Positions 1 through 41,264 of a stretch of 41,264 bases of DNA are shown here, one piece after another. The position numbers and the translations under genes are program-made. A model generated the notes under the pieces. It was not told the origin of the DNA. It worked only from the letters and a program-made list of their open reading frames with translations, and made no database searches. How positions within the stretch are numbered: the stretch's first letter is position 1; every line of letters starts with the position of its first letter. The DNA comes from Kiritimatiellia bacterium (GTDB lineage: Bacteria; Verrucomicrobiota; Kiritimatiellia; UBA8416; JADHWI01), in assembly GCA_016783565.1 (NCBI GenBank), contig JADHWI010000019.1:1-41264 (forward strand), written 5' to 3'.

Positions 1-46
1 GCGGGTGTGCAGAGCAGAGAATACGACAACGATGAGGAGATATAAA

Positions 47-1792
47 ATGGACGTGGAAAAGGAGCTCACGATGAATGAGGAAGAGCAGATACCTGATACA
101 GACTTTAATGCTGACGAGTCTTCCCGCGATCCGGCGGATCGGTGGAATACGGAACCAAAAGAAGCGGAGCCGTTGCGGCCGTGGTGGCAGCGCGCATTGC
201 TGAAGTTTGGGCATGATTTTCTTGGGTTACCTGTGCGCGTGCAGGATACAGTGGCACTGATCCTGATGGTGGTCGTGGCGGACATAGGTTTGTATTCTGA
301 ACCGGGCGGCACCGGAGCGGGATTCGTATTGATCGGTGCCACGGTGGGATTGATGGCTCTGCGTTGGCAACGGGCACGTGCGGCGATTGCGCCGGCATTG
401 ATCACGATAGCTATTGCGCTCATGGGGATGTGGCGGCACTGGTGGTTATTGCCCGTGGTAGGTTGGGGTGCGCTGGTGTTGACCGCTATCAAATTGCATT
501 GTCCTGAGTGGCGAATTCTCGAAGCCCTGTGGGCTGGTTTTTCGTCACTCTTCCGTGCACCGGCGCGGCTGCTGGGTCATGTACTTGGTATCTATATCCG
601 CGCCTCTGATGATGAAGGTAGAGGGGAGGTGACACGGCGCGGAATCCCGTTGCGTGCTGTGCTGATTCCGATTGCAACCTGCATCGTGTTTGTTCTGATC
701 TTTCGTGCGGCCAATCCGGTGGTGTCTCGAATCACAGAAAAGTTGAGCGACCACATTGTTGAATTGTGCGAGAGATTTACGGAACTTATTGCATTGGGTC
801 GGATGATGATGTGGGGTGTATGGCTGCTGTTGTTTGCCGCGCTGATGAGGCCGATTGGAAAATCGTTGGGCGTGAAGTTGTTGGCGGTTCTTGACATGAT
901 GACTCAGCCGAAAGAATCAGGAACGCATGATGACGGCAACTACATCACGGCATTATTGACGCTATTGTGTGTGAACATCTTGTTCCTGGCATACCATGCC
1001 ATGGATGCCGTCTATCTTTATTTCAAGGCGACGCTGCCTGAAGGTATCACATGGACCGATTACACCCATGCTGGTTGCGGTTGGCTGACGCTGGGCCTGG
1101 CGGTCAGCACAGGAGTGATCGGAATTGTTTTTTCCGGCGGGCTTAACTTTCATCCGCACGTCAGACGCCTGCGCGTGCTGGTAGATATTTGGGCGATACA
1201 AAATCTGGTTTTGGCTGTGGGTGCCATTCGACGGCTTATGATGTATATTGATTACAGTGGACTTACACATCTGCGCATCACCGGTATTTACGGCTCGATT
1301 CTTGTGGCAGTAGGATTGGTAATCATGGTTGTCAAAGTTCATCGACAGCATGGATTTGTGTGGATTCTTCACAAGGACATACTGGCTCTTTCCGTGGCGC
1401 TTGCGGTTTTATCTCTGACGCCCAACGATGTGATTTGCGCAAGGTATAATGTGGCTAAAGTGATTGAAGGTAAACCGCGAGCATTGCGGCCTATCTGTCT
1501 CAAGATATTGACCCCTGAAGCCTTGCCTCCGCTAATTCAGCTGTTGGATTACGAACGCGGGGATGGAGATCTTGCGAAACAAAAAATCATACGTAACGGT
1601 ATTGCGGCGATTCTCGCAACACATCTTGAGACGCTGGATGAAATGGAGGATGTTCCCTGGACGCGCCGGCAGAAGTGTGCGTCCTGGGCGCGAGGAGAGC
1701 TGGAGGGCGTTCGTGGTCGTATTCTTGAAATGGCACCACCGGCACAACGTGAAGCTGCTCGTCGTCTATTGCTGCACAACATGGATGCGTAG
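47..1792 (+). CDS. DUF4153/DUF4173-type polytopic membrane protein
   Basis: This is an integral membrane protein of unknown function. After a hydrophilic acidic N-terminus of about 65 residues come some ten hydrophobic segments. The segment reading FRAANPVVSR and the later block with RLMMYIDYSGLTHLRI are what I associate with the DUF4153/DUF4173 families. The last 130 residues or so, after the final membrane segment, are soluble and charged. Two starts are plausible: ATG at 47, with AGGAGA six bases upstream, and ATG at 71, with AAGGAG six bases upstream. The frame stays open to the left edge, but the good ribosome sites argue that the gene is complete. It lies about 150 bp upstream of the exosortase gene on the same strand, so a link with that pair is possible but unproven. 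Confidence 0.7.
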   Translation: MDVEKELTMNEEEQIPDTDFNADESSRDPADRWNTEPKEAEPLRPWWQRALLKFGHDFLGLPVRVQDTVALILMVVVADIGLYSEPGGTGAGFVLIGATVGLMALRWQRARAAIAPALITIAIALMGMWRHWWLLPVVGWGALVLTAIKLHCPEWRILEALWAGFSSLFRAPARLLGHVLGIYIRASDDEGRGEVTRRGIPLRAVLIPIATCIVFVLIFRAANPVVSRITEKLSDHIVELCERFTELIALGRMMMWGVWLLLFAALMRPIGKSLGVKLLAVLDMMTQPKESGTHDDGNYITALLTLLCVNILFLAYHAMDAVYLYFKATLPEGITWTDYTHAGCGWLTLGLAVSTGVIGIVFSGGLNFHPHVRRLRVLVDIWAIQNLVLAVGAIRRLMMYIDYSGLTHLRITGIYGSILVAVGLVIMVVKVHRQHGFVWILHKDILALSVALAVLSLTPNDVICARYNVAKVIEGKPRALRPICLKILTPEALPPLIQLLDYERGDGDLAKQKIIRNGIAAILATHLETLDEMEDVPWTRRQKCASWARGELEGVRGRILEMAPPAQREAARRLLLHNMDA

Positions 1793-1873
1793 AGGAAAAG
1801 CGAAGGAGAGAAAAAGGGTTATTGGTTAATGGGGGAATGGAGAGCAAGCGGTTCGGAAGCAGCGATTGTAGAG

Positions 1874-1890
1874 TCGGCTCTGTGAGCCGA
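1874..1890. repeat. REP-like intergenic hairpin
   Basis: TCGGCTC and GAGCCGA form a perfect 7-bp stem around a 3-base loop. A second GC-rich tract (GGCCGAGCCGCAGGCGAGG) follows. It belongs to the class of small hairpins found in several intergenic gaps of this window. No T-run follows, so it is not a canonical terminator. Confidence 0.55.
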
Positions 1891-1939
1891 TGGCCGAGCC
1901 GCAGGCGAGGGATGCAAAATCAAATGTATCATCAGCAAC

Positions 1940-2476
1940 ATGAAAATAAAAATTCAACGATCTGATCTCAGGCTATCCCGTCAGCACCGTAGCACGCTGC
2001 TCACGGCGGCAGTCATTGTGGTACTTTCGCCACTGACGTTCACTGCGGCGACCTTCCGGCAAGCGGTCTTTTGTTTGCCGGCTGCGCGGTTCTCTGCATT
2101 TTTTCTCGGGGCACCTTGCGTGCGGGTTGATGACGGCTACCTGATTGAGAACGCGGTGCTGCCGGTTTTGGTCTCCCTTGCGTGCAGTGGGACCGGTTTC
2201 TTTGTGTTGCTTACCGCGATGTTGCTGGGGCTCATTTGTCGCTATCGGAAACCGTCCCTGCCCCTGGCATTTGGTGTGATTGTTGCGGCCTATGGAATTT
2301 CGCTGGTGACGAACGTCTGCCGCATCACGTTGGGATATTTTGCGTCGGTCGGAGCACGATGCCTTCTGCCGGAATGCCTGTGGGCGGGAATTCATTTGAG
2401 TGTGGGTGTTCTTGTTTTTCTGAGTGCCCTAGTGGGTGTGTATATCTGTACGGAACGGAGGTTGAATTATGAGTGA
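1940..2476 (+). CDS. Small exosortase (XrtK/XrtN-like)
   Basis: Membrane-embedded cysteine transpeptidase-like protein, predicted to process a C-terminal sorting signal at the inner membrane. The 178-residue product has four to five hydrophobic segments. The three expected catalytic residues sit at their usual places: Cys82 in ACSG, Arg128 in TNVCRI, and His152 in AGIHLSVG. It is short for an exosortase and lacks an EpsI or other C-terminal extension, as in the small dedicated types. The gene overlaps the next one by 8 bp (ATG at 2469, stop TGA at 2474-2476), which implies translational coupling. Its start at 1940 has no clear Shine-Dalgarno sequence. The assignment to exosortase is strong from the Cys-Arg-His pattern; the exact subclass (K versus N) is inferred from the VIT-protein neighbour. 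Confidence 0.82.
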   Translation: MKIKIQRSDLRLSRQHRSTLLTAAVIVVLSPLTFTAATFRQAVFCLPAARFSAFFLGAPCVRVDDGYLIENAVLPVLVSLACSGTGFFVLLTAMLLGLICRYRKPSLPLAFGVIVAAYGISLVTNVCRITLGYFASVGARCLLPECLWAGIHLSVGVLVFLSALVGVYICTERRLNYE

Positions 2477-5400
2477 AGAATTGTTTGAAGAAAACCATCC
2501 CGATAAAGACGAACAACTCGTCGTGGTTAAAACTTTCTGGCAGAAGGTGGTTGGATTTTTATTTCGCAGGAAGGAGCGTACCTCAGCATTGTCTGACGAT
2601 GTCAAACATCCCTGGATGCTGTTTTGGGTGATGCTTGTGCCGCAACTTTTGTTGTTGTTCCTTAACACGCGTGCCTGGCAGTTGATCCGTGGTGAGGTAA
2701 ATCCCGAACAGTTTTTATGGGCGAGCCAGATCTTTTATTACGAAGTGGTTCTCTTGCTCAGCGCCGGGGTGGCCTGGATCACGTTGCACCGATTGAAACG
2801 ATTCGTCGGTCTGATATTCTGTGCCTTTGTTTTGTTTGCCGAAATTGGGTACTTGTGGTTCTTTACGGTGCATCTTGAGCGTATCATTCCCAATACCGTG
2901 ACAGAGTGGATGTTGCCCGGCTCACAGCTGTTCTATTACCAGTATGCGCTGATGATGCCTTCGCTTTTTTATGCGGCATTGCGACTGGCCTGTTTTCCAG
3001 TAAGGCTGAATCGGGCTGTGGACGTGGGGCTCTCTGTGCTTGCCCTGGTGCTGGTGCCCACGGCCTGGTTTGCGGGCATGCACATGGCCCACTGGCTTTT
3101 CCGAGTTCGTGACCCGTCGGTTATCGTGATGATCATTTTGTCGGTGGGATCCACCGTGATTTTGCTGATGGCGTTTTTGCGCATTCTTGCATACAGCTAC
3201 ATGGGGTTGCGACGCCTGAAATGGGGGCGGGTTGCGATGCTGATCGTCGCGGGATTAATAGCACCCGTCGGGGGATTGATTCTTAACCATCATGTTTCGT
3301 TTCCCTATGACTTCCAATCGAAAACGGTCTACGTGCTGACAGGTTTGAATGCACTTTTTTTGCTGCTGCCGTTTTCTGAGAAAAGCAGTAGAGGTGTGGC
3401 AGCCTGGTGTCTGCGAAGCGCATTGTACCCGTTCACGTTGTACTTCTTTGTTGTGTTTCTTCCGTTTCTACCGCTCGCTCTTCCAGCATTGTTTGCCTTC
3501 GGTGCCGGGTTTCTGATTCTTGCTCCGACACTTTTATTTATTGTGCACACACGCACTCTTTTTGACGAAGGCAAGGTTCTGGCTGCGGGACTTGGCACGA
3601 CCCGGGTCGTTGTGTTGTTTTCAGTTTGTGTTGCCATTATTCCTCTTGGTTATACCGGTCGCGCGATCGTAGATAAGTTGGCTTTGAGCAGTGCTCTGGA
3701 TGTGGCGTATCGACCGGACTACGAGACGGGTAATATTCCCGTGTATCGGAGTGCGCTCAAACGGACGCTTCTACGGTTGCACGCGATCAAGCAGGGGAAC
3801 TACCTGCCGTTTATTACCGATTGGTATGATCACATTGTGCTCGATGGCATGATTCTGCCCGATCGCAAGGCTCAGCACATTGAGACCATGTTCTTTGGTG
3901 GGCCTTTGCAGTATCGTCGGGTTGACTCATCGTTTCGTGATTTGTTCGGGTCAGCGTCTCGTCGCCGGCGTAATCGCAACCGCAACCGTGTTCGGCTTCC
4001 TTCGCGCAATGTGCAGCTTGCGGGGTGGGAAACGAAGATCAGTGAATCCAACAACACAACCACTGCAACGGTTGTGCTTTCCCTTGAAAATAAAGGGGGA
4101 ACCGGATCTGAATACGTGGCGGACTTGACGGTGCCGGACGGTGTTGTGATTTCGGGCTATTGGCTGCATATAGGCGAGGAGCGTGTTCCTGGACGCATTT
4201 TTGAAAAGAAGGCGGCCATGTGGGTCTATCATATGATTCGCGATCGTGTGCGTCGAGATCCCGGCATGCTGGTCTACACGGGAAATAATCAGATACGCCT
4301 GAATGTGTTTCCGTTTGCAGCCAAAGAGTGGCGCACCACGGAGATTGCTTTCAGTTTTCCGACAGGACTGTCTCCGCACATTCGTATCGGGTCGGAGGAG
4401 GTGGCCCTGGCGGAAGAACAGCCGAAAAGCGACAACGCGTTTCTATGTAAGGGATCGATTCGCGATACGCTGGTGATTCCGTCTTCCAGGGCTGCAGCGC
4501 TGCCTGCGGTGCAGCGTCAATCGTATGTTCATTTTGTTGTGGATTTCTCTGAGGCAGCGGAGACGGGATGGGAAAGCATCACGCAGACGCTTGTGCGTGT
4601 GAGCGATGCACTTCCCACCACGACCATGTGTCGCGTGACGTTGGCCAACTATGAATTTGCGCATGCTACTCCGGATCTTGTGTCGTTGAAGGAGGTGCCC
4701 GAGGTCATTTCGCGCAACCGTGACAGGATTCCGTTTCGAGGTGCATTGTGTCCCGAGCGTGCGATGAAGAGTGCGCTCTTGACCGTACGGGACATGCCAA
4801 CATTTGGACCGGATAATGTACCGATGGCTCCGGTCTTTGTTGTCTTGCGTGCTGAGAAGACCCGCCCGTTGCGTGAGGGCGGGTTTGGTCCGTTTGCGGA
4901 CATTGTACCCGATGTATCGGCATATTATGAAGCACGTTCGGATGGACGGTTTGACGTGCACGCATTTGAAGGTGGTTCCGTGAATGTGGTGCCGTCATTG
5001 CCGTCATCGTCACCCGTGATTCTATTGCGCGCAGATACTGCGTATGCATTGTGTCGACCGAGGGAATCAAGTGTGGTGCGGTTGCCTGCAGACATGGCTG
5101 TTGAGTATTATGATGCAGAGACAAAGAATTACATCTTGCTTGAGAAGATGACGGTGCTTTCAGAAGACGCGTTACTCTCACAGGGCTTGGCGCTCTTGGA
5201 GCAATGGGAAAAGACCGTGTTTCAGCCAGCCCTGGAAGATACGTATTTATCACAGCTTGTACAGTGGAGTCGTGAGGTTGGCATCTTGATTCCCGTGACT
5301 TCCTATATCGTGGTAGAAAACTCAGCACAGTGGGAGATGCTGAAACGTGCGGAAAAGAAATCGCTTAAAGCTGACAAAGGATTGGAGTTTGATGAATTTG

Positions 5401-5522
5401 TCGAATCGCCGGCTCCGTCCATGCTGCTTCTGCTTCCGATCGTGTTTTTGCTGCCCGTAATACGGCGACGTTCGCGTAGAAAAACAGAAGGGCATGTGGA
5501 AGTTTTTACAAATGATGTGTAG
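2469..5522 (+). CDS. Polytopic VIT-domain protein with exosortase-type C-terminal sorting signal (MSEP-CTERM-like)
   Basis: The 1017-residue protein has a charged N-terminus, about ten membrane segments up to roughly residue 420, and then a large extracytoplasmic part. A VIT (vault/inter-alpha-trypsin) domain spans about 515-645, recognisable from GRIFEKKAAMWVYHMI and the following NQIRLNVFPF. A degenerate von Willebrand-like region follows. The C-terminus has the tripartite sorting-signal form: short motif ESPAPS (979-984), hydrophobic stretch 985-998, and the basic cluster RRRSRRK (999-1005). This layout matches proteins known to be paired one-to-one with small exosortases (MSEP-CTERM or XrtN-VIT types). 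It is translationally coupled to the exosortase gene and is its obvious candidate substrate. The role is unknown. The stop lies only 6 bp before an IS110 hairpin arm. Confidence 0.82.
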   Translation: MSEELFEENHPDKDEQLVVVKTFWQKVVGFLFRRKERTSALSDDVKHPWMLFWVMLVPQLLLLFLNTRAWQLIRGEVNPEQFLWASQIFYYEVVLLLSAGVAWITLHRLKRFVGLIFCAFVLFAEIGYLWFFTVHLERIIPNTVTEWMLPGSQLFYYQYALMMPSLFYAALRLACFPVRLNRAVDVGLSVLALVLVPTAWFAGMHMAHWLFRVRDPSVIVMIILSVGSTVILLMAFLRILAYSYMGLRRLKWGRVAMLIVAGLIAPVGGLILNHHVSFPYDFQSKTVYVLTGLNALFLLLPFSEKSSRGVAAWCLRSALYPFTLYFFVVFLPFLPLALPALFAFGAGFLILAPTLLFIVHTRTLFDEGKVLAAGLGTTRVVVLFSVCVAIIPLGYTGRAIVDKLALSSALDVAYRPDYETGNIPVYRSALKRTLLRLHAIKQGNYLPFITDWYDHIVLDGMILPDRKAQHIETMFFGGPLQYRRVDSSFRDLFGSASRRRRNRNRNRVRLPSRNVQLAGWETKISESNNTTTATVVLSLENKGGTGSEYVADLTVPDGVVISGYWLHIGEERVPGRIFEKKAAMWVYHMIRDRVRRDPGMLVYTGNNQIRLNVFPFAAKEWRTTEIAFSFPTGLSPHIRIGSEEVALAEEQPKSDNAFLCKGSIRDTLVIPSSRAAALPAVQRQSYVHFVVDFSEAAETGWESITQTLVRVSDALPTTTMCRVTLANYEFAHATPDLVSLKEVPEVISRNRDRIPFRGALCPERAMKSALLTVRDMPTFGPDNVPMAPVFVVLRAEKTRPLREGGFGPFADIVPDVSAYYEARSDGRFDVHAFEGGSVNVVPSLPSSSPVILLRADTAYALCRPRESSVVRLPADMAVEYYDAETKNYILLEKMTVLSEDALLSQGLALLEQWEKTVFQPALEDTYLSQLVQWSREVGILIPVTSYIVVENSAQWEMLKRAEKKSLKADKGLEFDEFVESPAPSMLLLLPIVFLLPVIRRRSRRKTEGHVEVFTNDV

Positions 5523-5528
5523 ATACTA

Positions 5529-5605
5529 TGCAGGGACACACTCAGCTCCTATACTCAGGAAGCAACATTAAACCCCTGAGAAAGGAGCAAGAGCATGTCC
5601 CTGCA
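5529..5605 (+). promoter_or_regulatory. Three-part hairpin sequestering the transposase ribosome site and start codon
   Basis: Three nested perfect stems read TGCAGGGACA (5529-5538) with TGTCCCTGCA (5596-5605), GCTCCT (5545-5550) with AGGAGC (5583-5588), and CTCAGG (5554-5559) with CCTGAG (5575-5580). That gives 22 bp around a 15-base loop. The middle stem pairs the Shine-Dalgarno bases (AAGGAG, 5582-5587), and the outer stem includes two bases of the ATG at 5595. RNA read in from the upstream operon should therefore translate transposase poorly. The same inverted arms may also mark the left end of the element. Confidence 0.7.
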
Positions 5606-6698
5606 AGAGAGGAAACTACTAATGGCGATGGAACTGAGCAACACAAATTGGAAGCTTTGCTTTGGTGATGGAAGTACACACCGCGAGCGAACGATCCCGG
5701 CTCGGGCGGTTGAGACGCTTCTGAAAGAAGTGCAACGAGCAAAGGAGAAGTTCGCTTTGCCGGCGGAAGCGCCTGTGGTGAGTTGCTATGAAGCGGGTCG
5801 TGATGGGTTCTGGGTCGACCGAATGCTCACGGAGCATGGGATCACCAACTACATAATGGATCCGTCGAGTATTGAAGTGCCTCGCCAGGCACGTCAGCGC
5901 AAGACCGACCGCCTTGATTCGCGAAAGCTGCTGAAGCTCCTCGTGCGTTATGAGCTCTGGGGGGAGCGCGACTCATTCGCTAAGGTGCAGGTGCCTAATG
6001 AAGAGCAGGAAGCACAGTTAAGAACGCACCGGGAGCGGGAGCGGTTGACCAAGGAGCGAACCGCACATCGGGCGCGGATCAAATCACTGTGCGTGTTGCA
6101 CGGAGTGGATGCGAGCAAGGCTTTGCGTGTTGAGGTGAGTGCGTTGCGTGACTGGAAGGCTCGTGAATTGCCAACTCCATGGCTCAACGAGCTGAGGCGA
6201 GAGCGAAATCGATTGAAGCTTGTTGATGAGCAACTGGCGGCTGTAGAGGAGACACAGAAAGAGGCTCTAGCCAGCCCGCAGAGCAAAGCGGTTGGGCAAG
6301 CGCGCAAACTGCAGCAGCTCAAAAGCATTGGAGTGCAGAGTTCGTGGGTGTTGTGCCATGAGTGCTTCGGGTGGCGCGAGTTTGCCAACCGAAAGCGCCT
6401 CGGCTCCTTCTCTGGGTTGACGGGAACGCCTTTCGATAGTGGTGATACCTTGCGTGAGCAAGGCATCAGCAAGGCTGGCAACCGAAGGGTAAGAACGACG
6501 ATGATTGAGCTGGCCTGGCTCTGGCTTCGCTGGCAACCCGACAGTGCTCTGACGCATTGGTACCTCGAGCGCTACGCTGGGACTAAGCGATCACGACGAA
6601 AGGGCATCGTCGCACTGGCAAGGAAACTGCTTATTGCCCTCTGGAAGTATCTGGAACAGGACATCGTCCCTGAGGGAGCGATCCTCAAGGCGGCGTAA
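5595..6698 (+). CDS. IS110-family transposase (DEDD/RuvC-like recombinase)
   Basis: The 367-residue product has the usual two halves. The N-terminal RuvC-like domain has the strand AMELSNTNWKL (with Glu where many relatives have Asp), then SCYEAGRDGF and KTDRLDSRKL, which carry the other acidic residues. A coiled region rich in Arg and Glu follows (about 130-180). The C-terminal Transposase_20 domain reads SFSGLTGTPFDSG and KAGNRRVRTTMIELAWLW, with the serine nucleophile region typical of the family. Length and motifs are complete, so the gene is probably functional. Start ATG 5595 has AAGGAG seven bases upstream, inside the hairpin described above. Known relatives move as double-stranded circles, and several are guided by an RNA encoded in a non-coding end. 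Confidence 0.93.
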   Translation: MSLQERKLLMAMELSNTNWKLCFGDGSTHRERTIPARAVETLLKEVQRAKEKFALPAEAPVVSCYEAGRDGFWVDRMLTEHGITNYIMDPSSIEVPRQARQRKTDRLDSRKLLKLLVRYELWGERDSFAKVQVPNEEQEAQLRTHRERERLTKERTAHRARIKSLCVLHGVDASKALRVEVSALRDWKARELPTPWLNELRRERNRLKLVDEQLAAVEETQKEALASPQSKAVGQARKLQQLKSIGVQSSWVLCHECFGWREFANRKRLGSFSGLTGTPFDSGDTLREQGISKAGNRRVRTTMIELAWLWLRWQPDSALTHWYLERYAGTKRSRRKGIVALARKLLIALWKYLEQDIVPEGAILKAA

Positions 6699-6717
6699 AG
6701 AACGCGAGAGACTTATT

Positions 6718-6880
6718 GGAATGAAACAATGAAATTGAATTCGATTTATGGTGATGTTCAGGGAAACGTGCGCGTCCTTGGTGCAGAAAGCACCGTTTTG
6801 TAGATTGTTCTCCCTGGTCATTCCGGCTGCCCAAGCCGTCCGCGGCGCATGCAGTATTTTGTTAAGGGTTCGTCCCTAAC
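6718..6880 (+). ncRNA. Candidate structured RNA downstream of the IS110 transposase
   Basis: Nested perfect complements surround a hairpin: GGAATGA (6718-6724) with TCATTCC (6818-6824), CAGGGA (6759-6764) with TCCCTG (6811-6816), and GGTGC (6780-6784) with GCACC (6790-6794). Two further stems follow: CGGCT/AGCCG (6824-6838) and GTTA-GGG/CCCTAAC (6861-6880, one bulge). IS110 relatives of the IS1111 group are known to encode their guide (bridge) RNA after the gene, and the 5' gap here is too short for one. The structure is visible; the bridge-RNA role is inference. Confidence 0.4.
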
Positions 6881-6987
6881 GGATAGAAGGTTGTCCGACC
6901 ATTTTGGCGGAGCCATCATCAGCCGGATCATTGCCAGAACGAATTCAGAGGAGATGAGTAAATTAGGAGTTGACGTGAAACCTCATA

Positions 6988-7028
6988 GAAGGACGTGCTT
7001 CCCCGCAGCGCAGCGAAGGGGAGCGCGT
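6988..7028. repeat. 41-bp direct repeat, copy 1
   Basis: This copy is identical over 41 bases to 7137-7177. Inside lies an imperfect dyad, GCTTCCCC against GGGGAGC, around the AGCGCAGCG core. The two copies start 149 bp apart. It looks like a REP/BIME-type intergenic element. Confidence 0.75.
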
Positions 7029-7085
7029 GCTAAGCAATGCAGAATCTGTTCACACGGGTTTCAATACAGTATGGATGAGATATAC

Positions 7086-7113
7086 GGGCGCCCTCCCGTT
7101 GGTCGGGAAGCCC
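7086..7113. repeat. REP-like hairpin between the 41-bp repeats
   Basis: The sequence contains GGGC...CCCG, the loop TTGGT, and then CGGG...GCCC. This forms a GC-rich interrupted stem located between the two 41-bp repeat copies. Confidence 0.5.
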
Positions 7114-7136
7114 GTCCTACAAGCTTTGAAGGATGT

Positions 7137-7177
7137 GAAGGACGTGCTTCCCCGCAGCGCAGCGAAGGGGAGCGCGT
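7137..7177. repeat. 41-bp direct repeat, copy 2
   Basis: This is the second exact copy of the unit at 6988-7028, in the same orientation, with the same internal dyad. Confidence 0.75.
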
Positions 7178-7193
7178 TTGAGCAGGTAGAAGC

Positions 7194-7217
7194 AGGCCCC
7201 GCTCATGGAGCGGGCCT
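7194..7217. repeat. REP-like hairpin upstream of the metallophosphoesterase gene
   Basis: AGGCCC-GCTC pairs with GAGCGGGCCT around a 3-base loop, with one bulged C. It lies about 70 bp before the next start codon. Confidence 0.55.
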
Positions 7218-7286
7218 ACAGGATGTCTTGTTGTAGTTTTTTGTTCCCGTTGCAGATTGGTTGAGATTTGGGTATTCTATAGACGT

Positions 7287-8135
7287 ATGAATCAAGGACT
7301 CACACGACGACGGTTTTTGTATGGCATGGTCGCAATACTCGGGGGAGGGTATGTGGATTTGAGATATGTGGAGCCACGGTGGTTGCGGGTATCGAAGGTC
7401 GGTGTAACTCTGCCGGGAAAGGAAGCTGCCCGTCCGGTGCGGATTCTGCAGTTATCAGACTTTCATGCATCAGAGATTGTACCGCTTTCGTTCATTCGTA
7501 AAGCCATTGAGATGGGAATCAAGCAGAACCCGCACATCACCTGTTTGACCGGCGATTTAATTACGGGAAAGATTCCGGACCGCCCTGCCTTTGTTGAGGC
7601 ATTGCGTTTGTTGAGCAATCATGGTCCTTGTTTTGCCTGCATGGGAAATCACGATGGCGGACTCTGGGCTCGACCGCATGGCGGGTATGCAGATTTGTCT
7701 GAGATGACGGGTTTGCTTGAAGACGCCGGCATTACGGTTTTGCATAATAGAGCGATGCAAGTGGAAGTAAACGGCCGGGACCTTGAGCTGGTTGGGCTCG
7801 GAGACCTCTGGGCGAATGATGCTGAGCCCTGGACGGCTTTCGGCGGCGTGCAGACATCCCCGCAAGTGCCGCGTGTGGTGTTGTCACACAATCCGGATTC
7901 CAAAAAAGTGATTACCGAATATGATTGGGACTTGATGCTGTGTGGGCATACGCACGGTGGACAGATTTCTTTGCCGCTGATTGGCGAACCTTTGGCACCG
8001 GTTACGGATCACCGATACGTTGCGGGACTGAACCCATGGGAGGGGCGGCAAATTTATACCACTCGTGGCGTGGGTAGTCTTAACGGCCTGCGTTTCAACC
8101 GTCGCCCCGAAGTTACTATCCTGGAATTGGGGTAA
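7287..8135 (+). CDS. Calcineurin-like metallophosphoesterase with Tat-type N-terminus (YaeI/YkuE-like)
   Basis: This is a metal-dependent phosphoesterase, probably exported or membrane-anchored. The ATG at 7287 gives 282 residues starting MNQGLTRRRFLYG followed by a hydrophobic stretch, a twin-arginine signal form. The metal-binding motifs appear in order: LQLSDFHAS, LTGDLITG, MGNHDGG, VLSHNPD and CGHTHGGQI. Relatives such as YaeI and YkuE act on lipid-linked or small phosphodiesters; YaeI was described as a UDP-2,3-diacylglucosamine pyrophosphatase-like enzyme. The substrate here cannot be read from sequence. The gene appears monocistronic, between the repeat region and convergent uvrC. Confidence 0.88.
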   Translation: MNQGLTRRRFLYGMVAILGGGYVDLRYVEPRWLRVSKVGVTLPGKEAARPVRILQLSDFHASEIVPLSFIRKAIEMGIKQNPHITCLTGDLITGKIPDRPAFVEALRLLSNHGPCFACMGNHDGGLWARPHGGYADLSEMTGLLEDAGITVLHNRAMQVEVNGRDLELVGLGDLWANDAEPWTAFGGVQTSPQVPRVVLSHNPDSKKVITEYDWDLMLCGHTHGGQISLPLIGEPLAPVTDHRYVAGLNPWEGRQIYTTRGVGSLNGLRFNRRPEVTILELG

Positions 8136-8165
8136 GCTCATCACCCTATCCAGCGTGGAAGGTAG

Positions 8166-8187
8166 GGACGGCAGTCCCATGCCGTCC
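8166..8187. repeat. Hairpin between convergent genes
   Basis: GGACGGCA (8166-8173) and TGCCGTCC (8180-8187) form a perfect 8-bp stem with a 6-base loop. It sits between two convergent stop codons and might slow transcription from both sides. There is no T-run, and it resembles the other dispersed hairpins. Confidence 0.6.
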
Positions 8188-8216
8188 GGAAGCGTGAATC
8201 GCCGGGCGTCAATTAA

Positions 8217-9686
8217 TTATTCCTGCCGGGTCAATTGTTTATGAATGGTGCGTGCCATTTCGAGGCCGATGCCGGGGACGACGGTGATATCCTCCACGGA
8301 TGCTCGGGCAAGTTTATGTACGGATCCAAAGTGTTGCAGGAGTTGCTGCTTGCGGTTCGGCCCGATGCCGGGAATTTCATCAAGCGCAGATTCGCGAATG
8401 CGTTTGCTGCGCAGACGGCGGTGATACGTGATGGCAAAACGATGCGCTTCGTCACGCAGTCGTTGCAGCACTTTAAGTGCGTCTGATTCTGCTTTCAGCC
8501 GAATGGGTTTTCCTGGATCTGTGTTGTATATTTCTTCGTATTGTTTTGCGAGTCCTACAGAGGGCAGGTCTGAAAGACCGAGTGCCTCAAGCTCGCGGCG
8601 TGCAGCGCGTAGTTGTGTGATGCCTCCGTCGACCATGATGAGATCCGGTAGTTTAGCGCCTTCCTCGATCAGGCGACTGTAGCGACGTCGTACGGCTTCG
8701 GCAATCATACGCGGATCGTCGATACCGTCCACCCCGGTAATGCGGAAGCGACGGTATCGCTTTCGCTGAGGCATGCCGTCCAGGGCGCAGACCATGCTGG
8801 CTACGGAATAGGTTCCGGAAATGTTTGAGACATCAAACCCTTCAATGACATGTGGTACTCGTGGTAGAGCAAGTTGTTTTTGCAGCTCCTTGATTCCTTC
8901 GAGTGCGGCTTCGTGCTGCTGTTCGGGGGATCGTGTCATGCGTGCATTTTGGCGGATGGTGCGGTCCAGCATGAACAGCGTGTCGCGGATGGCGGCGGCC
9001 TTCTCAAAATTCAGTTCCTCTGCAGCGGTTTCCATCTCTGCCCGCAACCCTTTGAGCAGTTCCGGTTTCTCGCCACGCAGGAAGGCGCAGGTGTCTTCTA
9101 CGCGTTGCGTGTATTCGTCGTGTGTAATTTTTTGTACACAAGGCGCGGAGCAGAAGCGGACAATGTCGTTGATGCAATGTGTGTAGGTGTCGACAGTAGG
9201 TTCGACCGGTGCGCATTTTCGCAGGCCGAATTGCTTTTCGAGAAAGTCGACCGTGGAGCGCGTGGCCAGGGACGAGGCATAAGGTCCGAAATAGGTGGCG
9301 TTATCACGATGGCGGATACGTACCAGTTTCAGGCGTGGCCAGATTTCGGTTTGATCAATCCGGATCAGCAGAAAGCGCTTGTCATCACGAAAGGCGACGT
9401 TGTAACGCGGGCGGTATTCCTTGATCAGACGCCCTTCGGTGAGAATCGCTTCGGCTTCATTGCGTGCCACGAGAAAGTCCAGGTCCGCCGCGCTTTTGAT
9501 TAAGCTGCGTAATTTGGGATCGGCGCTGCGCAACGTGGCCTGGCGGAAATACGTCTGCACGCGTTTGCGCAACGAGCGCGCTTTGCCTACGTAAATGATA
9601 CGTCCGTTGCGGTCGCGCATGATATAGCAACCCGGCTTGTCCGGCAACTCGCGCAGCTTCTTTTTGATTTTATCGGGGACACTCAT
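8217..9686 (-). CDS. uvrC: UvrABC excinuclease subunit C
   Basis: UvrC makes both incisions around a DNA lesion after UvrA and UvrB have located and verified it. The 489-residue product starts with a GIY-YIG nuclease domain (PGCYIMRDRNGRIIYVGKA, about 17-40, with the downstream Arg) for the 3' cut. A UVR motif for UvrB contact lies at about 215-250 (LNFEKAAAIRD). The RNase H-like C-terminal nuclease (GFDVSNISG, then LIMVDGG) makes the 5' cut. A tandem helix-hairpin-helix ends the protein (IPGIGPNRKQQLL and VPGIGLEMARTI). It is shorter than the roughly 600-residue E. coli protein, but all domains are present. The start at 9686 (ATG AGT GTC) gives a natural N-terminus. Confidence 0.96.
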   Translation of the reverse strand: MSVPDKIKKKLRELPDKPGCYIMRDRNGRIIYVGKARSLRKRVQTYFRQATLRSADPKLRSLIKSAADLDFLVARNEAEAILTEGRLIKEYRPRYNVAFRDDKRFLLIRIDQTEIWPRLKLVRIRHRDNATYFGPYASSLATRSTVDFLEKQFGLRKCAPVEPTVDTYTHCINDIVRFCSAPCVQKITHDEYTQRVEDTCAFLRGEKPELLKGLRAEMETAAEELNFEKAAAIRDTLFMLDRTIRQNARMTRSPEQQHEAALEGIKELQKQLALPRVPHVIEGFDVSNISGTYSVASMVCALDGMPQRKRYRRFRITGVDGIDDPRMIAEAVRRRYSRLIEEGAKLPDLIMVDGGITQLRAARRELEALGLSDLPSVGLAKQYEEIYNTDPGKPIRLKAESDALKVLQRLRDEAHRFAITYHRRLRSKRIRESALDEIPGIGPNRKQQLLQHFGSVHKLARASVEDITVVPGIGLEMARTIHKQLTRQE

Positions 9687-9897
9687 GATTTGCAGTGATT
9701 ATCCCATGTCAGGCAGGACTGCGCAAGTGCGCGAGACAGATGAAGGGCCTATTGAGGCGGCATGCTTCTTGTAGCCACGAGCGTGAGCGAGTGGAGTTCT
9801 TTGTTCACGCCTCCTTATCCTCGACCGACGATGAGGCAGAGTTCGGGTACCTGATTGATCATGCTGTTCAGACCGGTCTCGAGATCACGTTCTGAGC

Positions 9898-11532
9898 TCA
9901 GTCGGTAACAGGGTCGATGGGTTTGGCCACGATCTTGAAGAAAGCAGTGTCCGCTTCTGAATCCAACATGTACTCGCGTGTCACATCAGGATCGGTCGAC
10001 GGAGGAAGCGTTTCCTGCAGGGTCCATGGTCCCACCACGTTCGCGGACATCCATACTTCGTATTGAGTATTTGGCGAAAGATCCCATGACAGAATTGCGT
10101 TGCCGTCAGCAAGTTGTACCTCCAGATACACGTTGACGGCCAGTTTGCTTTCTGCAGAATCGTATGACGTCCCCGTCAGAAATTCGTGGTAGTCATCAAA
10201 GCCGTCGCCATCTGTGTCATGCTCTTCGAGTATGGCGCGAACAAACCAGCGCTTGTTGCGAGGGTTGATGGAAACATGCGCTTCATTGGTGATGGCATAG
10301 TGAATCTCATCAAACGGGCTCAGAGAGAGCAATTCAGTGTTTGATGCCAGATTTGACGCGATGTTTTCGATCGGGATGCCCAGCGCGCTCACGGTGGGAA
10401 TAAAGCAATGATTGGTTTGATTGCAATAATCATCACCGCCAACAAGATAGTCTGCGGGAATGTTATCATAGAGGTCCATAAAAGAAGGGCGATAGCCGCC
10501 TGGTGCATTATCCAGAGAGAACGAATAGTAGGAGTTGACGGTCTTTGAGCTACCCAGAATCGAAATGTAGAGTCGGCCGTAGAAGACTTGTGAGGCGGTT
10601 GAGTCTGACTGGGGCAGGGCGTGAATGTCGGCATCAATATTTACGCCAAGGAGACCTTCAGCATGATGCCAGTGAATGATCAATTCGCCGGGATCGAAGG
10701 GTAGCTTCTCCCCGTATCCCGAGCCGTTGCTGATCGCCACACTTTTGCAGTTTGTCGGATATCCGCCATGGTTCATGGCGTCAACAAATGTGTCGCGCTC
10801 AGGCAGACTGCCGCCTGCCGGTGCATCGGGTGCATGACTGTGGTGAGTGATCAGCATCTCTCGGGATGCAGGCGTATCAAGAAGGGTTAGAAAAGCCTTT
10901 ATCTCAGCAAAAAGTTCATTGTCGCTGGCACCGAAGAACTCAAAGAATTCCTGAAGCCCCAGTGGTATATTGGCACCTTCGTGCGGGGCATCGAAACTGA
11001 CCCAGGTATTCACATCGTGGTCTGGCATATCGACCAGTGCCTTGCGGAGCGTCAGACCGCCGAGGCTGACACCGATGGCTACGAACTTGTCGGTACTGTC
11101 AGCGCGATGGGCATTGATGTAGTTGATGGCGCTTTCCGTCAGGGCGGAATTTGCCAGGACGTTGGTGGTGGAATCCCCGAAATTCAGAATGACGATATCG
11201 CGACCATATGCGTGCATCTCATTCATCAGGCCCTGTTCATTTATCAAGGCATAGAGCTCGGGCCAGTTCATGAGGTTGTGCTCGAACCCTTCGATAATCA
11301 GAACCGGGCAATGCAGACCAATTGAATTGGTGTCTGCTTTGGAAATATACAGCAAGCCGGTGGCTTCATAGGGCGGGGCCGATGTAATGGCGATTGTATC
11401 ATCCGGGGGAGGGATGGTTTGCGCGGTTGCGGTCGTCGCCATTGCCAGTACGATAGCCATCATGCTGGCATGTATGGTTTTGCAATCGTGGAAGAGTGCT
11501 TTCTTAAAAACTTTGTCTGTTTTAAAATGCAT
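9898..11532 (-). CDS. Secreted alpha/beta-hydrolase (lipase/PGAP1-like) with C-terminal calcium-type repeat
   Basis: The preferred start ATG at 11532 gives about 544 residues with a signal peptide (basic start, hydrophobic stretch, then ATTATAQ). The frame runs further upstream, but those residues overlap the preceding small gene. The hydrolase core shows VLIIEGF (oxyanion region), the nucleophile elbow GVSLGG, and SFDAPHEGANI, as in lipases and PGAP1-like esterases. Near the C-terminus DTDGDGFDDYHEFLTGT is a thrombospondin-type-3/EF-hand-like calcium motif. After it comes a beta-sandwich-like tail (WDLSPNTQYEVWMSA) common in secreted PVC-group proteins. The substrate is unknown. It is the last gene of a three-gene minus-strand cluster with 43 bp to the preceding stop. 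Confidence 0.75.
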   Translation of the reverse strand: MHFKTDKVFKKALFHDCKTIHASMMAIVLAMATTATAQTIPPPDDTIAITSAPPYEATGLLYISKADTNSIGLHCPVLIIEGFEHNLMNWPELYALINEQGLMNEMHAYGRDIVILNFGDSTTNVLANSALTESAINYINAHRADSTDKFVAIGVSLGGLTLRKALVDMPDHDVNTWVSFDAPHEGANIPLGLQEFFEFFGASDNELFAEIKAFLTLLDTPASREMLITHHSHAPDAPAGGSLPERDTFVDAMNHGGYPTNCKSVAISNGSGYGEKLPFDPGELIIHWHHAEGLLGVNIDADIHALPQSDSTASQVFYGRLYISILGSSKTVNSYYSFSLDNAPGGYRPSFMDLYDNIPADYLVGGDDYCNQTNHCFIPTVSALGIPIENIASNLASNTELLSLSPFDEIHYAITNEAHVSINPRNKRWFVRAILEEHDTDGDGFDDYHEFLTGTSYDSAESKLAVNVYLEVQLADGNAILSWDLSPNTQYEVWMSANVVGPWTLQETLPPSTDPDVTREYMLDSEADTAFFKIVAKPIDPVTD

Positions 11533-11575
11533 GCTGAAATTATGTGGCAAAGGTATGAAAGGCGCAACCATGACC

Positions 11576-11764
11576 TTAACGGGAAGATAAAGATTCATTC
11601 GGAGCCACGCCATATTTTTTCTTGCGCGCTCGGCCTGCGGGGCAGCCGCCGAAGGTCACGATCATTTCGATTTTCTGTAGTACGCGGGCCAGTGGATGTC
11701 CCTTTCGGGCGTTGGTGCACACAGGGCAATGGTTCTCACAGAAGTCAGCGTCTGTTATTTTCAT
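11576..11764 (-). CDS. Cys-rich 62-residue conserved-looking protein
   Basis: I do not recognise a named family. The 62-residue product carries an N-terminal cysteine cluster of the form FCENHCPVC followed by NARKGHPLARVLQKIE. Later comes GGCPAGRARKKKYGV and a basic tail. The four Cys and two His could bind a metal, as in small zinc ribbons, but this is a guess. The start ATG at 11764 has AAAGGA five bases upstream, and the stop lies 43 bp before the hydrolase start. It is 19 bp downstream of the C39-like peptidase gene. Good ribosome site, tight spacing and biased composition support a real gene. Confidence 0.6.
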   Translation of the reverse strand: MKITDADFCENHCPVCTNARKGHPLARVLQKIEMIVTFGGCPAGRARKKKYGVAPNESLSSR

Positions 11765-11783
11765 CATGATCCTTTCGGTTGAA

Positions 11784-12527
11784 TCATTTGGCAAACACCA
11801 GTGTCTTGCCGTACCAAATCTTTTGAAAACGTTCGCGTGAGATTGTGCGGGCTCCGTAGGCGGGATCAACGAAGTGGACGCCTTTGTCGGAGAATTCAGT
11901 TAATAGCGTCATGTGGCGGACTGTGGGCAGTGTGGAAACAGTGACCAGTGCCGGCCCACCTTGGCGTTCAAGTTCGGATAGCGACATGACACCGCATGTT
12001 ACTACGCGCAGGCCAAAACATTCAGCCGCCCAGATAAGATTGTTCAGTGCTGTGCCTTCGATCGTGGTGCCTGCCAACAGCGTCAGCTCGCGTTCGGTTA
12101 CCCCGAGTTGTTTTCCTCGCGCAAGGAGTAGATTGCCGAGTGAGACCGGTGCGCAGGTGTATTCCGCGGTCTGACGCAGATGACCTTGTTCATCCCACCG
12201 GCATTGCTCCTGCAGAAAGAAATGAATGGGCACGGTGCGCCATAGTGTAAGGCCCAGGATAAACGCACAGACCAGGCAGACCTGGATGGCGAGACGTTTC
12301 GTGAGTGTAGTCCGTTCCCGCCAAACTACGCTGGCGGTGAAACCAAGCCCCGCAAGGGCAAAGATGATCCATTTGCCTCGATGCGCAAACCATTCTGCGG
12401 CCTGCCACCCGAAGGCGTCTGTCTCGGCGTGCTGTCGTGCCGCCCATGCCAGTCCCAGCCAGATGAACAGGACCACCGGTAGCAGCAGGCGTGTAACAAG
12501 TCTTTGCTTTGATGCATCTTTCGACAT
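11784..12527 (-). CDS. Membrane-anchored C39-family (bacteriocin-type) cysteine peptidase
   Basis: The 247-residue product has three N-terminal hydrophobic segments (about 13-30, 52-66 and 78-95), then a papain-like domain. The catalytic Cys lies in QTAEYTCAPVSLGNLL, the His in TVRHMTLL, and the Asp in FVDPAYG. This is the Peptidase_C39 order seen in double-glycine leader peptidases, here without ABC transporter domains. Such stand-alone, membrane-tethered C39-like proteins may cleave or bind short peptides outside the cytoplasm. It heads a minus-strand cluster with a Cys-rich mini-protein and a secreted hydrolase. It diverges from the debranching-enzyme gene over about 180 bp. Confidence 0.8.
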   Translation of the reverse strand: MSKDASKQRLVTRLLLPVVLFIWLGLAWAARQHAETDAFGWQAAEWFAHRGKWIIFALAGLGFTASVVWRERTTLTKRLAIQVCLVCAFILGLTLWRTVPIHFFLQEQCRWDEQGHLRQTAEYTCAPVSLGNLLLARGKQLGVTERELTLLAGTTIEGTALNNLIWAAECFGLRVVTCGVMSLSELERQGGPALVTVSTLPTVRHMTLLTEFSDKGVHFVDPAYGARTISRERFQKIWYGKTLVFAK

Positions 12528-12710
12528 GACTTTTCACCATAATAGACTTCTGCTTCCTGTGCAATAGCAAGCGGCGTTCATGCGCAGCTCTGGAAAACCG
12601 CTCTACGGCCACAATCCGCACTCCGCACTCCAAAATCCACAATTCTCCCTTCCCTCGTACTCGACAGCTCATGGTGCAGGGATTACATTGCGGACTGGAG
12701 AGGATTGAGG

Positions 12711-15700
12711 ATGAATGGATTGAAACAGAGCCCGGCTCCGGGAAGTTACTCCGTGGTGTATCGTGGAGATGTGGTGGAATTTTTGCTGACGGTTCCAGAT
12801 GCACCGGATGGCAAAGCATGGCTGCGCACGAATATCGGGCATGCCGTCGTGCACCGACGCGAGATCATTCGGGCGGTTGAACAGGGGAAATCGATATTGT
12901 CCCGTGACTGGCACGACATTGCCATGGAGCGCGTGCAACCGGATTTGTTCAGATTGTGTTTGCCGGTACTGGAACCGGGCTGCTTTAAGGCGAAGTCTTT
13001 CTTTTTGCCTGCGGGGCAGAGCGAACCCCTTTGGCCTGCAGGCGACAATGCTCGGATCAAGGTTGAACCCGAAGCCTATGCCGGCGGGAACTCCCTGTAT
13101 ACCGCCTTTGTGCGGCAGTTTCATACGGATGGCAGACAGAAATTGACAGCGGAACAGGTGCATGCCGTCAATACCTTGGAAAAAGATGGTTATCATGTCA
13201 TTCCGCAGTCCGGGACGTTTCGTAATCTGATCAAGGAACTCGATTTTATCACTGGTACACTGCGCTGTAGGATTATTCAGCTTCTGCCGATTCATCCCAC
13301 GCCCACGACCTATGCCCGCATGGGCCGCTATGGCAGCCCGTTTGCCGTGATCGATTTTATGGATGTGGATCCGGCGCTGGCGGAGTTTGATCGGCAGACG
13401 ACACCGCTTCAGCAGTTCATTGAGCTGGTCGATGCAGTACACGCCCGCGGGGCCAGGCTGTTTCTGGATATTCCCATCAACCACACGGGCTGGGCATCCA
13501 CGTTGCAAGTGCATCATCCCGAGTGGTTCGAGCGCACTGAAGATGACCGTTTCCGTTCGCCGGGCGCCTGGGGAGTGACGTGGGAGGATCTGTCACAGTT
13601 GAACTATGAGGTCCGTCATCTCTGGGAGTATATTGCAGAAGTCTTTTTGTTCTGGTGTCGGCAGGGTGTGGATGGATTCCGTTGTGATGCGGGTTATATG
13701 GTTCCTGAGATGGTGTGGGAATATGTCGTGGCCAAGGTGCGCACACAATATCCTGATACGATCTTTATGTTGGAAGGTCTGGGCGGGAAGGTCACCGTTA
13801 CGGAATCTCTGATGTCCAAGGCGGGATTGGATTGGGCCTACAGTGAATTGTTTCAGCAGTACACGCGTGAACAGATCGAATATTATCTTCCGGATGCCAT
13901 ACGAATCTCGCAGGAAAAGGGTCTCCTGATTCATTTTGCCGAGACGCACGACAACAATCGTCTTGCAGCCACATCGTCGGGGTATGCCCGTATGCGTACA
14001 GCCCTGGCAGCGTTGCTGTCGGATGGTGGTGGCTTCGGCATTACCAATGGTGTTGAGTGGTTGGCCACAGAGAAAGTGGATGTGCATGGTGCCCCTTCCA
14101 TGAATTGGGGGTGCTCCGAAAATCTGGTAGAGCATATTCAGCGTTTGAATACAATAGTGTCTCATCACCCTGCGTTCGTGCCGGGAGTTCCTTTGCGTCT
14201 GGTGCACAACAGCCATGATAACGCAATCGCGTTGCTGCGATCCTGTCCGGCTGAACGTGATACATGCCTGGTGATTGTAAACTTGAATCATACCGACGCT
14301 GGGCATGTGAGTTGGCGTTGCGCCGATTTTGATCCCCCCAATGGACAGGTTGTCGATCTGCTGGCGAATGATGCGGTGACATTATGCAGGGAGAATGATG
14401 CATGGATGTGTCACCTCGGCCCGGGCCAGGTGTTCCTGCTTTCAATCGATACCCGCATACCTGCCCGTATCGACGCATGGCTCGCGGGTCCGGTGGAGCC
14501 TGAAGAGCGCACGCTACGGCGTCTGAGTGCCAAAGCGTTGGACATTATTGTGGAATCCAATGGACTACAGGATGTCAGTGCATTGAATACAACGCTGCGC
14601 GGACAATCCCTGGCGCGCGATCCATGGGCTTATTGTGTTTCTGCGTTTGATGGTATTCCCCGCGTCACCACTTGGACTTGGCCTGCTGATGTGCGTCGTA
14701 AGGTCATGATTCCTCCGGGGAACTGTCTGCTGGTGCGGGCGCCACATCGTTTTTCTTTGGATGTTTCTTTTGAACAACATCCGGCTATGCATGATCATGC
14801 TTTGCCCGCACAGGATGGTTCGTGGTTCGCGGTGCTTCTTCCGAAGGTGAAGCACCGGGAGCACACCGCTGCACAAATGCAAATTTCTGTTTTCGCACCG
14901 GATGAATCATCACGCGGTTGTGCGCCGCTGCTCTTTCTGTCCCATGTATCGCATGCGGAGGTTTATAGCACGGTAGACCAGGCTCTGACGCGGACACATG
15001 GTTTGTATACGCTTTGCGGAAATGAATCGGGTGCCATGGCGCAGGTGCAGGGCTGTTGGGGAGAGCTGCGCAGTCAGTACGATGCCCTTCTGGCTGGCAA
15101 TTTGCATCCCTCGGTTCCGTCTGACCGACAGGTCATGCTGACACGCTGTCGCGTGTGGCTGGTCTACCGCGGGTATTCCCAGTCGGTGGATATCAACTGC
15201 TTGAACACGTTTTCTCAGGCGGAGGATGGAACGGTCGCCTGGCGCTTTTCTGTGCCGGGTGGATTAGGCAAGTTGGTGCCGCTTTCGATTGTTCTTCGAC
15301 TTTGTCCCGGCGGTAATCGTATTGAGCTGACTGTGGCGCGGCACAAGGCTCGCGGGGCACATCGCCTCGATGACCATAGTCCGGTGCGGATCATTGTGCG
15401 TCCCGACATAGAGGACCGTAGTTCGCACGCCTCGACCAAGGCGTACGCGGGACCCGAGCACACCTGGCCGCAGGCTGTTGAGCCTGCGGCGCAGGGATTT
15501 GTTTTCTCGCCGTATGGCGATCATGCTTTGCACATGCAGGTCGATGAGGGCACGTTCGTGCATGAATCTGAGTGGCAGTACATGGTGGGGCATCCCTTCG
15601 AGGCGAAGCGTGGTCTTGAACCTAATGGCGACCTGTTCAGTCCCGGCTATTTTACCTTTGAGCTCACCGGGGGACGCGCCAACATGCTGGCAGGGGAGAT

Positions 15701-16964
15701 TACTGTTTCCGGTGCCGCGCCCTGTTCCATGGATATGGTGAGTTTGCCTGCACCTACGCCCGAAACGGTGACCGTACCGATCGACACGGCAATGGAGCGC
15801 GCGCTGGCGACGTATGTCGTGCGTCGTGGTAATGGTAAAACGGTTCTTGCCGGATACCCGTGGTTTCTGGACTGGGGGCGCGATACTCTGATTGCCCTGC
15901 GAGGTATGATCGCGGCAGGTTATCATCGTGAATCGTGTGAGATTCTTTTGCAGTTTGCGACCATGGAACGCAATGGGACGCTTCCCAATATGCTTATTGC
16001 GGATGACGATACTAATCGTGATACGTCGGATGCACCCTTGTGGTTTTGCGTCGCTTGTCGTGATCTCCTGCTCGTGGCAGGCGAAGAAATCCTGGATGCG
16101 TCCTGTGGAGAGCGTGCGCTTCGGGACGTATTGCTCAGTATAGGGGAGCATCTTTGTCGCGGTGCTGAAAACGGCGTGAAGATGGACCAGGAATCGGGTT
16201 TGCTTTACAGCCCGTCGCACTACACCTGGATGGACACAAATCATCCCGCCGGCACGCCTCGTCAGGGATATGCGGTGGAGATACAGGCGTTGTGGTATGC
16301 GGCGTTGAGTTTTCTGGCCACGGTTGAAGGCGAGGCCGGTGAACGCTGGTCCGATTTGGCTGCAAAAGTGCAGGCATCGTTGATGTCACTTTTTGTGCGC
16401 GAGGATCAGGGGTATTTGTGTGATTGTCTGCATGCCGATGCGGGAACGCCGGCCGCTGTGGCAGTGGCTGATGACGCCCTACGCTCAAACCAACTGTTGG
16501 CGCTGACCCTTGGTGCCGTGACGGATCGGGCACTGTCGGCAAGCATCCTGCGGCACTGTGAAGAGTTGCTTGTGCCGGGGGCCATTCGTAGCCTGGCGGA
16601 TCGACCGGTTTCGGTTCCGATTCCTGTCTCTCATAATGGTGTGGTGTTGAACGACCCTCACCAGCCTTACCAGGGACATTATTGCGGAGATGAAGATACG
16701 CGCCGTAAACCGGCCTATCATAATGGCACGGCCTGGACCTGGCCTTTCCCATCTTACGCGGAAGCGATGGTCTCAGTATATGGAGATGCGATTCGGCCGC
16801 AGGCCCTGGCCATTCTGCACAGTGCGACAGAGCTGATTAATCGGGATTGTCTCGGGCATGTTCCCGAGATTGTGGATGGTGATGCGCCGCACATTTCTCG
16901 CGGTTGCGGTGCACAAGCCTGGGGCGTCTCAGAGCTTTATCGTGTGCTCAAGCTGTTGCGCTAG
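12711..16964 (+). CDS. Glycogen debranching enzyme: GH13 amylase domain fused to GH133 amylo-alpha-1,6-glucosidase
   Basis: Bifunctional glucan hydrolase of 1417 residues. The N-terminal half (about 180-560) is a GH13 barrel. IPINHTG, the nucleophile Asp in GVDGFRCDAGY, the acid Glu in FMLEGLGG and AETHDNNR are all present, so the site looks active. The middle is beta-rich. The C-terminal half (about 1020-1415) is the GDE_C (alpha/alpha)6 domain with GYPWFLDWGRDTLIALRG and NMLIADDDTNRDTSDAPLWF. Fusion of the two activities recalls eukaryotic debranching enzyme. It would move or release branch stubs left by GlgP, which is encoded at 33502. ATG 12711 is chosen over the upstream TTG because GGAGAGG lies 7 bases before it. 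The 3' end overlaps rsmI by 4 bp, convergently. Confidence 0.9.
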   Translation: MNGLKQSPAPGSYSVVYRGDVVEFLLTVPDAPDGKAWLRTNIGHAVVHRREIIRAVEQGKSILSRDWHDIAMERVQPDLFRLCLPVLEPGCFKAKSFFLPAGQSEPLWPAGDNARIKVEPEAYAGGNSLYTAFVRQFHTDGRQKLTAEQVHAVNTLEKDGYHVIPQSGTFRNLIKELDFITGTLRCRIIQLLPIHPTPTTYARMGRYGSPFAVIDFMDVDPALAEFDRQTTPLQQFIELVDAVHARGARLFLDIPINHTGWASTLQVHHPEWFERTEDDRFRSPGAWGVTWEDLSQLNYEVRHLWEYIAEVFLFWCRQGVDGFRCDAGYMVPEMVWEYVVAKVRTQYPDTIFMLEGLGGKVTVTESLMSKAGLDWAYSELFQQYTREQIEYYLPDAIRISQEKGLLIHFAETHDNNRLAATSSGYARMRTALAALLSDGGGFGITNGVEWLATEKVDVHGAPSMNWGCSENLVEHIQRLNTIVSHHPAFVPGVPLRLVHNSHDNAIALLRSCPAERDTCLVIVNLNHTDAGHVSWRCADFDPPNGQVVDLLANDAVTLCRENDAWMCHLGPGQVFLLSIDTRIPARIDAWLAGPVEPEERTLRRLSAKALDIIVESNGLQDVSALNTTLRGQSLARDPWAYCVSAFDGIPRVTTWTWPADVRRKVMIPPGNCLLVRAPHRFSLDVSFEQHPAMHDHALPAQDGSWFAVLLPKVKHREHTAAQMQISVFAPDESSRGCAPLLFLSHVSHAEVYSTVDQALTRTHGLYTLCGNESGAMAQVQGCWGELRSQYDALLAGNLHPSVPSDRQVMLTRCRVWLVYRGYSQSVDINCLNTFSQAEDGTVAWRFSVPGGLGKLVPLSIVLRLCPGGNRIELTVARHKARGAHRLDDHSPVRIIVRPDIEDRSSHASTKAYAGPEHTWPQAVEPAAQGFVFSPYGDHALHMQVDEGTFVHESEWQYMVGHPFEAKRGLEPNGDLFSPGYFTFELTGGRANMLAGEITVSGAAPCSMDMVSLPAPTPETVTVPIDTAMERALATYVVRRGNGKTVLAGYPWFLDWGRDTLIALRGMIAAGYHRESCEILLQFATMERNGTLPNMLIADDDTNRDTSDAPLWFCVACRDLLLVAGEEILDASCGERALRDVLLSIGEHLCRGAENGVKMDQESGLLYSPSHYTWMDTNHPAGTPRQGYAVEIQALWYAALSFLATVEGEAGERWSDLAAKVQASLMSLFVREDQGYLCDCLHADAGTPAAVAVADDALRSNQLLALTLGAVTDRALSASILRHCEELLVPGAIRSLADRPVSVPIPVSHNGVVLNDPHQPYQGHYCGDEDTRRKPAYHNGTAWTWPFPSYAEAMVSVYGDAIRPQALAILHSATELINRDCLGHVPEIVDGDAPHISRGCGAQAWGVSELYRVLKLLR

Positions 16965-17665
16965 CACTCTGTGGATTGGGATCGAATGAATTTGGGGTGT
17001 TTTCCAGCGATGACCATGGAGACCTCTCCCTTGACTTTGACGTCGGTGAATGCTTCGACCAGGTCGGAGAGATATCCACGTGAAACGCGTTGGAATTTTT
17101 TGGTCAGCTCAAGGCAGACTGCGGCTCGCCGGTCTCCCAGGACGTCAAGGGCTGTTTGTAGCGTAGGTCGTACACGGTAGGGAGATTCGAAAAGGATAAG
17201 TGTGTGAGCCATGGCCGCGTCTTCCTCGAAAAAATGTTTCCGTTTACCCGGTTTCCGTGGGGGGTAGCCTTTGAAGGTGTAGCTGGAAGTCGGCAGTCCG
17301 GATTGCAGAAGGGCCAGCGGTACGGCTGAGGCGCCGGGGATAACATCCAACTCCACTCCGTGCTCCAGAGCCAGCGAGATCAGGCGATACCCTGGGTCGC
17401 TGATGCCCGGATAGCCCCCATCGCTGCACAGAGCGATATCGCGGCCCTGTTCAAAGTGAGAAATCAGAATCTTCCCCATCCGCCCTTCAATACCCTCGCG
17501 GTAGGACATCATGATGTCCGGACGTGGTATATGAAAATGCGTCAGGAGTTTCCAGGTGCGACGGGTATCTTCGCAGGCAATGCCCTCAACGTGTTTAAGC
17601 ACTTTAACTGCGCGGGGACTCAAGTCATCCAAATTTCCTACCGGTGTTGCAACAACATAAAGCAT
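16961..17665 (-). CDS. rsmI: 16S rRNA 2'-O-ribose C1402 methyltransferase
   Basis: RsmI methylates the ribose of C1402 in 16S rRNA in the decoding centre, using S-adenosylmethionine. The 234-residue protein is a complete tetrapyrrole-methylase-fold enzyme. It has the N-terminal LYVVATPVGNLDDLSPRA, the signature IACEDTRRTWKLL, the loop LCSDGGYPGISDPGY and the adenine-pocket region VIPGASAVPLALLQSG. ESPYRV and LTKKFQRVSRG follow. It is shorter than E. coli RsmI (about 285) because it lacks much of the C-terminal extension, as seen in other lineages. It ends by overlapping the stop of the convergent debranching gene by 4 bp. Confidence 0.95.
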   Translation of the reverse strand: MLYVVATPVGNLDDLSPRAVKVLKHVEGIACEDTRRTWKLLTHFHIPRPDIMMSYREGIEGRMGKILISHFEQGRDIALCSDGGYPGISDPGYRLISLALEHGVELDVIPGASAVPLALLQSGLPTSSYTFKGYPPRKPGKRKHFFEEDAAMAHTLILFESPYRVRPTLQTALDVLGDRRAAVCLELTKKFQRVSRGYLSDLVEAFTDVKVKGEVSMVIAGKHPKFIRSQSTEC

Positions 17666-18011
17666 GTAAGGCCTCAGATTTCAGGTTTCAAACAGTAGTA
17701 GCCTGTGACACCGTTTTCGTCCATGCAAAACGGTATGGAGCCATCTGTGCTGCTCGTAACATGCTACATTTCGGCACCTTAGAAACTCTCAATACAGCGC
17801 CTTACCAAAAAATAAACTTTTCGTTGATCTTTAAAGACGGTTTTCATGAGACCGGTTCGGCAGGAGCCTCACCCTCCAACCAGTTCTGTGCTAACATGTT
17901 ACACGTTTGGAGTGCGAAGCTCCTGCTGAGCTGGATTGAGGCTACAGTGCAGAATCCTCGCATAGCGTGCGGCTTGCACCCTTCCTGCGTAATTTGGTAT
18001 CATTCCTGACG
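17666..18011. other. Intergenic region, divergent rsmI / histidine kinase
   Basis: No credible gene is seen. It holds one long hairpin repeat (17860-17926) and otherwise AT-richer sequence. The open frame across it has no recognisable motif and is probably spurious. Confidence 0.55.
17860..17926. repeat. Long imperfect hairpin repeat
   Basis: GCAGGAGC (17860-17867) pairs with GCTCCTGC (17919-17926), and inside it CTCCAA (17874-17879) pairs with TTGGAG (17907-17912). The loop contains the 10-base palindrome TAACATGTTA (17892-17901). It looks like two inverted copies of a dispersed intergenic unit. Confidence 0.65.
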
Positions 18012-19802
18012 ATGAGCTCACGTGGAACAGGAAAGAGTAGTGCACGACTGTCGCCGTTGCAGAAAGAACGCAAGGCCGTAGCCGATTTAACGATCGCCAT
18101 GACCATTGGTGTTCTTCTGGCCTTTATGAACCTGACGTTGAACTTCAGTGGTTCGCTGCATGATTTCTTCTCCGATTACATTACTGCGGAGGTCATGTCA
18201 TGGATCGTTAACGTGTTGTTCTTTTGGTTGGTACTTTTGTTGTGGTTGGCATTTCGACGGTGGCGTCAGGAGTCACATCAGAGAGCAGAGCTGGAGAATG
18301 TCATTTCCAGTATCAGCCCGGATGCCCTCATTGTGGTGTCGCCGGACCGTACCATTGATTATTGCAATGCCTCTGTTACGCGTATTTTTGGTTATGCTCC
18401 GGAGGATGTCCTGGGACAGACGACAGATTTGCTCTATTATGATCGTCGACAGGACAAGTCGCATCGGGGAGAGATCAGGGATGCGCTGGAATTTGACGGG
18501 TTTCATGTGGGGAGTGCGACCGGAAAGCGCGCGGATGGCAGTACCGTACCCCTGGAGATTATCACGGGAAACCTGTCTGGAAGCCATGGCGCGGTCTTGT
18601 TGCTGCGTGATATTACAGAGCGTGTGGAATCCGAACAGGAACGTGCGCATTTGGAGGCCAAGGTTCGACAGCGACAGAAGCTGGAAAGTTTGGGCATTCT
18701 TGCGGGGGGCATTGCGCATGACTTCAACAACCTGCTCATGGGGATCCTTGGGAATGCCGAGTTGGTGCTCTCCGGTGCGGAATCTGACAGTCGTGCCTAC
18801 CGTCAAATGGAGGGGATCAAGACGGCGGCGGTTCGGGCGGGAGAGCTTTGCAAGCAGCTTCTTTCTTACTCGGGACGCGGTGGATTCCTGAAACAGCCTA
18901 TCAATATGTCTCAGATTGTTTCTGAAATGTGCGACTTGCTCAGCATTTCCATTTCCAAGAATGTGACGATTGATTATCACCTCAAAGAGGACATCTCTTC
19001 GATTCATGCCGATCCGTCCCAGATGCGTCAGATTGTGATGAATTTTATTACCAATGCATCCGATGCGGCTGAGCACGAGACCTGTATCGTTTCTGTTAGA
19101 ACGGGGGTGCGTCATTGCGAAGAGAGCGATTTGAAGGGTGTTTTGCTGGATGAGGATCGCCCTCCCGGAGATTATGTGTTTCTTGAGGTGGCGGATAGTG
19201 GTTGCGGTATGGATTCGGAAACGCTTGCAAGGATTTTTGATCCGTTCTTTACCACGAAAGTTACAGGCCGTGGTTTGGGGCTTGCGGCAGTGTTGGGTAT
19301 TGTTCGCGGACACAATGGTTGCATTAAGGTCGAAAGTGCCCTGGGGCAGGGATCGGTGTTTACCGTGTTGTTCCCGAAGACGGAGGCTGAGGTGCAGCCG
19401 TTGCCCAGCATGGATACTGATGCTCAGGTTCCGTTGGGGGGACATGTCCTGTTGGTGGATGATGAGGAGATTGTACGTAGTGTGGGGCGTGAGCTTCTGG
19501 AACATCTCGGGTTCTCTGTGACGGTAGCCATAGATGGCGCTGAGGCGGTTGAATTGTATAAAGATATTGGTAGCGAACTGGACCTTGTGCTGCTGGATAT
19601 GACGATGCCGAACATGACCGGACAGGAGGCCATGCGGCATATTCTCAAGCGTCACCCCGAACAGAAAGTGGTGCTCTCCAGTGGTTATAATAAGGATGCC
19701 GCTGTGGTGGGTGATGGTGATGTGCGACCCGCAGCGTTTATTCAAAAACCTTACGAATTGAATTCTCTTCGCGAAATTCTTAGTCGTGTGATGAACAAGT
19801 AG
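18012..19802 (+). CDS. Hybrid sensor histidine kinase with PAS and C-terminal receiver
   Basis: Membrane-bound two-component kinase of 596 residues from ATG 18012. Two membrane segments (about 27-48 and 58-80) flank a very short loop. A PAS domain follows (about 95-205; SPDRTIDYCNASVTRIFGY), then a short coiled coil. The HisKA-type dimerisation helix has GGIAHDFNN, with His236 the likely phosphorylated residue. The ATPase domain has NFITNASDAAEH (N box), VADSGCGM (G1) and GRGLGLAAVLGI (G2). The receiver (about 475-596) has the acidic pair in VDDEE, Asp529 in LLDMTMPN, and Lys in IQKPY. No dedicated response regulator lies next to it, and the signal is unknown. A frame starting at 17967 would add 15 residues, but neither start has a clear ribosome site. 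Confidence 0.92.
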   Translation: MSSRGTGKSSARLSPLQKERKAVADLTIAMTIGVLLAFMNLTLNFSGSLHDFFSDYITAEVMSWIVNVLFFWLVLLLWLAFRRWRQESHQRAELENVISSISPDALIVVSPDRTIDYCNASVTRIFGYAPEDVLGQTTDLLYYDRRQDKSHRGEIRDALEFDGFHVGSATGKRADGSTVPLEIITGNLSGSHGAVLLLRDITERVESEQERAHLEAKVRQRQKLESLGILAGGIAHDFNNLLMGILGNAELVLSGAESDSRAYRQMEGIKTAAVRAGELCKQLLSYSGRGGFLKQPINMSQIVSEMCDLLSISISKNVTIDYHLKEDISSIHADPSQMRQIVMNFITNASDAAEHETCIVSVRTGVRHCEESDLKGVLLDEDRPPGDYVFLEVADSGCGMDSETLARIFDPFFTTKVTGRGLGLAAVLGIVRGHNGCIKVESALGQGSVFTVLFPKTEAEVQPLPSMDTDAQVPLGGHVLLVDDEEIVRSVGRELLEHLGFSVTVAIDGAEAVELYKDIGSELDLVLLDMTMPNMTGQEAMRHILKRHPEQKVVLSSGYNKDAAVVGDGDVRPAAFIQKPYELNSLREILSRVMNK

Positions 19803-19869
19803 ACTGAGAATATCTTGCCATTCCGCTAGAATGACACTACTGATTAGCACTTTCCCCGGAGGATTATGC

Positions 19870-20511
19870 ATGGCAGCCAGAAAATTGGACATTCAAGATT
19901 TGGGTCGACGCGATTTTGACTCGGCATTTGCGTTACAGGAACAGCTTGTACAGCAGCGACGTGATGGCGAGGTGCCCGACACATTACTGCTGGTTGAACA
20001 TGACCCTGTCTACACTCTGGGACGCAATGCGACCGAAGATAACATAGTGGCAGCTTCTGAAGATTTGGCCGAGTGGGGTATAGCAGTGGTTCGCACTACG
20101 CGTGGCGGTCAGGTGACCTATCATGGCCCTGGTCAGCTTGTGGGCTATCCTATTCTGGACTTGGGGGAGCACAGTCGTGGCCCTACATGGTACGTAACGC
20201 AGCTTGAAGAAGTGTTGCTGCGAACGTTGGCAGCCTATGATATAGAAGGTCGACGCGATGAAGTAAATCGCGGGGTGTGGATTGGAGATGATAAGGTTGC
20301 CGCATTGGGTGTACGTATCTCCCGGCATGTCACCATGCATGGATTTGCATTGAATGTTTGTGTGGACCTTGGTGATTACCGGGGGATTATCCCCTGTGGG
20401 ATCCAGGGGCGTGGTGTCACTTCGCTCAATGTTTATAAACCGGAGATTACTCTGGATGAGGTGAAAACGACGTTGCGCAGTGAATTTCGGGAGGTGTTCG
20501 GCTATGAATGA
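19870..20511 (+). CDS. lipB: Lipoyl(octanoyl) transferase
   Basis: LipB moves the octanoyl group from acyl carrier protein to the lipoyl domains of 2-oxoacid dehydrogenases and GcvH, the first step of endogenous lipoate synthesis. The 213-residue protein shows LLVEHDPVYTLGRN, the signature RTTRGGQVTYHGPGQLVGYP, and ALGVRISRHVTMHGFALNV with the catalytic Lys earlier in DDKVAALG. IPCGIQGRGVTSL holds the catalytic Cys. ATG 19870 has GGAGG seven bases upstream, better than the open frame start at 19831. Its stop overlaps the lipA start by 8 bp, so the two are coupled. Confidence 0.96.
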   Translation: MAARKLDIQDLGRRDFDSAFALQEQLVQQRRDGEVPDTLLLVEHDPVYTLGRNATEDNIVAASEDLAEWGIAVVRTTRGGQVTYHGPGQLVGYPILDLGEHSRGPTWYVTQLEEVLLRTLAAYDIEGRRDEVNRGVWIGDDKVAALGVRISRHVTMHGFALNVCVDLGDYRGIIPCGIQGRGVTSLNVYKPEITLDEVKTTLRSEFREVFGYE

Positions 20512-21385
20512 GCCGTTAACCCGACTGCCTAAGCCTGACTGGATTCGCGTGCGTGTCGGCACCGGCGGAGCATGTCGGAGTATGCGTGAGCTTGTTGCTG
20601 AGCATAAGCTGCATACGGTGTGTTCAGAGGCGCTTTGCCCCAATATCGGGAAATGTTGGGAAAAAGGGCGCGCCACGTTGATGATTCTGGGTGATCAATG
20701 TTCGCGCAACTGCCGTTTTTGCGGCGTTCAGGGTGAGGTGCATGGGGACTTTGATCCTGATGAGCCTGAGCGCGTAGCGGAAGCCGTTGGAAAAATGGGG
20801 CTGCGGGAAGTCGTGATTACCTCGGTTACGCGCGATGATTTGTCGGATGGGGGCGCGGCAATATGGGCGCAAACCATTGAGGCAATCCGGCGTCAATGCC
20901 CGGAAGTGTTGCTGGAAGTGCTGGTTCCGGATTTTGGCGGAGTCGAAGAAAACATTCGCATGGTGATGGATGCTCGACCTGCCGTGTGGGGGCATAATGT
21001 GGAGACCGTGCCCTCGTTGTATGCCACTGTTCGGCCCATGGCAGATTATGCCCGTTCATTGAATGTTCTTCGTCTGGGTGCGGAGGCGGGGCTGATTACA
21101 AAAACGAGCATTATGGTGGGACTGGGTGAAGCGGTGGAGGATGTCGCGCAAGTGATGCGTGATGCCCGCTCTGCGGGTTGTCGCATTTTCTATATTGGTC
21201 AGTATCTGCAACCCTCGCAGAAACATCTACCGGTGACGCGTTATGTTGAACCGCAGGAATTTGAAGCGTTCAAGGAGATGGGATTACAGCTCGGGTTTGA
21301 TGTGGTGGTATCCGCTCCGTTGGTGCGCAGCTCATTCCATGCAGAAGAGCAGGCGGCGTTTCTTGAGCGATTGACACAAGGCTGA
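20504..21385 (+). CDS. lipA: Lipoyl synthase (radical SAM)
   Basis: LipA inserts two sulfur atoms into the octanoyl chain made by LipB on the carrier protein. The 293-residue enzyme has both iron-sulfur cluster motifs. The auxiliary cluster reads CSEALCPNIGKCW (CX4CX5C) and the radical-SAM cluster reads CSRNCRFC (CX3CX2C). The C-terminal RSSFHAEE contains the serine that ligates the auxiliary cluster. HNVETVPSLYATVRP and KTSIMVGLGE are typical family blocks. The ATG at 20504 lies inside the end of lipB. The class IV aminotransferase start follows 2 bp after the stop, extending the cluster. Confidence 0.97.
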   Translation: MNEPLTRLPKPDWIRVRVGTGGACRSMRELVAEHKLHTVCSEALCPNIGKCWEKGRATLMILGDQCSRNCRFCGVQGEVHGDFDPDEPERVAEAVGKMGLREVVITSVTRDDLSDGGAAIWAQTIEAIRRQCPEVLLEVLVPDFGGVEENIRMVMDARPAVWGHNVETVPSLYATVRPMADYARSLNVLRLGAEAGLITKTSIMVGLGEAVEDVAQVMRDARSAGCRIFYIGQYLQPSQKHLPVTRYVEPQEFEAFKEMGLQLGFDVVVSAPLVRSSFHAEEQAAFLERLTQG

Positions 21386-21387
21386 AA

Positions 21388-22362
21388 ATGAAGACATTAA
21401 ACGATCAAGATGTATTGAACGCATTGAGCGCCAGTCGCCAGGCGTACCATGATGGCTATCTTGCAATGTATTCAAGTTGGTTAGGCGGTGTCGTGACGGA
21501 TCCTGTCTTGATGGTACATCCGATCGACGATCATCTTGTGCACCGCGGAGACGGAGTGTTTGAGACCATGAAATGTGTGAGCGGCGGCATTTACAATCTG
21601 CACGCACATTTGGATCGCTTGGATCATTCCGCATCGGTAGTGCATCTTGAGTTGCCAATGGAACGTGATAGCATGGTGCAGACGATTATCGAAACGGTTC
21701 GTATCGGGGGCAATCCGAATGCCGCCGTGCGGTTGTTTCTGTCCCGCGGGCCGGGAAGTTTTGGTGTGAACCCGTATGAAAGTGTTGGGGCACAGTTAGT
21801 CGTGGTGGCCACCACGCTGGGGTTGCCCTTCATGCAGAAGCATCCCGAAGGGGCGCATGTTAAAAGCAGCAGTATTCCCGCGAAACCATCCAGGTACGCC
21901 GGCATAAAAAACTGCAACTATCATCCCAATGTGTTGATGTCGCGTGAGGCCGTAGATCTGGGGGCAGATTTTGTGGCCAGTTATGATGAATCCGGATTTC
22001 TGGCTGAGGGGGCCACGGAGAATATCGGCATTGTAGATGCTGGAGGGTCGCTTACGTTTCCGGATCTGGACGGCATTTTGTCCGGCACGACGATGATGCG
22101 TGTCTGTGAATTGGCTCAGAAACTCGTGGCCAGTGGCGATCTGAGTGGCGTGGTTTTCCGGCATATTGGTCGGGAGGAGATCTTTGCAGCTCGGGAAGTA
22201 TTAATTGTTGGAACGACGCGCAATGTAACCGCCGTTCGGAAATACGATGACACCATGATCGGGGATGGAATTCCGGGTCCTGTGTGGAAAGCACTTTCGG
22301 ACCTGCTGGAAGAGGACATTCAGCATAATGCCGAACTTCGAACGGAGGTATTTGGATCATGA
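21388..22362 (+). CDS. Class IV (fold type IV) PLP aminotransferase
   Basis: The 324-residue enzyme belongs to the family of branched-chain aminotransferase, D-amino acid aminotransferase and aminodeoxychorismate lyase. Visible motifs are GDGVFETMKCVSGGIYNLHAHLDRL near the N-terminus, the PLP-binding Lys in GIKNCNYHPNVL, the conserved Glu in LAEGATENIGIV, and GILSGTTMMRV for phosphate binding. The extra N-terminal 30 residues or so and the sequence context do not decide between IlvE, Dat and PabC. It follows lipA by 2 bp and overlaps thiE by 4 bp, so the four are probably cotranscribed. A PabC-like role in folate synthesis would fit a cofactor operon, but this is inference. Confidence 0.85.
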   Translation: MKTLNDQDVLNALSASRQAYHDGYLAMYSSWLGGVVTDPVLMVHPIDDHLVHRGDGVFETMKCVSGGIYNLHAHLDRLDHSASVVHLELPMERDSMVQTIIETVRIGGNPNAAVRLFLSRGPGSFGVNPYESVGAQLVVVATTLGLPFMQKHPEGAHVKSSSIPAKPSRYAGIKNCNYHPNVLMSREAVDLGADFVASYDESGFLAEGATENIGIVDAGGSLTFPDLDGILSGTTMMRVCELAQKLVASGDLSGVVFRHIGREEIFAAREVLIVGTTRNVTAVRKYDDTMIGDGIPGPVWKALSDLLEEDIQHNAELRTEVFGS

Positions 22363-23030
22363 GTTCACCTTATGCATGGTTTAACAGTGCTCACGAGGAA
22401 CGGATGGCGCGTTTTTGCAATGCCGGTCTTTACCTGGTGACCAGCGAATCGCTCTCCGAGGGGCGTTCCACTTTAGACATTGTGGATGCAGCACTGGCCG
22501 CAGGTGTCCGGCTGATTCAGCTTCGCGAAAAAGGGCTTTCGATTCGTGAGTTGACGTCACTTGCTCGTGAAGTTCGTGCGCGAACAAAGGCGGCGGACGC
22601 ACTGTTGATTATCAACGATCGGTTGGATGTCGCGTTGGCCGTAGAAGCGGATGGCGTACATCTGGGGCAGGATGATCTGCCTATTGCCGATGCTCGTCGC
22701 CTTGCGCCGGAACTAATCATTGGGGCCTCGTCGCACAACGAAGCCGAAGCTGAAGCCGCCGAGGCGGCCGGCGCCAGTACCGTCAATATAGGTCCCCTGT
22801 TTCCCACGCAAACAAAGAACTGGACAGGCGAGTACCTTGGTGTGGAAGGGTTGCGACGGATTGCTCCCGTTCTGCACGTACCTTTTACCGTGATGGGCGG
22901 CATTAAGGCTGAGCATATTCCCGAGCTGCGGGCCGCTGGTGCCTGCACTATTGCCCTTGTCACTGCGGTGACTGCCGCCCCCGATCCCGCACAAGCCGCC
23001 CGCGAGCTTCTGACAGCAGTGCGCGGGTAA
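22359..23030 (+). CDS. thiE: Thiamine-phosphate synthase
   Basis: ThiE joins the pyrimidine and thiazole phosphate halves into thiamine phosphate. The 223-residue TIM-barrel protein shows the expected order: GLYLVTS, LIQLREKGLS (substrate Gln and Lys), LIINDRLDVALAVEADGVHLGQDDLP (metal-binding Asp residues), IIGASSHN, GPLFPTQTK and VMGGIKAEHIPELRAAGA. The first 20 residues or so are extra relative to many ThiE proteins. The ATG overlaps the preceding aminotransferase stop (ATGA). It is the last gene of the lipB-lipA-aminotransferase-thiE cluster; the next genes run the other way. No TPP riboswitch is apparent here, which is expected if the promoter is far upstream. Confidence 0.94.
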   Translation: MSSPYAWFNSAHEERMARFCNAGLYLVTSESLSEGRSTLDIVDAALAAGVRLIQLREKGLSIRELTSLAREVRARTKAADALLIINDRLDVALAVEADGVHLGQDDLPIADARRLAPELIIGASSHNEAEAEAAEAAGASTVNIGPLFPTQTKNWTGEYLGVEGLRRIAPVLHVPFTVMGGIKAEHIPELRAAGACTIALVTAVTAAPDPAQAARELLTAVRG

Positions 23031-23040
23031 AGGGAAATAA

Positions 23041-23067
23041 GACCTATAGGTCTTATAGGACTTATGT
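23041..23067. repeat. 9-bp unit array A (end of the four-helix gene)
   Basis: Three contiguous 9-base units read GACCTATAG, GTCTTATAG and GACTTATGT. The first bases also form the palindrome GACCTATAGGTC. The array contains the stop codon (23062-23064) of the minus-strand four-helix gene. Confidence 0.8.
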
Positions 23068-23916
23068 TTCTTCCGACTGTCTTCTTCTGCGTGCTGAGCG
23101 CACTTTGTAGAGGCGCTCGGAGAAACCGCCATCGTCGACAAACGCGGCTTCGAGTGTAGTAAGCTGCTTGTCCAGCAGGTAGTTGGCCTGATGGGTCAGG
23201 CAGAGCAGCGTGTTCGCGGCAACTTCGGGGGAGTGTTCCTCAACATGGGACTTATAGGTCTCATAGGACCTATTCTCTGCATAGGCCAACTTGCGAACGG
23301 CTTGAGTTTGCGGGTTGTTTTTGTCCCAGATAGTGAGGTTCTTGTGGCGCAGGAAGTCTTTGTAGTCCTCGAGGAGTTCTTGCAGGCTGGCCCGCGCGAC
23401 GCCCACGAGTTTGAGTTCCATCTTCTTGGAGGTCCCGGAGGCGGCGCACCCTTCGACGATGTTCTGTTTTCCGCTGCGTGCGGCCTGGACCATCTGATCG
23501 TGCGTGCGCGAGCGCAGGCTGATGAAGCGGTTGCAGAACGCGACGGTGCCCTGGTAGAGCATTTCGGTGGACTTGTATGACTCCAGTTCCTGGTAGTTGC
23601 CGTGAACCACAATGAGCTTCTCGTCTGGCGATAGCCTGGTGTGAGCTTGCATTTCATGCTCTATGGCGGAAAGCGCCCTGGTTGCTGAAGTTTGAATGCG
23701 TGTATCGGCGTCCTGTGCGAGAGCACATACGGCATTCTTGACGGTTGCATCGATCCGCATTTTTCCGGCCAGTTTCCCGATTAATTGGGCGGTCAAGCCG
23801 CGCACTTCCGGGGCCTCGTGCGCGAGCAGTTTAAGCAGCTCGCGCTCAGGGCCGGAGTGGTGCGGGCGCGGGCCCGGCTTCGGGGTCGGGTTCTGGGAAT
23901 AGGACTTATGAGTCAT
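23062..23916 (-). CDS. Four-helix-bundle suffix-domain protein (S23/IVP-like) with helical N-terminal extension
   Basis: Function unknown. The 284-residue protein has a proline-rich start, a helical stretch with HEAT-like character (about 25-92; APEVRGLTAQLIGKLAG), and then a four-helix bundle (about 105-210). That bundle resembles proteins encoded in 23S rRNA intervening sequences (SLRSRTHDQMVQAARSGKQNIVEG). The C-terminal suffix domain is at about 228-284 (ANTLLCLTHQANYLLDKQL and a basic tail). Relatives with bundle plus suffix are known from PVC and Bacteroidetes genomes, also without a function. Arrays of a 9-bp unit lie over its start codon, at the bundle/suffix junction (residues 214-224) and over its stop. 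It follows the regulator gene by 17 bp and is probably cotranscribed. Confidence 0.8.
   Translation of the reverse strand: MTHKSYSQNPTPKPGPRPHHSGPERELLKLLAHEAPEVRGLTAQLIGKLAGKMRIDATVKNAVCALAQDADTRIQTSATRALSAIEHEMQAHTRLSPDEKLIVVHGNYQELESYKSTEMLYQGTVAFCNRFISLRSRTHDQMVQAARSGKQNIVEGCAASGTSKKMELKLVGVARASLQELLEDYKDFLRHKNLTIWDKNNPQTQAVRKLAYAENRSYETYKSHVEEHSPEVAANTLLCLTHQANYLLDKQLTTLEAAFVDDGGFSERLYKVRSARRRRQSEET
23249..23275. repeat. 9-bp unit array B (inside the four-helix gene)
   Basis: Units GACTTATAG, GTCTCATAG and GACCTATTC lie in frame inside the coding sequence and encode part of ENRSYETYKSH. On the minus strand the first 14 bases (AGAATAGGTCCTAT) equal those of array C. Confidence 0.8.
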
Positions 23917-23929
23917 ATAGGACCTATTC
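23903..23929. repeat. 9-bp unit array C (start of the four-helix gene)
   Basis: Units GACTTATGA, GTCATATAG and GACCTATTC cover the start codon (23914-23916) and most of the 17-bp gap to the regulator stop. Confidence 0.8.
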
Positions 23930-23933
23930 TTTC

Positions 23934-25031
23934 CTATGGCATTCTTAACTTATGGGTTGCAAGTGTTTCGCGGATGGCGAGGACGCGTTCGTTGATGTGT
24001 TTGGTGCGGGAGGCGATCAGGAGCAGATCGCCGATGCGGCCGTTGGGGGTGAGGATGCGTCGCGAGGAGTCGGGCTCTTCGTAGTGGGTTTTTTCGTAGT
24101 GAGCATAAATGTGTGCTTTGAGTTCGGGAACTTGTTTTTTGTGAATCAGTCGCAGTTCTTCCAAACGGTATAAGAAGGATTCGGCCGAGACGCCGAAGCG
24201 GTGTTTGATGCGTAACAGTAGTTCGTATGACCAATCGGTGGGGTTGATGCCGAGTTGTTGTACGGTTGAAACTACGGTGTCTTCGGGCATCAGGAAGCGA
24301 GATGCGAAAACTTTTGTTAGACGTCGCTCCTCCAGAGGGGGTACGGCGATGTTAGGCTGGCTGGGGGAGGCCATGCGTCGGGTCAGGAAATAGATTCGTC
24401 CGAGCTCTACCAGTAGGCGAAAGATTTGTTTTTCGGGATTCATGTCTTCGCGCACAAAGAAGAACGCATTGCGGTTGGCTGGATCATAATGCACCAGGCT
24501 TTCTTCAGGTGCGATCCTGGTGAAAAGAATCCGAAACCCCTTGAGCTCGAACAGTTCAATATAGTCAAAGACGATGCTGTTGCGGATGCCCAACATTTCG
24601 CGCACCTGTTCAGCCAGGCGTGTGGCGCCTGCTTCGTCGGCGTCAAACGGAAGGGCAAATGAAATGAGTGGTGCTTTGCTGAGCCCGCAGGCGTCTTCAA
24701 GGCCCAGGTAGCACTCAATCAGGTCAACAGCTCGGCTCTGCACAGATGCGGAGATTTTGCGTCCGTCCTCGGCTACAAGAAAAGGACTATCCAGCGAGGC
24801 CTCATAGTAGGCCCGCAGGTTGATCGCGTCTTGCACAAAGAAGGCTGATTCGGGGACCTTGAAGGTGCGAGCCAAGCCGACCAGCGTGGATGCGGAGGGG
24901 GCGTGCAGGCCGCGTTCTGTGCGCCCCAGCGCGACTGGCTGCAGTCCGATGTGCCCCGCAAGCTGGTTGATTGTCAGTCCGCGCCATTTCCTGAGTTGAC
25001 GGATGTTGTTGCCAATAAATGCCAGATCCAT
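23934..25031 (-). CDS. XRE-family regulator with degenerate ImmA/IrrE-like domain
   Basis: The product is 365 residues from ATG 25031, which has AAAAGGA about nine bases upstream. Residues 5-60 form a Cro/C1-type helix-turn-helix (IRQLRKWRGLTINQLAGHIGLQPVALGRTERG). The rest follows the layout of XRE-ImmA/IrrE (DUF955) proteins, in which a HEXXH metalloprotease cleaves a partner repressor. Here the site reads VELGR at 208-212 within FRLLVELGRIYFL, so both zinc-binding His residues are missing and Glu is kept. A longer region (about 240-365) resembles the C-terminal winged part of such proteins. It is thus more likely a sensor or regulator than an active peptidase. It is the first gene of a two-gene unit with the four-helix protein. 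A start further upstream (25373) is unlikely, since it would pass through the promoter and the palindrome. Confidence 0.78.
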   Translation of the reverse strand: MDLAFIGNNIRQLRKWRGLTINQLAGHIGLQPVALGRTERGLHAPSASTLVGLARTFKVPESAFFVQDAINLRAYYEASLDSPFLVAEDGRKISASVQSRAVDLIECYLGLEDACGLSKAPLISFALPFDADEAGATRLAEQVREMLGIRNSIVFDYIELFELKGFRILFTRIAPEESLVHYDPANRNAFFFVREDMNPEKQIFRLLVELGRIYFLTRRMASPSQPNIAVPPLEERRLTKVFASRFLMPEDTVVSTVQQLGINPTDWSYELLLRIKHRFGVSAESFLYRLEELRLIHKKQVPELKAHIYAHYEKTHYEEPDSSRRILTPNGRIGDLLLIASRTKHINERVLAIRETLATHKLRMP

Positions 25032-25080
25032 GATGATTGATCCTTTTTGTTGGTTTGATAAAAAATCAAATCTATAATAG

Positions 25081-25107
25081 GTTTTATAGGTCGTATATGA
25101 CTTATTT
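25081..25107. repeat. 9-bp unit array D (upstream of the regulator)
   Basis: Units GTTTTATAG, GTCGTATAT and GACTTATTT, preceded by AATAG, have the same phase as arrays A-C but are more diverged. The array overlaps the predicted promoter. Confidence 0.65.
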
Positions 25108-25112
25108 GTCAA
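25083..25112 (-). promoter_or_regulatory. Sigma-70-type promoter of the regulator/four-helix cassette
   Basis: On the minus strand, consensus TTGACA (25112-25107) is followed after 18 bases by TATAAA (25088-25083). Transcription would start about 45-50 bases before the ATG at 25031. Array D fills the spacer and -10 region, so anything binding the array would block the promoter. Confidence 0.6.
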
Positions 25113-25123
25113 GGATAAGATTA

Positions 25124-25151
25124 AAAAAACAAATGTATACATTTGTTTTTT
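25124..25151. promoter_or_regulatory. 28-bp perfect palindrome, operator or bidirectional terminator
   Basis: This is a 28-base perfect dyad whose centre is ATGTATACAT, flanked by ACAAA/TTTGT and then A6/T6 runs. It lies 12 bp upstream of the -35 box of the cassette. As RNA it would give an AT-rich stem whose 3' side is a T-run on either strand; as DNA it could bind a dimeric regulator. Confidence 0.6.
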
Positions 25152-25698
25152 ACGAGAATTAAGCTCAAAATGGTTTGCCAGGGCGTGCGAAGATGTGCCA
25201 AGGGGAGGTAAGCGCGGTAGTGTTGAGGAGCCTGTTGTGGCTGTGTTTGCGGATTGGTGGTCAGGTCTTTCAGATATCTTCCGTTTCCTGATAAAAAGGT
25301 GGCCAGACTTACAACGTAAGGTAAGGAGTGAACCTTTGGCTCGCTGCAAGCCTGGCCTGGGTGCGTCAATCAATCACTTTAGGAAGGAGTCTCTGCCTGA
25401 CCTCACTTTCGTGTGTGTTGTTGTATCAATCTAATTGTACCTGTTCTAGTAGCAATAAGTATGCCAGCACTGATGTCAAAAAGCGCTCAATTGACGTAAG
25501 ATGTTGAATGATAAGGTGTTTCTTTATTGAGTCCAAAAATGCTTCAATTCTTTGTGTGACAGGAATGTCGCAAAGTGACTGAAGTGAGACACATCGATGA
25601 GACATTTATGTCTCGTTATGATGAGATCTCATGGTGATTGAACGCTTGACGTATGTGTAGTGTCGCGCGCAGATTGTGTGCACACGAAGGGATTTTGC
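25152..25698. other. Gene-free intergenic region upstream of the Crp/Fnr gene
   Basis: No convincing coding sequence is seen in about 550 bp; local composition is AT-richer than the neighbours. It holds two short palindromes near its right end (25599-25632). Confidence 0.55.
25599..25632. promoter_or_regulatory. Two dyads upstream of the Crp/Fnr gene
   Basis: GAGACAT-TT-ATGTCTC (25599-25614) and ATGAGATCTCAT (25621-25632) lie 67-100 bp before the start codon. They are plausible operator sites, perhaps for autoregulation. They do not match the textbook CRP or FNR site. Confidence 0.4.
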
Positions 25699-26331
25699 AT
25701 GAAACTCAACAAGGCGGCGTTGTTGTCGCAATCGTCATTCTTCCAAGGGCTTCCTGAGGCCGACTGTATGGCCCTGGCCGAGCGAAGTCAGCATCGGCAA
25801 TTTCGTAAGCGGGAGATTCTCTTTCATGAAGACACGCCGGGCACTGCAATGTTCCTGCTGATATTTGGTACGGTTCAGCTCACAAAGATGGGTGATGACG
25901 GTCGACAGACTGTGATTCGCACGCTCAAAGCAGGGGAGGTATTTGCTGAGGTCATTCTACAGGCTGACAGTCGTTATCCTGTGACTGCTGAGGCTTTGAC
26001 GGATGCGGATGTTTTACAGCTTGATCGGCAGCACATCTTCGGGCTGTTGGGAGATCCCTCTTTTCGGGATGACTTTATCTCCTTTCTCATGCGCAAGCAG
26101 CGTTACCTGGCAGAGAGGGTACGCTACCTGACGGTATATGACCTTGAGGATCGTTTCTTTCGCTTTATGCGTGAGCAGTATGGCGAGCGCGATCAATTTG
26201 AGGTGACATTATCGAAGAAGGATATTGCTTCGGCAATTGGGGCCACACCTGAAACGTTCAGTCGTTTGGTGTTACGGCTGAAACAACAGGGGCGTATTGA
26301 TTGGCAGGGGCGTATGCTCAGCATCAAATAA
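25699..26331 (+). CDS. Crp/Fnr-family transcriptional regulator
   Basis: Cytoplasmic DNA-binding regulator of 210 residues. The N-terminal cyclic-nucleotide-binding-type beta-roll (about 12-125) shows FFQGLPEADCMALAERS, LFHEDTPGTAMFLLIFGTVQLT and the GEVFAEVIL turn. That turn lacks the Arg-Ser pair of true cAMP binders (RS becomes VIL region), so cAMP is unlikely to be the ligand. No FNR-like Cys cluster is present, arguing against an oxygen-sensing iron-sulfur cluster. The dimer helix precedes a winged helix-turn-helix (about 155-210; LSKKDIASAIGATPETFSRLVLRLKQQGRI). ATG 25699 is preferred over the upstream frame start because it gives the usual N-terminus and has AGGG upstream. Targets are unknown. 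Confidence 0.88.
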   Translation: MKLNKAALLSQSSFFQGLPEADCMALAERSQHRQFRKREILFHEDTPGTAMFLLIFGTVQLTKMGDDGRQTVIRTLKAGEVFAEVILQADSRYPVTAEALTDADVLQLDRQHIFGLLGDPSFRDDFISFLMRKQRYLAERVRYLTVYDLEDRFFRFMREQYGERDQFEVTLSKKDIASAIGATPETFSRLVLRLKQQGRIDWQGRMLSIK

Positions 26332-26335
26332 GATG

Positions 26336-26914
26336 TCAGGAATGTGAGTGTTTGAACGTTTCGAGCTGGTTGATCTTATCGCGAATTCTTGCGCAATCCT
26401 CGTATCGTTCTTCCGCTATGGCCTTTGACATATCCTTGTTGAGTACTTCCAGTGGTGACAGTTCACGCGTGGGCTGCTCTTCATGCTCATCTTTGGGCGT
26501 GTTGGGTTTGAGATCATCCTCTGAAAAAACACGTCCAGCTTCTGCCATGATTTCTTCATTTACAAAGATTGGTGAGCCGAAACGCAAAGCCAGGGCGATG
26601 GCGTCGCTGGGTCGCGAATCAACTTCAAGTTCATCGCCATCTGCATCGAGGATCAGCTTTGCATAGAAGGTTCCTTCACGCAGTTCAGAAATTTCCATGC
26701 GCTTCATACGGCAGTCGAATTCCTCTAATACATTCTTGAATAAATCATGTGTCAATGGACGAGGTACATCAATATTGTTGATATGCAATGCAATGGCCTG
26801 GGCTTCAGCGGCACCAATCATAATGGGGAGTGAGCGATCATCTCCAAGTGATTTGAGAAGCACAGCGAAACCCACATTAGATAGAAACAGTTGTTCAACT
26901 TTTACACGTATCAT
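26336..26914 (-). CDS. Bifunctional-nuclease-family (DUF151) protein with C-terminal UVR motif
   Basis: The 192-residue product starts at ATG 26914, with GAGGTG six bases upstream; the longer frame adds an improbable N-terminus. The BFN/DUF151 domain covers about 1-125, with LPIMIGAAEAQAIALHI, TFYAKLIL and VDSRPSDAIALALRFGSPIFVNEEIM, the family signature. A charged linker precedes a UVR motif (about 155-190; LNKDMSKAIAEERYEDCARIRDKINQLE). This BFN-UVR combination is widespread in bacteria. A plant member was reported to cut RNA and DNA, but the bacterial role is not settled. It converges on the Crp/Fnr gene with 4 bp between the stops. Confidence 0.9.
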   Translation of the reverse strand: MIRVKVEQLFLSNVGFAVLLKSLGDDRSLPIMIGAAEAQAIALHINNIDVPRPLTHDLFKNVLEEFDCRMKRMEISELREGTFYAKLILDADGDELEVDSRPSDAIALALRFGSPIFVNEEIMAEAGRVFSEDDLKPNTPKDEHEEQPTRELSPLEVLNKDMSKAIAEERYEDCARIRDKINQLETFKHSHS

Positions 26915-27145
26915 GGCATTCACCTCGTGTCTCTCTTCCCAGCACAAAGAATACCAAAAATTTGTTTTGTCGTCATCCTTTTTGTTGGAACCCTTATCTT
27001 CACATGCTGATGACATTTTTTTGGCAGCATGGTTGAAAAATGCATGATGGCGACTATAAGGGGGCATAAAAATTGCGCCGTTTTGTCGCAACGTTGAGAC
27101 GGTGCCGGTCACTTATGACACAGGTTGTGAAGCATGCGGGATGAT

Positions 27146-27520
27146 CTACGGGGCGATATGTGTTACGATTCCGCTCTCACAGGTAGGATCCGTATTGAGA
27201 GCATTGTAGAAACATTGTGATCCGGTGGGGCACATTGGGCGTTTGCCTCCTTTGATATACGTGGAACAGGTGTTGCGATACAATGGATTTCCAATGGTGC
27301 CCGGGCCATCGTTATTGCCCCACAGATTTGCAAAGGCGGCCATTTCTTTGGCAGCGGCCATCTGGCGCAGGTTGTTGATGCACGCATTGGTCTGCGATTG
27401 AGAGCGTGCTTTCATGAAAGCAGGAACAGCGATGGTTGTAAGAAGCCCGATGATCGCCACCACTATCATGATTTCAACCAATGTAAACCCTGAGCCCCGA
27501 TCTATGTGTCGGCAGCGCAT
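27146..27520 (-). CDS. Type II/IV pseudopilin-like protein
   Basis: The 124-residue product begins MRCRHIDRGSGFTLVEIMIVVAIIGLL. This is a prepilin leader cut after Gly (SG^FTLVE), with Glu5 and the hydrophobic N-terminal helix. The next block, KARSQSQTNACINNLRQM, is typical of the abundant short prepilin-like proteins in PVC bacteria. The C-terminal half is Cys-rich (four Cys: TCSTY, PMCPTG, QCF and TCES) and Gly-rich. The alternative start at 27595 would add 25 residues before the leader. No secretion or pilus genes lie nearby, so it is probably an orphan major or minor pseudopilin. Confidence 0.88.
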   Translation of the reverse strand: MRCRHIDRGSGFTLVEIMIVVAIIGLLTTIAVPAFMKARSQSQTNACINNLRQMAAAKEMAAFANLWGNNDGPGTIGNPLYRNTCSTYIKGGKRPMCPTGSQCFYNALNTDPTCESGIVTHIAP

Positions 27521-27686
27521 AATAATTGTTTCAACAAACAAATAAATGTTGTCCAAAACCAGTTCTAGTTTATCGTTACAGCAGTTTTCATGCAAATATT
27601 TATCTGACTAATATGAAAAAGTATTTTCTCGATCTTGGTCTGGTGTAAGAAATGATGCAGGATGCATTTTGAGAGGGAGGGATGCC

Positions 27687-28040
27687 ATGATTCGTAAACA
27701 GTCTGAAATGCAAAATGAAACGTGCGAAAACATGCGTGGTGGTACGGGGACTGTCACGATTCAGCATTTTTTTACGTCAGATGCGTTCACTGCCAATGCG
27801 CGGCTGTGTGCGAAATTGACGGTGCCACCGGGTGCCGGTATTGGCGTGCATAAACATGGCGCTGAGGATGAAGTGTATATTGTCACCCAGGGAACCGGCA
27901 TGCTGAACGATGGCGAGACTGAAACCCGCGTAGGTGTCGGGGATGCAATCCTGACCGGTAACGGGGAGTCGCATGCCATTGCTAATGATGGTGAGGAGCC
28001 GCTGGAGATCATCGCTATGATCATGTGCTATGCTTCCTGA
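27687..28040 (+). CDS. Small cupin-domain protein
   Basis: The product has 117 residues from ATG 27687, which is preceded by GGGAGGG. It forms a single cupin barrel: motif 1 is VHKHGAEDEVYIVTQGTGML, with two His and one Glu as metal ligands, and motif 2 is GDAILTGNGESHAIAND, with a third His. Such small cupins bind a metal and can be isomerases, dioxygenases or sugar-binding proteins; the substrate cannot be read here. It lies 9 bp before the alcohol dehydrogenase gene and is likely in the same transcript. Confidence 0.85.
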   Translation: MIRKQSEMQNETCENMRGGTGTVTIQHFFTSDAFTANARLCAKLTVPPGAGIGVHKHGAEDEVYIVTQGTGMLNDGETETRVGVGDAILTGNGESHAIANDGEEPLEIIAMIMCYAS

Positions 28041-28049
28041 GGACTTGTC

Positions 28050-29162
28050 ATGCGAACGATTCCTGCGATATTAACGTTGCCGCCTCGCACGCTCACTGGA
28101 CGCGATGCGGTCGATCACTTGCTGGTCGAATGTCGGAAGTTCGGACCGCGCGGCATGCTGGTATGTGGGGCTTCCCTGATTCGCAGCGGTGTGCGTGACC
28201 GCATCTTAGCGGGTACGGAGGGGAGTCATGACATCAGTACCTGGCGACACCCTGGCGGGGAGCCGACACTGGATCAACTTGAGCAGCTCCTTGCTGCTGC
28301 GCGCGGTCATGGTGTTGATTGGATCGCTGCCGTGGGTGGCGGGAGTGTTCTGGACATTGCCAAAGCCGCCGCCGGCCTGCTTGAGGCACCTGCGCCGGCA
28401 GTTTGCTACCATGATGGAGAATCCATTCCATCCAGCCGAATTCCTTTTGTTGCGGTGCCTACAACCGCAGGGACGGGGTCAGAGGTGACGACCGTTTCCG
28501 TACTGACAAACGCCGCTACGGGCGTTAAAAAATCAATTCGTGATCCGTCCTTTATGGCGCGGTTGGTGATGCTTGATTCCGCGTTGATCACGACCTGTCC
28601 GTCTCATGTGATGGCCGCCTCGGGCCTGGATGCGTTGACCCAGGCGATCGAAGCGTATGTCAGTCGCAATGCCACCTGGATGACCGATGTCTTCGCTTTG
28701 GAGGCGGTACGCCTCGTGGCGCAAAGTTTGCCATGTGTGTATCGTGGTGATCGCGGCAGTGCCTGTGATGCGCTGCTCACCGGAAGCTCTCTGGCGGGCC
28801 TGGCGCTCTCCAATGCCCGGTTGGGATTGGTGCACGGTTTGGCGCATCCGCTGGGTGTACGGTACCATCAGCCGCATGGGCTCGTCTGTGCCGTGTGTCT
28901 TCCCCTGGTGCTGGCATACAACCGTGAAGCAATGGGGGCAAAAGTGGATCGACTTTCCGAAGCGATGGGCGGTGATGTTTTCAGTCGCGTGCAGGAGTTG
29001 ATGCGCATACTCCAGTTGGTCTCCCCCTTCGGGGGTAAATGGATTCAGGATGAGGATGCCATTGTTCGCGAAACGCTGGCATCCGGGTCGACCGCAGCGA
29101 ACCCACGCGACGTGACAGGGGATGACGTTCGTCAGATCCTGCGTGAACTTTTTGCTGCATAA
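28050..29162 (+). CDS. Iron-containing (group III) alcohol dehydrogenase
   Basis: NAD(P)-dependent dehydrogenase of 370 residues. The nucleotide-binding part has AAVGGGSVLDIAKAAA (GGGS motif) and AVPTTAGTGSEVT. The metal site is formed by SGLDALTQAIEAYVS and GLVHGLAHPLGVRYHQPHG. In the first of these, Gln stands where many members have the second metal ligand (DAL-T/A-H-AIE). The other ligands, Asp and two His, are present, and the same Gln form is seen in other family branches. Substrate is unknown. It lies between a cupin and a DUF3857/transglutaminase gene, 9 bp after the former and 26 bp before the latter, which suggests one operon. Confidence 0.88.
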   Translation: MRTIPAILTLPPRTLTGRDAVDHLLVECRKFGPRGMLVCGASLIRSGVRDRILAGTEGSHDISTWRHPGGEPTLDQLEQLLAAARGHGVDWIAAVGGGSVLDIAKAAAGLLEAPAPAVCYHDGESIPSSRIPFVAVPTTAGTGSEVTTVSVLTNAATGVKKSIRDPSFMARLVMLDSALITTCPSHVMAASGLDALTQAIEAYVSRNATWMTDVFALEAVRLVAQSLPCVYRGDRGSACDALLTGSSLAGLALSNARLGLVHGLAHPLGVRYHQPHGLVCAVCLPLVLAYNREAMGAKVDRLSEAMGGDVFSRVQELMRILQLVSPFGGKWIQDEDAIVRETLASGSTAANPRDVTGDDVRQILRELFAA

Positions 29163-29188
29163 GAACATTGGGGAACAGTAGGAGAATA

Positions 29189-32100
29189 ATGATGCGAAAG
29201 CCGTATTTCTGGATATGGATAGTGTGTGTCGTGATGAGGGTTGTGCCGCTTCAGGCAGCCGATGAGCAGCCGGGCGGAATGCTGGATCAAACCACGGTGA
29301 TTCAGGCTGCAAAAACGGTTACGTCAAAACAGTATCCCAATGCCGACTCCGTGCTGGTGGATGAATTCATCCGTGTGAAGTATGAGGCCGACGGTACGTC
29401 TGAGACGTGGGATGACGAATACGTCAAGGTGTTGACGGAAAAGGGTAAACGGGACTACCAGAGTCTATCGTATCACTTCACTCTTCCGTATGGCACGGTG
29501 GAGGTCGTACGACTGGAACTGATTCGGCCCGATGGAACGGTGATTCCTGTCGATGTGGCAACGCAGAGTCGGGTAATGGTTGATCGCTCTCAGATGAGCC
29601 AGAACATTTTTAATCCGAACAGTAAGATTCTGCAGGTGGGGGTCCCGGGTATTGAGATTGGCGACATTTGTCACCTGGTTACACATCGCACGACCGTGAA
29701 GCCGCGTGTTCCGGACACCTGGAGTGATTATACGGTGCTGGAGTATACGACGCCGATTCGTCATTTGACGTATGAAGTTTCGGCGCCCAAGGCGCGACCC
29801 CTGGTAAGCATTTTGATGAAAGACGAAGTGCCCGACACGGTGACGTTCAACAAAACCGAACGGGCTGATCGCATTCTTTATCGTTGGGAGGCGCGTAACG
29901 TGCCACGTGCTTTTTCTGAACCCAATATGCCTCCCATGTATCGTGTGGTTCAGCGTTTATTGGTGAGCACCATTCCGGATTGGGAATATATTTCCCGTTG
30001 GTACTGGCAGTTGAGCCTGCCACATCTCGAAGCCAGCAACAAGGGGATCACAGACAAAGTTGGCGAACTGATTTCAGGTGCGAACTCGCGAGCGGATAAG
30101 ATTGATGCGCTTTTTCAGTTTGTCTCGCAGGATATTCGTTATATGGGGTTGACGACAGAGACCGAAGCCCCGGGCTATGAACCGCATGATGTGTGTATCA
30201 CTTTTGACAACCGCTATGGCGTCTGCCGTGACAAAGCAGCGCTGCTGGTGACGATGTTGCGAGAAGCCGGCGTGCCGGCTTATCCCGTTCTGATCCATGC
30301 AGGGATCAAGAAAGACGAAGAGGTGGCGCAGCCGTATTTTAACCATGCCATTGTAGCGGCGGAATCAAAAGACGGCGACTTCATCCTGATGGATCCGACG
30401 GATGAGAACACCACCGAGCTGTTGCCGGCTTATTTGTCGAACAAGAGTTTTCTTGTGGCGCATCCTGAAGGACGAAGCTTGCAAACCTCCCCCATTGTTC
30501 CGGCATCAGAAAACATGTTGCAGATTCGCACCACGGGTACGTTGACGGCCGAGGGCATGTTGCGGGCCAGCACGACGCTTGCTTTTCGCGGTATCAATGA
30601 CAATGCGTATCGTGGGTACTTCTCGCGCATCAAACCCGAAGAGCGAAAGCGCTTCTTTGAGGGCGCTTTGAAACGGCGTATGGCAGGAGCCACATTGTCG
30701 GGCTATCGCATTGAACCTTTAAATATTCAAGATACCTCGCAACCGTTGACTGTGATGCTGGAGTACTCGGCTGAGCGATACCCGGTGGAAGGGGACTCGC
30801 ATACGATGGTGAATATTCCATGGCTGGGAACGGCCATGGGGTATGCGAATTTTGTGCTGGGTCAGACAGGGCTTGAGCAGCGCAAGTATCCGTTGTTCAC
30901 GAAGATTGCCTGTGGTGTAGACGAAGCGTTATCGATCGATTTCGATGTGGCGGATGATTATACGTTTACCTCTCCGGAGTTTGCGACGATTGAACACGAC
31001 AGTCTGGCGTTTTCTGCTTCGGCGACGATGTCCAATACAACGCTTCACGCGGCAACGCGTTTTGTGTTGCCCGTGGTGGAGTATTCGCCTGAAGCCTACC
31101 GGGTATTGAAGCAGGATCTCAAGGATATCGAATATGAACGGCGCAAAATGTTGCTGGTTCAGCATGCCGCAGGAAGAGATTCCGAGAGTGATATGGAAAT
31201 CTTGTCGTCGGTGTCACGTATTGAGCTTAAGGATCATCATAATTGGACAGAACGCCAGACGATCACAAAGCGTGTGTTAACCTATGCAGGGAAGAAAGAA
31301 AATTCGGAATTACAGATCAGCTATAACCCGGCATGGGAAGACCTGAAGCTGGTTTCTGCGGTGGTGACGAGTCCCGACGGAAGTCGCCATGAGGTGGTGG
31401 AGTCTGAAATTAATATTATGGATGCGCGTTGGGTGGGTTCGGCTCCGCGTTATCCCGCTGGGCGGACCATGGTCGTGAGCCTGCCGGCGGTGCAGGAGGG
31501 GGGGCTCATAGAATACACGTTGATGCGATTCGTCAGGGACAGACCCTTTTTCTCGGTGAGCAAGGTGTTTGCGGCCATGGATCCCGTGCGGACAAACCGT
31601 CTTGAGATTGTGGCGCCATGGGACCTGGCTTTACAGATTGAGGATCAGACCGGTGAAGCTGCCACCTATATGAAGCGTACCGAAGGCACGCACGTAACCT
31701 ATTGTTGGGAGGCGGTGGATCAGAAGGTCTTGCCTGAAGAGGATGCCATCCCGCCATTGTGGAGTTTTTGTCCCACGTTATGGGTGTCGGGTGGTTCGTG
31801 GTCAAACTATGCTGCCGATGTCATGGATGTGCTTGATCAGCGTGCAGCCTCGTCCATCGTGGCGGAGAAAAAGGCTCGAGATCTTTGCGCGCAGGCGGAG
31901 GGCATGGCGGCAGGGGTTGCGATTCGTGACTTTGTGGCGCGTAACGTTCGATCCGCAGGCCCGGTCTTTGCTGCGTTGCCGCTTGAGCATTTGTCATCGG
32001 CGGATATGACGTTGAAAGAAGGTTACGGGCACAATGCTGACCGTGCCATTTTATTGCATGCCATGTTGAAGGCAGTGGGTTTGTCTCCTGAATTTGTATT

Positions 32101-32980
32101 GGTTTCTTCGACTGCATCCAAAAAGATGGCACTTCGAAAACAGCAGCTGGCCTGTCCTCAATACGGCATGATGGACACGGTGATGGTTTGTGTTAAGGAC
32201 GGCACCAACACGGTTTACCTGGGTGATACCGATCAATATGCTCAGCCCGGTTGTACGCCGCGTGCAGATTGTGCGTTGATGGGGCGCGATGGTGCTATTG
32301 ATACGCTGAGCGTCGCATCCGCCCATCGTGAGCAGACCGAGCAGGTTGTGGAGATGACGGTGGATACTGATGGAACGTGTCGTCTGACGGTGACGCGGCA
32401 ATACTACGGTAGTGGGTTTGGGTTCTTTCATCGTAAGTTTGCCGAACTTCCGCCTGAAGAGCGACGGCGCACCTATCTTGAAATGTTGGGTAGTCTATCG
32501 CAGTCCGCCGTGGCGGAAACGGATTTGGTCACGCGTTATGATACGTATCCCGGTATACAGACGTTTACCGCCCGAATCGAACGTTTCGCGGTGCGGTCAG
32601 GGAACTACCTGTATCTCACGTTGCCGGGCAAGGTGCCGGCGCTGGCCTCTTTAAGGGCGGATAAGCGCGAGAATCCTCTGTACCGGAGTGAACCTGAACA
32701 TTATTCGTCGACCTACAACATCACGTTGCCTGATGCTGCTGTCGAGGTGTTGTTGTTACCCGGGGATGTGCGCTGGGAGGCGCCTGCGGGTTTGGGAACT
32801 GTAAGCCTGGCTTCACGCTATACGCCTGCTTTGAACGGAAAGCCCGCAGAGGTACGGATCACGCGCGAGCTGGCGCTGAATCCTGCGGTTATTCCTTCGG
32901 CAGATTATCCGGCACTTCTGGAAATGAATCGCCGCCTGCAGCATCCGGAGCTGCGCACATTGTTGATTCGGATGAAATAA
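29189..32980 (+). CDS. Exported DUF3857/transglutaminase-like protein with two tandem modules
   Basis: The product has about 1263 residues. ATG 29189 or 29192 follows AGGAG (29180-29184), and the next residues form a signal peptide (hydrophobic stretch ending PLQAADE). Module 1 (about 35-620) has a DUF3857 beta domain and a transglutaminase fold. The catalytic Cys is near residue 345 in NRYGVCRDKAALLVTML, the His in FNHAIVAA and the Asp in LMDPTDENT. Module 2 (about 650-1260) repeats the layout (GRDSESDMEILSSVSRIEL onward), but there the Cys position reads YGHNADRAILLHAML and the His is not visible. It is thus probably inactive. Such proteins are usually exported and may act on peptides or cell-wall-linked material; the substrate is unknown. 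Confidence 0.85.
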   Translation: MMRKPYFWIWIVCVVMRVVPLQAADEQPGGMLDQTTVIQAAKTVTSKQYPNADSVLVDEFIRVKYEADGTSETWDDEYVKVLTEKGKRDYQSLSYHFTLPYGTVEVVRLELIRPDGTVIPVDVATQSRVMVDRSQMSQNIFNPNSKILQVGVPGIEIGDICHLVTHRTTVKPRVPDTWSDYTVLEYTTPIRHLTYEVSAPKARPLVSILMKDEVPDTVTFNKTERADRILYRWEARNVPRAFSEPNMPPMYRVVQRLLVSTIPDWEYISRWYWQLSLPHLEASNKGITDKVGELISGANSRADKIDALFQFVSQDIRYMGLTTETEAPGYEPHDVCITFDNRYGVCRDKAALLVTMLREAGVPAYPVLIHAGIKKDEEVAQPYFNHAIVAAESKDGDFILMDPTDENTTELLPAYLSNKSFLVAHPEGRSLQTSPIVPASENMLQIRTTGTLTAEGMLRASTTLAFRGINDNAYRGYFSRIKPEERKRFFEGALKRRMAGATLSGYRIEPLNIQDTSQPLTVMLEYSAERYPVEGDSHTMVNIPWLGTAMGYANFVLGQTGLEQRKYPLFTKIACGVDEALSIDFDVADDYTFTSPEFATIEHDSLAFSASATMSNTTLHAATRFVLPVVEYSPEAYRVLKQDLKDIEYERRKMLLVQHAAGRDSESDMEILSSVSRIELKDHHNWTERQTITKRVLTYAGKKENSELQISYNPAWEDLKLVSAVVTSPDGSRHEVVESEINIMDARWVGSAPRYPAGRTMVVSLPAVQEGGLIEYTLMRFVRDRPFFSVSKVFAAMDPVRTNRLEIVAPWDLALQIEDQTGEAATYMKRTEGTHVTYCWEAVDQKVLPEEDAIPPLWSFCPTLWVSGGSWSNYAADVMDVLDQRAASSIVAEKKARDLCAQAEGMAAGVAIRDFVARNVRSAGPVFAALPLEHLSSADMTLKEGYGHNADRAILLHAMLKAVGLSPEFVLVSSTASKKMALRKQQLACPQYGMMDTVMVCVKDGTNTVYLGDTDQYAQPGCTPRADCALMGRDGAIDTLSVASAHREQTEQVVEMTVDTDGTCRLTVTRQYYGSGFGFFHRKFAELPPEERRRTYLEMLGSLSQSAVAETDLVTRYDTYPGIQTFTARIERFAVRSGNYLYLTLPGKVPALASLRADKRENPLYRSEPEHYSSTYNITLPDAAVEVLLLPGDVRWEAPAGLGTVSLASRYTPALNGKPAEVRITRELALNPAVIPSADYPALLEMNRRLQHPELRTLLIRMK

Positions 32981-33152
32981 TCCATTTTACGACCAGACTA
33001 TTCAGTTTTGCATCGTTTTTCTGGTGGATATCATTGTCTCAAAAAAAACTATTCAGCTTGTGCTTGATATCTGCTCTTGGCTGGAGCTAAATGGGCATAG
33101 TGAAAATGAATATTAACGCCCGGAAGTGGGCGAATAAATATGGGACTTTGAT

Positions 33153-33437
33153 ATGCCAAAAAAGACAGTGAAAGGGCGTAAACGTGTTACGTTTGCGCTG
33201 GATGCGAATCCGGGTCAGCGCGTGTTTGTTGCGGGCTCATTTACGGATTGGGACTCAAAGAAGAAACCACTCAAAGACAAAAACGGATCCGGGCAATATG
33301 CGGTCACCATGCTTCTTGCGCCGGGAACCTATGAATACAAGTTTGTGGTTGATGGTGACTGGTGCATGGATCCATCAGCGGTTGATTGGATTGCGAATGA
33401 GCTTGGCTCATTGAACAGTGTGATTCGTGTGGGCTGA
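33153..33437 (+). CDS. Stand-alone CBM48/AMPK-type glycogen-binding protein
   Basis: The 94-residue product is a single carbohydrate-binding module of the CBM48/AMPK-beta type. KRVTFALDANPGQRVFVAGSFTDWDS is followed by LLAPGTYEYKFVVDGDWCMDPSA, with the two Trp and the Lys that normally contact glucan. It has a basic N-terminus (MPKKTVKGRKR) and no signal peptide. It immediately precedes glgP, glgA and glgB (64 bp to glgP), so it may bind glycogen in the cytoplasm and recruit or regulate these enzymes. A small hairpin (CGCCC/GGGCG, 33117-33132) lies just upstream. Confidence 0.9.
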   Translation: MPKKTVKGRKRVTFALDANPGQRVFVAGSFTDWDSKKKPLKDKNGSGQYAVTMLLAPGTYEYKFVVDGDWCMDPSAVDWIANELGSLNSVIRVG

Positions 33438-33501
33438 GAGCGGAATCCGGTTCTTTGATTTGTGAGATTCAAAATAAATATTTTGATGGGATGATGAAAA
33501 T

Positions 33502-36060
33502 ATGAAGAGTGTACAGTTGTATAATGTCGCACCGGCCATGCCCGGTGAATTAAATTTTCTGGAAGAGCTGGCGCATAATCTCTGGTGGTCCTGGCATGCC
33601 GATGCCGTCGACCTGTTTCGGCGCATTCACCCCGAGTTGTGGCGGGACACAGGGCACAATCCGTTGGAGTTTCTCAGTCGTGTGAAGCAGGCGAGGCTTG
33701 AGACTCTGGCCTCTGATGAAGGGTACCTGAATCACCTCAAGCAAGTACGCAAGCAGTTTGAGGAAGAGGTTCGTGAGCATAAGAGTTCAGCCGAGACGAC
33801 CGGGACATGCGTGGGGTATTTTTCGCTGGAATATGGCATTCATGAAAGTGTACGCCTCTACTCGGGAGGGCTGGGTGCCCTGGCGGGCGATCACTTGAAA
33901 GCGGCATCCGACCTCGGGTTGCCGATTGTGGCTGTGGGTTTGATGTATCGGCAGGGCTATTTTCAGCAGTATCTGGATCGCGAGGGGAGGCAGCAGGAGT
34001 ATTACCCTGAGAATGAGATCCATTGCCTGCCGTTGCACCCTGCGGTGGACAAGGAGAACAACCCGGTGCGTGTTGCGGTGCCTACACCTGATGGGGTGCT
34101 CCACGCGACGGTATGGCGTCTGGATGTAGGGCGTATCCCTCTGTTTCTTTTGGATGCCAATGTTCTGGAAAACAGCCATGATTTGCGCATGCTGACATCA
34201 CGGTTGTATGCCGGCGATCGTCAGACGCGTTTGCGACAGGAGCTGCTTTTGGGAATTGGCGGATTTCGTGCGCTGATTCAACTCGGGTATAACCCGCATG
34301 TGTGCCACATCAATGAGGGGCATGCGGCCTTTTTGAGTCTGGAGCGGATCTCGCATCTTGTGAAGACTAAAGGATTGAGTGTTGATGCGGCTATGGAAGT
34401 TGCATCACGAACCGGTGTTTTTACAACTCACACTCCGGTTCCGGCTGGTAATGAGAGTTTTGAAAAAGCATTGCTTGAACCACATCTGGCTACGTTGGAA
34501 AAAGAGTTGGGCATTTCATCCAAACAGGTGATTGCCTGGGGGCAATCGGCTGCCGAAGGGGGCAAGGCGGCAGAAATGTCCATGACGGTATTGGGATTGC
34601 GTATGGCCTGTTCCAGCAATGGCGTCAGCCGTTTGCACGGGGAAGTAGCGCGCGACATGTGGCAGTATCTCTGGCCGGGTAAACCGGTCGATGAAGTTCC
34701 TGTGGGTCATGTGACCAATGGCGTCCATGTGCCTACATGGATTTCTGCAGAGAATGCTGCAGTATTGAACCGTTACATGGGCGAAGGGTGGCGTGCTCAT
34801 TCTTCCGACCCGAATGCGTTAAGTAATGTGGGCACGATTCCAGATGAGGAACTGTGGCGTACGCATGAGATTGGTCGCTCGCGCCTGGTACGGCGCTGTC
34901 GTGATTTGCTCGAACGGCAGTTGCGCAAGCGCAACAGCCCACGCAATGAGATTGCGGCGGCCAGGTCGATTCTTGATCATGATGTTTTGACCATTGGTTT
35001 TGCGCGTCGATTTGCCACATACAAGCGTGGGGCGTTGATTTTGCATGACCAGGCGCGACTGGAAGCATTGCTGTGCAATGATGAACGTCCGATTCAGTTT
35101 GTGTTTGCCGGGAAAGCACATCCGGCGGATAACGAAGGAAAGGAGTTTATCCGCCGTATTGTAGAATATTCCGAGCGGCCCAATATCCGCCGTAGAATGG
35201 TGTTTCTTGAGAATTACGATATCGGCATTGCACGTGAAATGGTTCAGGGCGTGGATGTATGGTTGAACACTCCCCGTCGTCCGCACGAAGCCAGCGGCAC
35301 ATCGGGAATGAAAGCAGCGGTGAATGGAGCGTTGAATCTCAGCGTTCTTGATGGCTGGTGGTGCGAAGGATACACGACCGAAAGCGGGTGGGCGATTGGG
35401 GATGGCGAGGAGTATAAGGATACGGGTTTCCAGGATGCGGTCGAAGCCCAGGCCCTCTACAACTTGCTGGAGAACGAGATCATTCCCTCCTTTTACGATC
35501 GGGAGATGGGGGATATTCCAACACGCTGGTTGGCCATGATGAAAGCATCAATCCGGATGGGGCTGAGCTTCTTTACGAGTCATCGAATGTTGGAAGAGTA
35601 TGATTCCAATTATTACACGCCAGCTTGCGAACAGTATGAACAGTTAATGGAGAATGGCGCAAAGATGGCGCAGGAACTGGTGGCACAACGGCAGCGTCTG
35701 GAGACGCTGTGGCCTGTCGTGCGTTGCAGCATGCCCGTTGCCAATCGTGAGATTTCAGGATTGCATGTCGGGGATCGTTTTACCGTTACCTCACAAGTGA
35801 CCCTTGGTGAGCTGAAGCCGGACGAGGTAGATGTGGAGGTTTACTATGGCCCCGTTACTTCCGAGAATGCGATCAGGACCAGCAATTACGAGTTCATGAC
35901 CCTGGATGCAGATCATGGTGATGGTGTGTATACGTTCCGCTGTGAAGTGGAATGTCGTACGATCGGGCGCTATGGCTTTACGGCGCGCGTATTGCCGCGT
36001 GGCGCCGAATGGCGGAAGATAATCCCCGGGTTTCTTACCTGGGCGGAAGAGGGTGGATAA
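33502..36060 (+). CDS. glgP: Alpha-glucan phosphorylase
   Basis: PLP-dependent phosphorylase that releases glucose-1-phosphate from glycogen or maltodextrin ends. The 852-residue protein is the short, non-allosteric type. It starts with the DUF3417 domain (EELAHNLWWSWHADAVDLFRRI), then YFSLEYGIHESVRLYSGGLG, HTPVPAGNESF and a Rossmann-type second half. The PLP signature EASGTSGMKAAVNGALNLS contains the Lys that forms the cofactor bond. A C-terminal beta domain of about 110 residues follows the phosphorylase fold. Its stop overlaps the glgA start by one base (TAATG), so the two are translationally coupled. Confidence 0.93.
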   Translation: MKSVQLYNVAPAMPGELNFLEELAHNLWWSWHADAVDLFRRIHPELWRDTGHNPLEFLSRVKQARLETLASDEGYLNHLKQVRKQFEEEVREHKSSAETTGTCVGYFSLEYGIHESVRLYSGGLGALAGDHLKAASDLGLPIVAVGLMYRQGYFQQYLDREGRQQEYYPENEIHCLPLHPAVDKENNPVRVAVPTPDGVLHATVWRLDVGRIPLFLLDANVLENSHDLRMLTSRLYAGDRQTRLRQELLLGIGGFRALIQLGYNPHVCHINEGHAAFLSLERISHLVKTKGLSVDAAMEVASRTGVFTTHTPVPAGNESFEKALLEPHLATLEKELGISSKQVIAWGQSAAEGGKAAEMSMTVLGLRMACSSNGVSRLHGEVARDMWQYLWPGKPVDEVPVGHVTNGVHVPTWISAENAAVLNRYMGEGWRAHSSDPNALSNVGTIPDEELWRTHEIGRSRLVRRCRDLLERQLRKRNSPRNEIAAARSILDHDVLTIGFARRFATYKRGALILHDQARLEALLCNDERPIQFVFAGKAHPADNEGKEFIRRIVEYSERPNIRRRMVFLENYDIGIAREMVQGVDVWLNTPRRPHEASGTSGMKAAVNGALNLSVLDGWWCEGYTTESGWAIGDGEEYKDTGFQDAVEAQALYNLLENEIIPSFYDREMGDIPTRWLAMMKASIRMGLSFFTSHRMLEEYDSNYYTPACEQYEQLMENGAKMAQELVAQRQRLETLWPVVRCSMPVANREISGLHVGDRFTVTSQVTLGELKPDEVDVEVYYGPVTSENAIRTSNYEFMTLDADHGDGVYTFRCEVECRTIGRYGFTARVLPRGAEWRKIIPGFLTWAEEGG

Positions 36061-37598
36061 TGGCGACACGCCACACTGTCATGCAGAAGCAGAAGAATCC
36101 AAGGATCTTGATCTGCACCCCGGAGATCACCTACTTGCCCACAGGCATGGGCAACATGGCTAATGCCATGCGTATCAAGGCGGGGGGGTTGGCGGATGTT
36201 TCGGCCTCATTGGTGTCTGCGTTGTATGAGTTGGGCGCTGATGTGCATGTTGCACTTCCGCATTATCGACGAATGTTTCATATTGATGTTGGCCGGTTGA
36301 TCAACCGTGAGCTCTTGAAATATAAGAGTAAACTTCCCGATGACCGTATCCATTTGGCAGAGGATAGGCTTTTCTATTATCGAGATCATGTGTATGACGC
36401 TTATTCTTCAGATAATAACACGCAATTCGCTCTCGCCTTTCAGCGTGAGGTAATCAACAACATCATCACGCGAGTACAACCGGATCTAATTCATTGTAAC
36501 GATTGGATGACCGGATTGATCCCGGCGGCCGCGCGTCGTCTTGGGATTCCCTGTCTTTTTACCGTGCACAATATTCATACGCATGAATTGACGCTTGAGC
36601 GAGTTGAAGATCGCGGGATTGATGCGGCCGAATTCTGGAGTCATCTGTATTATAAGTGGCCTGCCGGAAGTTACGAAGACACGCGATGGTCTAATCCGGT
36701 TGATTTGCTTGCCAGTGGAATTTTCGCATCGCATTTCATCAATACAGTGAGTCACACGTTTTTGAGTGAGATTGTGGATGGTCGGCATGATGCAATACCG
36801 CTCAATATCCGGCACGAGGTATCCCAGAAGAAATTGGCCGGTTGCGCGTTTGGTGTGCTGAATGCGCCTGACCCCAGCTACAATCCTGTATTGGATGAGC
36901 ATCTGCCCGTGCAGTACGATGCGTCTTCTCACGTTGAGGGTAAGCGGGCCTGTAAACAAAATTTACAGGAACGCCTGGGGCTGGAGCAGAATCCGGATGC
37001 GCCTCTTTTTTTCTGGCCCTCGCGATTGGATCCGGTTCAGAAGGGGCCGCAGCTCCTCTCGGATATCATGCATGACGTGGTGTCTCGCTACTGGCATGAG
37101 GGCTTGCAGATTGTATTTGTGGCGAACGGTGCGTACCAGGTGCATTTTCATGAGATTGTGCGTATGCATGGGATCGAGTCACGTGTGGCAGTGTGTGATT
37201 TTGATGAATCGCTTTCTTGTCTGGGATATGCGGCATCAGACTTTATGTTGATGCCGTCGCGTTTTGAGCCCTGTGGTTTGCCGCAAATGATCAGCACGAT
37301 TTATGGATCGTTGCCGATCGTATACGATACCGGTGGATTGCATGACACCGTGGAGCCGCTGGACATATCGGCGGATACGGGGACGGGGTTTGTTTTTGCA
37401 GTGCATGATACCATAGGCTTGAGCTGGGCCATTGATCGCGCGATGGATTTTCACCGTTTACCGGCCGATGTAAAGGCGCGGCAGTTGTCACGGATTATGC
37501 GGTACGGGACGGATACGTTTAATCATAATGTGACGGCTCGTCATTATTTTGACATGTATGAGTCCATGATCGATCGTCCTCTGATTAATTCTTACTGA
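36060..37598 (+). CDS. glgA: Glycogen synthase (GT5)
   Basis: GlgA adds glucose from ADP- or UDP-glucose to the non-reducing ends of glycogen. The 512-residue GT-B fold enzyme begins with RILICTPEITYLPTGMGN and then KAGGLADVSASLVSALYELGADVHVALPHY, which carries the nucleotide-sugar-binding KXGGL motif. IHCNDWMTGLIPAA and PCLFTVHNIHTHELTLERV follow. The C-terminal half has LFFWPSRLDPVQKGPQLL and the acceptor site FEPCGLPQMISTIYGSLPIVYDTGGLHDTVEP, with the conserved Glu. The start codon overlaps the glgP stop by one base. Sugar-donor choice cannot be read from the sequence, and no glgC is in the window. Confidence 0.93.
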   Translation: MATRHTVMQKQKNPRILICTPEITYLPTGMGNMANAMRIKAGGLADVSASLVSALYELGADVHVALPHYRRMFHIDVGRLINRELLKYKSKLPDDRIHLAEDRLFYYRDHVYDAYSSDNNTQFALAFQREVINNIITRVQPDLIHCNDWMTGLIPAAARRLGIPCLFTVHNIHTHELTLERVEDRGIDAAEFWSHLYYKWPAGSYEDTRWSNPVDLLASGIFASHFINTVSHTFLSEIVDGRHDAIPLNIRHEVSQKKLAGCAFGVLNAPDPSYNPVLDEHLPVQYDASSHVEGKRACKQNLQERLGLEQNPDAPLFFWPSRLDPVQKGPQLLSDIMHDVVSRYWHEGLQIVFVANGAYQVHFHEIVRMHGIESRVAVCDFDESLSCLGYAASDFMLMPSRFEPCGLPQMISTIYGSLPIVYDTGGLHDTVEPLDISADTGTGFVFAVHDTIGLSWAIDRAMDFHRLPADVKARQLSRIMRYGTDTFNHNVTARHYFDMYESMIDRPLINSY

Positions 37599-37607
37599 TT
37601 GTGCTTT

Positions 37608-39626
37608 ATGAGGAAACGTTGTTCCGCTCAACCTGTATCTCTGGCCGAAGATGTTTATCTTGATCCCTATCGGGATGTGCTCAGGCGCCGTGTGGCATTT
37701 GCTTCTCAGCAGGAAGCGCGGATTACAAATGGGCATGCCTCTCTTGAGGATGTGGCTGCCGGGCATACCTATTTTGGTCTTCACAGGTGTGCGGACGGTT
37801 GGGTGTTCCGGGAGTGGGCGCCCAATGCAACGAGCATTCATTTTCTTGGAACGTTTTCAGATTGGAAGGAATTGCCAGAGTACGCGCTTCGTCGCCTGAA
37901 TGATCATGGTGAATGGGAACTGCGATTGCCGCTTGAGGCGCTTCATCATGGGGATCTTTATCATTTGCTGATTCGTTGGCCGGGAGGAGAGGGCAAGCGT
38001 ATTCCGGCCTATGCACGACGGGTTGTGCAGGATGAGCACACACATTTGTTCTGCGCTCAGGTGTGGGCGCCGGACGTGTCGTACGCCTGGCAACATGCGT
38101 CCCCGTCACATGTGCCGGGTCAGGTCTTGATTTATGAAGCGCACGTGGGGATGGCGCAGGATCGTGCGGCGGTGGGTACTTACGAAGAATTCCGGGTTCA
38201 GACCCTGCCACGCATCCGGGCGGGGGGCTATAATACCATTCAGCTTATGGCGGTTGCTGAGCATCCCTACTACGGGTCGTTCGGGTATCATGTCTCAAGT
38301 TTCTTTGCCGCTTCTTCTCGATTTGGAACCCCAGAGGAACTGAAGGCGCTGATTGATGACGCGCATGGTATGGGGTTGCGCGTGATTATTGATCTTGTAC
38401 ATTCGCATGGTGTGAAGAATGAGGTGGAAGGTTTATCCTGTTTTGACGGAACGCGCTATCAGTATTTTCACGATAGTGAGCGCGGGGATCATCCGGCATG
38501 GGATTCGCGGTGTTTCGACTATGGGAAGCCGGAGGTTTTGCATTTTCTGTTGTCGAACTGTCGATTCTGGTTGGATGAGTATCGTGTGGATGGGTTCCGT
38601 TTTGACGGGGTCACCAGCATGCTGTATCACCATCGCGGACTGGGTACGGCATTCACCTCCTATGAACGGTATTTTGACGGCAGTGTGGATGAGGACGCGG
38701 TCGCTTATTTGACGCTGGCCAATCGTCTGATCCATAGGTTGCGCCCGGACGCAGTGACGGTAGCTGAAGACGTGAGTGGCTTCGCAGGGTTAGGCGCGAC
38801 AGAAGAAGATGGCGGCGTGGGGTTCGATTATCGTCTGGCCATGGGCATTCCAGACTTCTGGTTTCGATTGGTGCAAGAGCATCGGGATGAAGATTGGAAA
38901 CCCTCCTGGATATGGTCAGAATTGACGAATCGTCGGGCAGATGAGCGCACGATTAGCTACGTGGAATGTCATGATCAGGCCATTGTGGGTAGCAAGACCC
39001 TGATATTCGAGCTGATTGATGCGGCCATGTATGATCATATGCATGTGCAGGATAACAGTCCTGTGGTCCAACGAGGAATCGCGCTACATAAAATGATTCG
39101 ATTACTGACGTTGGCCACATCGGGGCATGGGTATCTGAATTTTATGGGTAATGAGTTCGGGCACCCTGAGTGGATTGACTTTCCGCGCGAAGGAAATAAT
39201 TGGTCGTATCATTTTGCACAGAGGCAGTGGCATTTGCGAGATGACATGACGTTACAGTATCGGTTTTTGGCTGAATTTGATCGGGCTGTGATATGTTTGT
39301 TTGCGGAGCACAACCTGTTGACGCAGGACTTGAAACTTCTGCTAACCGAAGAGAACAATCAGATTCTTGTTTTTGAACGTGGCGGATTTTTCTTTTTCTT
39401 CAACTTTCACCCGCATCAATCCGTTAGTGACTATTATGTGGAAACGCCGGGAGGCACATACCGTCACATGTTGGATTCTGATTCTGCTGAGTTCGGAGGA
39501 TATTCACGCATTGAGCAGGGGCAGACTTATGAGCGTCTTCAAGTGAGTGAGCGGGGTTTGCGTTGCGAGGGGATTCGGATTTATCTGCCTTGTCGAACTG
39601 CGCTTATCCTGCGCAGGTCTCTATAA
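37608..39626 (+). CDS. glgB: 1,4-alpha-glucan branching enzyme, eukaryotic-like (GH13_8 type)
   Basis: The enzyme cuts an alpha-1,4 chain and rejoins it as an alpha-1,6 branch. The 672-residue protein has an N-terminal CBM48 (about 65-165; WVFREWAPNATSIHFLGTFSDWKE) and a GH13 barrel. The barrel shows VIIDLVHSHGVKNE, the nucleophile Asp in VDGFRFDGVTSML, the acid Glu in TVAEDVSGF and the transition-state Asp in ECHDQAIVG. MGNEFGHPEWIDFPREGNNWSYH and the C-terminal FNFHPHQSVSDYYVE, DSDSAEFGGYSR are as in animal, fungal and plant branching enzymes. Typical bacterial GlgB (GH13_9) differs in these blocks. ATG 37608 lies 9 bp after the glgA stop; TTG 37599 is an alternative. Confidence 0.93.
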   Translation: MRKRCSAQPVSLAEDVYLDPYRDVLRRRVAFASQQEARITNGHASLEDVAAGHTYFGLHRCADGWVFREWAPNATSIHFLGTFSDWKELPEYALRRLNDHGEWELRLPLEALHHGDLYHLLIRWPGGEGKRIPAYARRVVQDEHTHLFCAQVWAPDVSYAWQHASPSHVPGQVLIYEAHVGMAQDRAAVGTYEEFRVQTLPRIRAGGYNTIQLMAVAEHPYYGSFGYHVSSFFAASSRFGTPEELKALIDDAHGMGLRVIIDLVHSHGVKNEVEGLSCFDGTRYQYFHDSERGDHPAWDSRCFDYGKPEVLHFLLSNCRFWLDEYRVDGFRFDGVTSMLYHHRGLGTAFTSYERYFDGSVDEDAVAYLTLANRLIHRLRPDAVTVAEDVSGFAGLGATEEDGGVGFDYRLAMGIPDFWFRLVQEHRDEDWKPSWIWSELTNRRADERTISYVECHDQAIVGSKTLIFELIDAAMYDHMHVQDNSPVVQRGIALHKMIRLLTLATSGHGYLNFMGNEFGHPEWIDFPREGNNWSYHFAQRQWHLRDDMTLQYRFLAEFDRAVICLFAEHNLLTQDLKLLLTEENNQILVFERGGFFFFFNFHPHQSVSDYYVETPGGTYRHMLDSDSAEFGGYSRIEQGQTYERLQVSERGLRCEGIRIYLPCRTALILRRSL

Positions 39627-39686
39627 AAAAAGGGGACGGCGTGGGTGGCAAATGAGGGGAGAAGGCTAGCCGACCCACGACCGTCC
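39625..39686 (-). terminator. Rho-independent terminator of the receiver-protein gene
   Basis: GGACGG-CGTGGGT (39634-39646) pairs with ACCCACG-A-CCGTCC (39673-39686), a 13-bp stem with one bulge. Read on the minus strand, the stem is followed by seven T bases (39631-39625). The plus-strand side has no T-run, so it serves the minus-strand gene. Confidence 0.8.
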
Positions 39687-39732
39687 GGAACAGGACCACA
39701 GCGAGGCTGATTGCCCTGTTCAAAATAAATTG

Positions 39733-40194
39733 TCAATGCATGCATTTTGAGAGCTGTTCGTTCACCTCTTCGTAACATTCTACGAGATCTCGGCTTTCAG
39801 TATTCATGTGTTGTTCACATTTCATAAGCCATTTGTCGATTTCCCAGATGCCTACGGGTTTACGAAAGATTTGAAACCCCTTTTCGGTGGCATATTCTAA
39901 AGTCTCTGGCGTCCAGTATCCTGACATCAACCCCATATGAGGCACCGCGCATTCACGATGTATCAACTTGTCCAAGAGTTGGATGCCGGTTACGCCTGGC
40001 ATCTTGATATCGCTGATTAGAACATCGGCACAGCGTTTATTTCTATTGCAGGGACATTCAGGAATGCTTTCGCAAAAAGTATTTCCATCTTCAAATTCGA
40101 TCACTTCGTATCCGCGGCGTCTACATATCTGCGAGACTACACCACGCACCAGCGCATCGTCGTCAAAAAGAATAGCTCGCAGACCTTGTGGCAT
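39733..40194 (-). CDS. Stand-alone response-regulator receiver protein
   Basis: The 153-residue product is a single CheY-like receiver domain with no output domain. It has the acidic cluster in ILFDDDALVRGVV, the phosphorylated Asp in VLISDIKMPGVTG, the Thr/Ser position in MGLMSGYW and Lys in IFRKPVGIWEI. An insertion between beta-2 and alpha-2 holds several Cys (FCESIPECPCNRNKRC), which is unusual for CheY-like proteins. A helical tail (about 120-153) ends the protein. It has its own terminator and no kinase next to it, so it may receive phosphate from a remote kinase such as the hybrid kinase at 18012. Confidence 0.88.
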   Translation of the reverse strand: MPQGLRAILFDDDALVRGVVSQICRRRGYEVIEFEDGNTFCESIPECPCNRNKRCADVLISDIKMPGVTGIQLLDKLIHRECAVPHMGLMSGYWTPETLEYATEKGFQIFRKPVGIWEIDKWLMKCEQHMNTESRDLVECYEEVNEQLSKCMH

Positions 40195-40790
40195 TACACA
40201 CTCGTTTCCATCAGTGATAATGAAAAGATAAACTCACCCAATACACTTCTCACCCTCATTCAGTTATAAGTATAGGTGTCTATGGGAAATTCGTCTATAT
40301 GAAGATTCCCTGAAAATAGGGTAGGGGATTTTCTTAAAGTTGCACATGTGTGACTAGTGGCTTGGTTGGTTTTTCTGCTTATAATAGGGTGTGTTGCTTT
40401 TCTTGTGAATGTTCTGTGTTTCGGCTTGAGTGCTCAGTCGCCATCGCTGGCGATGCGTTGTCGCCGCTTGTGTTGCGTGAATGTTCAGCATTTTCGCATT
40501 CACGACGGCCCTTCATTAATAATGCGCGCTAGTTCCTGATTCCTGGCTATTGTGTTGGGTATAGCGCAGAAGCCGGGTTGCGAGGCAGGCATGGCTCCGC
40601 GAACGGCGGACCGTTCCCGCTAACACCGAGCTACTGCGTTCTATGTGCAGCGTAGAACGTTCGATTCCTGTTGTCTGTTACAGTGAAATGCCTTTATTGT
40701 AATCCTCGTCGATCAAGGATCACATGAATGCGGGGAAGTAGTAGCCCTGATCGACCGATTCAGCTACGCGAGACTCATAGACAATACGAG
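40195..40790. other. Intergenic region with several short hairpins
   Basis: No convincing gene is seen in about 600 bp. It contains the hairpins TCGCCA-TCGC-TGGCGA (40438-40453) and CGTTCTA/TAGAACG (40637-40659), and a GC-rich stem GAACGG/CCGTTC around 40600. These resemble the repeats at 6988-7217 and 8166-8187. Confidence 0.55.
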
Positions 40791-41174
40791 ATGATCATGT
40801 TCCAGGACCTTTCCATACTGATAGTGAGTGCAGCCGTCATTGTTAGCGCGGTGCGCTTTTTGTTTCTTCTGGTAGTAGGGATTTTGGTCATACTGCTGGC
40901 TGGACGTTTTTTAAGCGGCAGTGCGGGTGCGCTGATCAAGAAGCTCAATGTTCCGGCGTGGGCGGTGGGGTGGATTCTGGGTTTGGTGACATCGGTATGC
41001 GAGCTGGCTTCATTTATTGAGATCTACCGCACTCATAAATCGAGAAACACTCTGCAGCACATTAAGGATACGCAGGAGGCTATTGATGCCCTGGTGGCCT
41101 CAAACGTCTCCAATCTCGGGCTGATTCTCCCTCTTGGTATGTTGATTTATCTGCTTGTTTCGAAGTCAGCGTAA
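40791..41174 (+). CDS. Small membrane protein resembling half of a CaCA (Na+/Ca2+ exchanger-type) transporter
   Basis: The product has about 127 residues from ATG 40791 (alternative ATG 40797) and three hydrophobic segments. VPAWAVGWILGLVTSVCELASFIEI and EAIDALVASNVSNLGLILPLG recall the alpha-repeat of CaCA exchangers, where the pattern is GXXXXAXGTSXPE and GSNXXN. Here the Pro-Glu is Cys-Glu and the GSN is ASN. CaCA proteins normally have two such repeats in about 300 residues; this has one. It could be a half-size protein that dimerises, or a remnant. No neighbouring partner is seen within the window, and a tRNA gene starts downstream on the opposite strand. The family call is from motif memory only. 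Confidence 0.55.
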   Translation: MIMFQDLSILIVSAAVIVSAVRFLFLLVVGILVILLAGRFLSGSAGALIKKLNVPAWAVGWILGLVTSVCELASFIEIYRTHKSRNTLQHIKDTQEAIDALVASNVSNLGLILPLGMLIYLLVSKSA

Positions 41175-41234
41175 CCGTCATGTGTAGCTAGGTGAAATCG
41201 GGGTTGCCCCCGTTGATGGTGTTGACCTGGAAGA

Positions 41235-41264
41235 TGGTGCTCGGGAGAGGACTCGAACCTCCAC
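41235..41264 (-). tRNA. tRNA 3' end (probably tRNA-Leu), cut by the window edge
   Basis: On the minus strand, the visible 3' part shows the T-arm (GGAGG TTCGAGT CCTCT, with one G-U pair), the acceptor strand CCCGAGC, discriminator A and an encoded CCA end. The rest lies beyond 41264. The acceptor and T-arm sequence resemble bacterial class II tRNA-Leu, but the anticodon is not in the window. Confidence 0.8.

What the first reader, a model, noticed from the sequence alone, without database searches (positions are those of the whole stretch)
23041..25107. Two-gene cassette bracketed by arrays of a 9-bp unit
Four three-unit arrays of a 9-bp motif (about GWCYTATAG) occur at 23041, 23249, 23903 and 25081. 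The outer two lie at the end and just before the start of an operon of an XRE regulator and a four-helix-bundle suffix protein. Such phased arrays at both ends, over the start and the stop of the second gene, are not random and are absent elsewhere in the window as far as I can see. The layout could mean a mobile or horizontally moved module, with the array as recognition sequence of the regulator or of an unknown recombination process. The proteins are of unknown function in all lineages I know of.
Basis: partly seen in the sequence, partly recalled or inferred. Interest (0 to 1): 0.72.

Follow-up and report, generated by a model that had tools for sequence, protein, structure and literature searches.

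The report
Gene carrying its own 9-bp address
A small gene that recurs across at least 15 bacterial phyla, often inside CRISPR and restriction operons, carries within and around itself short 9-base repeats whose spelling changes with the gene's own family tree, so the protein likely recognises its own repeats; how it moves is still unknown.

Summary
The four arrays are real and sit exactly where stated. In the window's own 2.4-Mb genome the pattern occurs only here, plus one other place. They belong to the four-helix-bundle suffix gene (TIGR04258), not to the XRE regulator. Relatives of that gene in many phyla carry arrays with the same 9-bp period but lineage-specific spelling (GWCN + TAT, GAC, GAT or CAT + NN): one copy in frame in a loop of the gene, others at its ends. 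Spelling follows the protein tree built without the loop columns (8 changes against 27.3 shuffled), and loop and end copies agree in 28 of 33 loci. The loop copy is conserved at silent positions (TAT in 116 of 117 tyrosines). End arrays are tied to the gene's presence at one orthologous junction (7 of 7 occupied, 0 of 2 empty) and weakly at cas4 junctions (2 of 6 against 0 of 24). The protein has the S23/IVP/Avd fold. Best reading: a horizontally spreading gene whose protein likely binds its own array as double-stranded DNA. Against it: some genomes hold arrays without any such gene, and in one genus the gene sits in different places without end arrays. Binding and mobility are untested. No paper found describes the arrays.

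The parts
23037..23065 (.). Array A, three 9-bp units over and after the stop codon of the four-helix gene
23062..23916 (-). four-helix-bundle suffix gene, 284 aa: N-terminal HEAT-like helices, S23/IVP-type bundle, suffix helix
   Evidence: TIGR04258 72 bits, TIGR02436 27 bits; HEAT_2 25.5 bits, under cut-off 27.7; AlphaFold model pLDDT 88.9
23083..23229 (-). suffix domain TIGR04258
   Evidence: E 9.8e-21
23245..23273 (-). Array B, in frame inside the gene between bundle helices 3 and 4; codes for R-S-Y-E-T-Y-K-S-H
   Evidence: short helix 218-226 in the model
23899..23927 (.). Array C, over the start codon of the four-helix gene (protein begins MTHKSYS)
   Evidence: similar N-terminal peptide in 19 of 34 nearest relatives P0122-P0155 and 0 of 85 of P0156-P0240
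23934..25031 (-). XRE/HTH plus Peptidase_M78 (ImmA/IrrE-like) gene, 365 aa; likely operon partner, not shown to be part of the module
   Evidence: HTH_3 37.7 bits, Peptidase_M78 37 bits; PADLOC RmrA 74 bits
25077..25105 (.). Array D, about 45 bp upstream of the XRE start codon; the most degenerate of the four
   Evidence: 3 mismatches

Best explanation
The four arrays are copies of a 9-bp address sequence that belongs to the four-helix-bundle suffix gene, and the protein of that gene likely binds these repeats as double-stranded DNA and would use them to mark or hold its place at gene junctions while the gene spreads between genomes. Shown: arrays are concentrated in and beside the gene, loop and end copies share one spelling, the spelling follows the protein tree across phyla, the loop copy is held at silent codon positions, and at one orthologous junction the arrays are present only where the gene is. 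Unknown: the enzyme that cuts and joins DNA. The XRE/M78 gene is likely the resident partner of the operon, as cas and hsd genes are elsewhere.
Against: G088, G123, G100 and G109 hold TAT arrays but no match to TIGR04258 or PF05635. Genome-wide co-occurrence is weak for TAT (10 of 17 array genomes have the gene against 60 of 128 others, p 0.44) and moderate for GAC (13 of 16 against 57 of 129, p 0.007). Many loci show no end array by the strict test: 54 of 98 tree rows. In genus g38 the gene (84-93% identical) lies in at least three surroundings, and no end array was detected there. The cas4 junction test is thin: 4 of 6 junctions with the gene have no array signal outside it by the automatic test. 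The occupied site in g32 is one site in one genus, so likely one event. Host phylum also clusters on the tree (39 changes against 49.7). No nuclease, transposase or DNA-binding motif was identified in the protein. No binding data exist.
Confidence: 0.5

Rival explanations
1. The arrays act in RNA: the four-helix protein, with the fold of Avd in the retroelement ribonucleoprotein, binds array copies in its own mRNA and the neighbouring cistrons and tunes or processes the operon transcript, as the rRNA intervening sequences of its relatives are processed.
For: Avd-like fold; arrays overlap start and stop codons; in non-palindromic spellings 8 of 8 loci with both orientations have the leftmost array inverted to the rightmost one; two of four window arrays fold better than shuffles (z -2.9 and -3.0, the others -0.9 and -1.0).
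Against: No clear depletion of C-A mismatches and no preference for complementary neighbouring W positions in 97 TAT arrays; strand-symmetric degeneracy is odd for an RNA site; no Rfam family matched in 22500-25700.
Confidence: 0.2
2. One reading: the arrays are operators of the XRE/M78 regulator, which controls the two-gene cassette.
For: An array lies upstream of the XRE gene, where an operator would be expected.
Against: Arrays of the same kind occur at four-helix genes without an XRE/M78 neighbour (0 of 741 neighbouring ORFs match); spelling follows the four-helix protein; the XRE family is broad (464 relatives, 120 listed, the few names shown mostly from Desulfobacterota-type genomes).
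Confidence: 0.06
3. The arrays are an unrelated dispersed repeat that accumulates at gene ends, and the four-helix gene is merely a frequent neighbour.
For: Dispersed arrays in genomes lacking the gene; in G088, G123 and G103 many of the 19 arrays read lie close after stop codons.
Against: Does not explain one repeat spelling per protein clade across phyla or the silent-site conservation of the loop copy.
Confidence: 0.12
4. Protein-level repeat: the peptide x-S/T-Y-x-S/T-Y is selected in the loop, and the end arrays are slipped or duplicated copies of that coding stretch.
For: The peptide is conserved in the family; the 9-bp period equals three codons; some end copies lie in the coding tail.
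Against: Silent positions are conserved too; 129 unit pairs lie outside the reading frame within 1 kb and stay in step with the loop spelling; other clades use x-S-D or x-S-H.
Confidence: 0.1

Closest known systems
S23 / 23S rRNA intervening-sequence proteins (PF05635, TIGR02436)
   Different: Not inside rRNA; extra suffix helix, HEAT-like N-terminus here; carries 9-bp arrays; Pfam IVP model only 22.6 bits, under its cut-off of 33.8.
Avd of diversity-generating retroelements
   Different: No reverse transcriptase seen among the neighbour families shown (25 of 87); no template/variable repeat pair described here.
REP sequences with RAYT genes (recalled)
   Same: Small palindromic repeats beside a companion gene and also dispersed in some genomes.
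   Different: The protein is a four-helix bundle, not a Y1 (HUH) transposase; one repeat copy lies in frame inside the gene; the repeat is a 9-bp phased array.
23S_rRNA_IVP genes in cas loci (Zhang et al. 2013, PMC3936711)
   Same: Four-helix genes between cas genes, often near cas4 or cas6.
   Different: The passages read give the association of 18 genes only; no repeats, no spelling code, no other operons.
VIPR guide RNAs (PMC13142463, preprint, passages read)
   Same: Tandem units with fixed and variable bases.
   Different: 5-nt unit, 9-16 repeats, RAMP-fold protein; here 9 bp, about 3-5 units, four-helix protein.

Membership tests
TIGR04258 four-helix suffix family | suffix domain over the curated cut-off | tested here: met
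   72 bits, cut-off 40
S23/IVP (PF05635, TIGR02436) | profile match over cut-off | tested here: inconclusive
   TIGR02436 27 bits, cut-off 24; PF05635 22.6 bits, cut-off 33.8
S23/IVP (PF05635, TIGR02436) | four-helix bundle fold of 2gsc/2rld | tested here: met
rRNA intervening sequence | located inside a 23S rRNA gene | tested here: not met
   locus lies between thiE and a Crp-type gene; no Rfam match in 22500-25700
REP/RAYT | companion protein is a Y1 (HUH) transposase | tested here: not met
   only HEAT-like, IVP and suffix matches; four-helix fold
REP/RAYT | gene flanked by the repeats, repeats also dispersed in the genome | tested here: inconclusive
   flanked in many loci but not in g38; dispersed in some genomes, in this genome one other place
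Diversity-generating retroelement | reverse transcriptase next to the avd-like gene | tested here: inconclusive
   not among the 25 families shown of 87 for 54 neighbours; the rest not seen
CRISPR-Cas component | constant partner of one cas subtype | tested here: not met
   matches to the reference cas proteins in 21 of 80 loci, hsd in 13, neither in 46; further cas genes of other subtypes seen
RmrA-type antitoxin (XRE gene) | profile match and toxin partner | tested here: inconclusive
   PADLOC RmrA 74 bits; toxin partner not examined

The most novel reading that the evidence does not exclude
A new class of mobile gene that carries its own address code: each clade of the Avd-fold four-helix protein reads one 9-bp duplex spelling (TAT, GAC, GAT, CAT), keeps a readable copy in frame inside its own gene, and writes further copies at the junctions where it settles, often in defence operons. 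The in-gene copy may serve as the template from which the end arrays are copied, a repeat-copying process akin to retrohoming but without a reverse transcriptase of its own.
Probability: 0.22. Interest if true: 0.92.

Novelty: categorically new. Interest (0 to 1): 0.75.

Why it matters
The S23/IVP/Avd fold is very widespread (8000 related clusters scored for this one protein, the cap of the search), and to my knowledge its members outside retroelements have no known function. A protein clade with a matching, switchable DNA spelling gives that function a direct test: swap spelling and protein, and measure binding. It would also explain an odd recurrent guest of CRISPR type I-C and type I restriction operons, and why SYxTYx or SDxSDx peptides and 9-bp arrays appear in many metagenome genes.

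Tried and rejected
XRE gene as reader of the arrays: rejected. Phage, plasmid or virus origin: no match in 50,697 phage records, one in 72,556 plasmid records, no confirmed relative in the IMG/VR scan, which uses two short peptide patterns and so reaches close relatives only. Known RNA element: no Rfam match. RNA hairpin by covariation: not supported. Foldseek with the full model gave no usable match; the model of a relative without the HEAT part, second-looked by VIA, did. thiE loci in relatives as empty sites: 0 of 19 loci have arrays, but they are too diverged to give edges. Recent copies within one genome: pairs seen between different places are 73-82% alike over the gene; one pair in G058, 1.8 kb apart, is 96% alike over 831 bp, a recent local duplication.

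A test that had to be mended: one search counted array signal in a region that could include the in-gene array, giving 5 of 6 cas4 junctions with the gene and 0 of 24 without. One search repeats it outside the gene only: 2 of 6 and 0 of 24 (one more, L261, looks array-like by eye and was not counted). In 5 of the 24 the gene upstream of cas4 was not identified.

Empty sites: at site 1 both flanks align in L193 and L194, with 404 and 237 bp of other sequence between them; at site 2 both flanks align only in L200, the left one only in L201 and L202, and the repeats of the occupied genomes there lie largely in the gene's own coding tail, so their absence at empty sites says little. At two further suffix genes of that genus (L174, L175) one phased pair or none was seen. 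None of this tells gain from loss.

Rows dropped: the tree used 98 of 110 loci; four were left out by name, eight for missing landmarks or odd length. L035 (own) and L011 (copy of L151) were left out of the concordance count, L035 out of the codon count. The 41 codon-count genes were chosen by loop peptide, not by codon. Of 69 cas4 rows listed the 30 loci given by the tool were examined. Concordance mismatches: TAT/CTT 2, TAT/CAT 2, TAT/AAT 1.

Literature: searches found no paper on these arrays; passages only were read of PMC3936711, PMC10053308, PMC4990558 and PMC13142463. Names recalled and not from a call: REP/RAYT, RosmerTA as the system of RmrA.

Full report
OBSERVATION. Each has three units of about GWCYTATRR. 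In the own genome (2.42 Mb, 85% complete) the three-unit pattern occurs at these four places and one other (C21:8218). The arrays overlap the stop codon (A), the middle (B) and the start codon (C) of the four-helix gene, and D lies upstream of the XRE/M78 gene.

ARRAYS BELONG TO THE FOUR-HELIX GENE. TIGR04258 was found in 70 of 145 genomes of the phylum. In 30 of these loci lag-9 repeats are 21, while lags 5-8 and 10-17 give 0 or 1. The unit differs between lineages. In 80 named loci from many phyla, a scan of all 64 triplets in GWCN-XYZ-NN-GWCN-XYZ found four main spellings, counted on both strands: TAT (113 in gene, 74 outside within 1 kb, 8 farther; 49 loci), GAC (38, 32, 0), CAT (16, 17, 2), GAT (19, 6, 0); a few others (TGT, TTT, AGT, AAT, CAA, CTT) are low, and the rest near zero. 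Spelling in the loop and at the ends agrees in 28 of 33 loci; 'ends' here means up to 400 bp upstream of the gene, or from the end of the suffix domain to 400 bp on, which can include the coding tail.

SPELLING FOLLOWS THE PROTEIN. On a tree of 98 proteins without the loop columns, spelling needs 8 changes (shuffled mean 27.3, 0 of 500 as low), end copies alone 7 (19.7, 0 of 500); few columns support the tree and many forks are open. Host phylum needs 39 changes over 67 rows and 18 phyla (49.7 shuffled, also 0 of 500), so the gene crosses phyla often but hosts still cluster. TAT spelling occurs in 15 phyla.

SILENT-SITE CONSERVATION. In 41 genes with the SYxTY loop, tyrosines in the loop use TAT in 116 of 117 cases against 139 of 260 elsewhere in the same genes; arginine AGG 50 of 55 against 73 of 672; serine TCN 50 of 51 against 269 of 449; lysine AAG 33 of 35 against 258 of 470. 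The DNA, not only the peptide, is kept. In-gene TAT arrays have three units in 42 of 49 cases.

PRESENCE AND ABSENCE. In genus g32 one junction is occupied in 7 fetched genomes, all with at least one phased GTCC pair after the gene, and empty in 2 without any; this is one site and likely one event. A second site is occupied in 5, but its repeats lie largely in the gene's own coding tail (one weak), so the 3 empty sites without arrays say little. Among 30 cas4 loci, 6 have the four-helix gene just upstream: array signal strictly outside the gene in 2 of 6, against 0 of 24 without the gene (which replaces the looser count). Relatives' thiE loci have none (0 of 19). The link of end arrays to the gene therefore rests mainly on the 80-locus concentration and on spelling, less on empty sites.

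WHERE IT LIVES. Of 80 loci, 21 contain relatives of the reference cas genes and 13 of the hsd genes; the direct same-strand neighbour is cas in 17 and hsd in 11. Typical orders are cas7-[gene]-cas4 and hsdM-[gene]-hsdS. Others lie beside ERCC4, OLD/UvrD-type and methylase genes, but also beside housekeeping and transporter genes. No background rate was measured. A same-strand ORF ends within 500 bp upstream in 62 of 80. The phage collection holds no relative, plasmids one.

RESULTS AGAINST. Four genomes hold TAT arrays but no match to either protein family; TAT arrays co-occur with the gene only weakly by genome (10 of 17 against 60 of 128), GAC arrays better (13 of 16 against 57 of 129). In genus g38 the gene is 84-93% identical in four species: G016 shares only the reading frame with G058 and G092, with homology starting at the start codon and ending at the stop; G097 shares nothing downstream (its upstream side is not held); G058 and G092 share upstream blocks but with 1.6 kb more in G058. 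No end array was detected at the three that could be read. So arrays at the ends are not needed in every case, and the gene may move as a bare reading frame. Copies in different places of one genome are old (73-82% over the gene), apart from one recent local duplication.

MECHANISM. The spelling-protein link makes the encoded protein the most economical reader. Strand-symmetric degeneracy (RGWCY, GTCSGAC) and the lack of clear hairpin covariation point to duplex DNA, while the inverted order of non-palindromic arrays (8 of 8 loci) and the Avd fold leave an RNA role open. What cuts and joins DNA is unknown. I commit to protein binding of its own duplex address, at 0.5.

KNOWN OR NEW. Four-helix IVP genes in cas loci were reported in 2013 (PMC3936711, passages read). 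No paper found in nine searches of the library describes the arrays or the spelling code; subscription journals are mostly not held. The pair fails a defining feature of REP/RAYT (Y1 enzyme) and of rRNA intervening sequences (location). I therefore rate the pairing as categorically new, with the mechanism unproven.

Noticed in passing
G000:C21:8218-8242 (L006): A lone array of the GTCCTATGC spelling in the same genome; the only TIGR04258 match in that genome is the window's.
   Followed up: partly
G017, G088: Dozens to hundreds of TAT pattern hits in genomes without a TIGR04258 gene (G017 also has 9 control hits per strand at 3 mismatches); in G088, 7 of 9 arrays read lie outside ORFs of 100 aa or more.
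   Followed up: partly
L102:5086-6135: An extra gene of RhuM-like look (recalled, not searched) sits between cas4 and cas1 of a type I-C operon next to the four-helix gene.
   Followed up: no
L096:5116-5952: A Bro-N domain gene lies directly upstream of a four-helix suffix gene.
   Followed up: no
L040, L245 and L264, after the suffix domain: The reading frame appears to run on into a zinc-ribbon-like stretch (recalled resemblance to topoisomerase zinc fingers), in L264 followed by further 9-bp repeats.
   Followed up: no
L171, L177, L179, L180: In genus g32 a second suffix-gene type ends in RGD-type 9-bp coding repeats that differ in length between species.
   Followed up: partly
L185:3004-3135 and L187:5522-5652 (genome G118): A 132-bp element with inverted ends, 92% alike, at two places of one genome, once beside a suffix gene: possibly a separate small inverted-repeat element.
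   Followed up: no
L285:2875-3704 and 4676-5504 (genome G058): Two copies of a suffix-gene region 1.8 kb apart, 96% alike over 831 bp, beside a tandem repeat at 2276-2842.
   Followed up: no
80 loci L091-L170, more than 1 kb from the gene: A lag 7/14/21 repeat signal in the far flanks (27 segments at lag 7), not examined further.
   Followed up: no
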